A stretch of 64,000 bases of DNA from a virus. Each line of letters starts with the position of its first letter. The stretch's first letter is position 1. The stretch covers positions 20,977 through 84,976 of the IMG/VR virus record IMGVR_UViG_3300030107_006096; one strand, 5' to 3'. The translations under genes and the position numbers were made by a program. Shown here in pieces: positions 1-64,000 of the stretch. Under the pieces are notes generated by a model. It had not been told where the DNA came from and made no database searches. It was given only the letters and a program-made list of their open reading frames with translations.

Positions 1-1
1 T

Positions 2-2035
2 GGACCTTTTTATGATATAACCAATCAATACAATGGAGCAGACTCTTATGGTCTAGGGAGTAGAACAATTTGTGAGAATTATTCCGGAGTCCCTTGTCGA
101 AGATTAGGAAAAGATTTTGTAGATCTTAACGTGGTTCCGGGAGAAACTTATCACTACTATACAACAAGTGTAAATGTATTTGATTCTAGCAATTCAATTT
201 ACGAAAGTAATCCAAGTCAAGTTGTGAGCATCACTGTTCCATCAACGAAATCAGGATTAGTCAATCAAGGAAATTATCGTAACATATTTGATCCAGATGA
301 TGGAAACTCTTCAAGTTCAGATCATATTATTTATGATGACGGAATCGTACCAATAGAAAATACATATGCAACATACTTTGATTTAATTGAAGGGTATAGA
401 TTGGGAAATAATAACCTATCAATTCCTTTCTTTGGTTTTGTAAATCCTTTTGAAAGTCCTTTACAGCCTGGCGTAGATCATACGAACTTCCCATTATACT
501 ATAGAATATCCGGAGACGATCTAAACTACGATCCTATTGGTATTCCAATGCCAACTGATCCAACATCATATCAATATATCATGGGATATTCTCATGAAAC
601 TGACAGTGATATTACTGGTATTGATTATGAATCTAATTATAAGTTAGCATTGGGATCTTCAAATCAAAATGGTCTTGCATTAATTAATTATCTAGATTCA
701 ATAGAAACTTTATGGTTGACAAGAAATTTTCCAAATCCAAATAATGAAAATCTTAGGAGTAAACTTGAACCTTACTACCATTCAAAAATTCATTTTAGCA
801 ACATCAAAAATCTTAAAAAGTTAGTAATTAATCCAGCTAGATATGGAAACGGAAGAAACGATTATGGAGAGGATTGGTCATATAGTGGTTCTTCTTCTCA
901 GGGGGACTCGCCCGAAACATACTTAGGTTACTATAGTGGAGTATACTTAGAAAATGATATCGATATACTTGGTAACTTAGAAGTTTTAATTGCTAGAGAT
1001 TCAAATCTAGATACCTCCTTCCAAAGCATGGAATATTTTAATTTCTATGACTTAAAATCCGTAAAGCATTTGGACTTGTCAAACAACAAATTGTATGTTG
1101 TTGATTATGATATTGACTCCACACATGGCATACACAATTTAGAAAAATTATATCTAAACAACAATAAAATAGGATCAAACAGTACAGCATGGATAGAGGA
1201 CTCAGCATATCCCGATCAAAATGATTCTATGCCTTTGTTTACACAATCTTTTAGTAATTTAAATATATGTGACGTTAGTAACAACGACATAAGAACTTTA
1301 AATAATACAACTGATATAGATACCGAAGAAACATTTATGGAAAATTTAAATGCTTCTAGTAATCCAAGACTAGGAATAGACGGAGAGTTTTTGATGAAAT
1401 CTCCAAACTTGAAATACTTAAATTTAAACTCTACAAATCTTCAACAAGGGGTAAGAATTAAGAATGCTTCTAATCTAGAATTTGCCACAATCAAAGGTGG
1501 TCAACTTAGAAGGTTATCAGTTTCTTCTAATACAAGACCAGATACATTTTCAAATCTTGAGCATTTAATTCTAGGATCATCAAATGCAGAGTTCACAACA
1601 TTAAACTTGAGATACGGTAATGGAAACAATCCTCAAGGCGAATATGCAGCCGCAGGAGGAGAGGGAAATTATTACGACTATGGTTTTTCGACATATAATT
1701 TAAGATCATTAGATGTTTCCGATTGTCCTACACTACAAAGTTTACATTTACCGCATTCAAGTGACTCTTACAGTGATGTTGCGAAAAAATACTTAGAAGT
1801 AGTTAACATTAGTAATACTAAATTAGGACTGCAAGCATCATTAGATTCCTTTATGGATAATGAAGCATTTTCTCCTACAAATTATCCATCGGGTCATGTT
1901 TTAGAAGTAATAGCAAAAAATGTTAAAGATGTAAGTAATAATCCTTGTTATTTGTCTAATGGAAAGTATAATGAATTGATTTCTGCCTGGGCTTCTACAG
2001 GGAGAACTATATTGTTAACCATTGATGTTTTATAA
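2..2035 (+). CDS. Leucine-rich-repeat protein with FN3-like N-part (5' truncated)
   Basis: The reading frame is open from base 2, so the gene begins before the window; an in-frame GTG at 131 is not a convincing start. The visible N-part (through about base 240) has the PGETYHYYTTSVN... pattern and following strand of a fibronectin type III domain. From about base 950 onward there are irregular leucine-rich repeats (for example HLDLSNNKL, LEKLYLNNNKI, LKYLNLNSTNL) with long Asn/Ser-rich inserts. No transmembrane segment is seen. It lies directly upstream of the neck genes, where marine T4-like phages often carry baseplate or fibre genes, so a surface-exposed recognition role is inferred. The LRR assignment is firm; the role is not. 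Confidence 0.7.
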   Translation, partial: GPFYDITNQYNGADSYGLGSRTICENYSGVPCRRLGKDFVDLNVVPGETYHYYTTSVNVFDSSNSIYESNPSQVVSITVPSTKSGLVNQGNYRNIFDPDDGNSSSSDHIIYDDGIVPIENTYATYFDLIEGYRLGNNNLSIPFFGFVNPFESPLQPGVDHTNFPLYYRISGDDLNYDPIGIPMPTDPTSYQYIMGYSHETDSDITGIDYESNYKLALGSSNQNGLALINYLDSIETLWLTRNFPNPNNENLRSKLEPYYHSKIHFSNIKNLKKLVINPARYGNGRNDYGEDWSYSGSSSQGDSPETYLGYYSGVYLENDIDILGNLEVLIARDSNLDTSFQSMEYFNFYDLKSVKHLDLSNNKLYVVDYDIDSTHGIHNLEKLYLNNNKIGSNSTAWIEDSAYPDQNDSMPLFTQSFSNLNICDVSNNDIRTLNNTTDIDTEETFMENLNASSNPRLGIDGEFLMKSPNLKYLNLNSTNLQQGVRIKNASNLEFATIKGGQLRRLSVSSNTRPDTFSNLEHLILGSSNAEFTTLNLRYGNGNNPQGEYAAAGGEGNYYDYGFSTYNLRSLDVSDCPTLQSLHLPHSSDSYSDVAKKYLEVVNISNTKLGLQASLDSFMDNEAFSPTNYPSGHVLEVIAKNVKDVSNNPCYLSNGKYNELISAWASTGRTILLTIDVL

Positions 2036-2045
2036 TGGAGTTGAA

Positions 2046-2519
2046 ATGGAAGATAAAAATTTTAAGAATTCATCGTTTAAAGAAAAACTAGGAATGGCAA
2101 AAAGTTTTGCTCAGTCAGTAATTTCTAGGGGAATCACCAACAAAAAAGTAGATGCTACCACAAAACAGTTAAGGGTTATTAGTTGTTTTGGTGATGGGGG
2201 AGAACTCGTTCCATGTGAGTATCTAAGAGAAAGTAAAGAAGATTCCACTAAAAGTTTTTGTGGTGGTTGTGGCTGCGGAGATAGAAAAGGAACTTGGTTA
2301 AACGCTGATGCTTCTGAGTATAGTAAATTAGATTACCCAAAAGTTTCTTGTCCCTTACAAATGCCTGGTTTCACTAACTACGAAGAAAGTGAACCCGACG
2401 AAGCAGAAGAGCCAGTTACCAGAAGATACTATATTGAAAAAATGGAAATTGAAAGAATATCTAAAGTAAAGGTATCGCTGCCTGATCCCCCAAAACAGGA
2501 AAAGAAAGAGTCTGACTGA
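2046..2519 (+). CDS. Small Cys-rich protein, function unknown
   Basis: I start this 157-residue protein at ATG 2046, preceded by GGAG at 2037-2040. A longer frame from TTG 2022 would overlap the previous gene further. The centre holds a cysteine cluster (C-x5-C region, then CGGCGCG, then a lone Cys before PLQMPGF) that looks like a metal-binding or disulfide knuckle. The C-terminus is acidic then Lys-rich. I do not recognise the family. Its position between an LRR surface protein and the neck gene 13 suggests a virion-associated or assembly role, which is inference only. Confidence 0.6.
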   Translation: MEDKNFKNSSFKEKLGMAKSFAQSVISRGITNKKVDATTKQLRVISCFGDGGELVPCEYLRESKEDSTKSFCGGCGCGDRKGTWLNADASEYSKLDYPKVSCPLQMPGFTNYEESEPDEAEEPVTRRYYIEKMEIERISKVKVSLPDPPKQEKKESD

Positions 2520-2568
2520 AAAATAGGGTTGCTCCAACTTATACATAATATGAAAACAGGAGTTTCAT

Positions 2569-3375
2569 ATGGCAACCCCAAACTCAGTAGATTCTCTAAT
2601 TGATTACTGTTTCAGACGATTGGGAGATCCAGTAGTCGATATAAATGTTGACAGGCAGCAAGCAGAAGAACGTGTTGAAGATGCTTTGGATTTCTTTGCT
2701 GAAAGACATTTTGATGGAGTTGAAAGACATTACTATAAGTATAAAGTAACTTCCGACGACATCACAAATGGTTATATAGACACTTCAGGATTGACTGCTG
2801 GCAGCGGTGCAGGCTATACGGCTGCACCAGCAGGTGATAAAATTTTATCCGTCGTGAGGGTATATCCATTTGGAAGTCAAACTAAAAACATGTTTAGTGT
2901 TCGATACCAAATGTCTCTTCAGGATTATTTTGGTGTCAATCGTGGATTGAATGCTAGTAGTTCTATGGGAATCGCTAGTTTTGATTCTGCAAAAAGATTT
3001 ATTAGTCTTGTAGAACAAATGTTTAATCCTGAAAAGCAGTTTAGATTTAGTAAAGTTACAAATAGACTATACATTGATATGGATTGGGATGAAGATATTG
3101 ATGCAGGCGATTTCATAGTATTTGAGGCTTATTCTTTATTGAACGCAACAACATTCACTGAAATTTACAATGACAGGTTATTAAAAGAATATGTTACCTC
3201 TTTAATAAAACGTCAGTGGGGAGCAAATCTTTCTAAGTTTGAAGGTGTTCAATTGCCGGGTGGAGTTACTGTAAGGGGCGGAGAACTATTTAGAGAAGCA
3301 CAGGAAGAGATTCAGAGAATAGAAGAGAGAGTTCTTTTAGAGTATGAATTACCCCCTGATTTCATGGTTGGATAA
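2569..3375 (+). CDS. gp13: Neck protein gp13
   Basis: This 268-residue protein begins with a pattern typical of gp13 of marine T4-like phages: SLIDYCFRRLG, then an acidic-aromatic helix with FFAERHFDGVERHYYKYKV. T4 gp13 is somewhat longer (about 309 residues). It forms the head-tail neck with gp14. The start ATG 2569 follows the SD ACAGGAG. It is the first gene of the ordered block 13-14-15-16-17 and ends 4 bases before gene 14. The gap upstream (2520-2568) has no clear late-promoter octamer. Confidence 0.85.
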   Translation: MATPNSVDSLIDYCFRRLGDPVVDINVDRQQAEERVEDALDFFAERHFDGVERHYYKYKVTSDDITNGYIDTSGLTAGSGAGYTAAPAGDKILSVVRVYPFGSQTKNMFSVRYQMSLQDYFGVNRGLNASSSMGIASFDSAKRFISLVEQMFNPEKQFRFSKVTNRLYIDMDWDEDIDAGDFIVFEAYSLLNATTFTEIYNDRLLKEYVTSLIKRQWGANLSKFEGVQLPGGVTVRGGELFREAQEEIQRIEERVLLEYELPPDFMVG

Positions 3376-3379
3376 TTAA

Positions 3380-4306
3380 ATGGCAAGAAATCCCTATTTC
3401 AAAGACTATAGTGGCGAACAAGACGTTGCGGAAGATCTGACCATTGAAACGATAAAGGCAATGGGAAGAGATATGGTTTATATACCCAGAACCATTCTCA
3501 CCAAAGACGATATTTTTGGCGAAGACATTCTTTCGAAATTTTCCGATGGATATGACATTGAAATGTACATTCAGTCTGTAGATGGTTTTGAAGGTGAAGG
3601 AGACATCATATCAAGATATGGATTGCAGGTCAAAGATAGGGTAGAACTTTTAGTTTCAAGAAGAAGATTTGAACAAGAGGTTACGACTGTCGCTGGAATT
3701 AATAGGCCGCGAGAGGGAGATTTAATTTATTTTCCCCTAAGCAAAAGTCTTTTTGAAATTCAATTTGTTGAACACGAAAATCCTTTTTATCAACTAGGAA
3801 AACTTTACGTTTATAAATTATCATGTGAACTGTTCCTCTATGATCAGAAACAAGAAATTGATACAGGAATCAGTGACATTGATAGTGTTGAGGACGAAAG
3901 AAAAGAATATGTTATCAAACTAACTCTTGGAGATAGGGTCAGTGGCACGTCTTATGTAAATTACTTAGAGGGAGAGGAAGTATTTCAGGTATTGGGAGTC
4001 AATGGAGCAACTGCTGCCGACGCCACTGCAACAGCAACAGTTATTGACTGGGACTCTACGGGCAAGATTCTTCAAATTTCAAACGTGTCAGGAACGATTG
4101 CTACTGGATCAACAGAGAGTATAAAGGGATCTTTGTCTGCAACAGAATACAAAGTTACATCGAAAGATACTACAAATATTATTGCTCCAACTGAACCAGA
4201 AAATAGTTCAATGATGGGAGATAATGAAGATCTCGAATATGGAATTGATTTTGATAACATCTTTGACTTTACAGAAACAGATCCATTCTCGGAAGGTGAT
4301 TATTAA
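3380..4306 (+). CDS. gp14: Neck protein gp14
   Basis: A 308-residue protein with the gp14-like opening MARNPYFKDY and the segment around GRDMVYIPRTI followed by FGEDILSKF, which I associate with gp14 of T4-like marine phages. T4 gp14 is about 256 residues. The extra length here lies in a C-terminal region rich in Thr/Ala/Asp that reads like a small inserted beta domain (residues about 180-265). It works with gp13 to close the filled head and accept the tail. Its stop overlaps the gp15 start (TAATG). Confidence 0.85.
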   Translation: MARNPYFKDYSGEQDVAEDLTIETIKAMGRDMVYIPRTILTKDDIFGEDILSKFSDGYDIEMYIQSVDGFEGEGDIISRYGLQVKDRVELLVSRRRFEQEVTTVAGINRPREGDLIYFPLSKSLFEIQFVEHENPFYQLGKLYVYKLSCELFLYDQKQEIDTGISDIDSVEDERKEYVIKLTLGDRVSGTSYVNYLEGEEVFQVLGVNGATAADATATATVIDWDSTGKILQISNVSGTIATGSTESIKGSLSATEYKVTSKDTTNIIAPTEPENSSMMGDNEDLEYGIDFDNIFDFTETDPFSEGDY

Positions 4307-5190
4307 TGTTTAGATCTTTTTACAACGAATCTATTCGAAGATTAGTGGTCGCTTTTGGATCCCTTTTCAATGATATTACTTTGAAATCTACTAACTCATC
4401 TGGCAATGAGGAAATTATAAGAGTTCCTTTATCCTATGGACCAAAAGAAAAGTTTCTTCGAAGAATAGAGGAAGCAAGTTCAATATCAGGCACATCAAAG
4501 GTGCAAATGACATTACCTAGACTTGGGTTTGATATAACAGATATTTCATATGATCCTCAAAGAAAAAGAAATACTCTGCAACAAAGAAGAGAAATATTGC
4601 CTGGAGGCACTGGAGGCCAGGCCTCATATTCATATGCTGAAGTCCCTTATAATTTTAACTTTTCTCTTTACGGTTTTGTTAAAAATATGACAGACGCTCT
4701 TCAAATGACAGAGCAAATATTGCCCTATTTTACACCAGAATTCAATGTCACAATAAGATTCAATGACATCAATAAAAAAGTAGATGTTCCAATTATATTG
4801 AACAGCGTTTCAATTGAAGAAGACTATGAAGGAGATTTTGAATCTCGAAGAAGCATAATAACTCAATACGACTTCACGGCGAAATCATATGTATTTGGAG
4901 AGACACGAAAGAAAAATACCATTCTCTATACAGAAAATACTTTCTACAATCTTGTCGGAGATAATTATACAAGAAGTGGAGTAAGTGGTGCAATTTCAAG
5001 AGTGGATGTTGGAGTAAGTGGTGCTTCTGTTGATGGATCATATACTGGCTATACTATGAATAATTACACAACTTACACTAACATATATACAGTTGGACCC
5101 AGCGGATCAACAGTTGACGGTCAAAGATATATGGATACTTATGGAAATACATATTCGGGTGCGACGTATAATCCTCCGAATCCAACTTAG
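4306..5190 (+). CDS. gp15: Tail sheath stabiliser and completion protein gp15
   Basis: This 294-residue protein (T4 gp15 is about 272) has the characteristic N-terminus with FYNESIRRLVVAFGSLFND and the conserved block ending in PLSYGPKEKFL. gp15 caps the contractile tail as a hexamer and contacts the neck. The C-terminal 60 residues are low-complexity Tyr/Gly/Ser/Thr-rich, which is probably lineage-specific. The position between 14 and 16 is canonical for T4-like genomes. Confidence 0.88.
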   Translation: MFRSFYNESIRRLVVAFGSLFNDITLKSTNSSGNEEIIRVPLSYGPKEKFLRRIEEASSISGTSKVQMTLPRLGFDITDISYDPQRKRNTLQQRREILPGGTGGQASYSYAEVPYNFNFSLYGFVKNMTDALQMTEQILPYFTPEFNVTIRFNDINKKVDVPIILNSVSIEEDYEGDFESRRSIITQYDFTAKSYVFGETRKKNTILYTENTFYNLVGDNYTRSGVSGAISRVDVGVSGASVDGSYTGYTMNNYTTYTNIYTVGPSGSTVDGQRYMDTYGNTYSGATYNPPNPT

Positions 5191-5197
5191 GTGAATT

Positions 5198-7353
<2,156 letters not shown>

Positions 7354-7355
7354 GT

Positions 7356-7363
7356 TATAAATA
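7356..7363 (+). promoter_or_regulatory. T4-type late promoter for gp18
   Basis: An exact TATAAATA octamer, the T4 late (gp55-dependent) -10 element, lies 58 bases before the gp18 start, in one of the few intergenic gaps. A late sigma factor gene (gp55) is present in this window. Confidence 0.8.
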
Positions 7364-7420
7364 TCGTAGATAAAAGATATAATTTCCAAATGAAATGATC
7401 ATTCTACAAGGAGAATTCAA

Positions 7421-9547
7421 ATGCCATTTAGTGTTAGCCCTAGTGTTACCGTAACAGAACTAGATCAAAGTTCAATCATCCCTCAAATCGCAACCACAAC
7501 TGGTGCATTCGTGGGAAGATTTGACAAAGGTCCCGTGGATAAAATCGTCGATATTTCAAGCGAGAAAGAACTTTTCGCAATTTTCGGAAAACCATCAGCA
7601 GGAGAAAGAGGAACAGACTGGTGGACATGCGCCAACTTCTTAAACTACAGCGATAAATTAAAGGTCGTTAGAGTTGATGAAGGTGGGGATCAATATAGCA
7701 CGGCATTGGGCGGCGGTGTTGGTTTGACTGCCGGTCGTCCTGCGGCACTTCAAGGAATAACCACTGGAGGAGTAACAACTCTTCCTAGAGTAGAATTTAA
7801 AGAACCGGGACAAATAGGAAATAGTTTAAGATTAGTTGTTTTCCCTGCCGGTGCAGGAGATCCTACTATTCTTTCTGGTACTGGTATTCGATCAGCAGCA
7901 GGAGGTATTGGAAATATTGGAAGTGTTGCAGATTGGAATACTGGCGGAACTGACACCTTTTCTGCCGGCGTCATGGTGAATCCTCTGGGTGGTTTCTATG
8001 CTCCCACTGATACTGATCTTTTCTCCTATAGACCGACAACAACGGGAGAAGTATATAAATCTCATAGAAATGGAATTTTAGCATCTGGAGTTAACAACAC
8101 CACGAACGGCGCAACTATGGATGAAGTTCATATTGCTCTTATTGATGAGAAGGGCTTGATTGCTTCGAATGAAGGAATTACTGGAACAGTCCTTGAAAAA
8201 TGGGAAGGTCTCTCTATGTGGAGAGGTGTTTACGACGGTGCAGGTAAAAACATCTACTATAAAGATGTAATCAATAATGAATCTAATTACATTACAATCG
8301 AAGAGGATATTGATAAGAGTTTGTTTGTAGCACAACATAAGCGTGGCAATGATCTGCCTTGGATAGGCGAAGATTCTACTTTTGGTCATGCAGTAACCGG
8401 CCACACGTTCTCAAATAACGATCCATTGTGGAGTCCCGGCACTACTTTCATGCCGATGCTTCAGTTCTCTGACATGTATACTAATGCGGGTGACAGTGTT
8501 AATCATAATGGCATATCCGCAGGTTATACTGCTTCACCATTAGCATATAATGTAGTATTCAGTGGTGGTCTAGATAGTGGAATCACTTGGCCATATGAAG
8601 GTGCAGGAACCGACAAGGGTAGTGGATTGTTCAATCCGCATCTGGCTGCGATTAAGAACGCATACAGAAAGCACTTTAGAGATTCAGAACAAGTTGATAT
8701 AGATTTGATTCTCGGTGGTGCCGCTGGAAAGATTCTTTCGGCAGATCTCATTGATATAGCAGAACATAGAAAAGATTGTGTCGCGTTTATCTCACCTCCA
8801 ATTTCACCAACTGAAACCGAATATAATTCTGTGGTTTACCAGTCAGAATTACATGGTTTCTCAGGACCTACAAATATCATTAATTATAGAAACGCAAATA
8901 ACTTAAATTCATCTTACGCAGTAATGGACACTGGATGGAAGTATATGTTTGATTCATATAACGGATTCTTCCGATGGGTTCCATTGAATGCAGATGTTGC
9001 TGGACTTTGTGCAAGAACTGAAAATACACAGGAAGCATGGTTCTCTCCTGCTGGATTTAATAGAGGAAGAGTTCAGGGTGTAGTCAAACTTGCAATCAAT
9101 CCAGATAAAGCTGAACGAGATAGACTGTATGCCGCAGGAATTAATCCTGTAGTTTCTTTCCCCGGAGAAGGAACAGTATTGTTTGGTGATAAGACTCTAC
9201 AAAGAAGACCAAGTGCATTGGATAGAATTAATGTACGAAGGTTGATGATTCACTTGGAGAAAGCAATCGCTACTGCTGCCAAGTTCCAACTCTTTGAGTT
9301 TAACGATGTCTTCACTCGAAGATCTTTCGTTAGCACGATCACTCCTTTCTTAAGAAGAGTTCAAGCGAAGAGAGGAATTACAGACTTTAGAGTTGTATGT
9401 GATGAAACAAACAATGATACTTCTGTTATCGAAAATAATCAATTCGTAGCAGACATATTCATCAAACCAGCAATGTCAATCAACTTTATAAATCTGAACT
9501 TCGTGGCTGTTCGACAAGATGCAACTTTCACAGAATCTACTACCTGA
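7421..9547 (+). CDS. gp18: Contractile tail sheath protein gp18
   Basis: A 708-residue protein (T4 gp18 is 659). The N-terminus, with PSVTVTELDQSSIIPQIATTTGAFVGRF, is the classic phage sheath signature. The C-terminal third (INVRRLMIHLEKAIATAAKFQLFE... through FVADIFIKPAMSINFINLNF) is the conserved inner sheath domain that packs on the tube. The middle Gly/Ser-rich part is the variable outer domain. SD AAGGAG precedes ATG 7421, and the gene has its own late promoter at 7356. Confidence 0.96.
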   Translation: MPFSVSPSVTVTELDQSSIIPQIATTTGAFVGRFDKGPVDKIVDISSEKELFAIFGKPSAGERGTDWWTCANFLNYSDKLKVVRVDEGGDQYSTALGGGVGLTAGRPAALQGITTGGVTTLPRVEFKEPGQIGNSLRLVVFPAGAGDPTILSGTGIRSAAGGIGNIGSVADWNTGGTDTFSAGVMVNPLGGFYAPTDTDLFSYRPTTTGEVYKSHRNGILASGVNNTTNGATMDEVHIALIDEKGLIASNEGITGTVLEKWEGLSMWRGVYDGAGKNIYYKDVINNESNYITIEEDIDKSLFVAQHKRGNDLPWIGEDSTFGHAVTGHTFSNNDPLWSPGTTFMPMLQFSDMYTNAGDSVNHNGISAGYTASPLAYNVVFSGGLDSGITWPYEGAGTDKGSGLFNPHLAAIKNAYRKHFRDSEQVDIDLILGGAAGKILSADLIDIAEHRKDCVAFISPPISPTETEYNSVVYQSELHGFSGPTNIINYRNANNLNSSYAVMDTGWKYMFDSYNGFFRWVPLNADVAGLCARTENTQEAWFSPAGFNRGRVQGVVKLAINPDKAERDRLYAAGINPVVSFPGEGTVLFGDKTLQRRPSALDRINVRRLMIHLEKAIATAAKFQLFEFNDVFTRRSFVSTITPFLRRVQAKRGITDFRVVCDETNNDTSVIENNQFVADIFIKPAMSINFINLNFVAVRQDATFTESTT

Positions 9548-9552
9548 TAGAG

Positions 9553-9560
9553 TATAAATA
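9553..9560 (+). promoter_or_regulatory. T4-type late promoter for gp19
   Basis: An exact TATAAATA lies between gp18 and gp19, 23 bases before the gp19 ATG. It has the same octamer and downstream SD arrangement as the other structural genes. Confidence 0.78.
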
Positions 9561-9582
9561 GTAACAGTCAAGGAGAATATAA

Positions 9583-10101
9583 ATGTCAATAGATACTTTT
9601 GCTGACAAGTTTAGAGGGGGAATGAGACCTACACTCTTTAGAGTGGATGGTAACATTCCAGGCCAAAACACATCAAGTGAGGATAGAACTTTCTTCATTA
9701 AGTCATCTCAATTCCCCGCATCTACTGTGGGTGTAATTGAAGTGCCATATAAAGGAAGAAAGATTAAAAGACCCGGAGATAGAACATTTGCTGAATGGTC
9801 AATTACTGTTTTAGCAGATGAAGCGGGAAGTATTCGAGCAGATTTTGTTCATTGGTTGGAAAGAATTAATTCCCATCAAAATATTACAGTTTCTGATAAT
9901 GTAAATGATATCTTTGCTGAGTGGAGTATAACTGCTCTTGGTGTTAATGATCAACCATTAGATACAATTACACTTGTGAGATGCTTCCCAACAGAAGTTG
10001 GAGCAATGGATTTCAGTTACGAAACTACAGATTCGGTAGCAGAGTTTACTGTAACGCTGCAATACGATTACTGGTTAGGCGGCGGTGCAGCCGGCTCCTG
10101 A
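9583..10101 (+). CDS. gp19: Tail tube protein gp19
   Basis: A 172-residue protein close to T4 gp19 in length (163). It has the tube-protein layout: N-terminal FADKFRGGMRPTLFRVD, the loop FFIKSSQFPASTVGVIEVPYKGR, and the helix FVHWLERINSH. Its subunits stack as hexameric rings inside the sheath. It is paired with gp18 upstream and gp20 downstream, as in T4. Confidence 0.93.
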   Translation: MSIDTFADKFRGGMRPTLFRVDGNIPGQNTSSEDRTFFIKSSQFPASTVGVIEVPYKGRKIKRPGDRTFAEWSITVLADEAGSIRADFVHWLERINSHQNITVSDNVNDIFAEWSITALGVNDQPLDTITLVRCFPTEVGAMDFSYETTDSVAEFTVTLQYDYWLGGGAAGS

Positions 10102-10121
10102 TTAATTGAAAGGTTTACATT

Positions 10122-11678
10122 ATGCCATTTGACCTCTTTGGATTTACTATTGGAAAGAGGGGAAAGGAATCCCCTAAACCAACTACATTTGAAAATCAGG
10201 CCGACAAAAGCATCAAGTCTTTTGTCGGTCCTGATGATTATGATGGAGCCATGACAGTTGAAGCTGGTGGTGTCTTCGGAACATATATTGATTTTTCCGG
10301 AGCAGTAAAAAACGAAAACGATTTAGTTCGTAGATTTAGATCAATGTCACTATTTCCAGAAGTGGATATGGCAATAACTGACATTGCAAATGACGCAATC
10401 GTTTTTGATGATGAGAAAAAACCAGTTCAAATAAGTCTGGGCGAAACTAATCTATCAGATAATATTAAGAAAAAGATAGAGGATGAATTCGAATCAATCC
10501 TTTATCTTTTAAATTTCAATAACAAAGGTTATGATATATTCAGAAGATGGTATGTGGACAGTAAATTATTCTACCACATCATTATCGATGAGAATAATCC
10601 TAAAAAGGGAATAAAAGAATTACGACCGATCGATCCTGTTAAAATTCAAAAGATAAGAAAAGTTAATAAACAAAATCTAAAAGCTAATGGAGCGTCTGTT
10701 CCCATAGTAACAGACGTTGAAGAATTCTTTCTTTACGTTGAAACTGATAAACAGGCTTTATACCAAACATCAACGCAAGGTTTAAAAATTGCACCCGATT
10801 CAATTTGTTACGTTCATTCAGGACAAATAGATACCGGATCTAAAAGAGTAATAGGTTATCTACAAAAAGCAATTAGACCTTTAAATATGCTTCGTCAGAT
10901 CGAGGATGCTGTCGTTGTATATAGAATCTCCCGAGCGCCGGAAAGAAGAATTTTCTATATCGATGTTGGTAACTTACCAAAACAAAAAGCAGAACAATAT
11001 CTCAAAGGAATTATGAATCGTTATCGTAATAAGATAACGTACAATGAAACAACTGGTGAAATTGAAGACGATAGAAGGCACATGAGCGTTCTTGAAGATT
11101 ACTGGTTGCCAAGACGAGAAGGTGGCAGAGGAACAGAAATTTCTACTCTTGATGGTGGACAAAACTTAGGAGAGATGGAAGATGTCATGTACCTACAGAA
11201 AAAATTATATCGTGCGTTGAATGTTCCTCCTTCAAGATTAGAAGCAGAGAATGGCTTTAATATGGGAAGATCTGCTGAGATTACTAGAGACGAAGTAAAG
11301 TTTTCAAAGTTTGTAGATCGACTTAGAATGAGATTTTCTGAATTATTCTTAAGATTGCTTCGTTCACAGTTAATATTAAAGGGAATAATTAAGCAGGAAG
11401 ACTGGGATAAAATTTATCAAAACATTGCTTTTAAATTTAAGACAGACTCTTATTTCCAAGAATTAAAAGAGAATGAAATTCTTAAAGAACGAGCAGAGAT
11501 GTTAAGAGATTTGGATGAATATATTGGAAAGTATTATTCGATTGAATATATTCGAACGAGAGTATTACATCAAACTGAAGAAGAAATAAAAGAAATAGAT
11601 TCACAGATAAAACAAGAAACCGATCAAGGTTTAATAGATTCGGGTGAAGAACCTGAAGGAGAGGAAGATTTTGAATGA
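10122..11678 (+). CDS. gp20: Portal vertex protein gp20
   Basis: A 518-residue protein, nearly the length of T4 gp20 (524). It contains the portal-family core around the RSMSLFPEVDMAITDIANDAI block, the KLFYHIIIDENNPKKGI strand pair, and the well-conserved stretch NVPPSRLEAE...GRSAEITRDEVKFSKF. The gp20 dodecamer is the gate through which gp17 pumps DNA. Its stop overlaps the next start (ATGA at 11675). Confidence 0.96.
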   Translation: MPFDLFGFTIGKRGKESPKPTTFENQADKSIKSFVGPDDYDGAMTVEAGGVFGTYIDFSGAVKNENDLVRRFRSMSLFPEVDMAITDIANDAIVFDDEKKPVQISLGETNLSDNIKKKIEDEFESILYLLNFNNKGYDIFRRWYVDSKLFYHIIIDENNPKKGIKELRPIDPVKIQKIRKVNKQNLKANGASVPIVTDVEEFFLYVETDKQALYQTSTQGLKIAPDSICYVHSGQIDTGSKRVIGYLQKAIRPLNMLRQIEDAVVVYRISRAPERRIFYIDVGNLPKQKAEQYLKGIMNRYRNKITYNETTGEIEDDRRHMSVLEDYWLPRREGGRGTEISTLDGGQNLGEMEDVMYLQKKLYRALNVPPSRLEAENGFNMGRSAEITRDEVKFSKFVDRLRMRFSELFLRLLRSQLILKGIIKQEDWDKIYQNIAFKFKTDSYFQELKENEILKERAEMLRDLDEYIGKYYSIEYIRTRVLHQTEEEIKEIDSQIKQETDQGLIDSGEEPEGEEDFE

Positions 11679-12193
11679 ATAAAAATCTAAAAGACATGTT
11701 GAGTGCATCTATTAATAATGACATCGATTCTTTTACAGCATCCTTTGAAGCTGAAGTTAATGATAGAATTTCTTCGAAGATAGCACAAAAGCATTCTGAG
11801 GTTGCTCAGAATGTGATGAAAGATGAAACACAAGTAGAAGAGGCTTTTTCGAAACAATCTAGATCAAATAATTATGACTTCAGAAGCAAAAATGATTTGA
11901 ATAAATTTGTAAAAGCAGTTATGAAAGCTGGAGTTAAAAAAACTAATTTAAAGATATCAGGTACGAATGTTGTAGTGAAAGATTTGGATGATGGTGACAT
12001 GGGAGAGATTATTTATTTTATGGCAAAAGATATGAAAGCAGTCACCGAATCTAAAGATACTAAAATAGAAAAAAACCTAAATAATTGGCAAAACGATGAA
12101 GATCTAATAAGCAATTTAATGAATTGCATAGAGTCCGAAGATTATAGTAATATCTTAGATTTAGCAGAGGAACTATCAAATGACATTAACTAA
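11675..12193 (+). CDS. Putative prohead core protein (gp68-like position)
   Basis: A 172-residue acidic, helical protein translationally coupled to gp20. T4 has the prohead core genes 67 and 68 exactly here, between 20 and 21. Sequence alone does not identify it. The N-terminal helix (LKDMLSASINNDIDSFTASFEAEVND, given here only as residues 5-30) and high Lys/Glu/Asp content fit an internal scaffold component that the gp21 protease would later degrade. Confidence 0.6.
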   Translation: MNKNLKDMLSASINNDIDSFTASFEAEVNDRISSKIAQKHSEVAQNVMKDETQVEEAFSKQSRSNNYDFRSKNDLNKFVKAVMKAGVKKTNLKISGTNVVVKDLDDGDMGEIIYFMAKDMKAVTESKDTKIEKNLNNWQNDEDLISNLMNCIESEDYSNILDLAEELSNDIN

Positions 12194-12728
12194 AAGAATT
12201 ATAGACTTACTTCAAGAAAATAAATTAGTTGAAGCCACAGACATGACTGAGACTGTTTTATATTCCAAACTTACAGAAATTTTAGCAGAGAAGTATGAGG
12301 AAATTTCTCCCACTCTCTTTGGTGAGGCTAAGAAAGCAAAAGTCACGGACAAAGATGATGATGGTGAAGGAATGGATCCAGTTGGACATGGTGATGATGA
12401 TATTGATAATGATGGCGATTCTGATGATTCTGATGAGTATTTAAAGAACCGAAGAAAAGCAATCGGTAAAGCCATTAAGAAAGAACAAACAGAAGTTGAG
12501 GAGCAAGAAGAACCAAAAGCTCAAAAGAAAGGAACCGTTTACGGAATTTCCAAAGGTGCTTATAAAGCTAAATCTCCCGAACAAAGATCTTTAATTAAAC
12601 AGAAGCATCATAGAGATGCCGAGAAGTCCGAAAGAGAAGCAGAAAGAGAACGTGTCAAGAAAGCAAGAGAACGGTCTCAACAGCAAAGGGTTGATCAGGA
12701 AAGAGACATGGAGGCAGGTCGAGGATGA
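12180..12728 (+). CDS. Putative prohead core protein with Asp-rich calcium-loop-like segment
   Basis: A 182-residue protein. Residues about 55-85 form a strongly acidic run (KDDDGEGMD..., DIDNDGDSDDSDEYL) with the DxDxDG spacing of EF-hand/dockerin-type calcium loops. After it comes a very basic, Arg/Glu-rich helical tail. It overlaps the previous gene by 14 bases and gp21 by ATGA. The location in the 20-21 interval and the charge segregation suggest a prohead core component; metal binding is inference. Confidence 0.55.
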   Translation: MTLTKRIIDLLQENKLVEATDMTETVLYSKLTEILAEKYEEISPTLFGEAKKAKVTDKDDDGEGMDPVGHGDDDIDNDGDSDDSDEYLKNRRKAIGKAIKKEQTEVEEQEEPKAQKKGTVYGISKGAYKAKSPEQRSLIKQKHHRDAEKSEREAERERVKKARERSQQQRVDQERDMEAGRG

Positions 12729-13372
12729 AATTAATTACAGAAATGACAGAGGACATTCAACTTCTCGCAGAGGTAAATGAAAAAACCGGCGAGAAGAATT
12801 ATTTCATTGAAGGTGTCTTCATGCAAGCCGGTCAGAAAAATCGTAATAATAGAATCTATCCTTCTGAGATTTTGAACAAAGAAGTTGGTAGATACACTAA
12901 AGAGTATGTTAATAAGAATCGAGCCATGGGTGAATTAAATCACCCACAAGGTCCCACAGTAAATCTTGATCGTGTATCCCATATTATCAAAGAGCTTCGT
13001 GTGGATGGAAATGACATCTATGGGAAGGCAAAAGTGATGGACACACCTATGGGCAAGATTGCAAAAAATCTTATTGATGAGGGTGCTAAACTTGGCGTAT
13101 CTTCCCGTGGAATGGGTTCTTTGAAAGAAAAAAATGGAATCAATGAAGTCCAAAAAGACTTCATGCTTGCTGCTGTAGATATTGTTGCTGACCCATCAGC
13201 ACCAAACGCTTTCGTGAATGGAATAATGGAAGGCGCAGAGTGGGTTTGGGATAACGGACTATTGAAGCAAAAACGAATTGAAGAATATAAAGCAGAGATA
13301 GAAAAAACGTCTAGAGCAGATTTAGAAGAAAAGGCTCTAAAATTGTTCACAGATTTCATGTCAAACTTATAA
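12725..13372 (+). CDS. gp21: Prohead core protease gp21
   Basis: A 215-residue serine protease of the phage prohead type, close to T4 gp21 (212). It has the catalytic His in GELNHP (H73) and the catalytic Ser in GVSSRG (S126 or S127), followed by DIVADPSAPNAFV with the third catalytic-site segment. It matures the capsid and destroys the scaffold. It is coupled by ATGA overlap to the upstream core gene. Confidence 0.95.
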   Translation: MKLITEMTEDIQLLAEVNEKTGEKNYFIEGVFMQAGQKNRNNRIYPSEILNKEVGRYTKEYVNKNRAMGELNHPQGPTVNLDRVSHIIKELRVDGNDIYGKAKVMDTPMGKIAKNLIDEGAKLGVSSRGMGSLKEKNGINEVQKDFMLAAVDIVADPSAPNAFVNGIMEGAEWVWDNGLLKQKRIEEYKAEIEKTSRADLEEKALKLFTDFMSNL

Positions 13373-13376
13373 AAAC

Positions 13377-13384
13377 TATAAATA
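13377..13384 (+). promoter_or_regulatory. T4-type late promoter for gp22
   Basis: An exact TATAAATA, just after the gp21 stop and 31 bases before the gp22 ATG. Confidence 0.78.
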
Positions 13385-13415
13385 CTAAGATATATCGTCT
13401 ACAAGGAGAAGTCAA

Positions 13416-14561
13416 ATGGAATATATGGATCCAATCGAAACAGCAAGAGCCATTCTTGCAGGAGAACTTTCTGAAACTCTAGATCCCGAAGAGGATCTGG
13501 AAGATACCGCTATTGATGCTGAAATTGAGGAAGACCTCGAAGAAGCAAAGCATAAGAATAATGATGATGAAGATGAAGACAACGATGACGAAGATGATGA
13601 AGAAACTGATGAAGATTACGATGTTCGTCGTGGCAAAAAGGTCAACAAAGAAGCTGTTGTAAATCCTAAGAGCGAGGAAGATAAGGATCTTTATAAAGAT
13701 GCTCAGGGTAAAGGTGCTAAGGTTGCTAAACCAACTGGCAATGCCTCTGGAAAAAACAAAAGCGGCATCAAAGCAAAAGCATCTTCTGCTTCAGGAAAGA
13801 TAGACACACCCACTGCCAGCGGAAGCTCACAGGAAAGATTAGAGCAGCATATGACTACTCTCTTTGATGGTGAAGAACTGACTGAACAGTTTAAGACTAA
13901 GGCTTCTACCATTTTTGAAGCAGCAATAAACGAAAGAGTTAGTGAAGTCGAGGCTTCTTTACTTGAACAGTATGAAGAAGTTATTGAAGAGCATACTGAG
14001 GCTATCTCTAAAGAATTAGCAGAAAAAATCGATAACTATCTCACCTACGTTGTTGAGAAGTGGGTTGAGGAAAATGAAATTGCAATCGAGACTGGCATTC
14101 GTGCTGATATTGCAGAAGATTTTATGACTGGTCTTAAAGAACTTTTCGAGAACTCATATGTTGATGTTCCTGAAGAGAAGAATGATTTAGTTGAGCAACT
14201 CGCAGAAGCAGTTGTTGATCTTCAAGATAAATTAGAAAACGAAATTGCTAGAAATATTGATCTCAAATCAAACGTAATGGAAAGCCGTTGCGAAACAATT
14301 CTGAGTGAAGTTTCTGAAGGACTTGTAGACACAGAAGCAGAAAAACTTCACTCTCTCGCAGAGGGAATTGAATTTGAAGATGAAGATCAGTATCGTGAGA
14401 AGTTAAACATTCTTAGAGAAAGTTATTTTGGAGAATCAGCAGTTTCATTAAATGAAGAAGATTCTTCTAACAATCAAATCGAAACACCCGCTGGTATGGA
14501 AAGATACATGTCTGCTCTTTCTAAATCAGCAAAACTTAGCAAAGAGAACAGGCTATCCTAA
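13416..14561 (+). CDS. gp22: Prohead core scaffolding protein gp22
   Basis: A 381-residue, extremely acidic protein; T4 gp22 is about 269 residues. Residues 20-70 are almost all Asp/Glu, and the rest is long helix or coiled coil (EQYEEVIEEHTEAISKELAEK region). The C-terminal part contains the scaffold-like helix around PAGMERYMSALSKSAK. Its position between the protease and the major capsid protein, and its charge pattern, fit the main scaffold. Nearby gp21 would cut it during maturation. Confidence 0.88.
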   Translation: MEYMDPIETARAILAGELSETLDPEEDLEDTAIDAEIEEDLEEAKHKNNDDEDEDNDDEDDEETDEDYDVRRGKKVNKEAVVNPKSEEDKDLYKDAQGKGAKVAKPTGNASGKNKSGIKAKASSASGKIDTPTASGSSQERLEQHMTTLFDGEELTEQFKTKASTIFEAAINERVSEVEASLLEQYEEVIEEHTEAISKELAEKIDNYLTYVVEKWVEENEIAIETGIRADIAEDFMTGLKELFENSYVDVPEEKNDLVEQLAEAVVDLQDKLENEIARNIDLKSNVMESRCETILSEVSEGLVDTEAEKLHSLAEGIEFEDEDQYREKLNILRESYFGESAVSLNEEDSSNNQIETPAGMERYMSALSKSAKLSKENRLS

Positions 14562-14576
14562 ATTTTAAATCTTATA

Positions 14577-14584
14577 GATAAATA
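14577..14584 (+). promoter_or_regulatory. T4-type late promoter (variant) for gp23
   Basis: GATAAATA differs by one base from the late octamer and sits 26 bases before the gp23 ATG, in the gap after gp22. Confidence 0.6.
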
Positions 14585-14610
14585 GTATACTTAAACAAAG
14601 GAGATACGAA

Positions 14611-16104
14611 ATGGACTTTAACGGAGTTACCCCCTACGACCAGTTAGTAGAAAAGTGGTCACCCATCCTTGAACATCCTGAAATGGATGGAATTGAAGAT
14701 GGTTATAGAAGAAAATGTACTGCTGCCATGCTTGAAAATCAGGAAAGAGCATTAGCAGAAGAACGAGGTTATCAGCACAATCTTAGCGAAGCATATCCTT
14801 TAAATGCTGTAGATAGAGCCGGAGATACCGGACTTGCAGGTGTAAATGGTTCACAGCGCCCAATGGGTGGTTATGATCCTATTTTAATCAGTCTCGTCCG
14901 TCGTGCTATGCCTAACTTAATGGCATATGACATTTGCGGTGTTCAGCCAATGAGCGCCCCAACTGGACTTATCTTTGCACTTAAGGCACAACATTCTGGT
15001 GGTGCTGCCGCTGGTGATCAAGAAGCACTCTTCCACGAAGCAGGAAACCGTGGTGGTACTGCTGCTGCTGCTAATGGTGCTACTGCTGCTGCTGACTGGG
15101 ATCCCCTGCTCGGTTTCACTGGTTCTGATATCTCTATCGCTAGAGCAATGACCAGAAATGATGCTGAAGGTTTAGGTGGAGGTTCAATCGGTTTCGCAGA
15201 GATGGCATTCAGCATTGAGCGTACATCCGTTACTGCGAAGACTCGCGCCCTCAAGGCTGAGTATACGACAGAACTTGCTCAGGACCTTAAAGCAGTTCAT
15301 GGACTCGACGCAGAGAGTGAACTTGCTAACATCCTTAGCACTGAAATTCTTTCAGAAATTAACCGTGAAGTCGTTCGTACAATCTACGGTGTTGCTAAAC
15401 TTGGTGGTCAGCAGAGAGATCTGACTTACGCCGGTGCAACAGCCGCTGCTGAACACGCTTATGGTGTTCCTGCCGGTCGTGGACTGGATGGTACAGTTCA
15501 TGGTGGTGGTATCTACGACATCGTAAACGATGCCGACGGACGTTGGAGTGCAGAGCGTTGGAGAGGACTTATGTTCCAGATCGAACGTGAAGCAAACGTA
15601 ATCGCCAAAGAGACTCGTAGAGGAAAAGGTAACGTCATCATGTGCGACAGCGACACTGCTTCAGCACTCGCAATGGCTGGATTCCTTAACATCTCACCTG
15701 CTCTTAACAATAACTTAGACATTGATGATACTGGAAACACTTTTGCCGGTATGCTTAATGGTAAGTTTAAAGTTTATATCGATCCTTATGTTAACGCAAA
15801 CTCAAGTGCATATAGCACTAACACTGCTCAGAACTTCGTTTGTGTTGGATACAGAGGAACAAATCCATATGACGCTGGACTCTTCTACTGCCCATACGTT
15901 CCACTCCAGATGGTTCGTGCAGTTGGTGAGAATACCTTCCAGCCCAAGATTGGATTCAAGACTCGTTACGGATTAGTCAGCAACCCATTCGTCACCACAA
16001 ATGGTGCAAACAATGGTACGCCTGACGGAGAGACATTAACAGTTCGTGTTAATCCTTATTATAGAATTATGCGTCTGATTAATCTCCACGGACAGGGTTC
16101 GTGA
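14611..16104 (+). CDS. gp23: Major capsid protein gp23
   Basis: A 497-residue protein (T4 gp23 is 521). It contains the strongly conserved blocks PILISLVRRAMPNLMAYDICGVQPM, the segment near MTRNDAEGLGG, and KTRALKAEYTTELAQDLKAVHGLDAE. The C-terminal YRGTNPYDAGLFYCPYVPLQ motif is a hallmark of gp23 in marine T4-like phages. Codon use is visibly more G/C-rich than its neighbours, as expected for the most abundant product. No gp24 vertex paralogue follows, as in other marine T4-likes. Confidence 0.98.
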   Translation: MDFNGVTPYDQLVEKWSPILEHPEMDGIEDGYRRKCTAAMLENQERALAEERGYQHNLSEAYPLNAVDRAGDTGLAGVNGSQRPMGGYDPILISLVRRAMPNLMAYDICGVQPMSAPTGLIFALKAQHSGGAAAGDQEALFHEAGNRGGTAAAANGATAAADWDPLLGFTGSDISIARAMTRNDAEGLGGGSIGFAEMAFSIERTSVTAKTRALKAEYTTELAQDLKAVHGLDAESELANILSTEILSEINREVVRTIYGVAKLGGQQRDLTYAGATAAAEHAYGVPAGRGLDGTVHGGGIYDIVNDADGRWSAERWRGLMFQIEREANVIAKETRRGKGNVIMCDSDTASALAMAGFLNISPALNNNLDIDDTGNTFAGMLNGKFKVYIDPYVNANSSAYSTNTAQNFVCVGYRGTNPYDAGLFYCPYVPLQMVRAVGENTFQPKIGFKTRYGLVSNPFVTTNGANNGTPDGETLTVRVNPYYRIMRLINLHGQGS

Positions 16105-16132
16105 TCTCCTAACTCGTAACTCCGAGTAAATG

Positions 16133-16161
16133 GGGGAGTCCTTCGGGACTCCCCTTTTTTT
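16133..16161 (+). terminator. Intrinsic terminator after gp23
   Basis: A perfect 9-bp stem, GGGGAGTCC (16133-16141) with GGACTCCCC (16146-16154), is closed by a TTCG tetraloop and followed by seven T residues. It lies 28 bases after the gp23 stop and would end the late capsid transcript. Confidence 0.95.
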
Positions 16162-16162
16162 A

Positions 16163-16170
16163 TATAAATA
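16163..16170 (+). promoter_or_regulatory. T4-type late promoter for the gp3-like gene
   Basis: An exact TATAAATA follows the terminator T-run immediately, 20 bases before the next ATG. It restarts late transcription for the tail completion gene. Confidence 0.78.
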
Positions 16171-16189
16171 GTATTATGGAGGGAACATC

Positions 16190-16753
16190 ATGCCAGGATA
16201 TACAGCAGAAAATGAAGTAGCGATTGATGTTAAATATCAAAATTCTGCCTATAAACAACCAGCAGATGATAACTATCTCTTAAATAATGCTTTCAGATTT
16301 AATTTACAAAGGACTCCAACTGTAACTTATTTCTGTCAAAGGGCAGCAATACCTCAACTATCTTTCAATATCATTGAACAGCCCACTAGATTTGGAGCAA
16401 AGGTTTATAAGGCTGGAACCTCTTACGAATATTCTGAACTTGAAATTGAATTTATAGTTGATGAAAGAATGAGAAATTGGCTAGAGTTGCATGATTGGAT
16501 GAGATCATTAAGTAACGCCGAAGACGCATCAGAATTTATTCCATACGAACAACAAACATCTACAGCAGAAATAATAGTCTTAACCAGTGCTTATAAGCCC
16601 TATCTTGCAGTAACATTTAAAGATGTATTTCCGACATCGTTAGGACAGATAAATTTTGATTCTACAATATCAGAAACAGAACCAGTTATATCTTCTGCAA
16701 CATTTAGATATTCGACGTATTCAATAAGAACCTTAGGCGATTTTCGCCCTTGA
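16190..16753 (+). CDS. gp3: Tail completion/tube-terminator-like protein (gp3-like)
   Basis: A 187-residue protein. T4 gp3, which caps the tail tube, is 176 residues, and the gene in this place (between 23 and uvsY) is annotated gp3 in marine T4-like phages. The sequence resembles tube-fold proteins: NNAFRFNLQRTPTVTYF, an IPQLSFN strand, and an ELEIEFIVDERMRNWLELHDWM helix. These features parallel gp19 in this window. The assignment rests on synteny plus fold-like features. Confidence 0.72.
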   Translation: MPGYTAENEVAIDVKYQNSAYKQPADDNYLLNNAFRFNLQRTPTVTYFCQRAAIPQLSFNIIEQPTRFGAKVYKAGTSYEYSELEIEFIVDERMRNWLELHDWMRSLSNAEDASEFIPYEQQTSTAEIIVLTSAYKPYLAVTFKDVFPTSLGQINFDSTISETEPVISSATFRYSTYSIRTLGDFRP

Positions 16754-16777
16754 CTTGTTTTAAAATTATGCTAAAAT
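16750..16777 (+). promoter_or_regulatory. Sigma70-like promoter for uvsY-uvsW
   Basis: The -35 TTGACT (16750-16755) and the -10 TAAAAT (16772-16777) are separated by 16 bases. The -35 overlaps the stop of the gp3-like gene. It separates the late structural block from recombination genes that need earlier expression. Confidence 0.65.
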
Positions 16778-16802
16778 GAAACTCCCATTACAGGAGTCCT
16801 AT

Positions 16803-17237
16803 ATGCGTTTTGATGAAATTAAAAAAATGATTGAAGAAGATATTGTGATGGATTCGACAGAGCTTGATAAAGAGGCTTTAAAGACACCACAACTGCATGG
16901 AAAATATCTAAATATACTGATTGATGAAAAGTTAAAACTATCAAAGTATGACAGTGATTTCAAAAAACTAAAGAGAAAGAAATGGCTTTACTATACAGGA
17001 AAGATGAGTCAAGAAGAATTAAATGAACTGGGTTGGGATCCGTTTGATTTAAATATACTTAAAACTGATATAGATAAGTTTCTAGATTCTGATGATGATT
17101 TAATCGTATTGAACGATAAGATTTTATTTTTAAAAGAAAAGGTGAACTACCTAGAAACCACTTTGAAGATGATTTCAAATAGACAGTGGTTGATAAGAGA
17201 GGCAATCGATTGGGTTAAATTTACGCATGGAACATGA
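16803..17237 (+). CDS. uvsY: UvsY recombination mediator
   Basis: I start at ATG 16803, preceded by GGAG (16792-16795), giving 144 residues (T4 UvsY 137). The upstream ATG 16776 overlaps the putative -10 box and is unlikely. The N-terminus MRFDEIKKMIEEDIVMDST matches the T4 pattern (MR...DV.IDST), followed by the charged helix with KWLYYTGKMS. UvsY loads the UvsX recombinase onto gp32-coated single strands. It overlaps uvsW by 11 bases. Confidence 0.88.
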   Translation: MRFDEIKKMIEEDIVMDSTELDKEALKTPQLHGKYLNILIDEKLKLSKYDSDFKKLKRKKWLYYTGKMSQEELNELGWDPFDLNILKTDIDKFLDSDDDLIVLNDKILFLKEKVNYLETTLKMISNRQWLIREAIDWVKFTHGT

Positions 17238-18708
17238 TAGTATTCACATAAAACCATATGATGATGTTTACATAAAAGTAGACTGTGAACGGGGAGTTGC
17301 AAAAGAACTTTCTGATTTTTTCACATTCAAAGTTCCTAACTATCAATACACTCCCGCTTTCAAGAATAAAGCATGGGATGGGCAAATAAGACTTTATAAC
17401 ATCTACAAGCAAACGATATACAAAGGTCTTTTAGATTATATCTTAAAGTTTGCAGAAGATAGGGATTATAAAGTAACGTCTTCTTTAGATATACAGGATT
17501 ACAATTTCACGAAAGATGGAATAAAGTCCTTCATTGAAACACATTTAAATATTCCATATTCGCCATATGAACATCAAATAGATGCCGTTCATCATGCAAT
17601 TAATAATGATAGGTGTCTTCTTTTATCTCCTACTGGTTCTGGTAAATCTTTGATCATATATTCTTTAATGAGATACTATTCTGATAAGATAAATGATGAT
17701 AAGAAAATACTAATCATAGTTCCTACAACAGGGCTGGTATCTCAGATGATAAGTGACTTTAAAGATTATTCGAAAGATACAAAATGGAATGCAGGTAAAA
17801 ATTGTCACGCTATATTCTCTGGACAAGACAAATCTACCGATAAGAAAATAGTAATATCAACATGGCAAAGTATTCATAATATGAATGAGAAATATTTTGA
17901 TCAATTTGAAGCTGTGTTTGGGGATGAGTGTCATTTGTTCAAAGCAAAATCATTAACAAAGATAATGAGTAAACTTAAAAAATGTCCCTATCGTTTTGGT
18001 ACAACTGGCACATTGGATGATTCGCAGACACATAAACTTGTAATTGAAGGACTCTTTGGAAGAGTATTTAAAGTTACTACAACGAAACAATTAATGGAGG
18101 AGAATCTTCTTTCTGAACTCAAAATAGATTGCATCACCCTTTCTTATAGCGATGAAGAAGTGCAGGAAATAAAAAGAGCAAAGTATATTGAGGAAATTAA
18201 ATGGCTTATTGCAAGTGAAAAGAGAAACAAATTCATACAAAATTTAGCATCAAATGTTGAAGGGAATACTCTTCTTTTATTCAACTATGTGAAAGAACAT
18301 GGTGTTCCTCTATACGAAAATCTAAAAAAGAAACACAAGGACAAACCCATCTTTATGATTCATGGAGGAACCAGTGTAGAGCAGAGAGAAGAGATTAGGA
18401 ATATTGTAGACAAGGAAAAAAATGCTATTTTAGTGGCTTCATATGGAACATGTTCTACGGGAATCAACATCAAAAACATTCACAATATCATATTTGCTTC
18501 TCCCTCCCGTTCAGTTATTCGTGTCCTACAGTCCATAGGTCGCGGCCTAAGGACTTCGAAGACTAAAAATAAGGTAAGACTATATGATATCAGTGATGAT
18601 TTGAAGTATCTGAAATATGTGAATCATACATACAAACATTTACACGAAAGAATTAAGATATATAATAAAGAGAGATTTGATTTTAAAAGAATCTCTATAA
18701 AACTATAG
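17227..18708 (+). CDS. uvsW: UvsW DNA/RNA helicase
   Basis: A 493-residue SF2 helicase (T4 UvsW 503). An N-terminal substrate-binding domain (about residues 1-110) precedes Walker A SPTGSGKS (134-141), the DECH box in FGDECHLF, the motif TTGTLDD, and the arginine-finger motif VLQSIGRGLR. It unwinds R-loops and branched intermediates and switches replication from origin to recombination mode. It shares the uvsY promoter at 16750. Confidence 0.96.
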   Translation: MEHDSIHIKPYDDVYIKVDCERGVAKELSDFFTFKVPNYQYTPAFKNKAWDGQIRLYNIYKQTIYKGLLDYILKFAEDRDYKVTSSLDIQDYNFTKDGIKSFIETHLNIPYSPYEHQIDAVHHAINNDRCLLLSPTGSGKSLIIYSLMRYYSDKINDDKKILIIVPTTGLVSQMISDFKDYSKDTKWNAGKNCHAIFSGQDKSTDKKIVISTWQSIHNMNEKYFDQFEAVFGDECHLFKAKSLTKIMSKLKKCPYRFGTTGTLDDSQTHKLVIEGLFGRVFKVTTTKQLMEENLLSELKIDCITLSYSDEEVQEIKRAKYIEEIKWLIASEKRNKFIQNLASNVEGNTLLLFNYVKEHGVPLYENLKKKHKDKPIFMIHGGTSVEQREEIRNIVDKEKNAILVASYGTCSTGINIKNIHNIIFASPSRSVIRVLQSIGRGLRTSKTKNKVRLYDISDDLKYLKYVNHTYKHLHERIKIYNKERFDFKRISIKL

Positions 18709-18718
18709 AGGAGAGTAC

Positions 18719-19441
18719 ATGAAAAGTAAGTACAGAATCTTAAAGTTGAAAAGTGGGGAAGAGATTATTGCTAGAATTGTTGGCTCCACAAGAGAGAAAA
18801 TGACTCTAGAAAGACCTATGGTTTTTAGGACTACTTTTCAAATGGATGGTTTTGGAAGAAAGAGAGAAATTACTTTCCTCCGAGACTGGTTACAAAATAC
18901 CAACGATATTAAAATAGAAATTCCTAAAGATCATATAGCTTCATTTCTTGCTCCCAATAGTGAAGTTTCGAAATTATATGAAATGGAAAAGGAACGAGAT
19001 GACGTTCCTCCAAGTTTAAAATCTCCGGAGATTCCGGACATGAATAATGAAAGTCAATCTTCTGTATCTTCTATATTAGATGAGTTATTGAAAGAAAAGA
19101 TAAATGATGAAGAAGAAAAGTTAGAAGACTTATTGGCAAGTATGGAAGATTTTAAAGAAGATTTCCCAGATCAAATGATGGAAGAAAACGATCCGACTAC
19201 TCAGGAGTTCATAGTTATGAATATGTTATTTCCCCCGTCTATGCTAAAGGATATGATTGATAGGGGAATAATTGATCCAATGGAACTGGGTTCCATACTA
19301 GATTCATTCGGTCCAAAGGAAAATGAACATCCGGAAGGAATGAGTGATAAATATACTGGTGATGAAAATGATAGAGAAGATTTTGGCAATAAGTGGTCAG
19401 ATTGGTCGCCTGATATTAATGATTATTTAAAACCAGAATAA
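18719..19441 (+). CDS. Sm-like-fold N-terminal protein, function unknown
   Basis: A 240-residue protein with SD GAGGAGAG before ATG 18719. The first 75 residues (RILKLKSGEEIIARIVGS, then ERPMVFR) have the strand pattern of Lsm/Sm beta-barrels. The rest is acidic and helical with many Asp/Glu. I recall a conserved gene of this type between uvsW and 55 in marine T4-like phages, without an assigned function. RNA binding would be an inference from the Sm-like pattern. Confidence 0.6.
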   Translation: MKSKYRILKLKSGEEIIARIVGSTREKMTLERPMVFRTTFQMDGFGRKREITFLRDWLQNTNDIKIEIPKDHIASFLAPNSEVSKLYEMEKERDDVPPSLKSPEIPDMNNESQSSVSSILDELLKEKINDEEEKLEDLLASMEDFKEDFPDQMMEENDPTTQEFIVMNMLFPPSMLKDMIDRGIIDPMELGSILDSFGPKENEHPEGMSDKYTGDENDREDFGNKWSDWSPDINDYLKPE

Positions 19442-19455
19442 TTGTTCTTCAATCC

Positions 19456-19483
19456 TTGACAAAGGCGATTTTAATCGTACAAT
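19456..19483 (+). promoter_or_regulatory. Sigma70-like promoter for gp55-47-46
   Basis: A consensus TTGACA (19456-19461) and TACAAT (19478-19483) are separated by 16 bases, in the gap upstream of gp55. This is the best host-type promoter in the window and drives the late sigma factor and the 47/46 nuclease genes. Confidence 0.78.
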
Positions 19484-19520
19484 AAAAAGTGTCAAGAAAA
19501 AAATATAAGGTTGAAGAAAA

Positions 19521-20102
19521 ATGAGTAAAAAGAAAAACGCAAATCATTACATTGATAACAAAGTTTTTTATCAAGCGATGATAGAGTGGAAAGAGAAAAT
19601 AAAAGAAGCAGAAGAGGTGGGAGATCCAAGACCTGCTGTTACGGAATATATCGGAAAGTGTTTCATGGATATAGCAGAACACTTAGCATATAGACCTAAT
19701 TTTATGAACTATCCATATAAAGATGAAATGATTGGCGATGGAATAGAAAATTGTATTCTGTACGCTCACAATTTTAATCCAGAAAAATCAAAAAATCCTT
19801 TTTCATATTTCACACAGATCATATACTATGCATTCTTGAGAAGAATAGAAAAGGAAAAGAAAAATTCATACATCAAATATAAGATGTTAGAAATGAATGA
19901 TCCTGAAGGTCTATTTTCGAAATACTTTAAGGATAATTTTTTCAAAGGTGAAGATGATGATAAAAGTATTAAAGACATTTTCAACCTTTCAGAAAAAGAT
20001 ATAGAAAAGTTTGAACCCAAAAAGAAAAAGAAAAGAAAGAAAAAGGCATCTCTTGATGATGTCATGGAAGATGAAGTAAATGAAGATAGCACTAATAAAT
20101 GA
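19521..20102 (+). CDS. gp55: Late-promoter sigma factor gp55
   Basis: A 193-residue protein (T4 gp55 185). The central part resembles sigma region 2: EMIGDGIENCILYAHNFNPEK followed by NPFSYFTQIIYYAFLRRI. The C-terminus is a Lys-rich run then an acidic tail, the part that in T4 gp55 contacts the sliding clamp. It directs RNA polymerase to TATAAATA late promoters, several of which lie upstream of structural genes in this window. It overlaps gp47 by 23 bases. Confidence 0.94.
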   Translation: MSKKKNANHYIDNKVFYQAMIEWKEKIKEAEEVGDPRPAVTEYIGKCFMDIAEHLAYRPNFMNYPYKDEMIGDGIENCILYAHNFNPEKSKNPFSYFTQIIYYAFLRRIEKEKKNSYIKYKMLEMNDPEGLFSKYFKDNFFKGEDDDKSIKDIFNLSEKDIEKFEPKKKKKRKKKASLDDVMEDEVNEDSTNK

Positions 20103-21123
20103 CACGCATTTTGGAGCTAGAGGCGATTCACAATTATTCCTAGACTACTTTATGAAATTTTTTGATGAAGTATTCTTTCCCTATGTAAAAGAAAATAATA
20201 TTAAAACTATCATTCATGCAGGTGATTTGATGGATCGCCGCAAGTTTGTAAACTTTAGTATTCTAAATCAAGTTCGCAATCGATTCATCAAACAACTCGA
20301 AGATGAAAATATTCAGATGCATTGTATTATTGGCAATCATGACATCTACTACAGAAATACTAATGATGTTAATTCTACAACAGAGTTGTTCAAGGATGAT
20401 ATTTCAATATATGAAAAGCCCACTGTGATAGATTTTGATGGCTTAAATATTGGATTTTTACCTTGGGTAAATAAAGAAAATTATGAAGAGTCAATTCAAT
20501 TTATTAAGACGGCAAATGCAGCAATTCTAGTCGGACATTTAGAGTTGGATGGATATCAGGTTCTCCGTGGAGTAAAGTATCACGGAGGAATGGATTCTAA
20601 ATTGTTTGATCGTTATGAGAAAGTTCTTTCGGGACATTTTCATTGCCGTCAAGAACAAGATAACATTTACTATCTTGGCACACAATACCAGATGACATTT
20701 GCCGACTTGAATGAAAGAAAAGGCTTTCATATTCTTGACACTGAAACTAGGGAAGTAGAGTTCATCGAAAACCCATATCAAATGTTTCATATACTAGAAT
20801 ATAATGATGAAGATGGTCCAATTGATGTTGATAAGTTAGATTTGGATTACTTAAAAGATTGTTATGTCCGTCTGGACATTCACCATAAGAAACATGCTTA
20901 CAGTTTTGATCGATTTATGGATCGGCTTTACGACGTTGGAGCCGCAAAGATCACAACTGTAGAAGAATCAATAGATGAAAATGAAGAGGAAGAACTTGTT
21001 GACTTAGCTCAGGATACTGTTACACTAATCAATAACGAAATCGATTTATTGGATGAAGTAGAAGACAAACCAAGAATGAAAAAGATAATTAAAGATCTTT
21101 ACATGGAGAGTTTATCGCTGTGA
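20080..21123 (+). CDS. gp47: Recombination endonuclease subunit gp47 (Mre11-like)
   Basis: A 347-residue calcineurin-like phosphoesterase (T4 gp47 339). The metal-binding motifs appear in order: NDTHFG (residues 7-12), HAGDLMDRR, GNHDI, GHLEL and SGHFH. The start ATG lies inside gp55. Together with gp46 it resects double-strand ends and degrades host DNA. Confidence 0.97.
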   Translation: MKIALINDTHFGARGDSQLFLDYFMKFFDEVFFPYVKENNIKTIIHAGDLMDRRKFVNFSILNQVRNRFIKQLEDENIQMHCIIGNHDIYYRNTNDVNSTTELFKDDISIYEKPTVIDFDGLNIGFLPWVNKENYEESIQFIKTANAAILVGHLELDGYQVLRGVKYHGGMDSKLFDRYEKVLSGHFHCRQEQDNIYYLGTQYQMTFADLNERKGFHILDTETREVEFIENPYQMFHILEYNDEDGPIDVDKLDLDYLKDCYVRLDIHHKKHAYSFDRFMDRLYDVGAAKITTVEESIDENEEEELVDLAQDTVTLINNEIDLLDEVEDKPRMKKIIKDLYMESLSL

Positions 21124-21674
21124 ATATTTTTGTACTGGATGAGAATCCACAAACCGCCGCACAAATGATGTGCGACAAGCATGTAGTAAAAATGATTGTA
21201 GAGTCCGGACAAATGCTTTCTACGGCATGGAGAGTTCTAGATGGAGACCAATATACGGAACTGTCTGCAAACAATCGCCGAATCAAAAGATGGAAATTAC
21301 CTTACGAAATGTTTGAGGAGATGTTATACAAAGCCTCATTTGTTGGACATCCATGTACCCAATGGACAATGGAAAATCAAAAGAACTATTATTGGTTAGC
21401 AGAACACGCATATGCTTTGTGTAGAGAATACACTTACAGATATAAAGGTAAAGAACATAAAGCACAAGATATGATTTCTTATATGCGTTATCGTAAACCT
21501 GCGAACATAAAAATGTCAGAGTCTATGACTCCATTTGCTCAAGCGATGCCCGATACATATAAGAACAAAGATGCTGTGAAAGCCTATCGTGCGTATTATC
21601 TCGGCGAAAAAACTGGGTTTGCAAAATGGAGTCACAGAGAAACTCCTACTTGGTATGAGGAGGCATTAGTTTGA
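21120..21674 (+). CDS. Conserved phage protein of unknown function between 47 and 46
   Basis: A 184-residue protein with a GTG start at 21120 that overlaps the gp47 stop; its own stop overlaps the gp46 start. The N-terminus (FVLDENPQTAAQMMCDKHVVKMIVESGQML) and a Trp/Tyr-rich middle (PCTQWTMENQKNYYWL) resemble a family I recall from many T4-like genomes without a function. Its sandwiching within the 47-46 transcript suggests a role in end processing or host DNA breakdown, which is inference. Confidence 0.75.
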   Translation: MNIFVLDENPQTAAQMMCDKHVVKMIVESGQMLSTAWRVLDGDQYTELSANNRRIKRWKLPYEMFEEMLYKASFVGHPCTQWTMENQKNYYWLAEHAYALCREYTYRYKGKEHKAQDMISYMRYRKPANIKMSESMTPFAQAMPDTYKNKDAVKAYRAYYLGEKTGFAKWSHRETPTWYEEALV

Positions 21675-23383
21675 TAATATTCCAAACATTAAGTTGGAGA
21701 AACTTTCTCTCAACAGGAAACTATAAGACAACTGTTGATCTAACTCGTCATGATAATACACTTGTGTCTGGCGAGAATGGTGCAGGCAAATCTACAATGC
21801 TAGATGCATTGACGTTTTCTTTGTTTGGAAAATCATTTCGTGGCATCAAAATCCCACAGCTACCAAACTCTATTAATGAAAAAGACTGTGAAGTAGAAAT
21901 TAATTTTACAATCGGAAAAGATGAGTACCGAGTTGTTCGTGGACTTAAGCCTAAAAAGTTTGAGATATACAAGAATGATGATTTGCTTCCACAAGATGCA
22001 AAGTCCAAGGACTATCAAAAAATACTTGAAGAACAGATTCTCAAGATGAGTTACAAATCATTTTGTCAGGTTGTAATATTGGGATCATCAAACTATGTCC
22101 CTTTCATGCAACTTAGTGCCGCAGATCGTCGAGCGGTGGTTGAGAACCTTCTAGACATTGATATATTTTCTGCCATGAATACCCTTGTAAAGATGAGACT
22201 TCAGATAACGAAAGAGTATATCAAGGATGTTGATTATAAGATCGAGATTACAAAGAGTAAGGCTGAAGATAAACAAAAACTCATAAAGACACTTGAAAAG
22301 AAATCAAGTGATTCGGTTGAAAAGTATGAAGAGGAAATCAAAGAGAATCGAAAAATGATTTCCGAATACAATCATATAATCGAATCATATCAAACTAATA
22401 TTGAACATCTAATGAGTCAAATAAAGGATAAAGATATTATTCCTAAGTCTCTATTGAACATGGAGTCCGATGAAAAGGAATTGAAGAACAAGATTAAAAC
22501 TATTCAGAAGAACGTAAAGTTTTATGAAGAGAATGATACCTGTCCTTCATGTAAGCAAGATATACAACAACATCATCGTGATAGTGTCTTTGCAGAAAAG
22601 AAGAAAGAAAAAGAATCTATTGATTCACAATTAGAGGAACTGTCCGAGACAATCGATTCGGTTCAAAAAAGATTGAATGACATCAATGCAGTATTGACTA
22701 CTATAGAGGGAATTGAGAAGGCAATCTCAACTAAACAAAATGAGATTTCAGTTTCTTCACAATACATTGACAAGATGCAAAAGAATATTGAATCAGTTCT
22801 TACTGAAGGAAAAGAGGTTCAAGAAACCAAAGATGAATTGAACCAACTGATTGGTGAGGGAAAGAATCATGTCACAAGAAGAAAAGAGTTGGTCGAAGAT
22901 AAACATTATTATGGTATTGCTTCTACTCTTTTGAAAGACAGTGGAATCAAATCAAAAATTATCAAGCACTACTTGCCGATTATGAACAAACTGATTAACA
23001 AGTATCTTGCGGACATGGATTTCTTTTGTCAGTTCAACCTTGACGAAAACTTCAGCGAGACAATTAAGAGCCGACATCGTGACGAGTTTACCTACCATAG
23101 TTTCAGTGAAGGTGAACGATTGCGTATTGACTTGTCGTTGCTTCTTGCATGGCGAGAGATTGCACGGTTAAAGAATAGTGTGAATTGTAATCTTTTGATT
23201 CTTGATGAGGTGTTTGACTCTAGCCTTGACGGAGTTGGCACAGAAGAGTTCTTAAAGATATTAACATCGTTCGGTAATCGTGCTAACATATTTGTAATCA
23301 GTCACAAGTCTGATTCAATGACAGACAAGTTTCAGAATCATATTGTGTTTGAAAAGAAGAACAACTTCAGTAGGATAAAATGA
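21671..23383 (+). CDS. gp46: Recombination endonuclease subunit gp46 (Rad50-like)
   Basis: A 570-residue SMC-type ATPase (T4 gp46 560). Walker A is GENGAGKS (34-41), a zinc-hook CPSC lies at C291/C294 at the turn of a long coiled coil, the signature is FSEGERLRIDLSLLLAW, and Walker B is LLILDEVFDSSLD. The start is TTG 21671 with a strong GGAGG at 21659-21663; no ATG lies nearby. It is the partner of gp47. Confidence 0.97.
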   Translation: MIIFQTLSWRNFLSTGNYKTTVDLTRHDNTLVSGENGAGKSTMLDALTFSLFGKSFRGIKIPQLPNSINEKDCEVEINFTIGKDEYRVVRGLKPKKFEIYKNDDLLPQDAKSKDYQKILEEQILKMSYKSFCQVVILGSSNYVPFMQLSAADRRAVVENLLDIDIFSAMNTLVKMRLQITKEYIKDVDYKIEITKSKAEDKQKLIKTLEKKSSDSVEKYEEEIKENRKMISEYNHIIESYQTNIEHLMSQIKDKDIIPKSLLNMESDEKELKNKIKTIQKNVKFYEENDTCPSCKQDIQQHHRDSVFAEKKKEKESIDSQLEELSETIDSVQKRLNDINAVLTTIEGIEKAISTKQNEISVSSQYIDKMQKNIESVLTEGKEVQETKDELNQLIGEGKNHVTRRKELVEDKHYYGIASTLLKDSGIKSKIIKHYLPIMNKLINKYLADMDFFCQFNLDENFSETIKSRHRDEFTYHSFSEGERLRIDLSLLLAWREIARLKNSVNCNLLILDEVFDSSLDGVGTEEFLKILTSFGNRANIFVISHKSDSMTDKFQNHIVFEKKNNFSRIK

Positions 23384-23853
23384 TGCTTGTGAAACATGGC
23401 ACCGAATCTCAAATAAAAGAAATATACGATACCTTTCGGTTGTATAAAGATATATTTCCACATCTACGATTTGATTATCTTACTCGCAAGGTTAAATCAG
23501 ATAGATGCATTTATGAAGATGATGTTGCCATCACTTACACAATCTATCAAAGAAAAAATAAAGTAGGAACGTCTTATGAGAATTTAGAGTTGAAAGCCTC
23601 CAAGGGTGATGTTATGATACATCAACTTGCAAATGCAAATCCAAGTAACGGCAAGAGCAAGGAGATCGTGCAAAGATTTCTCGAAGAGAATTGTCATGGT
23701 AAAAGAGTATGGTTGACTGTTCGTCAAAACAATGATCGTGCCGTACGCTTTTATGAAAAGATGAATTTCAAAAATGTCGGAACTGTACATTGGATGAAAG
23801 GAAAACTACCCGGATATGTCTTCTGTTATGTCACAAATAAAACCATACTATGA
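23380..23853 (+). CDS. GNAT-family acetyltransferase-like protein
   Basis: A 157-residue protein coupled to gp46 by ATGA overlap. It has the GNAT layout: a central strand before MIHQLANANPSNGKSKEIV (an atypical pyrophosphate loop), then VRQNNDRAVRFYEKMNFKNVG, the typical N-D-R-A-x-x-F-Y-x-K-x-G/N-F C-terminal motif. The acceptor is unknown. It overlaps the following DNA methyltransferase by 38 bases, suggesting the two act on a related target. Confidence 0.78.
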   Translation: MMLVKHGTESQIKEIYDTFRLYKDIFPHLRFDYLTRKVKSDRCIYEDDVAITYTIYQRKNKVGTSYENLELKASKGDVMIHQLANANPSNGKSKEIVQRFLEENCHGKRVWLTVRQNNDRAVRFYEKMNFKNVGTVHWMKGKLPGYVFCYVTNKTIL

Positions 23854-25420
23854 ACGCAACAACCATGTGATTGATTCGCATGTGAATTGCAACTTTGAAG
23901 ATTTACTTGAGATGACTCCAGACGAGTTTCGTGAATGGGTCATCGAAATGCGTAAGGCAGTAAAACAAGCATGGGACACTTACGGCTGTCCTCCACGAAC
24001 CGGCAAAGATGAACAAGACATCATTGATTCTTTCAATAAGATTGCCGAGTATCCAGTTCATAAATTCACACACACCGATGAACTGTCTGACATGGACGAT
24101 GATGTAATCATCAACAAGTCTCGTCTTGGAGTGGAAGTTGATCAATGGTTCTCGAATATGTTCAAGACAAGAATCAACTACACCGAAAAAGATAATGGAT
24201 ATTCTATCTATGATCTGGTAGCCGATGATAAGAGATTGGATCAGGTTGTGAAGGGAGCGATGCGTCATCTTCGTCGTGATTCATTTTACACTCATGCACT
24301 TTCCGCGATCAAGCATGATAAGAAATATGCTGTCGTAGATGTGGGAAGTGGCGATGAATGGATGGAAGCATTCTTCAACAATCCAAATATATTTCGAGGA
24401 TATGATTTCCTACTTGAACAGGTGAAGATTCGTGACGGGGCGAACACTGGATATTTTCAGTTAGAACAGGACGACATTCTTCAGCTAACGAAGGATCAGG
24501 TGGAGAAGTGGAAGAATAAAATGGAATACCGCCATTACTCTACTTTTGATATTTCTGCAATGCCTGATGATAAAGTGTATGCAATCCGTATATATAGAAA
24601 AGGGAGAAAGGTATTTCCTGCTGCTTTTAAGTCTTTTAGGATAGGATATATTCAACCTGCGGTAAACTTTCCGCCAATGACTGCGAAATATTTGTATGAA
24701 AGATTCACAGAAAATATTAAAGATCAAGAACGCATTGTTATATACGACCCGTCAAGTGGGTGGGGCGGCCGCATACTCGGTGCTATGGGTTGTCGGGATG
24801 ATCGTCGGATTCACTATGTTGGCACTGACCCAAATCCTGATAATTTTCTTGATGGCGATTCTTACAGTAAGTATGAGTCTCTCGCTGATTTTTACAACAC
24901 CAAAACTTATCGCGGAAATCCATTCTTTTCCGAAACGAACTCTTACCATATTTTCAAAGAGGGTTCGGAGGAGATTGGCAAACACTCTGATTTCCAACAA
25001 TATAAAGGGAAAACAGATCTTATTTTTACATCGCCACCCTATTTCAACAGGGAAGCATACTCAGAAGACGAAAATCAATCGTACAAAAAATACGGATCGT
25101 CATATGAATCATGGAAAGAAGGTTTTCTTCGACCAACATTAACAACTTGTGTTGAGTGGTTAAAGGAAGATAGATATTTATTATGGAACGTAGCCGATGT
25201 TTTAGTGAGTGGTAAATATTTACCGATAGAGCAAGATAGTATTGACATATTAGAATCTTTAGGTATGATTTATAAGTATACTTTGAAGATGGGACTGGAA
25301 GGAATGCCAGGTCAAAATAGAGTGGGAGAAGATGGAAAGCCCAAATGTAAAAATTTCTGTCAGGTGAATGGAAAATATTTAAAGTACGAACCAGTATTTG
25401 TTTTTTATAAAGGAACTTGA
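23816..25420 (+). CDS. DNA methyltransferase (N6-adenine/N4-cytosine type)
   Basis: A 534-residue protein. The C-terminal half has SAM motif I, YDPSSGWGGR (from Y310), and catalytic motif IV, TSPPYF (residues 405-410), in the order I then IV. The SPPY type indicates amino-methylation. The first 300 residues match no part I recognise and may bind the DNA target or a second substrate. No restriction endonuclease is adjacent, so it is a solitary phage methylase, perhaps for evading host restriction. The start could also be ATG 23828. Confidence 0.85.
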   Translation: MSSVMSQIKPYYERNNHVIDSHVNCNFEDLLEMTPDEFREWVIEMRKAVKQAWDTYGCPPRTGKDEQDIIDSFNKIAEYPVHKFTHTDELSDMDDDVIINKSRLGVEVDQWFSNMFKTRINYTEKDNGYSIYDLVADDKRLDQVVKGAMRHLRRDSFYTHALSAIKHDKKYAVVDVGSGDEWMEAFFNNPNIFRGYDFLLEQVKIRDGANTGYFQLEQDDILQLTKDQVEKWKNKMEYRHYSTFDISAMPDDKVYAIRIYRKGRKVFPAAFKSFRIGYIQPAVNFPPMTAKYLYERFTENIKDQERIVIYDPSSGWGGRILGAMGCRDDRRIHYVGTDPNPDNFLDGDSYSKYESLADFYNTKTYRGNPFFSETNSYHIFKEGSEEIGKHSDFQQYKGKTDLIFTSPPYFNREAYSEDENQSYKKYGSSYESWKEGFLRPTLTTCVEWLKEDRYLLWNVADVLVSGKYLPIEQDSIDILESLGMIYKYTLKMGLEGMPGQNRVGEDGKPKCKNFCQVNGKYLKYEPVFVFYKGT

Positions 25421-25422
25421 AA

Positions 25423-26856
25423 ATGGCAAAAAAGAAAAAGGGAAACCTTCTCTACATCATGAACCCTAATTGTGGATGGTGCAAGAAAGCTGATCCTGTA
25501 GTTGAGGAATTGGTCAAAGATGGATATAAAATTAAGACATTAAATGTCCAGAACCAAGATGATGCAATAAAGGCAAGAGAAGCTATTACAAAGCATGGTA
25601 TTCAATGCGGAACTCCATTGTTCCTAGATTCAAAGACAGGTAACATGGTATGTGGTTTTAGGGAAAAAGATATTCTTGAAAAATGGGCAAATGGAGAAGA
25701 GATGCCTGCTCCGCCTCCAAGAGAACAACCTCAACAGCCTCAACATGTTGAAAAAGAGACTAGAGTTAGATTGGAATATATTTGGCTGGACGGTAAAGAG
25801 ACAACTGGTATCAGGTCAAAAATTAAATTTGAAAACATTAAACTGCCTCCTGTGAATCCCCATGCTCCACCTCCTATTGATGAACTCATGGGAAAAATTC
25901 CTGATTGGTCATTTGATGGTTCAAGCACATCTCAGGCAGAAGTAGAGAATAGTGATTTAATTTTGAAGCCTGTTAAGATTGTAAGAAATAGTTTAGAACG
26001 ACAACAGCCTGGGGGTCAAATATCATTAATAGTTTTATGTGAAGTTTTCAATGTAGATGGGACGCCCCATGAGTCAAATGCTCGATATAACTTGAGATCT
26101 TTTGTTGATGAAAATGAAATGGACGATTTGGTAGTTTCCTCAGAGCAAGAGTATGTATTTTGGAACCATGACTTAGATTTGCCATCTGGTTGGGAGTCTT
26201 CGGATAAAGATGGTTCAATGGGCGAACCTTCAAATGAGGGAGATTACTATTGTGGTTTTGCATTAGACAACTCTACCGTTGGTGGTACTCATAGAATGAT
26301 TGCAGATTTCCACGCAAATGTTTGTGGTATGTGTGATATTAGTTTAAGTGGATATAATGCAGAGGTTATGAAATCCCAGTGGGAGTATCAAACAGCACCA
26401 TCTGATGTTTTAACTTCGGCAGATAATCTTTGGATTAGTAGATATCTTTTAATGAGAATTTCTGAACAAAGAGGACTAGGTATTTCTTTTGATCCTAAAC
26501 CTGTTGACGGAAATTATAATGGTTCTGGTTGTCATATTAATTTTTCCACCAAGACAATGAGAGAAGGATCAAACGAAATCGTAGAAGAAATCTGTGAGTC
26601 ACTTGCTTTAAATCACGAAAAAGCAATTTCATCTTATGGTGTGGGAAATGATAAAAGACTAACAGGAAAAAATGAAACTTCTAAAATTGATAAGTTTACA
26701 TATGGTAAAGGTGATAGATCTTGTTCTTTAAGGATTCCAGTTGGAGATTATCTTGAAGATAGAAGACCTGCTGCAAACGTAGATCCCTATGTTGCTTTTC
26801 TTAATCTGTCAGAAGTTTTGACAGATGTTAATAATAAAGTTTTAGAAAGAGTGTAG
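25423..26856 (+). CDS. Thioredoxin-fold / type II glutamine synthetase fusion
   Basis: A 477-residue protein from ATG 25423 (SD AGGAAC). Residues 1-90 are a thioredoxin/glutaredoxin-like domain with the redox motif CGWC (C17, C20) and a later TPLF, the cis-Pro site. A Pro/Gln linker (about 93-109) joins it to a complete GSII-type glutamine synthetase domain (about 110-477). Visible GSII motifs are WSFDGSST, SEQEYVFW (E241, E243), YNAEVMKSQWEYQ, NGSGCHINFSTKTMRE (H371), RLTGKNETS and EDRRPAANVDPYV (R447, R448). GSII is mainly eukaryotic, with scattered bacterial members. The reaction would be ATP-dependent glutamine synthesis from glutamate and ammonia. The fusion is unusual in a phage. The domain calls are confident; the biological role is inferred. 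Confidence 0.93.
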   Translation: MAKKKKGNLLYIMNPNCGWCKKADPVVEELVKDGYKIKTLNVQNQDDAIKAREAITKHGIQCGTPLFLDSKTGNMVCGFREKDILEKWANGEEMPAPPPREQPQQPQHVEKETRVRLEYIWLDGKETTGIRSKIKFENIKLPPVNPHAPPPIDELMGKIPDWSFDGSSTSQAEVENSDLILKPVKIVRNSLERQQPGGQISLIVLCEVFNVDGTPHESNARYNLRSFVDENEMDDLVVSSEQEYVFWNHDLDLPSGWESSDKDGSMGEPSNEGDYYCGFALDNSTVGGTHRMIADFHANVCGMCDISLSGYNAEVMKSQWEYQTAPSDVLTSADNLWISRYLLMRISEQRGLGISFDPKPVDGNYNGSGCHINFSTKTMREGSNEIVEEICESLALNHEKAISSYGVGNDKRLTGKNETSKIDKFTYGKGDRSCSLRIPVGDYLEDRRPAANVDPYVAFLNLSEVLTDVNNKVLERV

Positions 26857-26861
26857 ACTAA

Positions 26862-27221
26862 ATGCCAAGGAAAAAAAGAATTGATAATATCACTGGTTTG
26901 AGTGATAATACTAACCTATCATATGAAGGATATCTAAAGGCTGCTTTGGCTTTAATGTCAGATCAGTTTTCAATCAGAGTTTATAAGTTGGCTCCCAAAA
27001 ATGAATATCCAATATTCGAGAGAGGGAAGGATATCAGAGTTCAATTCTACTGCAACAAAAAAAGAATATATGAATTTATCATAGAAAAGATGTTCTATTA
27101 CCAAAGCAATAGAAACAAGGAGGACAGGGCATGGATGAGAACTCATGCTTCTGTTCACCTAAATATGGTAAAGAATGCCATTATTAGGAAAGAGAAAAAT
27201 GTCTCTAAGATACCCGGATGA
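26862..27221 (+). CDS. Hypothetical protein downstream of glutamine synthetase
   Basis: A 119-residue, basic protein (many Lys/Arg) with no signal peptide or membrane segment. The middle region around SDQFSIRVYKLAPKNEYPIFERGKD is mixed alpha/beta. I do not recognise a family. It follows the glutamine synthetase by 5 bases and overlaps the next gene, so it is likely co-transcribed. Confidence 0.65.
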   Translation: MPRKKRIDNITGLSDNTNLSYEGYLKAALALMSDQFSIRVYKLAPKNEYPIFERGKDIRVQFYCNKKRIYEFIIEKMFYYQSNRNKEDRAWMRTHASVHLNMVKNAIIRKEKNVSKIPG

Positions 27222-27699
27222 AATTTCTTTTTTAAAAGAACAAATATCAGAATTGTTAAGATACAATGATGTTATTTTAGATGACATTGTTTACATGTAC
27301 TATGTCTATAGAGAACCTGAAAATGTTTTTGTTGCAAGAAGAAACTCAAGAAAGCCATCTACTGCTAGACAGACTCCAAAGACTGCTTTTAGTTCATTAG
27401 ACATCATCGGTAATCAACTAGTAATTAAAATTTTTGAAGCATTACACGGCCACAACAAATTTTCCAATAATGAAAATATTGGAGGAAAATTTAACATAGT
27501 CGGAAAGTTTAAAATGGTTGATGAAAGTGGAGATTATGTTCGCTATAACATGGGAGATGTGGTATACTTCAATGGTAAAACTTATATCGCTACCAGAAAT
27601 ACAACAGGCTGTACGCCAGGACATAAACATCCATATTGTGATTCGTGGAAAGTGATTGGTTTAGATGATAGTGTGGGTTACAAGGAAAGTGGTTTTTAG
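27199..27699 (+). CDS. Protein with a C-terminal carbohydrate-binding-like module
   Basis: I start at ATG 27199 with AGGAAAGAG upstream; the longer frame from 27175 lacks a good SD. The 166-residue product has a helical N-half. The C-terminal 45 residues contain YNMGDVVYFNGKTYIATRNTTG...PYCDSWKVI, which resembles the small chitin-binding/CBM5-12 fold (Y-x-G-D-V-V-Y-x-G-K-x-Y, later W). Such modules occur on phage virion proteins, so attachment to the particle is possible. The identity is otherwise unknown. Confidence 0.6.
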   Translation: MSLRYPDEISFLKEQISELLRYNDVILDDIVYMYYVYREPENVFVARRNSRKPSTARQTPKTAFSSLDIIGNQLVIKIFEALHGHNKFSNNENIGGKFNIVGKFKMVDESGDYVRYNMGDVVYFNGKTYIATRNTTGCTPGHKHPYCDSWKVIGLDDSVGYKESGF

Positions 27700-27710
27700 G
27701 AGTTTTCGTT

Positions 27711-28541
27711 ATTATTCTTTTAGATAACAATCAAATACTTTTTGCTAATGTTTTTCAGTCTATAAAATATTCTTCTACTGTTGATGAAGATTTTTTGAGA
27801 CACATGACTCTAAACACATATCGCTTCTACAGAAATAAATTTCAGTCTGAATATGGTGAACTTGTAATTTGTAACGACTCTAAGAATTATTGGAGGAAAG
27901 ACATTTTTCCATATTACAAGCACAGTAGAAAACAAAAAATTAAGTCTTCTGAATTGGATTGGGATTCCATCTTCAATAGCATGACAAAGATAAGAGAAGA
28001 AGTTAAAAATACTTTCCCCTATAAAAATATAACTGTTGAAAGAACAGAAGCCGACGACATCATATCAGTGATTTGTAAAAACTATAACGATGAGAAGATG
28101 TTGATAGTTTCAAGCGATAAAGACTTTCAACAACTTCAAAGATATCCCAACGTAGAACAATATAGCCCAATAAGAAAAGATTTTCTTGTGTGTGATGATC
28201 CGGAGACATTTTTATTGGATCATATAATTAAAGGTGACTCTTCAGATGGAATACCTAATATTCTATCTGATGATGATGTTTTCACAATAGAAGACAAAAG
28301 ACAAAAAGCATGTGGTAAAAAAAGAATGACCACAATCAAAGAAGACATTTCCCAGTGGTCGAATACAGATCATTGGAAAAGAAATCAAAGTCTAATTGAT
28401 TTAAATCTTATTCCAGAACAGTATCAGTCTGCTATAATTAAGGAATATGAAAAAGAACCTATTGGTAAAAGAAGTAATATATTGAATTACTTTATAACAA
28501 ACAAATTAAAAAATTTAATGTCTAACATAGAGGAGTTTTAG
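27711..28541 (+). CDS. rnh: RNase H / 5'-3' flap exonuclease (T4 Rnh-like), ATT start
   Basis: The homologous N-terminus MILLDNNQILFANVF is encoded from ATT 27711, 8 bases after the SD GGAG (27699-27702). No ATG, GTG or TTG lies near it in frame, and starting at the first ATG (27795) would remove the first metal-binding Asp (LLDNN). The length would be 276 residues, against 305 in T4. Conserved parts are VICNDSKNYWRKDIFPYY, ERTEADDIIS, SSDKDFQQL and KGDSSDGIPNI. It removes RNA primers during lagging-strand synthesis. Confidence 0.85.
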   Translation: MILLDNNQILFANVFQSIKYSSTVDEDFLRHMTLNTYRFYRNKFQSEYGELVICNDSKNYWRKDIFPYYKHSRKQKIKSSELDWDSIFNSMTKIREEVKNTFPYKNITVERTEADDIISVICKNYNDEKMLIVSSDKDFQQLQRYPNVEQYSPIRKDFLVCDDPETFLLDHIIKGDSSDGIPNILSDDDVFTIEDKRQKACGKKRMTTIKEDISQWSNTDHWKRNQSLIDLNLIPEQYQSAIIKEYEKEPIGKRSNILNYFITNKLKNLMSNIEEF

Positions 28542-28546
28542 TTTCG

Positions 28547-28726
28547 ATGCCAAAGAAAAAACAGAATAATAACTATAATCAATATGAAGATTATGAAGAT
28601 GTTCGAGGAAAAGGGACAAGGAAAGAGAAGAGAAGGACTCGTCGGCACAATGAAAAAAAGTGGTTAGACGAAGTTGCTAGAGGCAATCTTGATTCTGAAA
28701 CATATGTTGATCACTTTGAAGAATGA
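28547..28726 (+). CDS. Small basic protein between rnh and gp45
   Basis: A 59-residue frame, ATG 28547 to TGA 28726, preceded at a distance by AGGAG. It starts MPKKKQNNNYNQYED, continues with an Arg/Lys-rich centre (KEKRRTRRHNEKKW), and ends acidic. It fills the whole gap between rnh and the clamp gene and is on the same strand, so it is probably real. The basic centre suggests nucleic acid contact. Function unknown. Confidence 0.6.
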   Translation: MPKKKQNNNYNQYEDYEDVRGKGTRKEKRRTRRHNEKKWLDEVARGNLDSETYVDHFEE

Positions 28727-28741
28727 AACGGAGACTATATT

Positions 28742-29437
28742 ATGATTACTGCGACTAGCGTGAAATTGTCAAAAGAGACACTTTCAATTCTTAAAAACTT
28801 TTCTGCACACAACAGTAACTTGTTGGTTAAGCCGGGAAATGAAATTAATACAATCACACCTGCAAAGAACGTAGTTGCGAAGGCGACTGTGCAGGAAGAT
28901 TTTCCTGTTGAATTTGGAATCTGGGACTTGAATAAGTTTCTAGGAACAATTTCTCTTTTCAACGATCCTGAATTTACTTTTGATGAGAAGTGTGTTCGTA
29001 TTGAAGGCGAAGATGGTGCAAAGGTGGATTACTATTATTCCGAACCTAGACTTCTTTCTACGTTGACAAAAGATGTTAATATGCCTGAGTCAGTTGTTCA
29101 CTTTTCAATAACAGAGGATAACTTTATCTCATTACAAAGAGCAGCTTCAGTTCTACAACTTCCAGATCTTTGTATTCGATCTAACGACAATAATGAAATT
29201 TTATTGGTTGTTCTTGATAAAAAGAGTTCAACATCAAATCAATTTGCTATAACTGTTGGTGAAAATGAAACTGGTGCTAGTTTTGAATTTTACCTTAAGA
29301 TGGAGAATATTAGACTTCTTGCTGGCAATTATGACGTATCAGTTTCTAAGACTGTAGTTAGTAAGTTTTCTCATCAATCTACGGATTTAGTCTACTACAT
29401 AGCACTAGAGAATGATTCTACTTTCAGTGGAGATTGA
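28742..29437 (+). CDS. gp45: Sliding clamp gp45
   Basis: A 231-residue protein (T4 gp45 228). It has the opening VKLSKETLSILKNFSAHNSNLLVKPG, the FGIWDLNKFLGTISLF strand-helix, and the ending YYIALENDSTF, all typical of T4-type clamps. The SD GGAG is at 28730-28733. It is the processivity factor for gp43 and a partner of gp55 in late transcription. The usual downstream neighbour gp44 is displaced here by two fucose-pathway genes. Confidence 0.96.
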   Translation: MITATSVKLSKETLSILKNFSAHNSNLLVKPGNEINTITPAKNVVAKATVQEDFPVEFGIWDLNKFLGTISLFNDPEFTFDEKCVRIEGEDGAKVDYYYSEPRLLSTLTKDVNMPESVVHFSITEDNFISLQRAASVLQLPDLCIRSNDNNEILLVVLDKKSSTSNQFAITVGENETGASFEFYLKMENIRLLAGNYDVSVSKTVVSKFSHQSTDLVYYIALENDSTFSGD

Positions 29438-29439
29438 TT

Positions 29440-30339
29440 ATGAAAACTTTAGTGACGGGCGGTAATGGACTTGTAGGTTCAACAATCGATTCTGATTTTA
29501 AACCCACAAGAGAAGGCTTAGATCTCATGAACATAGATGAGATTTGTGAATATATTATTCACAATGACATAGATTCTATTGTCCACTGTGCTGCTAAGGT
29601 TGGTGGAATTAAGGCAAACACAGAACAACTAGGTCAATTTTATTACGATAACATATCAATCAACACAAACATTCTTGAAGCGGCAAGAAAAACAAAAGTG
29701 AAGAAGGTAGTTTCTTTTCTTTCTACTTGTGTTTTCCCAGAAGAAGCAACATACCCATTGACTTCAGATCAGATGCACAATGGAGAACCACATCCATCTA
29801 ATTACGCATATGCTTATGCAAAAAGAATGCTAGAAGTTCAGAGTAGAGCTTACAGGGATGAGTACGGTTGCAATTTTATTACGGTAATACCGTGTAATAT
29901 CTACGGTCCAAATGATAATTACAATTTGGATTCCGGACATGTTATCCCGTCTCTAATTCATAAATGTTATCTAGCGAAAAAGAATAATACAGATTTTGAA
30001 ATTTGGGGAACTGGAACTCCATACCGTGAATTTATATATTCAAAAGATGTGGGATATCTTACTCAGTGGGCATTAGAGAACTATGATGATCCAGAACCTT
30101 TAATTCTTTCTCCTGATGAGGAAATAAGCATTGCAACTATTGCTCAAGAGATTGCATGGAGAATGGGATTTGAAGGTAACATATTTTACAATCAGGAAAG
30201 AGATGGTATACATAGAAAACCATCTGATAACAGTAAAATAAAGTCACTGTTGCCTGAGTATAAGTTTGTTCCTATTGAAATGGGGCTAAAGGAAAGTATA
30301 GATTGGTTTATAAAAAATTACGATGAGGCTAGAAAATGA
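29440..30339 (+). CDS. fcl: GDP-L-fucose synthase
   Basis: An extended SDR of 299 residues from ATG 29440; a TTG two codons earlier is less likely. The NAD(P) motif is TGGNGLVG (6-13). Family-specific motifs are AAKVGGIKAN, FLSTCVFPEE and the catalytic YAYAK. It performs the epimerase/reductase step from GDP-4-keto-6-deoxymannose to GDP-L-fucose. It overlaps gmd, the enzyme for the preceding step. It lies inside the replication gene block, between 45 and 44. Confidence 0.95.
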   Translation: MKTLVTGGNGLVGSTIDSDFKPTREGLDLMNIDEICEYIIHNDIDSIVHCAAKVGGIKANTEQLGQFYYDNISINTNILEAARKTKVKKVVSFLSTCVFPEEATYPLTSDQMHNGEPHPSNYAYAYAKRMLEVQSRAYRDEYGCNFITVIPCNIYGPNDNYNLDSGHVIPSLIHKCYLAKKNNTDFEIWGTGTPYREFIYSKDVGYLTQWALENYDDPEPLILSPDEEISIATIAQEIAWRMGFEGNIFYNQERDGIHRKPSDNSKIKSLLPEYKFVPIEMGLKESIDWFIKNYDEARK

Positions 30340-31325
30340 AAAGAGCATTAATTACAGGTATAAATGGTCAAGACGGATCATATCTAGCAGAGTTTCTGCT
30401 TGAAAAAGGATATGAAGTTCATGGTATTCTCAAGAGAAACTCTGTCGCAGAAAACCAGACTGCTCGTTTGGATAATTGTTATGAAGATTTACATTTATAC
30501 TATGGAGATCTAACTGATCTATCATCTTTAATTTCGATTCTACAAAAGGTACAACCCGATGAGGTTTATAACCTAGCAGCACAGTCTCATGTTCGCATTA
30601 GTTTTGATGTCCCTATCTATACTGCGTGTGCTACAGGATTGGGAGTTCTCAATGTATTTGAGGCATGTCGTCTAATATGCCCAAAGACTAAAATTTATCA
30701 AGCATCATCATCAGAGATGTTTGGAAACTGCATTGACGATGATGGATTTCAAAGAGAAACTACTGCTATGAGACCCGTAAGCCCTTACGGTTGTTCTAAA
30801 GTTTTCGCATACAACATAGCAAAGAATTATTGTCATTCGTATGATATGTTTATATCTAATGGAATTCTATTCAATCATGAATCACCAAGAAGAGGATCTA
30901 ATTTTGTAACTAGCAAAGTTGTAAAGGCAGCAGTTGCAATTAAAATGGGCAAACAAAAAGAATTAAGAATGGGCAACTTAAATGCAAGTCGTGATTGGGG
31001 TCATGCAAAGGATTATGTAAAGGCTATGTGGATGATTCTTCAGCATGACACACCGGATGACTTTGTTTGCTCCACCGGCATTTCACACAACGTAAAATAT
31101 CTTTGCGAATATACTTTCAATTCTCTTGATATGAACTATGAAGATTATATAATTACAGATGAAAAGTATCTTCGTCCAGAGGAATTGGAACATCTTAAGG
31201 GGGACTCTACTAAACTCAGAGAAACTTTAGGATGGGAACCAGATTATACTTTTGAACAAATGATAGAAGAAATGATAGACGTTGAGCTTTCCAAGCACGG
31301 ATTAAAACGAGAGGATATAGTATGA
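30336..31325 (+). CDS. gmd: GDP-mannose 4,6-dehydratase
   Basis: A 329-residue extended SDR (bacterial Gmd is about 350-370). The cofactor motif is TGINGQDGSYLAE (from T7), followed by LHLYYGDLTD, NLAAQSHV, SSSEMFG, the catalytic pair Y151/K155 in PYGCSK, and SPRRGSNFVT, all diagnostic of GMD. The product, GDP-4-keto-6-deoxymannose, feeds Fcl directly upstream and could also feed the DegT aminotransferase at 50470. It is coupled to gp44 by ATGA overlap. Confidence 0.96.
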   Translation: MKRALITGINGQDGSYLAEFLLEKGYEVHGILKRNSVAENQTARLDNCYEDLHLYYGDLTDLSSLISILQKVQPDEVYNLAAQSHVRISFDVPIYTACATGLGVLNVFEACRLICPKTKIYQASSSEMFGNCIDDDGFQRETTAMRPVSPYGCSKVFAYNIAKNYCHSYDMFISNGILFNHESPRRGSNFVTSKVVKAAVAIKMGKQKELRMGNLNASRDWGHAKDYVKAMWMILQHDTPDDFVCSTGISHNVKYLCEYTFNSLDMNYEDYIITDEKYLRPEELEHLKGDSTKLRETLGWEPDYTFEQMIEEMIDVELSKHGLKREDIV

Positions 31326-32275
31326 CAGTTGCAGAAGCCACAAAAGATTTTTTGTGGGTTGAAAAGTATAGACCTAAAAGCATTAATGAATGCGTTCTTC
31401 CAAACTCTATTAAAAAAACTTTCAAGCAAATGGTCGATTCTGGTGAATCTCAGAATTTGCTTTTGTCTGGAGGTGCAGGTTGCGGAAAGACAACTATTGC
31501 AAGAGCGTTGTGTAATGAATTGGGAGCAGACAATATCCTGATAAATTGTTCAGAGAATGGAAACATAGATACTCTTCGCACCACTATTCGAGAATTTGCA
31601 AGCTCTGTTTCTCTAACAAATTCAAAGAAGGTTGCTATCCTCGATGAGTTTGATTATTCGAATGCACAGAGTATTCAACCTGCACTGAGGGGAGCGATTG
31701 AAGAGTTTGCTAATAACTGTAGATTTATTCTAACTTGTAATTATAAAAACAGAATCATTTCTCCTATTCATTCTCGTTGCACGAATATCGATTTCCAAAT
31801 TCCAAACAAAGAGAAACCTATTCTCGCACTAGAGATGATGGAACGAATTAAATCTATTCTTAAAACAGAACAGGTAGATTTCGAAGACAAAGTTTTGGCA
31901 GAATTGATTCAAAAGTATTTTCCAGACTTCAGAAGAATCTTAAATGAGTTGCAAAGATATTCGGTTGGTGGTAAAATTGATGTAGGGATTCTATCTCAGA
32001 TAGGAGAACTGAATGTAAAGCAACTGATGAAGCACATGAAAGATAAAGATTTTTCAGGTGTTAGAAAATGGGTTGTTAAGAACTTGGATAATGATCAAAC
32101 ACAAATCTTCAGAAAGATATATGATGGTTTGTATGATTATTTGGAGCCACAAAGTATTCCTTTAGTGGTGTTAATTCTAGGAGAGTATCAGCATAAAGCA
32201 GCTTTCGTTGCTGACGCTGAAATAAATATGGTTGCATGTCTAGTACAAATTATGATGGAAGCAGGATTTAAATAA
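31322..32275 (+). CDS. gp44: Clamp loader large subunit gp44
   Basis: A 317-residue AAA+ ATPase (T4 gp44 319). It has LWVEKYRPKSINECVLP, Walker A GGAGCGKT (50-57), Walker B AILDEFD, sensor 1 around FILTCNY, and the arginine finger HSRCTNIDF. With gp62 it loads gp45. Its stop overlaps the next ATG. Confidence 0.96.
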   Translation: MTVAEATKDFLWVEKYRPKSINECVLPNSIKKTFKQMVDSGESQNLLLSGGAGCGKTTIARALCNELGADNILINCSENGNIDTLRTTIREFASSVSLTNSKKVAILDEFDYSNAQSIQPALRGAIEEFANNCRFILTCNYKNRIISPIHSRCTNIDFQIPNKEKPILALEMMERIKSILKTEQVDFEDKVLAELIQKYFPDFRRILNELQRYSVGGKIDVGILSQIGELNVKQLMKHMKDKDFSGVRKWVVKNLDNDQTQIFRKIYDGLYDYLEPQSIPLVVLILGEYQHKAAFVADAEINMVACLVQIMMEAGFK

Positions 32276-33054
32276 TGTCTAAAGCTATAGAAAATTTTGA
32301 CGAGTCTTTATACACACATAATTTCATTACAGATCTTTATGATGAGGGATTTATGGAGAGATCATATCAAGACAAAAGAGTTCAAAATATAAATTTTGCT
32401 AGAATCTTGATAGATTTTTTCAAATTTGATAATCGAAGTGTAGTCGATTTTGGATGTGGAACAGGTGTTCATTTAAATGTGTTCAAAGAAAGAGGTTGCG
32501 AAGTTCGAGGATTTGAATATTCATATGACGCAGCAAAACCACAACATGAGAAGATGGGACTTACTGAAGAGGAAATTACATTTGGTGATGTTTCTGAACC
32601 GATTAAGCTGTCTAAAAAGTATGATGTTGCAATGTCCATAGAAGTTGCAGAACATATCCCGAAAAGTAAAAGCGATAATCTAGTTTCAAATCTAGTCAAC
32701 GCTACGGATGGGATTATATTTTTTACTGCTGCTGGTCCAAACCAAAGCGGAACTGGTCATATTAATTGTCAACCAAAGGATTTTTGGAGATCTAAATTCG
32801 CAAAACATGGTTGGTATATACCACTCGCAGAAAATAAATGGAGTTACATTGCGCCGATTGTAGATAAATTCACCCCAGTTAATTATCCCTGCACATGCAA
32901 TCCAAGAGCGGTATGGTATTGGTTAGTATCTAATTTAATGATATTCCAGAAAGAAGAAAAGATACAAGAATGCTTCGCTTATATAAGAGAACTAGAACAC
33001 GGACCGGAATGGAATTATGAGGACCCATTGAAGGGTTTAAAAATTTATGACTAA
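32275..33054 (+). CDS. SAM-dependent methyltransferase (class I)
   Basis: A 259-residue protein. Motif I is VVDFGCGTGVHLNVF, a second acidic strand is RGFEYS, and AMSIEVAEHIPK is the usual post-motif region of type 11/23-like methyltransferases acting on sugars or small molecules. The C-terminal part is Trp/Tyr-rich. It is inserted between clamp loader genes 44 and 62, so it probably belongs functionally to the fucose/sugar genes rather than to replication. Substrate unknown. Confidence 0.82.
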   Translation: MSKAIENFDESLYTHNFITDLYDEGFMERSYQDKRVQNINFARILIDFFKFDNRSVVDFGCGTGVHLNVFKERGCEVRGFEYSYDAAKPQHEKMGLTEEEITFGDVSEPIKLSKKYDVAMSIEVAEHIPKSKSDNLVSNLVNATDGIIFFTAAGPNQSGTGHINCQPKDFWRSKFAKHGWYIPLAENKWSYIAPIVDKFTPVNYPCTCNPRAVWYWLVSNLMIFQKEEKIQECFAYIRELEHGPEWNYEDPLKGLKIYD

Positions 33055-33074
33055 TTTACAGATGGAGACAAATT

Positions 33075-33383
33075 ATGACAGAATATAGGCCACAAGGATC
33101 ATGGTTATTTTTAGAAAAAGTTGATTACGAAGAAGAAATAACAACGGAATCTGGTATTGTATATAAAGCAAAACAGGTTCTAGATACAGTTTATGTGGAA
33201 GCAACTATCTTAGCAATGGGACCGGGATTGCCCCTTCCTAGTGGAGAGATCCCAACTCCAGAATATTCAGTTGGTGATAAAGTTCTATATGATGTCCGAT
33301 CCAGAAAAGGAACATATAAAGAGTATGATATGATTCGTATGGAGGATGTAGTTTCAATCGTGGATGAAGATGAAGCTGAGTAA
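33075..33383 (+). CDS. GroES-like co-chaperonin
   Basis: A 102-residue protein with the Cpn10 pattern: an N-terminal strand (SWLFLEKVDYEEEITTESGIVYKAKQ contains the mobile-loop region), then ILAMGPGLPLPSGE, SVGDKVLYD, and the final IRMEDVVSIVDE strand. The length is close to GroES (about 97) and T4 gp31 (111). It would pair with host GroEL to fold phage proteins such as gp23. It sits in the clamp-loader operon, not in the T4 gene 31 location. Confidence 0.85.
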   Translation: MTEYRPQGSWLFLEKVDYEEEITTESGIVYKAKQVLDTVYVEATILAMGPGLPLPSGEIPTPEYSVGDKVLYDVRSRKGTYKEYDMIRMEDVVSIVDEDEAE

Positions 33384-33753
33384 TTTTTTAAATTCGATTA
33401 ATCATGAAAAGAATGATCTATTCTCAGACGATACGGAGTATGCTGAGAAGATGTATCAGCCATTTGTGATAAACAGATCTCTATCTTATTTTCCTGATAC
33501 TATTTTTCATGCGAACGAGATGAATGTTTTAAATTCTCTCTCTGAAAAAATGCAGTATGATTATTTGAAATGTTCTATTCGCAAAAGAAAAAGATTCAGC
33601 AAATGGATTAAGAATGATAAAATCGATGATTTGGATCTCATAAAAGAATATTTTAACTATTCAAACAGCAAAGCTGAAGAGGCGCTGAGAGTTCTTACAG
33701 AGGATGCCATAGAGGAAATCCGCAAAAGAACATACACAGGGGGGGTTAAATAA
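33364..33753 (+). CDS. gp62: Clamp loader small subunit gp62
   Basis: A 129-residue protein, shorter than T4 gp62 (187), as in marine T4-like phages. It has YQPFVINRSLSYFPDTIFHANEMN and EKMQYDYLKCSIRKRKRFSKW, the blocks I associate with gp62. The start at 33364 overlaps the GroES-like gene by 20 bases; an ATG two codons later is also possible. It is a partner of gp44. Confidence 0.88.
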   Translation: MKMKLSNFLNSINHEKNDLFSDDTEYAEKMYQPFVINRSLSYFPDTIFHANEMNVLNSLSEKMQYDYLKCSIRKRKRFSKWIKNDKIDDLDLIKEYFNYSNSKAEEALRVLTEDAIEEIRKRTYTGGVK

Positions 33754-33796
33754 TTTTATAGCATATATATTAGGTGAACTAATTAAGGAAAATGCT

Positions 33797-34204
33797 ATGA
33801 GTGATGATGTTTTTAAAGGACTTGGAGTCGAAGTAAAATTAAATAATGAAGATGACTTTTTGAAGGTGTGTGAAACTTTAACAAGAATTGGTATTTCCTC
33901 CAAGAAAGAAAATAAACTTTACCAATCTTGTCATATCTTACATAAAAGAGGAAGATATGCAATTCTTCATTTCAAAGAGTTGTTTGTTCTGGATGGTTTA
34001 GAGACTGATATATCTGTGACTGATATAGGAAGAAGAAATAAGATCGCAGATCTTTTAGATGAGTGGGAGTTAGTAGAAATTATTGATCCTGAAAGATATG
34101 AGGAACCGCAAATATCTTTAGCTCAACTGAAAATTCTTCCCTATAAAGAAAAAGATGACTGGAATTTGATACCCAAATACCATATTGGGAACTATAGAAA
34201 ATGA
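33797..34204 (+). CDS. regA: Translational repressor RegA
   Basis: A 135-residue protein (T4 RegA 122). It has GLGVEVKLNNEDDFLKVCETLTRIGIS, the LYQSCHILHKRGRYAILHFKELF block, and TDIGRRNKIADLLDEW. RegA binds translation start regions of early phage mRNAs, including those of clamp and clamp-loader genes and its own. In T4 the polymerase gene 43 follows regA; here a sugar island and fibre genes are interposed. Confidence 0.95.
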   Translation: MSDDVFKGLGVEVKLNNEDDFLKVCETLTRIGISSKKENKLYQSCHILHKRGRYAILHFKELFVLDGLETDISVTDIGRRNKIADLLDEWELVEIIDPERYEEPQISLAQLKILPYKEKDDWNLIPKYHIGNYRK

Positions 34205-34210
34205 GTAACT

Positions 34211-34897
34211 ATGTCAAAATTATTAATCAAATTTCCTTCTCGGAACAGACCTGACAAGTTCAAAAAGGTTCTGAGAAAGTACATCGATTTTCTTTCAGGA
34301 AATCATGATGTTCGTTTTGTCATCTCTATGGATGAAGATGATAAAAAAATGAACACGAAAGATATAAAAACATTTCTAAAGAGACTTCGTAAAGGTGGAG
34401 TAGATCTCGTTTATCATTACGGAAACTCAAAAAGTAAAGTTGAGGCATGTAATGCAAATATGGAAAATGAAAATGCAGATGTAATCATGTTGATCTCGGA
34501 TGATATGATTCCTCAACTTAGAAATTATGACGATGTAATTTTTGAATACTTTTCAAAGGCATTTCCAGATTTTGATGGTGGTATCAAGTTTCACGATGGA
34601 CTCAGAAATGATATACTAATGACTCTTCCTATCATTGGCTGGAAAGTTTATGAGAAGTGGGGATACATCTATCATCCCGATTACACTTCTTTATATTGTG
34701 ATACTGAACAAACTTTTGCTTTACAGATAATGGGAAAGTTAGCAGCGGTTGATATTTGTCTTGCGAAACATGAATGGACACCAGAACCTTTTGATGAACT
34801 TCATGCAAGAAATGAAAATGCACAGATGTATCACAAAGATGGTGCAGTTTTCCAAAGAAGAAAAATGAATAATTTTGATGTAGGAGTTTTATCGTGA
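34211..34897 (+). CDS. Glycosyltransferase-like protein (GT-A fold)
   Basis: A 228-residue protein opening LLIKFPSRNRPDKFKKVLRKY, the typical N-terminal strand-helix of GT2-like enzymes. It has an acidic metal-site candidate at ISDDM (D97/D98) and a conserved-looking KSKVEACNANME region before it. The sugar donor is unknown. It is the first gene of the island, 6 bases after regA. Confidence 0.7.
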   Translation: MSKLLIKFPSRNRPDKFKKVLRKYIDFLSGNHDVRFVISMDEDDKKMNTKDIKTFLKRLRKGGVDLVYHYGNSKSKVEACNANMENENADVIMLISDDMIPQLRNYDDVIFEYFSKAFPDFDGGIKFHDGLRNDILMTLPIIGWKVYEKWGYIYHPDYTSLYCDTEQTFALQIMGKLAAVDICLAKHEWTPEPFDELHARNENAQMYHKDGAVFQRRKMNNFDVGVLS

Positions 34898-35808
34898 GTG
34901 AAACTATTTTATCTTATTGTTTGTTTGAACCAATTACTATGCACTTACATAGAACTTGGGACAAAAATAGAATGGAAATGAATCGGTATTGGTATAACAT
35001 ACCTGCACTTCTAATTGCAAACGAAATACTATATCCTAATTTTGATACTAGATTTTATATAAGTCCCAGTGTTAAAAATAATCCTCTTTTTCCTATATTG
35101 AAAGACACAGGGGTTCAGGTGGAAGAAGTTGAATTAGAATTTGAAAGAACTTCAGAACCCATGTTATGGAGAATGATGCCTCTTTGGGATGATGTTTCTT
35201 GTTTTTTCACAAGAGATGTTGACTCAATTCCAAACAGAGAAGAGGCACAATGCACCTTGTACTTCAAGAATAGTGATCACCATATTCAAACAATAAGATC
35301 GCATGAGAATCACTATCATGAACAGGGATGTGATATGTTAGGAGGTCTTTCTGGATTTAAACCTAAACTGATAAAGAAGAAACCACAAAATTTTACAAGC
35401 TATTACAAATCTAAAAATGATATGCCTTGGGCCCAAGATCAATATCTTATGGTCAATACTTTCATATATTCACAAGAGGATAAGTATATCAATAAGAGAT
35501 TTTTAGATTGTCCTATAAACAACCAGAGCAGATCAGCAAAGTTTTCTTGTTCGGAAATAAATGAGAAACAAAAAAATACTATTTCTTTCTCTCAAAAACA
35601 AGAAGAGGTTTTAGAAATAATAGAAAGAAATAACATAAGCACATGGGCAGGAGAACCTTGCGACACAAGAGGAAACATTCTAAAACAATTTTTATCATTA
35701 GATACAAAGATGGGAAGAAAGATAAATAAACTATTCAAGAGTGATGATTCTATTGCGAATTTTTATGGAGTATGTAATGAAGATTTATCTAAACAAGTCG
35801 TCGCATAA
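34894..35808 (+). CDS. Putative glycosyltransferase with RDVDS motif
   Basis: A 304-residue protein with a GT-A-like layout. The N-terminal strand is followed by WRMMPLWDDVSCFFTRDVDSIPN, where D108-x-D110 is a DxD metal-site candidate. Next come a glycine segment (CDMLGGLSGFKP) and PWAQDQYLMVNTFIY. I do not recognise a named family. It overlaps both neighbours, which are also transferases. Confidence 0.6.
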   Translation: MSETILSYCLFEPITMHLHRTWDKNRMEMNRYWYNIPALLIANEILYPNFDTRFYISPSVKNNPLFPILKDTGVQVEEVELEFERTSEPMLWRMMPLWDDVSCFFTRDVDSIPNREEAQCTLYFKNSDHHIQTIRSHENHYHEQGCDMLGGLSGFKPKLIKKKPQNFTSYYKSKNDMPWAQDQYLMVNTFIYSQEDKYINKRFLDCPINNQSRSAKFSCSEINEKQKNTISFSQKQEEVLEIIERNNISTWAGEPCDTRGNILKQFLSLDTKMGRKINKLFKSDDSIANFYGVCNEDLSKQVVA

Positions 35809-36562
35809 AGGAGATACATTCCGAGAGTTACTTGGAATGTGGGAAGAGTCTGGTTACTGTAAATTGCATAAATCCAATGACAGATTTTGTTGGGTGAATG
35901 GAGTTGGTAACATTTTGCTATATGAATATGCAAGATTTGATTTCATTCCAAACATGTGGAAATTTGGACTCTTTTCCAATAGTCAACTTTTCTATGGCAA
36001 CTGCTCTCCTTGGATATTTTGGGCAAGACATCCCAGAAAGTTAGAAAAATCTATTGACGAGGGAATTCTTTCTTATTCCGAAAGAGACACCTCTTCTATT
36101 TTCCTAGGAAAAATAGAAAATCAAATACAATATAATGGAAGAATGGGAAAGGATTGGGGCGAAGTTATAGAAGAATTTAGTATGCCAATTTCTTTTGGTG
36201 ATTCTAAATCTTATCCATACACACAAGAACAATATTTAAATAAAGTAAAAAGTTCTAAGTTCGGACTGGTGTTGCCTGGTTATGGACCTAAATGTAACAG
36301 AGAAATAGAATACTTTGGTTTGGGCACAGTTCCAATCTATACAACAGATACTGGCCTTCATTATTACGATAGTCTTAAGGAAGGTGTTCATTATTTAATG
36401 GTAGAATCACCAGAAGAAATTCCTTCTTTGTTGGAAAAAATAGACGAAAAAACTTGGAATGAACTTTCATCAAACGGTAGAGAATGGTACAATAAAAATT
36501 GTTCTCGCAAAGGATCCTTTGAAACTACACAAAAAATTATAAAGGAACATGCCGGTGGATGA
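35777..36562 (+). CDS. Exostosin/GT-B-like glycosyltransferase candidate
   Basis: I start at ATG 35777 (SD GGAG at 35767-35770) rather than upstream in-frame codons; the product is 261 residues. The C-terminal half has KSSKFGLVLPGYGPKCNREIEYFGLGTVPIY followed by a C-terminal helix. This is the arrangement of the donor-binding domain in exostosin-like and other GT-B transferases, in which a Glu follows a Gly-rich turn. The N-terminal half is unrecognised. It overlaps both neighbours. Confidence 0.6.
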   Translation: MKIYLNKSSHKGDTFRELLGMWEESGYCKLHKSNDRFCWVNGVGNILLYEYARFDFIPNMWKFGLFSNSQLFYGNCSPWIFWARHPRKLEKSIDEGILSYSERDTSSIFLGKIENQIQYNGRMGKDWGEVIEEFSMPISFGDSKSYPYTQEQYLNKVKSSKFGLVLPGYGPKCNREIEYFGLGTVPIYTTDTGLHYYDSLKEGVHYLMVESPEEIPSLLEKIDEKTWNELSSNGREWYNKNCSRKGSFETTQKIIKEHAGG

Positions 36563-37256
36563 TTCAATCACTGTTATACTTACAGTCTGGAAAAGACATA
36601 ATTTAGAAGAGCAGTTGATTGCAATTAAAGATCAGACTGCCAATATTGATTCTATCTACGTTTATCAAAACGAATCACATGTTGATATAAGTCATCTAAA
36701 AGAAAAGTATGACTTCAAACATGTGCAATCTAAAGACATGAACTTCAAGTTCCACGGAAGATTCACCCTTCCTTTATTATTTGAAACAAAATATACAGCA
36801 ATATTTGATGATGATACTATTCCAAATAAAGGATGGTTGCAGCATTGTAAAAATCTTTGCGACAGTAAAAATTGTATAGTTGGAGCCAACTGTAGAAATA
36901 ACGACGGATCGGGTCATGGCCTTTGTGATGGTAAACTAAATGCAGATCCTATCAAATGTGATATTGTTGGTCACTGTTGGTTCTTTAAAACAGAATGGAT
37001 TCATCACATGTGGAGAGAACCCGCCTTCACTTTCGACAACGGAGAGGACATACATTTCTGTGCATCATGTCAAATATATGGTGGTATAGATTCTTATCTT
37101 CCTTCACAAACACAGCAGGACATGGACAACTGGGGAGATACAAGACCTCTGTTGGGAGCAGACAACCACGCTACATGGAAACGAGAAGATCACAATCCAA
37201 TACGAAAACAGCTATATGAATATTGGATTTCAAAAGGATGGAAGGTTACAAAATGA
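36549..37256 (+). CDS. Glycosyltransferase family 2-like
   Basis: A 235-residue protein with ITVILTVWKRHNLEEQLIAIKDQT, the common GT2 start. The acidic triad FDDDTIP (D87-D89) is the expected metal/nucleotide site. An acceptor-domain motif NGEDIHFC has the ED pair used as catalytic base in GT2 enzymes. It ends in an ATGA overlap with the fucosyltransferase-like gene. Confidence 0.78.
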   Translation: MPVDDSITVILTVWKRHNLEEQLIAIKDQTANIDSIYVYQNESHVDISHLKEKYDFKHVQSKDMNFKFHGRFTLPLLFETKYTAIFDDDTIPNKGWLQHCKNLCDSKNCIVGANCRNNDGSGHGLCDGKLNADPIKCDIVGHCWFFKTEWIHHMWREPAFTFDNGEDIHFCASCQIYGGIDSYLPSQTQQDMDNWGDTRPLLGADNHATWKREDHNPIRKQLYEYWISKGWKVTK

Positions 37257-37957
37257 TTTCAATTAGATATTTTCCTCCGGACTGGGGCTTCGGAAACAGA
37301 ATGTTGTACTACAATAACTTAAGACAGATTGCCGAGAACAATGCAGACTCTTGGTCCTGTGTTCCTTGGGAAGGTCATGACATGTTTAGAGGTAACATGT
37401 TAGGGGAAAAGGCAATGGGAAATCTTGTACTGAATCCTTGTCTTGGGGAAAAGTTTTTTGAAATGCATAGCGTTCCAACAAGAGAGATCTTTCAACTGAA
37501 TGAAGAAAAACATTTTGAAGGGAAAGTTGCCGCAGTTCATTTCAGGGGTGGTGATTTTTTCCAATGGAATCCTGATGCTGTTTTAGATAAAGATTACTAT
37601 CTGAATGCAGTCGATTCTATTAAAGATGAAGTTGATAAGTTTATACTCTTCACAGAAGATGAATCTTTGCCTTCCTATTCCGCTGTTGAAAAATATTTCG
37701 AGGATGAGGGAGTTGACTACGACATTGGTGATAATCAAAGAAGCAATTATGTTGATGATTTTAGAAACATGTCGGCTTGTGATTATATTATTTCTAGTCC
37801 ATCAACTTTTTGTATTTGTTCTGCCATGATAGGAAACAAAACTAATGTAATCCATTCTAAAAAATGGATAGATAATAGAGTGAACGCTCAAGATAAATTT
37901 TGGGTAGATTTAAACAACGGCGGAAATGAAGATTATTCAATATGGAGATTAGTATGA
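37253..37957 (+). CDS. GT11-like fucosyltransferase
   Basis: I start at ATG 37253, overlapping the previous stop; the product is 234 residues. The N-terminus DWGFGNRMLYYNNLRQI matches the GT11 GxGNxM motif. The donor motif HFRGGD (96-101) matches HxRRGD of alpha-1,2-fucosyltransferases. A later CDYIISSPSTFCICSAMIG corresponds to the third GT11 motif. The phage makes GDP-L-fucose (fcl, gmd), the likely donor. This is the first of three such proteins. Confidence 0.82.
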   Translation: MISIRYFPPDWGFGNRMLYYNNLRQIAENNADSWSCVPWEGHDMFRGNMLGEKAMGNLVLNPCLGEKFFEMHSVPTREIFQLNEEKHFEGKVAAVHFRGGDFFQWNPDAVLDKDYYLNAVDSIKDEVDKFILFTEDESLPSYSAVEKYFEDEGVDYDIGDNQRSNYVDDFRNMSACDYIISSPSTFCICSAMIGNKTNVIHSKKWIDNRVNAQDKFWVDLNNGGNEDYSIWRLV

Positions 37958-38574
37958 ATTATGAGAAGTATTGGATAGATGGGATGGGACTACACTCCAC
38001 CCAACTAGAAAAAATTGCACAAATTCTAAAAACCGGAGTCAAAAATGTGGTTGAATTTGGTTCTGGTAAATCCACTGAGTTCTTAGTTGATTTCAGAGAA
38101 GAGAATGAACTAGATTATGAAATATGTTCATTTGATCATCATCCATTTTATGGATATAAAGAGACTCATGATTTCTTAACAACACATCGTCGAGACATAG
38201 TTCGATGTAGTGATGAATGTTATGAAGAAATGTTTAATGAGAAGAAATACAATAAGTCCTGTTTTGTTAACTGTCAAAATGAAATGGATAATTTTCGAAT
38301 TAAAAATTCTTTTTATGATATAACAGAGGAATATTTACCAGAAAATATAGATTTGGTTATTCTAGATGGACCCAATGGAAATGGTAGAAGTATATCATTT
38401 CTACATTTAAAAGATAAGTTGTCTAAAGAGGCACACATTCTAATCGATGATTCAGATCATTATGATTTTGTAGAACGAAGTAAAAAAATATTAGATGTAG
38501 AGGTTATTGTTCATGAAAATGATACCTCAATCCATCCGTTATTCAATTACGCATTATTAAAGGTGACATCATGA
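37954..38574 (+). CDS. SAM-dependent methyltransferase-like protein
   Basis: A 206-residue protein from ATG 37954 (SD GGAG at 37943-37946, ATGA overlap). Motif I is VVEFGSGKSTEFL, an acidic strand ICSFDHH follows, and DLVILDGPNGNGRS resembles the catalytic strand of the class I methyltransferase 24-like group. The last third contains HILIDDSDHYDF. The acceptor is presumably a sugar residue or a glycan-linked group. Moderate confidence. Confidence 0.68.
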   Translation: MNYEKYWIDGMGLHSTQLEKIAQILKTGVKNVVEFGSGKSTEFLVDFREENELDYEICSFDHHPFYGYKETHDFLTTHRRDIVRCSDECYEEMFNEKKYNKSCFVNCQNEMDNFRIKNSFYDITEEYLPENIDLVILDGPNGNGRSISFLHLKDKLSKEAHILIDDSDHYDFVERSKKILDVEVIVHENDTSIHPLFNYALLKVTS

Positions 38575-39374
38575 ATAAAGTATATCTAAAGACATATTTT
38601 TATGTCCCTCATGAAATAGATTTTTTGATTATGAATTTATTAGAGTCTTATGATCACATAGACAAATTTATCATATGTGAATGTAATAGGACACACACTG
38701 GTCAACCTAAAGAATTTATCTTCGAAGAATATCTAGATAGATTCCCAGAAGAATTCAGAGACAAAATTTTGTACATTCCTTGTAACATTGAAGATTACAC
38801 TGTAGAGGCATATGAGAACGAGGATGACATTCATAATATCAACGAACCTGTAATGAGAAGTTTCTTTATGAAACAGATGACTTTTAATGATGATGACATT
38901 ATTCTTTCAGTTGATGCAGATGAAATTATCTATAGGGATGCTTACAAATACATCATCAAAGAAGTAAAAGAAAAAGATTTGGTAAGATTCAATCTACATC
39001 AGTTCTTCTACAAAAAGACTTATTTGTGGGAAGGTAAAGATTTTGTTTCGCCAATAGCAGCGAAATATAAAGTATTTAAAAATCATTTCCCCTGTAACTG
39101 GAGAGATGTTGGACCTATTCTTCCAATAAAGGTTGGTTGCCATTTCTCATGGTGCATGACTCCAAAGGAAATGGTTCATAAACTCCACACATATAGTCAT
39201 CCCAGATATAGATTTTGTGCGGACGAAGAGGTATTGAAGAATGCTATTGATAATAAAGAATATCCGTTTGATGAAAATGTAGATTTTAATATTGTAGAAC
39301 TTGATTATAATCATGAGGTGTTACCAGAATGTCTGAAAAGTCAATCGCAATACTTGGAAAAGGCCCCAGTGTAG
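38571..39374 (+). CDS. GT17-family-like N-acetylglucosaminyltransferase
   Basis: A 267-residue protein typical of GT17 (beta-1,4-mannosyl-glycoprotein N-acetylglucosaminyltransferase family). It has the motif FIICECNRTHTGQPKE, the acidic SVDADEI (D115/D117), and GCHFSWCMTPKEMVHKLHTYSH near the C-terminus. The family is known from eukaryotes and from bacterial and viral sugar clusters. It is coupled to its neighbours by overlaps. Confidence 0.82.
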   Translation: MNKVYLKTYFYVPHEIDFLIMNLLESYDHIDKFIICECNRTHTGQPKEFIFEEYLDRFPEEFRDKILYIPCNIEDYTVEAYENEDDIHNINEPVMRSFFMKQMTFNDDDIILSVDADEIIYRDAYKYIIKEVKEKDLVRFNLHQFFYKKTYLWEGKDFVSPIAAKYKVFKNHFPCNWRDVGPILPIKVGCHFSWCMTPKEMVHKLHTYSHPRYRFCADEEVLKNAIDNKEYPFDENVDFNIVELDYNHEVLPECLKSQSQYLEKAPV

Positions 39375-39922
39375 ACAAGTGTACGAAAGAGTTTATTGAT
39401 TCTTTCGACGAAGTTGCTGCTTGTGGAAGACCTGTTTTTACAGGTTATGAACATCTAATTGGCAACAGAGCAAAGTATGATTTTGCAAATAGAACTGCTA
39501 CTCCATACACACAAGAGGAAGCACAGAGATTAGGCATAGAACACTTCATTGATACTGGAGGAGGCACAAAAATCAGAGAAAGATTTAGTCATGGAGACTT
39601 AGATCCTTCAACTGGCATCCTAGCTTTTCATCATTTCCTAGAAAAACCAGAGTATACTAAGATTGCCTTGATTGGTTTTGATTTGTTTCAAACAATGGAG
39701 AAGGTGTATTATTATAAAAATGAAGAATTTGATCCTGCTTTAACATGGTTATGGGAAAATGGAACATACGATTCGGAAGGAAGGTTGACCATTGTTAGTG
39801 GTCATAAGACAGAGTTGATATTTAAATATCTAAATGACATGTTTGATTTATATAAAGATAAACAATTTTACATCATGTCTTCTTATAAATTTAGTGAAAA
39901 GGAAAATTTAAAAGTATTATGA
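39329..39922 (+). CDS. Sialyltransferase-like (GT42/GT29-type) protein
   Basis: A 197-residue protein, SD GAGGTG at 39315-39320. The N-terminus AILGKGPSVDKC resembles the GNGPSL nucleotide motif of the GT42 sialyltransferases. A central DPSTGILAFHHFLEKPEYTKIALIGFDLF matches their S/T-G...GID/GFD motif (P93-G96). Because NeuB and NeuA homologues lie in the same island, transfer of a nonulosonic acid is a reasonable guess. Similarity is in short motifs only. Confidence 0.6.
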   Translation: MSEKSIAILGKGPSVDKCTKEFIDSFDEVAACGRPVFTGYEHLIGNRAKYDFANRTATPYTQEEAQRLGIEHFIDTGGGTKIRERFSHGDLDPSTGILAFHHFLEKPEYTKIALIGFDLFQTMEKVYYYKNEEFDPALTWLWENGTYDSEGRLTIVSGHKTELIFKYLNDMFDLYKDKQFYIMSSYKFSEKENLKVL

Positions 39923-40677
39923 AAAATATAGATCTTAAGAAAAAATATGATGAGGTTTTCAAGGAAGGTTCTGAAAACTTTTTTACATGCAACGTCTTCA
40001 GAGAGGCATGGACAATCGCCGGCGCCGAAGATTGGTCGGGGAAAAAAGTAATGGACATTGGTTGTGGTGAAGGTATGTTGCCCACAATGATTGCACATGC
40101 TGGAGCTTCAGATGTAGTAGGAGTTGACTATAGCGAAGAGGCTATTGATAACGCCAATAACAAATTTGAAATTGAAAATCTACAGTTTGTTTGTGGGGAC
40201 TACAGAGAAGTTGAAGGAAAGTTTGACATCATCACAATGCAAGGAGTCATGGAACATTTAGATGAACCTTGGGAGGAGTTGAAGAATATGATGGACAATT
40301 ACTTAGAAGAGGATGGTGTCTTAGTTACAAGTTCTCCTTCATTCTTAAATCCCAGAGGATATGTATGGATGACTTTAGCTAAATTGTTTGATGTTCCAAT
40401 GTCACTTACTGATCTTCATTTCATATGCCCATTTGATATGGAAAATTTTTGCGAAGAAAATGATTATGAATTAGATTATACATCTATCCATCAGGATTGG
40501 GGCTCAGGAGAAACATTAATAAGAGATTTCAACAAGAGACTTCGTAATGCCCTTCGTGATGCGGATATGGATAATAGTAAAGTTGATGATCTTTTAGAAT
40601 GGTTACATCAAGCAACTCCATACTTCGAAACAAATGAAGCGTCAGGAGCTATTGTAGTTTATAGGATAACAAAATGA
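39919..40677 (+). CDS. SAM-dependent methyltransferase (class I)
   Basis: A 252-residue protein with complete motifs: VMDIGCGEGMLPTMI, VVGVDYSEEAIDNA, and FDIITMQGVMEHLDEP followed by EEDGVLVTSSPS. This is the pattern of type 11/23 methyltransferases such as UbiG-like or sugar O-/C-methyltransferases. Coupled by ATGA to both neighbours. Confidence 0.88.
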   Translation: MKNIDLKKKYDEVFKEGSENFFTCNVFREAWTIAGAEDWSGKKVMDIGCGEGMLPTMIAHAGASDVVGVDYSEEAIDNANNKFEIENLQFVCGDYREVEGKFDIITMQGVMEHLDEPWEELKNMMDNYLEEDGVLVTSSPSFLNPRGYVWMTLAKLFDVPMSLTDLHFICPFDMENFCEENDYELDYTSIHQDWGSGETLIRDFNKRLRNALRDADMDNSKVDDLLEWLHQATPYFETNEASGAIVVYRITK

Positions 40678-41321
40678 AAATAGCATATGACATCGGAGCA
40701 AATTCTGGATCTTTTACGCAATCGTTTTTAGATGATGGGTATGAGGTCATTTCAGTTGAACCTAACCCAGATGTTTTTCAAAAACTAAAAGATAAATTTG
40801 AAGATAATTCAAACGTGATCCTAATAAACAAGGCAGTATCATCCAGCGGCGACAAAGTTAATTTTTTTGTTCCAAAAATTAAAGGAAAACATGTGGTTGC
40901 TACTTGTTCGGAAGATTGGTTTGGGGGAAGATTTAAGTATATATTTGATCAAGGTTATGATAAAATAGAAATGGATTCAGTATCTTTAGATGAATTGATC
41001 AAAGTTCATGGAAGTCCAAGTAGAATAAAAATAGATGTGGAAGGTTATGAATATAATGTAATAAAAAGCATGACTGAAAAACATGATTGTCTCATCAGTT
41101 TCGAATGGACATCTGAAGTCTATGAAGAAGCAAAAAAAGTTTTACTCCATTTAAAGTCCTTGGGATTTTCAAAAGGAATGATATTGAATGGAGATGATTC
41201 CTCGACATATAAGAATACACCAGAAAATAAATTAAATAGCATTGAAGAAATGATATCTTTTTTCGAGTCGGACATTTCGAAAACACATTCGGGCAGTTGG
41301 GGAGATGTTTACATTAAATGA
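40674..41321 (+). CDS. FkbM-family methyltransferase
   Basis: A 215-residue protein with FkbM-family motifs: YDIGANSGSFTQSFL, VISVEPNPDVFQKL, a SLDELI helix, and IKIDVEGYEYNVI. FkbM enzymes commonly O-methylate sugars in surface glycans. It sits between another methyltransferase and a glycosidase-like protein. Confidence 0.9.
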   Translation: MKIAYDIGANSGSFTQSFLDDGYEVISVEPNPDVFQKLKDKFEDNSNVILINKAVSSSGDKVNFFVPKIKGKHVVATCSEDWFGGRFKYIFDQGYDKIEMDSVSLDELIKVHGSPSRIKIDVEGYEYNVIKSMTEKHDCLISFEWTSEVYEEAKKVLLHLKSLGFSKGMILNGDDSSTYKNTPENKLNSIEEMISFFESDISKTHSGSWGDVYIK

Positions 41322-42508
41322 AAACACTAAAGCGAGACAAAGTAGTTTTAAATTTTAGGGAAACCCCCAGAGAACAAAGAGGAACTCTGGGAGGACAGTA
41401 TCCTAACGTAGTTAAAGATAAAATTTATTATCAAATGGAAGAACCAAAGGAAGTTCACTACGCAATTCAAAAGGAAAATTCTTACATTAAACCAGAATCT
41501 AATGTTACAATCAAAAAGTCTTTGTCCGCTCAAAACTTTAGTGCTTTCTATGATACAAACCCAAACATAAATGAAGATGAAAGATACAAAGCAGTTGGAG
41601 GATATCATGTTGGAAGATCGGCGGTTGAAAACTACAAGCAAGGAATCGAATCTAAATTATACAATCATCTAAATGATTGTCCAATAAGCAATGATTTAGA
41701 AGTAGTACCACATCCCGATCCAGTGTGGCCTCAATACACTCGTTTATTATTTAAAGATGACTTCCATCATCCAAGGCACGCAAACGGATTGTATGTATTC
41801 AAGTCGTCAGATGGAATAGACTGGAAAGAGTATCATGATTTGCCAGTAATTAGCAGTTTTGATTCCTGTGAAGAGAATGAGGAAAACCCAAACAATACTG
41901 GAATAGGTCATGATACTCTTCCCAGTATTTTTTATGATCATAATATAGATGAGTATGTTATGTACATCAGAGCAAATCTAAGTTTGGGTGTTAGACATGT
42001 ATTTTATACACACTCAAAGGATTTAATAAATTGGTCTAAACCTTCTTTGATAAAAATAGATCCTGCATTTGATTTGAATCATGATAATTTATATTTCATG
42101 TCTGCATTCCCTTTCGGCAGAAAGTACATAGCTTTTCCCCCATACTTTAAAAATTCTGTGGTTTCACATGTAACAGGAAAAGAAAAAGTATTTGATAAAG
42201 AAAAAAGAGACTGGGTATGGGGAGATCCCGGAGGACCAGTAAGTGCAGAAAAGAATGGGCATCAAAGAAATTATTGGGATGCAAAAACTCTAGTAATGAT
42301 ATCGGATGATCGTTTGAATTGGAAAGTGGTCGATACAATTTTACCCTCTGAAACTAGAGGTCATATGACCTTTCCACATGTGGTGTCTTTTAGAGAAGAA
42401 GATGATGGCTATGCTCTTTACGTTCATGAAGAGTTTATGACTTTTACAAATAAGTTGGTTCGTTACACAATAGATTATGAAGAATTGGAAAAATATCTTG
42501 ATACCTGA
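41318..42508 (+). CDS. Five-bladed beta-propeller glycosidase-like protein
   Basis: A 396-residue protein. Repeated blade signatures such as GLYVFKSSDGIDWKEYHDLPV, VRHVFYTHSKDLINWSKP and LVMISDDRLNWKVVDTI (shown by their cores SDGIDW, SKDLINW, SDDRLNW) fit the GH43/GH32 propeller superfamily. Candidate acidic residues include HDTLP and GHMTFPH surroundings. It may trim or remodel a polysaccharide, but catalytic residues cannot be assigned. Confidence 0.62.
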   Translation: MKTLKRDKVVLNFRETPREQRGTLGGQYPNVVKDKIYYQMEEPKEVHYAIQKENSYIKPESNVTIKKSLSAQNFSAFYDTNPNINEDERYKAVGGYHVGRSAVENYKQGIESKLYNHLNDCPISNDLEVVPHPDPVWPQYTRLLFKDDFHHPRHANGLYVFKSSDGIDWKEYHDLPVISSFDSCEENEENPNNTGIGHDTLPSIFYDHNIDEYVMYIRANLSLGVRHVFYTHSKDLINWSKPSLIKIDPAFDLNHDNLYFMSAFPFGRKYIAFPPYFKNSVVSHVTGKEKVFDKEKRDWVWGDPGGPVSAEKNGHQRNYWDAKTLVMISDDRLNWKVVDTILPSETRGHMTFPHVVSFREEDDGYALYVHEEFMTFTNKLVRYTIDYEELEKYLDT

Positions 42509-43313
42509 GCATACTATATTTGGAATAACTAAATTCACGCAACTAGGAAACAGTCTAGTTCAGATATGTAACGCCATAAATGTTGCAAAGAAATCTAATT
42601 CTACATGTAGAATGCCTAGTTCAAGTGTTAATCCAGATGTAATGAATTTTTTAAAGACAATTCCAAATGTAGATGACATCAAAGATAGGAAAACAGAAGT
42701 AGAAAGAAAATTCTATTTCGAGAATGAATGTTTTGGCTACAGAATGACAAATGAAGATAGAAGGAATATACTACACCAGTATGTTTATCCTCATCTTAAT
42801 ATAGGTGATGCGCCTTCTGTGAAGGATGATACATTAGTAATCCATATTCGAAGTGGAGATATATTTAACGAATGGATACATCAGAATTATGTTCAACCTC
42901 CTTTAGAATACTATAAGAAAATTATAGACGAAAAGGAACCAAACGATGTATTGATTGTTAGTCAAAAAGATTTAAGCAATCCATGTATAGATGCCTTGAT
43001 TTCTTGGGACTCTAAAGTTAGAATACAGACAGGCTCTATTCAGGAGGATGTAAGTTCAATATTGAAGGCAAAATCATTAGTGATTGGATTTGGAACTTTT
43101 GGCTGGATGTTATCTTTGATGTCGAAAAACATAGAAGATTTATATTGTCCTAATATAGTTACTGATGTTTTTTCTTCTGAGTTTGAAAATTGTCCATACA
43201 AGATAAGAAGATTCAATTTTCCAAATTATATTCCAATAGGAAATTGGAAAAGAACAAATGAACAAATGCAACACATGATTGATTACAAAAAAGATTTAAT
43301 AGTAGAGGTATAA
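42477..43313 (+). CDS. GT11-like fucosyltransferase (second copy)
   Basis: A 278-residue protein with the N-terminal motif TQLGNSLVQICNAINVA (LGN core), HIRSGDIF (H123 onward), and the C-terminal LVIGFGTFGWMLSL. These correspond to the three conserved GT11 motifs. Low overall resemblance to the copies at 37253 and 45688 suggests different linkages or acceptors. It overlaps the previous gene by 32 bases. Confidence 0.7.
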   Translation: MKNWKNILIPEHTIFGITKFTQLGNSLVQICNAINVAKKSNSTCRMPSSSVNPDVMNFLKTIPNVDDIKDRKTEVERKFYFENECFGYRMTNEDRRNILHQYVYPHLNIGDAPSVKDDTLVIHIRSGDIFNEWIHQNYVQPPLEYYKKIIDEKEPNDVLIVSQKDLSNPCIDALISWDSKVRIQTGSIQEDVSSILKAKSLVIGFGTFGWMLSLMSKNIEDLYCPNIVTDVFSSEFENCPYKIRRFNFPNYIPIGNWKRTNEQMQHMIDYKKDLIVEV

Positions 43314-43314
43314 A

Positions 43315-44292
43315 ATGAAAGATAAGATTGCTATATTTTGCTCAGGAGATGAAGGATATATTCCAAACATGATCTCTGCTTTATTGATTGCGTGTAAGTA
43401 TAATTCAAATTTTGATCCGTGGATAATCACTGATGCATCAGAAGAAGCAGTTGATAAGTTTGAAAGACTAGGGATTGGGTATCTGAAGGCAGATCTTAAA
43501 GATGATATTAACGGTTATATAAATGATCAGTGGCCTTCTCATAGTTTCTGGTGGCACGTTGGACCTAAAATGCTACATGAAAAGGGATACAAATATAGTA
43601 TCTTCATAGATGCAGATGTCTACTGTATAAGAAAAATAGATACGTCGCTTTTCAATGAAGACTTAGAGATTGCTGCTAGATCCGGCGACATCGAAAACAA
43701 ATTCAATTCTGGAGTCATACTTTTCAACAATGAGAAGATGGTAGATATGAATCTAGATGAAGAGTTTATGAAAGCATATCAAAAGATGGCAACTCCCGAG
43801 TATATTCAATGGCATGGGGGAAGTGTTCACGATCAACAAGTTTTATGTGCTATGGGAAAGAACAATAACTATTCTGAGTTTCTTGGTTATGATGGAATCT
43901 TTGACTTGAAAAATCTTGACATGACTTGGAATTATCAGTTCAACATAATACCCGGAAAGATTACAAACGAAGATCTTATTCAAAAGGATTATTCTACTCT
44001 AAAGAAAGAAATAAACTTCGTTCATTTTCTACTTTCAAGACCATGGCTTCCATATGAAAACTGGGGATCCGGGAACCACGGACTATTTCATTCAAATGAC
44101 TTTCCGGAATTTAATTTCTCAAAAGGTTTTGTTGTAAATAAAAGAGAGAAAGAACCACATCCAGAAACCAGAATTCAATTTGTTAATGATTGGAGAAACG
44201 AAGCACGGGAGATAGAGAATAAATATGAAGTAGAACTTTTTGATGAGTTTGATGACTTAAGTGTGTTGATTAAAGAGGGTAGTTTTATATGA
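43315..44292 (+). CDS. GT8-like glycosyltransferase
   Basis: A 325-residue protein with KIAIFCSGDEGYIPNMISALLIA, the DxD site FIDADVYC (D99/D101), FNSGVILFNN, and a later Gly-His segment (NWGSGNHG), in the order expected of GT8 (glycogenin/galactosyltransferase-like) enzymes. Donor unknown, probably a UDP-sugar. Confidence 0.75.
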   Translation: MKDKIAIFCSGDEGYIPNMISALLIACKYNSNFDPWIITDASEEAVDKFERLGIGYLKADLKDDINGYINDQWPSHSFWWHVGPKMLHEKGYKYSIFIDADVYCIRKIDTSLFNEDLEIAARSGDIENKFNSGVILFNNEKMVDMNLDEEFMKAYQKMATPEYIQWHGGSVHDQQVLCAMGKNNNYSEFLGYDGIFDLKNLDMTWNYQFNIIPGKITNEDLIQKDYSTLKKEINFVHFLLSRPWLPYENWGSGNHGLFHSNDFPEFNFSKGFVVNKREKEPHPETRIQFVNDWRNEAREIENKYEVELFDEFDDLSVLIKEGSFI

Positions 44293-45065
44293 AACATAAA
44301 GTGATTGCTTGTATTCCTACTAAAGATACAGGATGGTTGTTGAAGAAAACTTTAAAGCATCTTAGTTCTTTCTGTGATAAGATCATAATCAGTGATGATA
44401 ATAGCACCGATGATACTTATGATGTATGTTCTGAACACTCTTCGGTGGAATATTACAAAAGACCAAAAAGAGAAAATGGAGATAGACAAGGATCTTTACA
44501 GAGACAGGAATTGTTAGAGAGAGCCTACAAGCATAATCCAGACTATTTTTTCTTTCTGGATGCAGATGAAATGCCATCTCCGGATATAGTTGATTGGATT
44601 GATTCCCTAGACAGCAGAGAAAAAGAAACAACAAACCTTTGGACTTTTCCTTGGGTGCATCTTTGGAATGATGAGAAGCACTATAGAGTAGACTCATATA
44701 CATCAAAGTTGGGTGCCAATATAAATTGGAATCCATTTACCGTGGATTATAGAAAAGGCTTTTTCGTTAGAAACATTCCAAATTATGAATTGAAGTATGA
44801 CACAACACAGCACCGAGTCAGACCTTCAAATCAACCTGTGAATGTTCCTAAACCTTGGGTTGATGTTCAGGGTTCTCCTGTTATAATTCACTATGGAAAA
44901 ATTAGTCCTTACTTTAAGTCGGGACAAAATTGGAAAGATAGAGCAGAGTGGGACAATTACCAGCACGGCAAAGATAAAAATGAAACTTATAAACATCATG
45001 AAATTTCTTCTTCAGAAGAAACTTTAGAATTAGAAAGGACGAAAGAAGAATGGCTATGGAAATGA
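44289..45065 (+). CDS. Glycosyltransferase family 2
   Basis: A 258-residue GT2 enzyme with VIACIPTKDTGWLLKKTL, CDKIIISDDNSTDDTYD (first acidic site), FFFLDADEMPS (D91/D93), and a C-terminal region rich in Trp/Tyr. Coupled by ATGA to the GT8-like gene upstream. Confidence 0.85.
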   Translation: MKHKVIACIPTKDTGWLLKKTLKHLSSFCDKIIISDDNSTDDTYDVCSEHSSVEYYKRPKRENGDRQGSLQRQELLERAYKHNPDYFFFLDADEMPSPDIVDWIDSLDSREKETTNLWTFPWVHLWNDEKHYRVDSYTSKLGANINWNPFTVDYRKGFFVRNIPNYELKYDTTQHRVRPSNQPVNVPKPWVDVQGSPVIIHYGKISPYFKSGQNWKDRAEWDNYQHGKDKNETYKHHEISSSEETLELERTKEEWLWK

Positions 45066-45688
45066 AAACAAAAGAAAACATTTTAGAAGAGTTGAGAGAA
45101 AATGGATACGCAATATTGCCAGATTACTGGTCAAAAGATAAATGTCAGGAGGCATTAGATCAACTTGAATCTATTCCGATGCAGGCATTTGAAGGTGGTC
45201 AAGGTGGAGATAAAAGATTCCAACATACGAATCGCTACTCCGAAAGTGCGAATGAGTTTTTAAATGATGCATTTATTCAAGACATTGCAAACAATTATAG
45301 CAAATGTAAAGACGCAGATAGGGTCATGACAACTGTTCTGAATCATTATCCAGACAGAGAGAGTGACTCTGGTGGAGGTTGGCATGTTGATTCTAAACAA
45401 CCTCATCAATTCAAAGCACTGTTATATTTAACAGATGTTGATGAAGATAATGGACCTTTTACCTTTGTTAGAAAGTCGAGAGATATTGTTAAAGATTTGC
45501 CAATGCATTCCAACAATAGAATCACTGACGAGACAGTTGAAGAGAATGTTGATCCTTCAGATGTAATTGAATGTCTTGGTCCCGCTGGAACTTGTATTTT
45601 GGCAGACACTACGTTCCTCCACAGAGGCAAGAAGATAGAAAAGGGAAAGAGAGTGGTTTACACCACATATTTTTATGATCGTTCCTAA
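45050..45688 (+). CDS. PhyH-family 2OG-Fe(II) dioxygenase
   Basis: A 212-residue protein. The facial triad is visible as WHVD (H112, D114) and FLHRG (H191). Between them lie LYLTDVDEDNGPFTFV and a later Arg in GKRVVYTTYF that would bind 2-oxoglutarate. This is the phytanoyl-CoA dioxygenase-like group. ATG 45062 would be an alternative start that overlaps the previous stop. Likely a hydroxylase of a sugar, lipid or protein side chain; substrate unknown. Confidence 0.86.
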   Translation: MAMEMKTKENILEELRENGYAILPDYWSKDKCQEALDQLESIPMQAFEGGQGGDKRFQHTNRYSESANEFLNDAFIQDIANNYSKCKDADRVMTTVLNHYPDRESDSGGGWHVDSKQPHQFKALLYLTDVDEDNGPFTFVRKSRDIVKDLPMHSNNRITDETVEENVDPSDVIECLGPAGTCILADTTFLHRGKKIEKGKRVVYTTYFYDRS

Positions 45689-46521
45689 TGATAATAATAG
45701 ATAAACAAACAAGAGGTAGATTTGGCAACAAGGTATTTCATTACAATAGTCTTGTTCAGTTATCTAATATTTTAAACCAAGAACATGTTTGTGCCAAGTG
45801 GGATGGATCTGATTTGTTTACTGAAATAAAAACAGAGGAAAACACAATCGACACTGATGTAAAGGAAATTCCATCTTTTGATCTGATAAATCTATCGGAG
45901 TCTCAATTAAAGAAAGAATATTCATCGGGCAATTTCAAACTTCATTCTCTTTCTTTATGTGGACCTTTTTTCAGAATAACTAAAAAAGATCCTAGAGACT
46001 TTATGAAAATAGAATTGAAAATAGGATTCAAAGAAGAATTTATTATAGGAATTCATATCCGTGGGGGAGACACTAGAGGTGCTGATGGGATGCAGTGTAA
46101 GGAAATCCATCCTCCAGAATATTACATAAATGCCATTGAGTTTGTAAAGGAACAATACAAAGGTAAACAAATACTATTCTGCTTGTGTACTGATGATCCC
46201 GATCCCAATTATCCTTCGTTCCAGAAAACATTAGATCACTTATTAAATACTAAATCAGAAGTGTATTTGGATACTAACAACAGTTATCAAAAAGACTTTT
46301 CAATTTTAGCTAACTGTGATGTCTTGATTGCAGGTTCTAGTACCTTTGTTACTGCTGCGGGGATGCTGGGAAAACATAAAAAAATAATTCACAGTAAAGA
46401 TTTTGTCGAACAGTTTAAAGAAGAGGATCAAAAATGGTATAGCAGTTTTGGAAATGGAATGTTCTTTCATGATATGAATCACATGAAGAGTGATTATTAT
46501 AATGTTTGGAAACTTTTATGA
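45688..46521 (+). CDS. GT11-like fucosyltransferase (third copy)
   Basis: A 277-residue protein with the N-terminal motif TRGRFGNKVFHYNSL, the donor motif HIRGGD (123-128), and CDVLIAGSSTFVTAAGMLG near the C-terminus, followed by KKIIHSK. This is the best match of the three to the GT11 alpha-1,2-fucosyltransferase pattern. The first ATG at 45688 overlaps the previous stop. Confidence 0.84.
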   Translation: MIIIDKQTRGRFGNKVFHYNSLVQLSNILNQEHVCAKWDGSDLFTEIKTEENTIDTDVKEIPSFDLINLSESQLKKEYSSGNFKLHSLSLCGPFFRITKKDPRDFMKIELKIGFKEEFIIGIHIRGGDTRGADGMQCKEIHPPEYYINAIEFVKEQYKGKQILFCLCTDDPDPNYPSFQKTLDHLLNTKSEVYLDTNNSYQKDFSILANCDVLIAGSSTFVTAAGMLGKHKKIIHSKDFVEQFKEEDQKWYSSFGNGMFFHDMNHMKSDYYNVWKLL

Positions 46522-47153
46522 AAGTTCAAGCAGTGTTGTTCGATTTAGATGGAGTTCTTGTTGACGCATGTGATTGGCACTATCTTGCTTTAAATAAAGC
46601 TCTAGAGGGAATTAGAGTAGAGCCAATTAGTCGGGAGGATCATATTACAACTTATAATGGTTTACCTACACGGATAAAACTTGAAATGTTAGGACTCAGC
46701 GAGGATGAGTCTACTTTAGTTTGGAAATTGAAACAAGAATATACTCTAAAAACCATAAGACAATATGCAAACATTCAGCAAGAAAAGATTGAGTTGCTTT
46801 CTCATCTTAAAGAAGAAGATATCAAAGTGGCATGTGTCACAAATTCAATTCAGGAAACTACAAATGAAATGCTTGAGTCAACTGGTCAGTTTAATTTATT
46901 TGATTTGATCATCACAAACGAAATGGTCAATAATAATAAACCCCATCCGGACTGTTATAATCTTGCTTTAAAAAAACTTGATGTTGACCCTGATTGTTGT
47001 ATAATTGTAGAGGACAGTCCAAAGGGATTACAGTCGGCAAAAGAAAGCAATGTCCCAGATGAAAACATTTGGAAAGTAAAAGACACCAAAGATGTTGATT
47101 TGAAAAATTATAGGAGATTTGTAAGTGAAAATTTTAATTCCAATGGCAGGTGA
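46518..47153 (+). CDS. HAD-superfamily phosphatase/phosphomutase
   Basis: A 211-residue protein from ATG 46518 (ATGA overlap). HAD motif I is LFDLDGVLVD (D9/D11 from this start), motif II is CVTNS, and motif III/IV is KPHPDCY...CCIIVEDSPKGLQSA. It resembles the beta-phosphoglucomutase-like group. It probably dephosphorylates or isomerises a sugar phosphate for the adjacent nucleotidyltransferase. Confidence 0.87.
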   Translation: MKVQAVLFDLDGVLVDACDWHYLALNKALEGIRVEPISREDHITTYNGLPTRIKLEMLGLSEDESTLVWKLKQEYTLKTIRQYANIQQEKIELLSHLKEEDIKVACVTNSIQETTNEMLESTGQFNLFDLIITNEMVNNNKPHPDCYNLALKKLDVDPDCCIIVEDSPKGLQSAKESNVPDENIWKVKDTKDVDLKNYRRFVSENFNSNGR

Positions 47154-47835
47154 GGGCAGCAGATTTAGTAAGGAAGGATATACTTTTCCTAAACCTCTGA
47201 TTGATGTAAATGGCAAACCAATGATTCAAACAGTTGTTGAAAATCTCGACTTCAATGCCGAATATATTTTTCTAGTCCGTGGTGAACATCTTCAAAAGTA
47301 TGAAGGTTTAGAGGATACTCTTCAAAGAATAACGAATGGAAAGTCTACCATTGTTGTTGTTGATCAACTAACAGAGGGTGCTGCATGTACAGCATTGCTT
47401 GCCAAAGAACACATCGATAACGATGAGGATTTATTAATTGCAAACTCTGATCAGTACATTGAATATTCTCCTGAAAATTTCGAAACAATAAAGAATATGA
47501 CAAATGTTGATGCTATGGTTTACGCATTTGAGGCGGTACATCCAAAATGGTCTTTTGTTAAAACTAACTCCAGAGGAATAGTCACAGAAGTTGCAGAGAA
47601 GAAACCAATATCAAACATTGCAACCTGTGGGATTTATTGGTATCGTAGAGGCTCAGATTTTGTAAAGTATGCAGAAAGGATGATAGATAAAAATATCAGA
47701 GTGAACAATGAATTTTATATTGCACCTGTGTATAATGAACTTATAAATGAAGGTAAAACTTTAATACCTTTTTATGTGCATTCGATGTGGGGCATCGGAA
47801 CACCAGAAGACTTGCGAGCATTTTTAGATAGATGA
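47125..47835 (+). CDS. Sugar-phosphate nucleotidyltransferase
   Basis: A 236-residue protein from GTG 47125 (SD TAGGAG at 47111-47116). The nucleotide-binding motif is PMAGEGSRFSKEGYTFPKPLIDV, and LLIANSDQYIEY provides the acidic metal site. It activates a sugar-1-phosphate as an NDP-sugar; the base is unknown. It overlaps the HAD gene upstream and the phosphodiesterase-like gene downstream, forming a small module. Confidence 0.88.
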   Translation: MKILIPMAGEGSRFSKEGYTFPKPLIDVNGKPMIQTVVENLDFNAEYIFLVRGEHLQKYEGLEDTLQRITNGKSTIVVVDQLTEGAACTALLAKEHIDNDEDLLIANSDQYIEYSPENFETIKNMTNVDAMVYAFEAVHPKWSFVKTNSRGIVTEVAEKKPISNIATCGIYWYRRGSDFVKYAERMIDKNIRVNNEFYIAPVYNELINEGKTLIPFYVHSMWGIGTPEDLRAFLDR

Positions 47836-48257
47836 TTATTATTTCACATAGAGGAAATCTCAGAGGAAAAGATGAAAGTACAGAAAATCATCCAGATCAG
47901 ATTAGAAAGGCATCAAAAGATTTTCTAGTAGAAGTTGATGTTTGGTATTCGGATGGGTGGCACTTTGGTCATGATAATCCAGAATATGAAGTTAACCTGT
48001 GTGAATTTGAAGTTAATCATAGGTGCATTTATCATGCAAAAAACATTCATGCAGCAGAGAGATTGTTAAGCACAAATTTACATTGGTTTTGGCATCAGAA
48101 AGATGACATGACAATTACCAGTAATGGATGGATGTGGTGTTATCCAAATAAACCAGCAAAGGGTGGAATCTTAGTTGATTTTAACTCACCTAGATATATG
48201 AATAATGTTAGAGGTGTTTGTGTGGATGATCCTTCAGGATGGAGAAATTTGAAATGA
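47832..48257 (+). CDS. Glycerophosphodiesterase-like protein
   Basis: A 141-residue protein. SHRGN at the N-terminus, ENHPDQI and VEVDVWYSDG (the E-x-D metal site) match the core of GDPD-type TIM barrels, but it is much shorter than the usual 240 or more residues. It may be a reduced hydrolase. It is commonly expected near a nucleotidyltransferase and HAD protein, as here; function inferred. Confidence 0.7.
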   Translation: MIIISHRGNLRGKDESTENHPDQIRKASKDFLVEVDVWYSDGWHFGHDNPEYEVNLCEFEVNHRCIYHAKNIHAAERLLSTNLHWFWHQKDDMTITSNGWMWCYPNKPAKGGILVDFNSPRYMNNVRGVCVDDPSGWRNLK

Positions 48258-49117
48258 AAGTTGCTGTTAATTTTTCTGGTCAGTTTAGATTTTATGATAA
48301 ACCAGTTCAATCTATTATTCAAAATTTATTAGATCCATATGATTGTGATGTTTTTTGTTATTTTTCTAACAACATATCTAATAATTATGATGATGTTTCA
48401 GATCAAGAAATAATAGAAAAAACAAATAAAAAATTAGGATCTAAACTAAAGAAGTTACAAATATCCGGGAAAGAACATAATCCCACAGGAGATGGATCAT
48501 TCGCAAGTGATTTTTTAAAAACCATTGAATTATATGGCAATGTTCACCCAAGAAATAGAAAAATGGAACTCTGTGACAATCTTAGAAAACAATATGAGAA
48601 GGATAATAACTTCAAGTATGATATTGTTGTTAATCTAAGACCTGATTTTATGCTTCAGAAACCATTTAAATTTAAGGAAAATATAGAGGATAAAACTGTT
48701 TATGTTATAGGAAAGGAATTTTCAAATAAAGAAAAGGGTTATGAGAAAATTCCAAGAGTATTTGATGGTTTTTGGTATGCTAATTCGCAAACTTTTTCTA
48801 AAGCAGTAACAAATATGATAGGTTGGTTTCCTTCTATGAATGGAATTAAAGAGGATCCAAAAGAAATATTTGAAAAACTTAGACTTAAATATTTTATATT
48901 CACGCCCGAAGATTGTTTGTTGTATAATTGGATAGTTAAAGATAAATTGAAAGTGGAATTATTTGATCTTCCAATAGTATATCGTCACCCCGATGGTAGA
49001 ATAGTGAGTTATGAAAATTTTCAACCAATCCATGACAATATTGAAACTAATTTGCCTAGAGGTTTTGTTTTACCAGAAAAATATTGCATAGATGATCTTA
49101 CTCATCTCTGTCGTTAG
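48254..49117 (+). CDS. Putative glycosyltransferase, unrecognised family
   Basis: I start at ATG 48254, which overlaps the previous stop; the product is 287 residues. MKVAVNFSGQFRFYDKPVQSII is followed by DIVVNLRPDFMLQKP, a pattern seen in uncharacterised capsule/LPS proteins, with a GT-A-like acidic site in RPDF. The C-terminal half contains PEDCLLYNWI. I cannot name a family. Confidence 0.55.
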   Translation: MKVAVNFSGQFRFYDKPVQSIIQNLLDPYDCDVFCYFSNNISNNYDDVSDQEIIEKTNKKLGSKLKKLQISGKEHNPTGDGSFASDFLKTIELYGNVHPRNRKMELCDNLRKQYEKDNNFKYDIVVNLRPDFMLQKPFKFKENIEDKTVYVIGKEFSNKEKGYEKIPRVFDGFWYANSQTFSKAVTNMIGWFPSMNGIKEDPKEIFEKLRLKYFIFTPEDCLLYNWIVKDKLKVELFDLPIVYRHPDGRIVSYENFQPIHDNIETNLPRGFVLPEKYCIDDLTHLCR

Positions 49118-49126
49118 GAGATTATT

Positions 49127-50092
49127 ATGATAGATGTAGTGATACCAGCACACAGAAAAGATATTGAAACTCTAGATCTTTGCATCGAAGGCATTAGAAA
49201 TAATGTAAAGAATGTAAGAAGAGTTATTGTTGTATCAAAAGAAAAAATGACAGACAATGCAGAATTTTATTCGGAGGAAGATTTCCCTTTCTCATTTAAA
49301 GATGTCGGCAACATCATTGGTTTTCACAGAAAAACATTTAATTATTATGGGGGATTGATTCAAACCACATCTGCTCTTGTGATACCAGATTTAGAAAGAG
49401 ATGTTCTAGTTTGTGATGCCGATACTGTATTTCTAAAGGAAACAGAATTCATAGATGAAAATGACATTGCACTTTATAACGTGAGTTATGATCTTCCCTC
49501 CCATGTAACATTACATCCTTATCTGGAACACATGGAAAAGTTAATACCAGGTCTCACTAAACAAACACAGTATTCTGGAATATGTCATCACATGCTAATA
49601 CAAAAAGACATATTGAAAGAAATGTTTGATCGGGTAGAAGACATTCATAAGATGCCTTTTTGGAAAGCAGACATAGGTGTTACACTACAAGATTATAAAA
49701 GTTTAAATCCAAAACCTGCTCACCCAGATGCTCCTCTTCTTTTCACAACATATGAATTATATTTTAATTATGTTATGAAGTATCATAAAGAAAGAGTTGC
49801 AATAAGACCTCAAAATAGTATACTTGCTTATAAAGGAAGAACGGGAGTTGATGGTTTTGAGGAACACAATATAGGATCAAGAACAAATTTAAAAGGCAAT
49901 GTTCAAATATTGTCAAGAGAAGAGGAAAGCAAATTTAAATTTGAATCCTTTGAAGAGTCTTGTAAACATATTTCGAAGAGATGTGAGGAACTAGGATATG
50001 ATGCAGTTACTTTTCAAAACCATACTAGAATTGGTTCACAAAAGCACAGGGAAGAATGCGAGAGGGAGATAAGTGAAATTCTTGCCAGTTAA
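49127..50092 (+). CDS. Putative GT-A glycosyltransferase
   Basis: A 321-residue protein starting IDVVIPAHRKDIETLDLCIEGI. The metal-site candidate is LVCDADTVFL (D97/D99), followed by a His-rich SGICHHMLIQ. It resembles the DUF6492-type glycosyltransferase group, but I could not test this. SD AGGAG precedes ATG 49127. Confidence 0.66.
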   Translation: MIDVVIPAHRKDIETLDLCIEGIRNNVKNVRRVIVVSKEKMTDNAEFYSEEDFPFSFKDVGNIIGFHRKTFNYYGGLIQTTSALVIPDLERDVLVCDADTVFLKETEFIDENDIALYNVSYDLPSHVTLHPYLEHMEKLIPGLTKQTQYSGICHHMLIQKDILKEMFDRVEDIHKMPFWKADIGVTLQDYKSLNPKPAHPDAPLLFTTYELYFNYVMKYHKERVAIRPQNSILAYKGRTGVDGFEEHNIGSRTNLKGNVQILSREEESKFKFESFEESCKHISKRCEELGYDAVTFQNHTRIGSQKHREECEREISEILAS

Positions 50093-50486
50093 TAGTTTAA
50101 ATATTTTCCATCTCAAAAAGTTCATAGATGAAATGGGTTCTTCTGAAAAAACATTTAGGTATTATGATAAAAGAAATCCAGAGACAGCTATAAAAAATCA
50201 TTTACTTACAACAATTTTGTTTGATGATAATGCAGTGGGTTATGGACACCTAGATAAAGAAGACGATAAAATTTGGTTGGGAATATGCGTCAAAGAGGGA
50301 AAGCAAGGAAAAGGTTACGGGAAGGAAATAATGAAAAAGTTGGTTGAGTCTTGTTCAGAAGATATCTACTTATCTGTCGATAGTGATAATGAAAAGGCAA
50401 TCAAACTATACAAATTATTTTCTTTTGAGGAATTGAAAAGAAGTGAAAATATTTTATACATGAAACGAAATGCTTCCAGTTTATAA
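50073..50486 (+). CDS. GNAT-family N-acetyltransferase
   Basis: A 137-residue protein with GTG start 50073 (SD GGGAG at 50064-50068). Its acetyl-CoA loop motif is GICVKEGKQGKGYGKEIM (the Q/R-x-x-G-x-G/A motif), with LSVDSDNEKAIKLYKLFSFEE at the C-terminus. It directly precedes a sugar aminotransferase, so N-acetylation of an amino sugar is likely. Confidence 0.86.
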   Translation: MKFLPVNSLNIFHLKKFIDEMGSSEKTFRYYDKRNPETAIKNHLLTTILFDDNAVGYGHLDKEDDKIWLGICVKEGKQGKGYGKEIMKKLVESCSEDIYLSVDSDNEKAIKLYKLFSFEELKRSENILYMKRNASSL

Positions 50487-51579
50487 TTTACACATTCCGA
50501 AATCCAGTATAGATTACGCGAATGATGCAATGTCATCTTCGTGGATATCCTCTATTGGAAAATACATTGAACTAGCAACAGATAAATTAAAAGAATTTAG
50601 TGGTTGCGAGTATGTCGTGTTAACAAACAACGGAACTTCTGCTACACACTTGGTTACTAGATCTTTGAAAAGGTTTAAACCTGAGACTAAGAGAATTCTT
50701 GTACCAAGTGCGTGTTATGTTGCAGCTTATAATTCATTGCTATACGACAACAATGATTGGGAAATAGTTTGTCTGGATCTAGACAAAGAAACATGGAACA
50801 TGAAAGTAGAAGAGGTGGGAGATTTTGATGCGATTTATGCCGTGCATAATTTAGGAAACATCATAAATGTCCCTGCTCTTCAAGAAAAATTTAATTGTCC
50901 AATTATAGAAGATAACTGTGAGGGTTTTTTTGGTGAGTACGAAAACAAACCATCAGGATCAAAATCCCTATGCTCTTCTCTTTCCTTCTTTGGAAATAAA
51001 AATATAACGTGTGGAGAAGGTGGAGCTTTCTTAACAAACGATAAGTCAATATATGATTTCGCAATTAAGTTGAGAGGACAGGGACAAACGGAAGAAAGAT
51101 ATATTCATGATGAACTTGGTTACAATTATAGAATGACAAATGTTCAAGCAGCGATTCTTTTAGGACAACTGGAGAATGCAGAACATATCCTTGATAACAA
51201 GGTAAGAGTTTTTGATAGGTATAAGAAAAACTTAAAAGATGTTCCCGGTATTTCTTTTCAGAAAGAGGAAAAGAATACTTCCCATTCTAATTGGATGTTT
51301 GGAGTTAAGTTTGATCATCTTAAATCATATAAGGATGCGAAAAAGTATTTTACTGATTGTGGTATAGATGTAAGACCCATGTTCTACTCGTACAGAAAAC
51401 ATAAACATATTATGGAATCTGGGTTGTTTGTGGGAGAAGATGCTGTTTCGAATGATATAAATAATACAGTTGTTATATTTCCTTCTTATCCTGATTTGAC
51501 AGATAAGGAAATTGATTATGTTTGTGAAAAGATTCTTATTTTTGTGAAAAGGTTAATGTATGCACATTTTAAATTATGA
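50470..51579 (+). CDS. DegT/DnrJ/EryC1/StrS PLP aminotransferase
   Basis: A 369-residue sugar aminotransferase. The PLP lysine is K177 in FFGNKNITCGEGGAF. Other motifs are SSSWISSIGKYI, TNNGTSATHL, VPSACYVAAYNSL, and EDNCEGFFGE, which carries the PLP-ring Asp. It resembles perosamine-type synthases, which use the Gmd product GDP-4-keto-6-deoxymannose. That substrate is available here, so GDP-perosamine (then N-acetylated by the upstream GNAT) is a good hypothesis. Confidence 0.9.
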   Translation: MLPVYNLHIPKSSIDYANDAMSSSWISSIGKYIELATDKLKEFSGCEYVVLTNNGTSATHLVTRSLKRFKPETKRILVPSACYVAAYNSLLYDNNDWEIVCLDLDKETWNMKVEEVGDFDAIYAVHNLGNIINVPALQEKFNCPIIEDNCEGFFGEYENKPSGSKSLCSSLSFFGNKNITCGEGGAFLTNDKSIYDFAIKLRGQGQTEERYIHDELGYNYRMTNVQAAILLGQLENAEHILDNKVRVFDRYKKNLKDVPGISFQKEEKNTSHSNWMFGVKFDHLKSYKDAKKYFTDCGIDVRPMFYSYRKHKHIMESGLFVGEDAVSNDINNTVVIFPSYPDLTDKEIDYVCEKILIFVKRLMYAHFKL

Positions 51580-52270
51580 TACCAAAAAATATTATTTTGC
51601 TGAGTTGGTGGGAAGTCTCTACAACATAGACTTAGCAGATCTAGACAGTGAAGATGAGAAAACAAATCTAACATTAGGTAAAGATACTCATACTTCTCTC
51701 CATAAAATTTATTATAACAAGATAGATGCAGACGGTGGATGGCCAGAGTTTGATAATCTATACAAAGCATTTGTCAGAGAAGTTATCTTTCCATTGTTTG
51801 AAGATGACGAGTTGATCTATCAGAAGACTCCCGGCATTCGTTTCAATAGACCGGGAGCGAAAGCAGTTTATAGGTGGCACTCAGACGGTGATTCCCACCA
51901 TAAGCATCCTCTCGGCGAACTGAATGTATTTTTGCCACTCACTAAATCTTTTGATACCAATACTGTATGGATTGAAAGTTTGCCCGGACTTGGAGACTTC
52001 GCTCCAGTAAATCTTGAGTATGGTCAATTCCTTTTCGCTTACTTCAATCAGTGCCGTCATGGAAACCAAGATAATGAAACCGGCAAGACAAGAGTTAGTT
52101 TTGACTTTAGAGTTATGCCTGGTTTTGCGTATGATGATAAATGTGATAAAGTCACATGTACAACAAAACAACCCTTTACAGTAGGTGGGTATTATGATAA
52201 AATGAGTCGTGATGAAACACCAGATACATTTGATCCGATTGAAAATGCAAAGTTAGGTTCAGCATGTTAG
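51560..52270 (+). CDS. 2OG-Fe(II) oxygenase, StrG-like
   Basis: A 236-residue protein. The iron triad is visible as WHSD (H107, D109) and CRHGN (H167), with KTRVSFDFR as the 2-oxoglutarate Arg. It resembles the StrG/streptomycin-biosynthesis-like oxygenases found in antibiotic and surface-sugar clusters and in marine phages. Encoded between two aminotransferases, it may hydroxylate or desaturate a sugar nucleotide; substrate unknown. Confidence 0.82.
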   Translation: MHILNYDTKKYYFAELVGSLYNIDLADLDSEDEKTNLTLGKDTHTSLHKIYYNKIDADGGWPEFDNLYKAFVREVIFPLFEDDELIYQKTPGIRFNRPGAKAVYRWHSDGDSHHKHPLGELNVFLPLTKSFDTNTVWIESLPGLGDFAPVNLEYGQFLFAYFNQCRHGNQDNETGKTRVSFDFRVMPGFAYDDKCDKVTCTTKQPFTVGGYYDKMSRDETPDTFDPIENAKLGSAC

Positions 52271-52908
52271 TACAAAAGTATATGGACGAGTATAAACTTT
52301 CCGATCCGTGGGATGTGGTTGATTTGTTTGAAAAAGTTCTAGCAGAATATGCTGGAAGCAAGTATGCTGTCGCTGTAGATAATTGCACAGATGCGATGTT
52401 TCTTTGTCTGAAGTATCTTAAAGCAGAAGGCGAAATTATTTTGCCAAAAAGAACATATGTTTCTGTTCCTTGTACTGTCATTCATGCTGGGTGTCAAGTA
52501 AAGTTTGAGGACATTAAGTGGAGTGGAGCATATCAACTTAATCCATATCCAGTATGGGATGGAGCTACTAGAATGAAGCAGGGAATGTACGTTCCAGACT
52601 CTTACTATTGTTTGTCTTTTCATAGAAGAAAACACATTCCAATCGGCAAAGGTGGAATGATACTCACGAACAACAAAGATGCATATGAATGGTTTAAGGT
52701 AGCTCGGTATGAGGGAAGACATATGGACAAGTTGTATAAGGATGACTCCTTTGATATGATTGGATGGAACATGTATATGCCTCCGGAACAAGCAGCCGAG
52801 GGACTGGAGTTGTTTAAAAATATTTCAGATGATAATGATGATCTGGAAACTTCTGGTATGCATAAGGATTTGTCAGAGTTTCCAATATATGAAAAGGCAA
52901 ACCGATGA
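52264..52908 (+). CDS. Short DegT/DnrJ-type PLP protein
   Basis: A 214-residue protein, much shorter than the usual 370-400. It keeps AVAVDNCTDAMFLCLKYL, LPKRTYVSVPCTVIHAG and CLSFHRRKHIPIGKGGMIL, where K123 aligns with the PLP lysine (SFHxxK). The C-terminal domain is reduced to about 60 residues. It may be a dedicated small aminotransferase, a regulatory relative, or a decaying copy. The next gene starts by ATGA overlap. Confidence 0.75.
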   Translation: MLVQKYMDEYKLSDPWDVVDLFEKVLAEYAGSKYAVAVDNCTDAMFLCLKYLKAEGEIILPKRTYVSVPCTVIHAGCQVKFEDIKWSGAYQLNPYPVWDGATRMKQGMYVPDSYYCLSFHRRKHIPIGKGGMILTNNKDAYEWFKVARYEGRHMDKLYKDDSFDMIGWNMYMPPEQAAEGLELFKNISDDNDDLETSGMHKDLSEFPIYEKANR

Positions 52909-53723
52909 GTACAAAAATAATTGCAGAGATTGGAATAAATCATAATGGTGACATTAATATCGCAAAGAAATTAATTGATGTTGCTGCTGTTGCAGGATGC
53001 GACTTTGTAAAGTTTCAAAAGAGAAATCCTGATGTATGTGTACCAGAAGATCAGAAGTATAAGAGGAGAGATACTCCTTGGGGAAATCTCATGTATCTAG
53101 AGTACAAATATCGAATGGAGTTTGATCACTCTCAATACGATGAATTGTTTTCATATGCTGATTCAAAAGGAATAGGAATGTTTGCATCAGTTTGGGATAA
53201 TGATTCTGTTGACTTCATGAGAACTTACACAAGCACAATGAAGGTTCCTTCTGCTCTGATCACAAACAATGATCTTTTATTTTATGCAAGAGATCGATCA
53301 GATTATTTAATGATCTCAACAGGAATGAGCGAAGAAAAAGAAATAGAAAATGCAGTGAAGGTAGGAAACCCTGATCTCATATTCCATACTAACTCCTCAT
53401 ATCCATCCCCGGTTGATGATTTAAATTTGAATTATATAGAATGGTTATATGAAAAGTATCCAGATAAAGATATTGGTTACAGTGGACATGAATATGGCCT
53501 TGTCCCTACATATGCAGCAGTTGTCAAGGGTGCTACTTGGATTGAAAGACACATAACACTAGACAGAACAATGTGGGGATCTGATCAGATGGCATCTGTA
53601 GAGCCTCATGGACTAATAAAATTGGTAAAAGATATTCGTAGTATAGAAAAGTCACTAGGAGATAGTGGTCCTAGAAAGGTTTTGGAATCTGAATTAAGTA
53701 AAAGAGAATCATTGAGGGGTTAA
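52905..53723 (+). CDS. neuB: N-acetylneuraminate (nonulosonate) synthase NeuB, lacking SAF domain
   Basis: A 272-residue protein. Motifs of the NeuB TIM barrel are AEIGINHNGDINIAKKLIDVA, DFVKFQKRN, STGMS (138-142) and YSGHEYGL, then IERHITLDRTMWGSDQMAS. NeuB condenses phosphoenolpyruvate with ManNAc or a related 6-carbon sugar to a nonulosonic acid. Full-length NeuB (about 340) has a C-terminal antifreeze-like SAF domain, which is missing. It is followed immediately by neuA. Confidence 0.92.
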   Translation: MSTKIIAEIGINHNGDINIAKKLIDVAAVAGCDFVKFQKRNPDVCVPEDQKYKRRDTPWGNLMYLEYKYRMEFDHSQYDELFSYADSKGIGMFASVWDNDSVDFMRTYTSTMKVPSALITNNDLLFYARDRSDYLMISTGMSEEKEIENAVKVGNPDLIFHTNSSYPSPVDDLNLNYIEWLYEKYPDKDIGYSGHEYGLVPTYAAVVKGATWIERHITLDRTMWGSDQMASVEPHGLIKLVKDIRSIEKSLGDSGPRKVLESELSKRESLRG

Positions 53724-53724
53724 T

Positions 53725-54360
53725 ATGAAAACAGTAGCGTTGATATTAGCGAGAGGTGGCAGCAAAGGAATCCCAAATAAAAACATTCAGTTGTTGGGTG
53801 GGGAGCCTCTAATAGCATACTCAATAAATGCAGCAAAATATTCTGATGTGGATGAAGTTTGGGTTAGCACAGATTCTGCAAACATAAAAACTTTGGCAAA
53901 AAAGTTTGGGGCGAAAGTCATAGACAGACCTTCTGAATATTCAAAGGACGAATCGCCAAACGAAGATGCTCTATTACATTTTGCAGAGAATGTAGAGTTT
54001 GATATTCTTGTTTCGATGCAGCCTACTTCCCCTTTGATTTCTCCTAAGTATATAAATGAAAGTGTAGAGAAAATAAAGGAAGGATTCAATTCTTCGTTTA
54101 CTGCATACAAGGAACACTGGTATCCAAGATGGACAAAGAACATTGAACCAATCGGTTTTAAGAATGAAAGCAGACCGAGAAGACAAGATAGAAATGATGT
54201 TTATGTGGAGAATGGTGCAGTCTATACCACCACAAGAAAAGATTTGATAAAATCTAAAACTAGAGTAAGTGGAAAGATTGCGGTAGTAGAAATGCCTTTT
54301 GCGGATAGTATTCAAATTGACACCTATGAAGATATGAAATTAGTGGAGAAAATTCTATGA
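53725..54360 (+). CDS. neuA: CMP-nonulosonate (sialate) cytidylyltransferase
   Basis: A 211-residue protein with the CTP-binding motif LARGGSKGIPNKNIQ (from residue 8), VWVSTDSANI, LVSMQPTSPLI and VENGAVYTT, characteristic of NeuA/PseF-type synthetases. It activates the NeuB product as a CMP-sugar. Starts one base after the neuB stop and ends with an ATGA overlap into a HAD protein. Confidence 0.94.
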   Translation: MKTVALILARGGSKGIPNKNIQLLGGEPLIAYSINAAKYSDVDEVWVSTDSANIKTLAKKFGAKVIDRPSEYSKDESPNEDALLHFAENVEFDILVSMQPTSPLISPKYINESVEKIKEGFNSSFTAYKEHWYPRWTKNIEPIGFKNESRPRRQDRNDVYVENGAVYTTTRKDLIKSKTRVSGKIAVVEMPFADSIQIDTYEDMKLVEKIL

Positions 54361-54689
54361 TTTACTGTTTTGATTTGGATGGAACTCTTTGTAAATTGTC
54401 AGACAGCTATGAGACGGATGAGTATGATAAATCATATCCTATTCCAGAAAGAATAGAAAAAGTAAATTCTCTCTACAAACGTGGTCATAAGATTATCATA
54501 GAGACTGCAAGAGGGTCGGTTTCCGGAAAAGACTGGCACCAAGTTACTAAAGATCAATTAAAAAATTGGGGAGTAAAGTATCATGTACTCCGAACAGGAA
54601 CCAAACATGCAGCCGATCATTATGTTGATGACAAAGCTATAAATGCTTCTGACTTTTTTACAAAACGTGGAGACACACTTAAATTATGA
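54357..54689 (+). CDS. Small HAD-superfamily phosphatase
   Basis: A 110-residue protein with motif I CFDLDGTLC (D6/D8), motif II IIETARG, and an ending ADHYVDDKAINASDFF. It resembles the small KdsC/polynucleotide-phosphatase-like HADs of capsule clusters. Placed between neuA and the 2-epimerase, it may remove a 9-phosphate or a sugar phosphate in the nonulosonate pathway. Confidence 0.82.
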   Translation: MIYCFDLDGTLCKLSDSYETDEYDKSYPIPERIEKVNSLYKRGHKIIIETARGSVSGKDWHQVTKDQLKNWGVKYHVLRTGTKHAADHYVDDKAINASDFFTKRGDTLKL

Positions 54690-55672
54690 TATTAATTTGC
54701 TACGGAACAAGACCAGAGTATATCAAAGTAAAACCCCTTATTGAAAAAATGAGGGGAGTTGTTCCGTTTCAAATTCTACATGTTGCTCAACATCAAGATT
54801 TAGTGGATGGAGAATATGATCATTTCATTGAAATAAAAGATGGTGAAAATAGATTAGATTCTATCATTTCATCTGTAATGAATTCTTTTGATTTTAAGGA
54901 ACATGGAATCTCTCATGTAATTGTTCAGGGGGACACTGCTACTGCGTATGCGATTGCTCTAACTGCGTTCAATCATAAAGTTCCTGTTATACATTTAGAG
55001 GCAGGAATGAGAACCTATGATCTAGAAAATCCATATCCAGAAGAAGTATATCGACAATGCATTTCAAGAATTGCATGTATTCATTTTGCTCCTACCTCCA
55101 ACGAGGCCTGTCTCCTGAAACAAGAAAAGGTGCATGGCGACATTCATGTTGTAGGAAATACGGTTCTGGATAATTTGTTGGGGGTTCCTTGTGAGTATGG
55201 GAATGTGGTTCTTCTGACAATGCATCGAAGAGAAAATCACCATGTAATTCCAGAATATTTTAAGACTTTCTCAAAATTAGCAAAAGATAATCCGGATTTG
55301 CAATTTGTTTTACCATTGCATCCAAATCCGAATGTTCAAAAACATAAAGACTTGTTGGAGGGAGTTTTGGTTATAGATCCTTTGCCATATGATTCGATGA
55401 TAAGTTCAATCGCAAAATGCAGAATGATTATTTCGGATAGTGGTGGGATTCAAGAAGAGGCAGCATTCCTTAAGAAAAAGATTATTGTTTGCAGACAAAC
55501 GACAGAAAGAGTTGCTTCCCTTGAATCATCCTCATTTATATGCAGATCACCAGAAGATCTAGAAAAAATATTCTATCGGTTAAAAGATGACTACATAGTA
55601 GAGAAGGATTGTCCATATGGTGACGGTCGATCCAGTGAAAAGATTTTGGAGATTTTGAAATGCGTTGTTTAG
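54686..55672 (+). CDS. UDP-GlcNAc 2-epimerase (NeuC/WecB-like)
   Basis: A 328-residue GT-B-fold enzyme with GTRPEYIKVKPLI, HLEAGMRTYD, NPYPEEVYRQ, LLTMHRREN and SDSGGIQEEAAFLKKK. It interconverts UDP-GlcNAc and UDP-ManNAc, or releases ManNAc if hydrolysing (NeuC type). It supplies the substrate for NeuB. The exact type cannot be decided from motifs alone. Confidence 0.9.
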   Translation: MILICYGTRPEYIKVKPLIEKMRGVVPFQILHVAQHQDLVDGEYDHFIEIKDGENRLDSIISSVMNSFDFKEHGISHVIVQGDTATAYAIALTAFNHKVPVIHLEAGMRTYDLENPYPEEVYRQCISRIACIHFAPTSNEACLLKQEKVHGDIHVVGNTVLDNLLGVPCEYGNVVLLTMHRRENHHVIPEYFKTFSKLAKDNPDLQFVLPLHPNPNVQKHKDLLEGVLVIDPLPYDSMISSIAKCRMIISDSGGIQEEAAFLKKKIIVCRQTTERVASLESSSFICRSPEDLEKIFYRLKDDYIVEKDCPYGDGRSSEKILEILKCVV

Positions 55673-56577
55673 TTACAGGTGGAGCAGGTTTCATAGGATC
55701 TAACCTTGTTGATCGTCTTATACAAGATGGCAATGAGGTTGTTGTCATTGATAATGAATCATCAGGTTCCTATGAAAAATTTCATTGGAACGAGTCTGCT
55801 GAAAATTACAAGTATGACATAGCGGACTATGATAAAATATATCCACTGTTTAAAAATGTTGATGTTGTCTTTCACTTAGCTGCACAAGCTAGGATACAGG
55901 TTTGTATAGAAAACCCTGTTACGGCAGTTAAATCTAATATTTTAGGAACTTCTTGCGTTCTGCAATGTGCAAAAGAGAATGGAATCAAAAGAGTAATTTA
56001 TTCTTCGACATCTTCTGCGTATGGTTTGAAGAATGATCCTCCATTAGTAGAGTCTATGCAAACTGATTGTTTAAATCCTTATTCTGTTTCTAAAGTAGCT
56101 GGTGAGGATCTGTGCAAAATGTATAATGATCTTTATGGATTGGAAACTATAATTTTTAGATACTTCAATATTTATGGCAACCGGCAACCAACAAAAGGAC
56201 AATACTCCCCCGTTATTGGTTTATTTCAAAATCAATTAGAATTGGGAAAACCAATGACAGTTGTTGGTGATGGTTTACAAACAAGAGACTATACAAATGT
56301 TTCAGATGTAGTTGAAGCAAATATTTTAGCTTCTCAAACTCAAGAGAAGGAAGCGTTTGGTCAAATCTTTAATATAGGATTTGGAAAAAACTATAGTGTA
56401 ATGGAATTAGTAGAAATGTTAGGCGGAAAAGATGCAAATTATGTTAACATACCTAACAGACTTGGAGAGTCCAGACATACTTTATCTGACTGTTCAAAAG
56501 CAGAAAGAATATTAAATTGGAAAGCAAAAATTGACTTAAAAGAATGGATTAAAATATGCAAGAAACAATTAGTGTAG
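55660..56577 (+). CDS. NAD-dependent UDP-sugar 4-epimerase (SDR)
   Basis: A 305-residue extended SDR with TGGAGFIGSNLVDRLI, DNESSGS, HLAAQARIQ, STSSAYG, catalytic YSVSK, and RYFNIYGNRQ. It is closest in pattern to GalE/WbpP-type UDP-GlcNAc/UDP-Glc 4-epimerases. It completes the sugar nucleotide set, overlapping the 2-epimerase by 13 bases. Confidence 0.9.
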   Translation: MRCLVTGGAGFIGSNLVDRLIQDGNEVVVIDNESSGSYEKFHWNESAENYKYDIADYDKIYPLFKNVDVVFHLAAQARIQVCIENPVTAVKSNILGTSCVLQCAKENGIKRVIYSSTSSAYGLKNDPPLVESMQTDCLNPYSVSKVAGEDLCKMYNDLYGLETIIFRYFNIYGNRQPTKGQYSPVIGLFQNQLELGKPMTVVGDGLQTRDYTNVSDVVEANILASQTQEKEAFGQIFNIGFGKNYSVMELVEMLGGKDANYVNIPNRLGESRHTLSDCSKAERILNWKAKIDLKEWIKICKKQLV

Positions 56578-57917
56578 ATGAATCTAAGATTGTTAAGAAG
56601 GCTCCCAAACCTGAAGGAATAAGTGTAACACTCTGTATGATAGTGAAGGATGAATCTCACATCATCAAAGAATGTTTAGAGTCTATGCTTCCATTCATTG
56701 ATAGGTATGATATCACCGATACTGGATCAACTGATGGGACTCCTGAATTGATTAAAGAATATATGGATGAACGAGGAATTCCCGGTGAGGTATATATTTC
56801 TGACTGGAAAGGTTTCGGTAAAAGCAGAACAGAAGCACTAGGAAGATGTGACGACAAAGCAGATTATATCTGGATGATCGATGCTGACGATAGGGTCACT
56901 GGAAATTTTAAATATCCTCCGGTTATGGATGCAGATGCATACAGTCTTCGACTAGGAAGGCCAGATTTTTCTTGGTTTAGAAATCAAATATTTAAAACAG
57001 GCGTTCAGTGGGAGTATGTTGGAATTCTTCACGAATATGCAGAATGCAAATCCAAAACACCTGAAACCACTAGAGTTGTCAAGTGGGATCAAGGAGACTA
57101 CTTTGTTGAAGCAAGAACTCTTGGTGCTAGAAATGTGGGAATTGATCCTAAAGATAAGTATGCAAAAGATGCAGAACAACTTCTAGATGCACTTACTAAT
57201 GAAGAATCTGATACTTACGAACCCAATAATGTTCGTTATCAATTCTATCTTGCTCAATCTTATTTTGATTCACATCAATGGGATGAAGCAGTGGAAGCAT
57301 ATAAGAAGAGAATAGAAATGGGAGGATGGGAAGAAGAAATTTGGTTCTCTTATTTCAGAATTGCGATCATCTATGCGATTCAGGAGAAGACATGGGGAGA
57401 AGTAAAACAAGCATATCTAGATGCTTTCGAATATAGACCTCATAGAGCAGAACCTCTATATGAAATCGCAAGAGTATGCAGGACTATGGGAAAGCCTCGT
57501 CAGGCTTACATTTATGCTAAAATGGGAGTAGAAATACAATATCCCGAGCAAGATATTCTATTCATTGCAAAGGATGTATATGATTGGAAAATGTTAGATG
57601 AATTTGGTTCTGTTGCCTTTTATATTGGAGATTTCCAGAATGGTGGGGGAGCATGTCAAAAACTGATGGCAGAAAATAGATTCCCCGATTCAGAGAGGGA
57701 GAGGATCTCTAATAATTTAAGATCATATGAAGCTCAGATTCAAGCTCTATACCAACAGAGAATGCAGTTTGAAGAGAATCAAAAAAGAATGATTGAGGAA
57801 AATAAGCAAAAAGAAAGAGAAGAAAAGAAGCAGCAGAAAGCTGTAAAAGCCATGCAACCTAAAAAATCCACAAAAACCCAAAGTCCAAAGAAGGGAAAAA
57901 AGAAAAGGAATAAATAG
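56556..57917 (+). CDS. GT2 glycosyltransferase with TPR tail
   Basis: A 453-residue protein. The N-terminal GT2 domain has VTLCMIVKDESHIIKECLESM, DTGSTDGTPEL and WMIDADDR (D109/D111). A tetratricopeptide-like helical region (about 220-350, with FYLAQSYFDSHQWDEAVEAY) follows, then a very basic Lys/Gln-rich tail. The two-part GT2-TPR build is common in marine phages and protists' viruses. The basic tail may anchor it to DNA or a protein partner. Confidence 0.88.
   Translation: MQETISVDESKIVKKAPKPEGISVTLCMIVKDESHIIKECLESMLPFIDRYDITDTGSTDGTPELIKEYMDERGIPGEVYISDWKGFGKSRTEALGRCDDKADYIWMIDADDRVTGNFKYPPVMDADAYSLRLGRPDFSWFRNQIFKTGVQWEYVGILHEYAECKSKTPETTRVVKWDQGDYFVEARTLGARNVGIDPKDKYAKDAEQLLDALTNEESDTYEPNNVRYQFYLAQSYFDSHQWDEAVEAYKKRIEMGGWEEEIWFSYFRIAIIYAIQEKTWGEVKQAYLDAFEYRPHRAEPLYEIARVCRTMGKPRQAYIYAKMGVEIQYPEQDILFIAKDVYDWKMLDEFGSVAFYIGDFQNGGGACQKLMAENRFPDSERERISNNLRSYEAQIQALYQQRMQFEENQKRMIEENKQKEREEKKQQKAVKAMQPKKSTKTQSPKKGKKKRNK
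57909..57916 (+). promoter_or_regulatory. Late-promoter-like octamer before the fibre genes
   Basis: AATAAATA, one mismatch to TATAAATA, overlaps the stop of the GT2-TPR gene and lies 18 bases before the next ATG. It is at the switch from the sugar island to virion fibre genes. Confidence 0.5.
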
Positions 57918-57934
57918 TATAAAAGGGAAAAAAC

Positions 57935-58381
57935 ATGGCAGTTAATTACAATTTAGAAGCACAGCAAGGCGCAAACTTCACATTTCATGTTAAATATCTG
58001 GATGAAAATAATAGTCCGGTTGATTTGGCAGGAATGACTGCTTCCATGCAGGTACGAAGATATGCTACTTCAAGTACAAAATTAATAGAATGGGCATCTC
58101 ACAATGTCGGTTCCATACTATACCCTTTGGGAGTTACCACGGACGGAACAGGGGGAAGTGGTGGAATAAAATTAAATGCAACTTACACTGGCGGAACAGC
58201 TAGTATTCTTATCAACGGTATGACGGGATCAACTGGAGGAATCTATGTTACTGCTGATCCCGAAACAATGAGTCATGTTCCTGTTGGTAAACATTATTAT
58301 GACCTTGAATTGATAAATGGAAATACAATTTTAAGAATAGTTGAAGGAAGATTCGAAGTCAAAGGAAATGTATCGAGATGA
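57935..58381 (+). CDS. Putative fibre-associated structural protein
   Basis: A 148-residue beta-rich protein (AVNYNLEAQQGANFTFHVKYLDENNSPVDLAGM). It begins with the pattern of small tail/baseplate-associated proteins that precede fibre genes in many marine phages, and the rest is Gly/Thr/Ser-rich. Start ATG 57935 follows a late-promoter-like octamer. Function inferred from position and composition. Confidence 0.65.
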   Translation: MAVNYNLEAQQGANFTFHVKYLDENNSPVDLAGMTASMQVRRYATSSTKLIEWASHNVGSILYPLGVTTDGTGGSGGIKLNATYTGGTASILINGMTGSTGGIYVTADPETMSHVPVGKHYYDLELINGNTILRIVEGRFEVKGNVSR

Positions 58382-58509
58382 AGATAAGCATAAGAGAAGA
58401 AAATCTTATTAAGAAAACAGTTCAAAAGAAAATTCTTGCAAGTCTTGATGTTATCAATATGATTACAATCAAAAAAGAAGTAAAAAATAATAGATTTACT
58501 TTGAGATGA
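58378..58509 (+). CDS. Very small basic protein
   Basis: A 43-residue frame from ATG 58378, which overlaps the previous stop by ATGA. It begins MKISIREENLIKKTVQ and is rich in Lys and Ile. It fills the gap before the collagen-like gene, with tight coupling on both sides. I do not recognise it; it could be a small chaperone or simply a coupling frame. Confidence 0.45.
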   Translation: MKISIREENLIKKTVQKKILASLDVINMITIKKEVKNNRFTLR

Positions 58510-58512
58510 ATT

Positions 58513-59838
58513 ATGTTAGAAAGTTTTTCAAATTATTCTCCTAAAAATGAATATTCTGTTCGCACGGGAAATTCAAATGTAATTACAGGTTCAAATAAAA
58601 TTGGATCTGAATTTGCTATAGTACAAGACGTTGGAGAGATAAAAGAAAATACTACCTTAACTCTCGTCGAAAAAGAAAATGCAGTAGATCCTTTTTTCTT
58701 TCAAGTAGGAAAAGGATTAGCAGAGGCATATTTCAAAGACTCCAAACAAAAATATTATTGTTTTACAGGCTCCACTTCTCAAATTGAAGAATTGTTTGAC
58801 TCAATTGAACCCAAGTTCGAAGAACATATCATTGAAGATGAAGAGATAATAAATGAGATTATGATTCAAGGACCTGTTGGAGAAAAGGGAGATATTGGTG
58901 AACAAGGCCCCCAAGGTGAAATAGGACCACAGGGAGTAAAGGGAGATACCGGCTTAAGAGGAATTCAAGGTGAACAAGGCCCTCAGGGAGAGCAGGGGGA
59001 TCAAGGTGAACAAGGCGAAGTTGGAGAACAAGGCCCTCAAGGCGAACGAGGTGAAGTTGGAGAACAAGGCCCTCAGGGAGAACAGGGTGTCCAAGGTGAG
59101 CAAGGAATTCAAGGAATACAAGGTGAACAAGGCGCTAAAGGTGAGCAAGGAATTCAAGGAGTTCCCGGCATTAAAGGTGATCGGGGCGAACAGGGAATTC
59201 AAGGCGAACAAGGTCTTCAAGGTGAGCAAGGAATACAAGGTGAACGTGGCGAAGTTGGAGAAAAAGGCCCTAAAGGTGAACAGGGCATCCGGGGAGTTCG
59301 GGGAGAAAAGGGCGATAGAGGTGCAGAGGGAAAACGAGGACTTAAAGGCGAAAAAGGCGACAAAGGCGATCCAGGCGAAAAGGGAGATCCCGGAGAACCT
59401 GTGCAAATTAAAACTGGAAAAGGACTAAAGTACAACAAAAAGAAAAATGAACTTTGGTTAGATCCAAACACATTCCCTCCAGTTCCATTAGGACAAGTTG
59501 GGGGTGCAGTGATCGGCGGCGGTGGTAGTAACACTGGTGTCCAATCTGATGAAACAGTAATCAGAAGCACAGTAAGGCATATAAATTTTGCCTCAGACTT
59601 TACGGTGGAGAAGACTGGAAAAGAAGACGTTAAAGTTACAGTGAATCCAGCAACTCAAGAAAACCGACATGCACAAGCTAACTACGGCTCATTGTCAGCC
59701 GGTGCTGCTAAGTCACAAGAGTCAAACAATCCCTCAATTGTATTAACTGCTGGTGGCAATAATGAAATATTCCAAAACTTGGATATGAAAGATAATGAAA
59801 TAAAAAATGTAAAATTAGACGGTGGAACTTTCACCTAA
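58513..59838 (+). CDS. Collagen-like fibre protein
   Basis: A 441-residue protein. Residues 120-296 are 59 uninterrupted Gly-X-Y triplets with many GEQ, GIQ, GPQ and late GDP/GEP triplets. This is flanked by an N-terminal domain of about 119 residues, probably the attachment part, and a C-terminal beta-like domain with a Gly-rich hinge ([12 protein letters not shown]) that could nucleate trimer folding. Such collagen-like proteins form phage fibres. Overlapping long frames in other phases are artefacts of the repeat. Confidence 0.88.
58870..59400 (+). repeat. Collagen-coding Gly-X-Y repeat tract
   Basis: 531 bases coding for 59 GXY triplets, with many near-identical units such as those for GEQGIQ and GEVGEQ. 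The repetitive DNA is prone to recombination and length change, so fibre length may vary between isolates. Confidence 0.9.
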
Positions 59839-59857
59839 ATAATACGAGGTAATAATT

Positions 59858-61339
59858 ATGGTAACACATATTCAATTTCATAGATCTTGCGTAGCGGGAG
59901 CAACTCCCGACGTTTCTACAATGTACGAGGGTGAGCCTGCTGTCAATCTTACTGATGGCATCTTATGGGTAAAAGGCTGTACTAGCGAATTGGTTCTTTT
60001 TCCTACAGGAGTTTCTTCTGTAAACGGTTCGACGGGCGATGTTACTATAACTGATTTAGTGGGTGTTGAAACATTCAACGGAGCGACTGGTGACGTACAG
60101 GGAGTAGGATCATTCAATGGATTAACCGGAACTGTTGACACATCTACTTTATTGATTCATGCTGATGGAATTTCTGCTGATGGTGCAACATTTGGTGATA
60201 ATATCAATTTGGGTGGTAATATTGTTCACTCAGGAGATACCGATACTCTTTTACAGTTTGATACGAATCAGGTAACTTTAAAGGCAGGAAATGCTACACT
60301 GTTAGAAGGCAATGCAAATGGTGTTCTCCATGTACCAACAGGTGTCTCTGGTGGTGGAGCGACATTCAGCGAAAATGTAGTGATTGAAAATGTCGGAGAT
60401 ATTGCACTCACAGTTAAAGGAGATACCGATAACTCTGGTGAAAACGACAACCCACTCATTCGTTTAGAACAAGACGGAGGAGCAGTCAGTTGTAATATTG
60501 GAATCAATGGTGACTCGAACAATCAATTTGTAGGCGCACAACCAAATGCGTTCTACATTGAAGCGGAATCATCTTCCGGTGCGGTTAACCAATTAATTCA
60601 ATTTGCAACAAACAACGCAGATGTAATGACACTCAATGGTGATGGTAATGTTGGAATCAACACAAGTGTACCAAGAGAAAGATTAGAAGTTCAAGGCACA
60701 ATTCAAGCAACAGGAGTTTCTGCTGAAGGATTGACTTGTAGTGGCAATATCATCATAGGTGAAGATGCATTCATTGGAACTGCTGCTGACGATGAAAGAA
60801 TTAAATTTGATGGTTCAAGTAACATACTTTCGTTTAGAACTCCAAATGTCCAAATTGAGAGAAAACTAGCACACTATGGAGATGGAGATACATACCTTGA
60901 CTTTACTTCGGACAGATTAAAGGTTGAAGTGGGTGATAGTTTAGTAATGGATATGAGTGCTGGCGGAATCACAATGGGAGATTTCGAGCTTACTCGACCT
61001 AAGCTGAAGGATTATTCTGAAACTGCATTAGCAACTAGCACTAAAAGTGCTTCGTTCAATGTTGATTTTGAAGACGGTAATGTCCAATCCTTCACTTTCA
61101 GTGATGACCTTACAGTGAGTTTCACCAACCCACCTGCAAGTGGTTCAGCAGGAACAGTTACACTTATTATTACAAATGGTGGCGCAAACACAACAACTTG
61201 GCATTCAAATGTATATTGGCCGGGAAATAATGCCCCTTCACTTACATCGAGTGGTGTAGATATTATTTCGTTTGTGACAATCGATGCAGGAACTAAAATT
61301 TACGGATTCGTTGGTGGACTTAACTTCCTAAATTCATAG
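59858..61339 (+). CDS. Tail fibre-like protein
   Basis: A 493-residue protein with no long hydrophobic segment. It has a repeated NGSTGDV/NGATGDV/NGLTGTV motif near residues 50-90, then beta-helix-like repeats (GNVGINTS, GTIQATGVSAEG) and a C-terminal globular part ending FVTIDAGTKIYGFVGGL, a pattern frequent in marine phage fibres. It lies between the collagen-like and Gly-rich proteins. SD GAGGT before ATG 59858. Confidence 0.78.
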   Translation: MVTHIQFHRSCVAGATPDVSTMYEGEPAVNLTDGILWVKGCTSELVLFPTGVSSVNGSTGDVTITDLVGVETFNGATGDVQGVGSFNGLTGTVDTSTLLIHADGISADGATFGDNINLGGNIVHSGDTDTLLQFDTNQVTLKAGNATLLEGNANGVLHVPTGVSGGGATFSENVVIENVGDIALTVKGDTDNSGENDNPLIRLEQDGGAVSCNIGINGDSNNQFVGAQPNAFYIEAESSSGAVNQLIQFATNNADVMTLNGDGNVGINTSVPRERLEVQGTIQATGVSAEGLTCSGNIIIGEDAFIGTAADDERIKFDGSSNILSFRTPNVQIERKLAHYGDGDTYLDFTSDRLKVEVGDSLVMDMSAGGITMGDFELTRPKLKDYSETALATSTKSASFNVDFEDGNVQSFTFSDDLTVSFTNPPASGSAGTVTLIITNGGANTTTWHSNVYWPGNNAPSLTSSGVDIISFVTIDAGTKIYGFVGGLNFLNS

Positions 61340-61348
61340 GATTATATT

Positions 61349-62068
61349 ATGTTAGGCGTAAGCAAAGCAACAAATACAAGAGCCTATCAATTACTGAACA
61401 CCGGAACTATCACAAGCACTGGTGCCCAAAGTTATACCATTCCCGCAGGAACTTTATATCTTGAAGTTGAGATGTGGGGCGGAGGAGGCGGTGGTGGTAA
61501 CAAAACAACCGTTGGTGGTAGAGGTGGCGGTAGTCACGGCGGTGGAGGCGGCGGTGGTGGTGCTTATGTAAAGAAAACATATTATGGTGCAGCGAACATG
61601 CAAGCATCAGATACTTTAAACTTCACAGTTGGTGCTGGTGGTGCTGCTCAAGCCGCTGGTGCAAATACCACTCTGGATACACATAAAAGAAGTTCTACAA
61701 CCATCACAACATTTTCTTCTGTTTCCGCAGGAGGAGGTGGAGCAGGAGAATCTTCATCAGCAGGAAACGGTGGTGCTGCTGGTACTGCATCAAATGGAGA
61801 TGTTAATACAAACGGAAATGCTGGTGCAAACCAGTCTGGTGCAGATGGTTTTGGTACTGAACTAGGAGCGATCGGCGGAGATGCAGCAACATTCACCGGC
61901 GCCGATTCGGGAGAAGAAGGCGGTGGTGGTGCAGGGGGAACCGCCAGCGTAACTCCGGGTGATGGAACTGCTCCCGGTGGAGGCGGTGGTGGTGGTTATG
62001 CCGGAAGCAGCAACACTACCGGAGGAGCAGGGGCAAATGGAAAAGTTATTGTAAAGGCATATGGATAA
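61349..62068 (+). CDS. Glycine-rich tail-tip/adhesin-like protein
   Basis: A 239-residue protein. After an N-terminal strand region (TGTITSTGAQSYTIPAGT, then LEVEMWG) it is dominated by long Gly runs (residues about 46-75, 120-145, 190-225), ending ANGKVIVKAYG. This resembles Gly-rich distal fibre adhesins and the Gly-rich domain family of many phages, where Gly-rich loops contact the receptor. It is the last fibre gene and the likely receptor-facing tip. Confidence 0.78.
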   Translation: MLGVSKATNTRAYQLLNTGTITSTGAQSYTIPAGTLYLEVEMWGGGGGGGNKTTVGGRGGGSHGGGGGGGGAYVKKTYYGAANMQASDTLNFTVGAGGAAQAAGANTTLDTHKRSSTTITTFSSVSAGGGGAGESSSAGNGGAAGTASNGDVNTNGNAGANQSGADGFGTELGAIGGDAATFTGADSGEEGGGGAGGTASVTPGDGTAPGGGGGGGYAGSSNTTGGAGANGKVIVKAYG

Positions 62069-62081
62069 ATCTTTAACCATA

Positions 62082-62090
62082 TGGTATACT
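62082..62090 (+). promoter_or_regulatory. Extended -10 promoter before dut
   Basis: TGGTATACT (an extended -10, TGN-TATACT) lies in the gap before the dUTPase gene; no clear -35 is present. A 7-bp inverted repeat, CATATGG (62058-62064) with CCATATG (62077-62083), overlaps it and could be an operator. Confidence 0.5.
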
Positions 62091-62120
62091 AAGTCCTGCT
62101 AATTTTAGAAGGAGTTTGTT

Positions 62121-62678
62121 ATGAAATTGAAGTATTACAAGATGAAACAAGATGTGCAAGATCCTATTTTCGCCACAGATGGCTCTGCGTGTTTCGATAT
62201 TCACGCATACCTATCAGAAGAAAATAAAATATGGTCTGGTTTACCGAAGCCTGTTGTTACCATTTACAACATGGAAAACAAAAAAGAAATAAGAGAATGT
62301 AAAATGTGGGCAGGAGAAAATTCTTCTTTTGATGTGGGTATTGAATTATTTCCTGGCGACAGGGCTTTAATTCCAACCGGCTTAATTTTTGATATTCCCG
62401 AAAATCATTCTGTTCGAGTCCACACAAGATCAAGCATTTCCCTGAAAAAAGGATTGATTCTCACCAATAGTGAAGGTATAATTGACTCAGACTATTATCA
62501 TCAAACTTTCATTATGCTGTATAATGCCAGTGCAGATGAGGTCAGAATTCATCATGGAGACAGAATCGCTCAAGGTGAATTAGTTCAAACTTATAATTAT
62601 GATTTAGAGCAAACCATAAACATCCCCGAACGAAAGACAACTAGAGTTGGCGGGTTTGGCTCAACGGGAGTTAATTGA
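62121..62678 (+). CDS. dut: dUTPase
   Basis: A 185-residue protein containing the five dUTPase motifs in order: DGSACFDIHA, VRVHTRSSIS (the uracil-loop serine region), GLILTNSEGIIDSDYY, GDRIAQGELV and GGFGSTG. It is longer than the usual 140-150 because of an insert near residues 35-75. It hydrolyses dUTP to dUMP to keep uracil out of DNA. SD AGAAGGAG precedes ATG 62121. Confidence 0.95.
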   Translation: MKLKYYKMKQDVQDPIFATDGSACFDIHAYLSEENKIWSGLPKPVVTIYNMENKKEIRECKMWAGENSSFDVGIELFPGDRALIPTGLIFDIPENHSVRVHTRSSISLKKGLILTNSEGIIDSDYYHQTFIMLYNASADEVRIHHGDRIAQGELVQTYNYDLEQTINIPERKTTRVGGFGSTGVN

Positions 62679-63001
62679 TGAAAAAGATGAATCGAGAAGA
62701 ACTACTCAAACACCACGACTCACTTTGTAATGAAGCAAAGGAATTGATGAAAAAGAAAAATCATGATTACGCCGGTAAGGGTGGCGACTCACCATTCGCC
62801 AACTTTGAAAGAACAGAGGCGATGGGAATTTGCTCGACAGAAGCAGGTGTTCTTGTTAGAATGGTAGATAAGATTTCGCGTCTAAGCACCTTCGTTGAAG
62901 CCGGAGAACTCAAAGTAGATAACGAAACTTATCATGATGCGATTGTTGATATTATCAATTACTGTGTTTTGTTGAGTGGTATCGTTGAAGAGAAAGCATG
63001 A
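62678..63001 (+). CDS. DUF1599-like nucleotide-associated protein
   Basis: A 107-residue protein from ATG 62678, overlapping the dut stop. The helical N-terminus, the stretch KNHDYAGKGGDSPFANFERTEAMGI and VRMVDKISRLSTFVEAGE resemble the DUF1599/MazG-type family, thought to act on nucleotides. The neighbourhood (dUTPase, polymerase) agrees. Exact function unknown. Confidence 0.8.
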   Translation: MKKMNREELLKHHDSLCNEAKELMKKKNHDYAGKGGDSPFANFERTEAMGICSTEAGVLVRMVDKISRLSTFVEAGELKVDNETYHDAIVDIINYCVLLSGIVEEKA

Positions 63002-64000
63002 GTGAACACTACACCAATGTAGCATTAAGGGGAAAGAATATCCTCTATCGTGGTATCAATGAGGACGGGACTCGCTTTCAAAGAAAAGAAGAGTTTCGTC
63101 CTACCATGTTTGTCCCTTCGAAAGAAAAGACAAAGTTTAAAACATTGAATGGTGTTTATGTGGAACCGATTCAGCCTGGAAACATTCAAGACACCCGTGA
63201 ATTTATTAATCGTTATGAGAATGTTCAGGGGTTTGAAATTTACGGGAACAATGATTTCATTTATCAGTTCATTGGTGCGAACTATCGCGGTGAAGTTGAC
63301 TATGATTTCTCAAAGATTAAAGTAGCGACTATCGACATCGAATGTGAATCGGAGTATGGATTCCCTCGACCAGACAATCCAAACGAAAGAATCAATGCGA
63401 TCACAGTTGACTTTAATGGTTGGGTTTACGTTTTTGGTTTGGGTGAGTTTTCTCTTGAAGAGAAAGAGAACCTAAGACAGTTTGTATTTGAAACTGAAGA
63501 AGAGTTACTTGACTCTTTTCTTTCAACGTGGGAACTCGAATCTCCTGATGTCGTGACTGGATGGAATGTTCGATTCTTTGACATTCCTTATCTTGTAAAT
63601 CGAATCTCTGAAGTATTGGGCAGTTCTGCTGCAAAGCGTTTGTCTCCTTGGAAAGTTCTCAAGGAACGTAGTATTCGTAAGATGAATCGAGAGAATCAAA
63701 CTTATGAAATCGTAGGCGTTTCCACTCTTGATTATTATGAATTATATAAGACGTTTACTTATGTGAATCAGGAATCATATCGTCTAGATCACATTGCATT
63801 TGTTGAACTCGGCGAGAAGAAGTTGTCTTATGATGAGTATGACAGCATGGCAACATTCTACCGAAATGATTTCAACAAGTTTATAGAATACAACGTGAAA
63901 GATGTTGAGCTTATCAAGAATCTTGAAGACAAGATGAAACTGCTTGAACTTGCGGTTTCTCTTGCTTATGCTGCCAAGGTTAACTTCATGGATGTATTTG
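62998..64000 (+). CDS. gp43: DNA polymerase gp43 (family B), 3' truncated by window
   Basis: The frame opens at ATG 62998 (ATGA overlap with the previous stop) and runs past the window end, covering the first 334 codons. The proofreading exonuclease motifs are Exo I IDIEC (D113, E115, near the T4 D112/E114), Exo II VTGWNVRFFDIPYL and Exo III YNVKDVELI. The polymerase fingers and palm lie beyond the window. In T4 it follows regA; here they are about 29 kb apart. Confidence 0.96.
   Translation, partial: MSEHYTNVALRGKNILYRGINEDGTRFQRKEEFRPTMFVPSKEKTKFKTLNGVYVEPIQPGNIQDTREFINRYENVQGFEIYGNNDFIYQFIGANYRGEVDYDFSKIKVATIDIECESEYGFPRPDNPNERINAITVDFNGWVYVFGLGEFSLEEKENLRQFVFETEEELLDSFLSTWELESPDVVTGWNVRFFDIPYLVNRISEVLGSSAAKRLSPWKVLKERSIRKMNRENQTYEIVGVSTLDYYELYKTFTYVNQESYRLDHIAFVELGEKKLSYDEYDSMATFYRNDFNKFIEYNVKDVELIKNLEDKMKLLELAVSLAYAAKVNFMDVF

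Follow-up and report, generated by a model that had tools for sequence, protein, structure and literature searches.

Does a bacteriophage really encode a glutamine synthetase (GS) tethered to a thioredoxin-like domain, and what could such a protein do during infection? The question is raised by one open reading frame (ORF) in the window, the 64,000-nucleotide stretch of an IMG/VR virus record (84,976 bases in total) that we analysed here. A preliminary description had proposed that this ORF combines a CGWC redox domain, a Pro/Gln linker and a complete class II GS (GSII), and all three are indeed present in a single frame (Table 1), which runs from an ATG at 25423, directly past the stop of the upstream gene (25420), to a stop codon ending at 26856, with zero internal stops. 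Each of the motifs it had named was also found, namely C17GWC20 in the N-terminal head and, in the GS half, DGSST (165-169), EQEY (241-244), NAEVM (312-316) with QWE (319-321), GSGCH (367-371), LTG (413-415) with ETS (418-420), and EDRRP (445-449). An AlphaFold2 model of the full protein, built with 26 homologous fusions in the alignment, has a pLDDT of 82.2 and a pTM of 0.72; linker residues 98-108 fall below a pLDDT of 50.

Table 1. Features of the fusion gene and its neighbours, in coordinates of the window
Feature	Position	Strand	Evidence or remark
gp46-like SMC/AAA protein	21671..23383	+	PF02463 1.1e-14, PF13476 3.7e-9; synteny cluster 5
DNA methyltransferase-like, TSPPYF motif	23816..25420	+	PF01555 4e-5 (under cut-off); phrog_498 3e-9
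Shine-Dalgarno-like AAAGGA	25409..25414	+	eight bases 5' of fusion ATG; read from sequence
Thioredoxin-GSII fusion gene	25423..26856	+	477 aa plus stop; homologous fusions on 26 other virus contigs
Thioredoxin-fold head	25444..25701	+	residues 8-93: C17GWC20, C62, T64-P65, C77
Pro/Gln-rich linker	25702..25758	+	approximately residues 94-112
Class II glutamine synthetase domain	25759..26853	+	approximately residues 113-477
Conserved small downstream gene	26862..27221	+	synteny cluster 6; no Pfam match at 0.1
T4 RNase H-like exonuclease	27795..28541	+	PF09293 1.3e-13; phrog_107 1.8e-45
Sliding clamp, gp45-like	28742..29437	+	phrog_223 3.6e-70

The fusion is real. Besides the window, 26 distinct contigs with 22 IMG dataset numbers have the same in-frame architecture; at least three pairs among them are near-identical in the GS domain. 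The linker varies from 16 to 40 residues over the 27 fusions (23 in the window protein, with the boundaries used to compare head and GS conservation). Because so many other contigs share this architecture, with variable linkers, we can exclude that an error of sequencing or assembly, such as a linker frameshift, merged two separate genes; we give this virtually no probability. An IMG/VR protein scan returned 12 loci, seven of them full-length fusions, and a scan with a head profile returned 40, among which 23 carry GSII. With a GS profile, at least 570 viral stretches were found to encode relatives, and the head is present in 16 of the best 80. Head-less GSII is widespread in IMG/VR, accounting for 64 of the best 80 of these at least 570 stretches (L054-L133), some in records over 100 kb. 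The corresponding scan of prokaryotic genomes gave at least 582 stretches encoding GSII relatives; none of the best 80 has a CxxC extension, which rules out a fused cellular GSII among the loci kept. All shares among kept loci are biased, because the 80 retained per scan were the most similar ones. A search of 50,697 phage records with the GS half gave matches at 41% in four records of uncultured huge phages, two of which have the same length and score, and at 24-27% in five further records. The head is absent from the three huge-phage GS frames that were read, and alone it gave no match at E 0.01 in the same 50,697 records.

Profile searches returned GlnII for the GS part and, as a near miss, thioredoxin for the head. 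The NCBIfam GlnII model matches residues 115-458 at 6.6e-82 (275.3 bits), compared with 8.9e-17 for type I GlnA and 4.5e-14 for type III; since 275.3 bits lies under the GlnII equivalog cut-off (500 bits), we describe the GS half as a GSII relative rather than as an equivalog-level GlnII. A sequence search of the PDB concurs, the best 16 chains, which we take in part by assumption to be class II enzymes, scoring 4.4e-71 to 1.2e-61 and the next one 6.7e-11, as does the predicted fold, for which Foldseek ranks Streptomyces coelicolor GSII (4bax) first (3.6e-36), followed by the maize and human enzymes. We checked 14 active-site positions in 165 aligned unique GS domains: all 27 fusions have the same residue at each, and so do the 51 unfused viral rows, apart from a single row that is gapped across the last motif. 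In the window protein these are D165, E241, E243, E314, E321, N366, G367, H371, R412, E418, R432, R437, E445 and R447, which presumably correspond, in this order, to D63, E134, E136, E196, E203, N248, G249, H253, R299, E305, R319, R324, E338 and R340 of the human enzyme. We take them to form the metal, glutamate, nucleotide and ammonia sites, D165 being the presumed ammonia-site Asp, the retention of which favours ammonia as the substrate. Since residues, fold and selection agree and this Asp is retained, the GS half is very likely to be catalytically active, as judged from sequence and model, and its role is likely the supply of glutamine.

The head scores 22.9 bits against PF00085 (residues 3-87, 8.6e-5), narrowly missing the Pfam gathering cut-off of 23.5, so its assignment to the thioredoxin family rests on the fold. 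Modelled alone with AlphaFold (pLDDT 85.6), it places the CxxC at the N-terminal end of the first helix (residues 18-32), and Foldseek returns thioredoxins on top, with E from 1.2e-4 and TM of about 0.6; among PHROG families it matches PHROG 22 ("thioredoxin domain"). CGWC, C62, Thr64-Pro65, presumably the cis-Pro position of thioredoxins, and C77 are invariant in the alignment of all 27 fusions. The head is thus likely to be redox-active, with a predicted disulfide reductase activity. Outside the window, 13 of the 26 fusions (L014, L025 and L033 among them) have, ahead of the head, a Cys-bearing N-terminal tag of the MACKxC type that possibly binds metal; a CxC...CxC pattern occurs in nine of the 26. 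The window protein has no such tag.

The source genome is that of a T4-like phage of bacteria. The record encodes Gp23, terminase, portal, sheath, head maturation protease and DNA helicase, together with an SbcD-like (gp47-like) protein, a sliding clamp and a clamp loader, and the terminase matches those of Synechococcus and Methylophilales phages at 59-61% (best 15 of 2,647 records). T4-like replication genes flank the fusion, in agreement with the phage setting first proposed; the product of 21671..23383 we take to be gp46. The unfused GSII of relatives in the same phage clade occupies the identical replication-gene slot: the clamp lies at most seven genes from GS in 26 of 27 fused and 10 of 17 unfused loci; of the clade's 27 unfused members, 17 entered the synteny counts. 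The fusion is therefore an auxiliary metabolic gene, in the sense of a metabolic gene inside a phage genome. The name TATAAATA designates an extended form of TATAAAT, the T4-like late box given in PMC9004378. The window holds six such boxes against 5.84 expected, which is chance level; four precede ORFs of the virion-gene region by 20-60 bases (that of the sheath at 7421 and those at 9583, 13416 and 16190), another stands about 145 bases ahead of the sheath ORF, and the fusion has none of the six in its vicinity. Because the fusion gene has replication genes around it and lacks a nearby box resembling a late promoter, early or middle synthesis of the enzyme is probable; this timing rests mainly on synteny, since the box count equals chance. 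A glutamine riboswitch, as described for the related phage Melnitz in the available text of the same paper (PMC9004378), was rejected here: no Rfam family matches the window at its gathering score, and the three hits below that score between 20000 and 34000 include no riboswitch.

Elsewhere the window contains a large sugar and glycan cassette (29434-31325 and 34211-56577) with GDP-mannose dehydratase, NeuB, cytidylyltransferase, UDP-GlcNAc 2-epimerase and DegT aminotransferases, as well as many ORFs that look by eye like glycosyltransferases. Also noted by eye were a protein of collagen-like GxxGxx repeats (58513-59838), perhaps a fibre, and a leucine-rich-repeat-like protein close to the virion genes (131-2035). 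Outside the window, the first part of the record (G000:C1:1-20976; L217, L218) holds several large proteins in succession that are very rich in cysteine (1710, 1040, 784, 687 and 878 aa among others), with repeats like GACC..DG.C, perhaps of the virion or fibre. A link between the head and these giant proteins was considered and dropped: matches to one of them turn up in five of 37 records (in four of 36 if this record is not counted), two with a fused GS (G000, G062) and three with an unfused one (G002, G009, G013).

In a tree of 113 sequences, the 54 phage rows (27 fused and 27 unfused) group together (SH-aLRT 97) and are separated from the huge-phage, bacterial and eukaryotic rows; another 24 unfused viral rows also fall outside this group, on the far side of the tree. 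A careful 66-row tree concurs on this group (98/91). The trees drew on unique GS sequences, which number 51 among the 64 unfused viral rows, and took in 28 of the 80 cellular rows (113-sequence tree) or four of them (66-row tree). The phylogeny with bacterial and viral members thus places the GS half in a distinct phage group. On the 66-row tree the fused label changes four times, at least three of these changes being forced by supported branches, and a single fused clade is rejected (p-AU 1.6e-5); the head has therefore been gained or lost repeatedly. This may reflect one gain followed by several losses, or repeated gains, and recombination between phages could contribute. Both halves are under purifying selection: over nine informative pairs, dN/dS ranges from 0.08 to 0.23 in the head and from 0.035 to 0.21 in GS, with dS saturated in some pairs and near 2 in two of the GS pairs. 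The pair L014/L015 was set aside, being nearly identical, with a GS ratio of 0.43 on very few changes. On these results, the preliminary description stood as regards the fusion, the GSII class as opposed to type I, the active site without a lost catalytic-looking residue and the phage setting, whereas its view of GSII as mostly eukaryotic was not borne out as stated, given the numerous prokaryotic and viral relatives counted above and the separation of the phage GS from the four eukaryotic rows.

The head is not restricted to GS. At 17 of the 40 loci of the head-profile scan, a Pro-rich stretch leads into a different C-terminal part, short in 13 cases (L020, L028, L037, L038, L041, L043, L044, L045, L046, L047, L049, L050, L051) and longer, about 200 residues, in four (L031, L048, L052, L053). 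The short and long parts appear by eye unrelated to each other and to GS, and three such proteins matched only thioredoxin-like Pfam families, weakly, or nothing. Their neighbourhoods differ from the GS slot; several short-part heads are close to a gene resembling GMP reductase by eye. In a tree of 43 heads (87 columns; L038, identical to L037, was left out) the groups are mixed, with six changes of the fused label, at least two of them forced. Two further ideas about partners were tried and rejected. The head as reductant of a phage ribonucleotide reductase finds no counterpart in the 27 fused records, from which the large subunit is absent (control positive in 11/14 genomes), and a phage glutamine amidotransferase as glutamine consumer finds none in 15 records, with GATase_6 in 0/15 (control 14/14). 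Runs without a positive control gave no separate head gene in 27 unfused GS records and no GS gene in the 17 records with other-part heads. All four absences are weak, because the records are fragments.

How, then, should the pairing be read? In the accessible part of the tobacco study PMC8219043, chloroplast GS2 is reported as redox-responsive and as a thioredoxin target, and the fused phage GS keeps C206, C277 and C301; it could thus be imagined, as in the suggestion that the redox domain senses or switches GS activity, that the tethered thioredoxin senses redox and toggles the enzyme in cis through its cysteines. This suggestion has been weakened, since in no GS column is cysteine exclusive to the fused proteins. 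C206, C277 and C301 are equally conserved in unfused phage GS, and the two columns with unequal frequencies, 179 (Cys in 0.52 of fused and 0.33 of unfused forms against 0.93 of bacterial rows, and missing from the window protein) and 391 (0.93 fused, 0.74 unfused, 1.00 bacterial), have cysteines in both. GS positions 325 (after QWEYQ) and 420 (in the ETS motif) do vary with the head; however, this rests on three independent pairs and is not significant, and these positions were dropped. As the head, moreover, is gained or lost among relatives that keep GS and carries other C-terminal parts too, a dedicated switch appears improbable. The equal conservation of the cysteines and the non-significance of 325 and 420 lead us to favour a tethered reductant or protector over such a switch.

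The main rival to a reductant is an adapter, the head mainly docking its cargo, GS or another part, to a conserved host or phage partner, with CGWC making or stabilising the contact and GS working without redox regulation. The three kinds of cargo behind a Pro-rich linker, the mixing of cargo groups in the head tree and the cysteine pattern just described are all compatible with docking, as is the stronger conservation of the head, which has a median of 0.67 against 0.52 for GS and exceeds GS in 346 of the 351 comparisons between fused forms; these comparisons have rows in common and so are not independent of one another. The invariance of CGWC and Thr-Pro in the 27 fusions nevertheless goes beyond what docking needs, and we regard an adapter as somewhat unlikely. 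The GS-fold domain might also catalyse a different linkage, gamma-glutamyl or amide, for instance by acting with its methyltransferase-like neighbour in the modification of DNA or bases. This neighbour directly precedes the GS gene at 24 of 27 fused loci and at 11 of 17 unfused ones, and so is kept beside GS, with or without the head, at most loci examined; it is not directly upstream in some relatives (e.g. L002, L003, L040, L069, L082). The ammonia-site Asp and the checked metal, glutamate and nucleotide positions are intact, and the nearest solved folds are GSII. Among BFVD viral models, none of a phage GSII is near the fusion model: the best match is an unnamed protein (F2Y1E9; E 1.1e-8, TM 0.29 of the query), and named phage amidoligases are weak matches, at E 2e-3 and worse. 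We consider such a chemistry very improbable.

We place middling confidence in an auxiliary GSII with a tethered dithiol oxidoreductase head that serves as a plug-in module rather than as a dedicated switch, a proposal built on sequence comparison and structural models. The GSII half would join glutamate and ammonia, at the expense of ATP, into glutamine, and it would probably form the usual GSII oligomer, each subunit carrying one thioredoxin domain on a flexible Pro/Gln linker. The glutamine could provide amide nitrogen for nucleotides, amino sugars and protein. GlnA of many bacteria is controlled by adenylylation; the phage enzyme would belong to another class, which makes a bypass of host GlnA control plausible. 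The head would most likely work as a dithiol oxidoreductase recharged by host thioredoxin reductase and may maintain reduced thiols on the synthetase or on nearby proteins, the virus pool coupling the same module to other C-terminal parts as well. Whether it acts upon its own GS is uncertain, and we lean slightly against it. Interchangeable head and GSII might even make up a self-reducing nitrogen-assimilating enzyme whose output tracks cell redox during infection, which we think unlikely.

If the plug-in proposal is true, uncultured T4-like phages use the head as a redox module that is attached by a Pro-rich linker to various proteins; its presence on varied C-terminal parts suggests a modular phage trick without match in the 50,697 phage records. 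In any case, a virus lineage has covalently linked a redox protein to a central nitrogen-assimilating enzyme and keeps both halves under purifying selection. Natural pairs with and without the head, such as fused L005 and unfused L059 and L069, could expose the effect of a tethered thioredoxin.

GS had initially been described as no standard metabolic gene of phages. The view that it is foreign to them is not supported, viral GS genes having been published: in their available text, GS is reported in SAR86 viruses (PMC10721903), jumbo phages (PMC13037316) and Microcystis viruses (PMC12542629), and, in a review, in viromes of the ETSP (PMC9083009). The accessible parts of two other papers concern glutamate synthase, not GS, in virus sequences (PMC3474794) and GS only as background to GlnK (PMC8115048). 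The present gene resembles these auxiliary genes in being a virus-borne GS; it differs in its thioredoxin head, of which the available parts of the four reports make no mention, and the class of GS is unstated in those parts. That no fusion of thioredoxin and GS had been described agrees with our literature search, a search of titles outside preprints and most subscription papers, in which no report of one was found.

With GSII/GlnII enzymes (S. coelicolor 4bax, maize 2d3a, human 2qc8) the phage protein shares the fold and the 14 checked active-site positions; it adds the N-terminal thioredoxin head and the linker, and its sequence belongs to a separate phage group. The head resembles thioredoxins (Bacillus subtilis 2gzy and others; PHROG 22) in its fold, its CxxC site and the Thr-Pro preceding a strand, and differs from them in having CGWC, the classical thioredoxin motif being CGPC, and two additional invariant cysteines, C62 and C77. 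A GS of the same class is found in plants, as chloroplast GS2 is a class II enzyme. In the tobacco study, excess thioredoxin m raised both the activity and the stability of GS2 in trans, according to the available text, in which cysteines specific to GS2 are also described and thioredoxin m could not be demonstrated to redox-activate GS2 directly (PMC8219043). Whereas the chloroplast thioredoxin acts in trans (in the available text of PMC8219043), that of the phage is tethered to a GS without a cysteine specific to the fused form.
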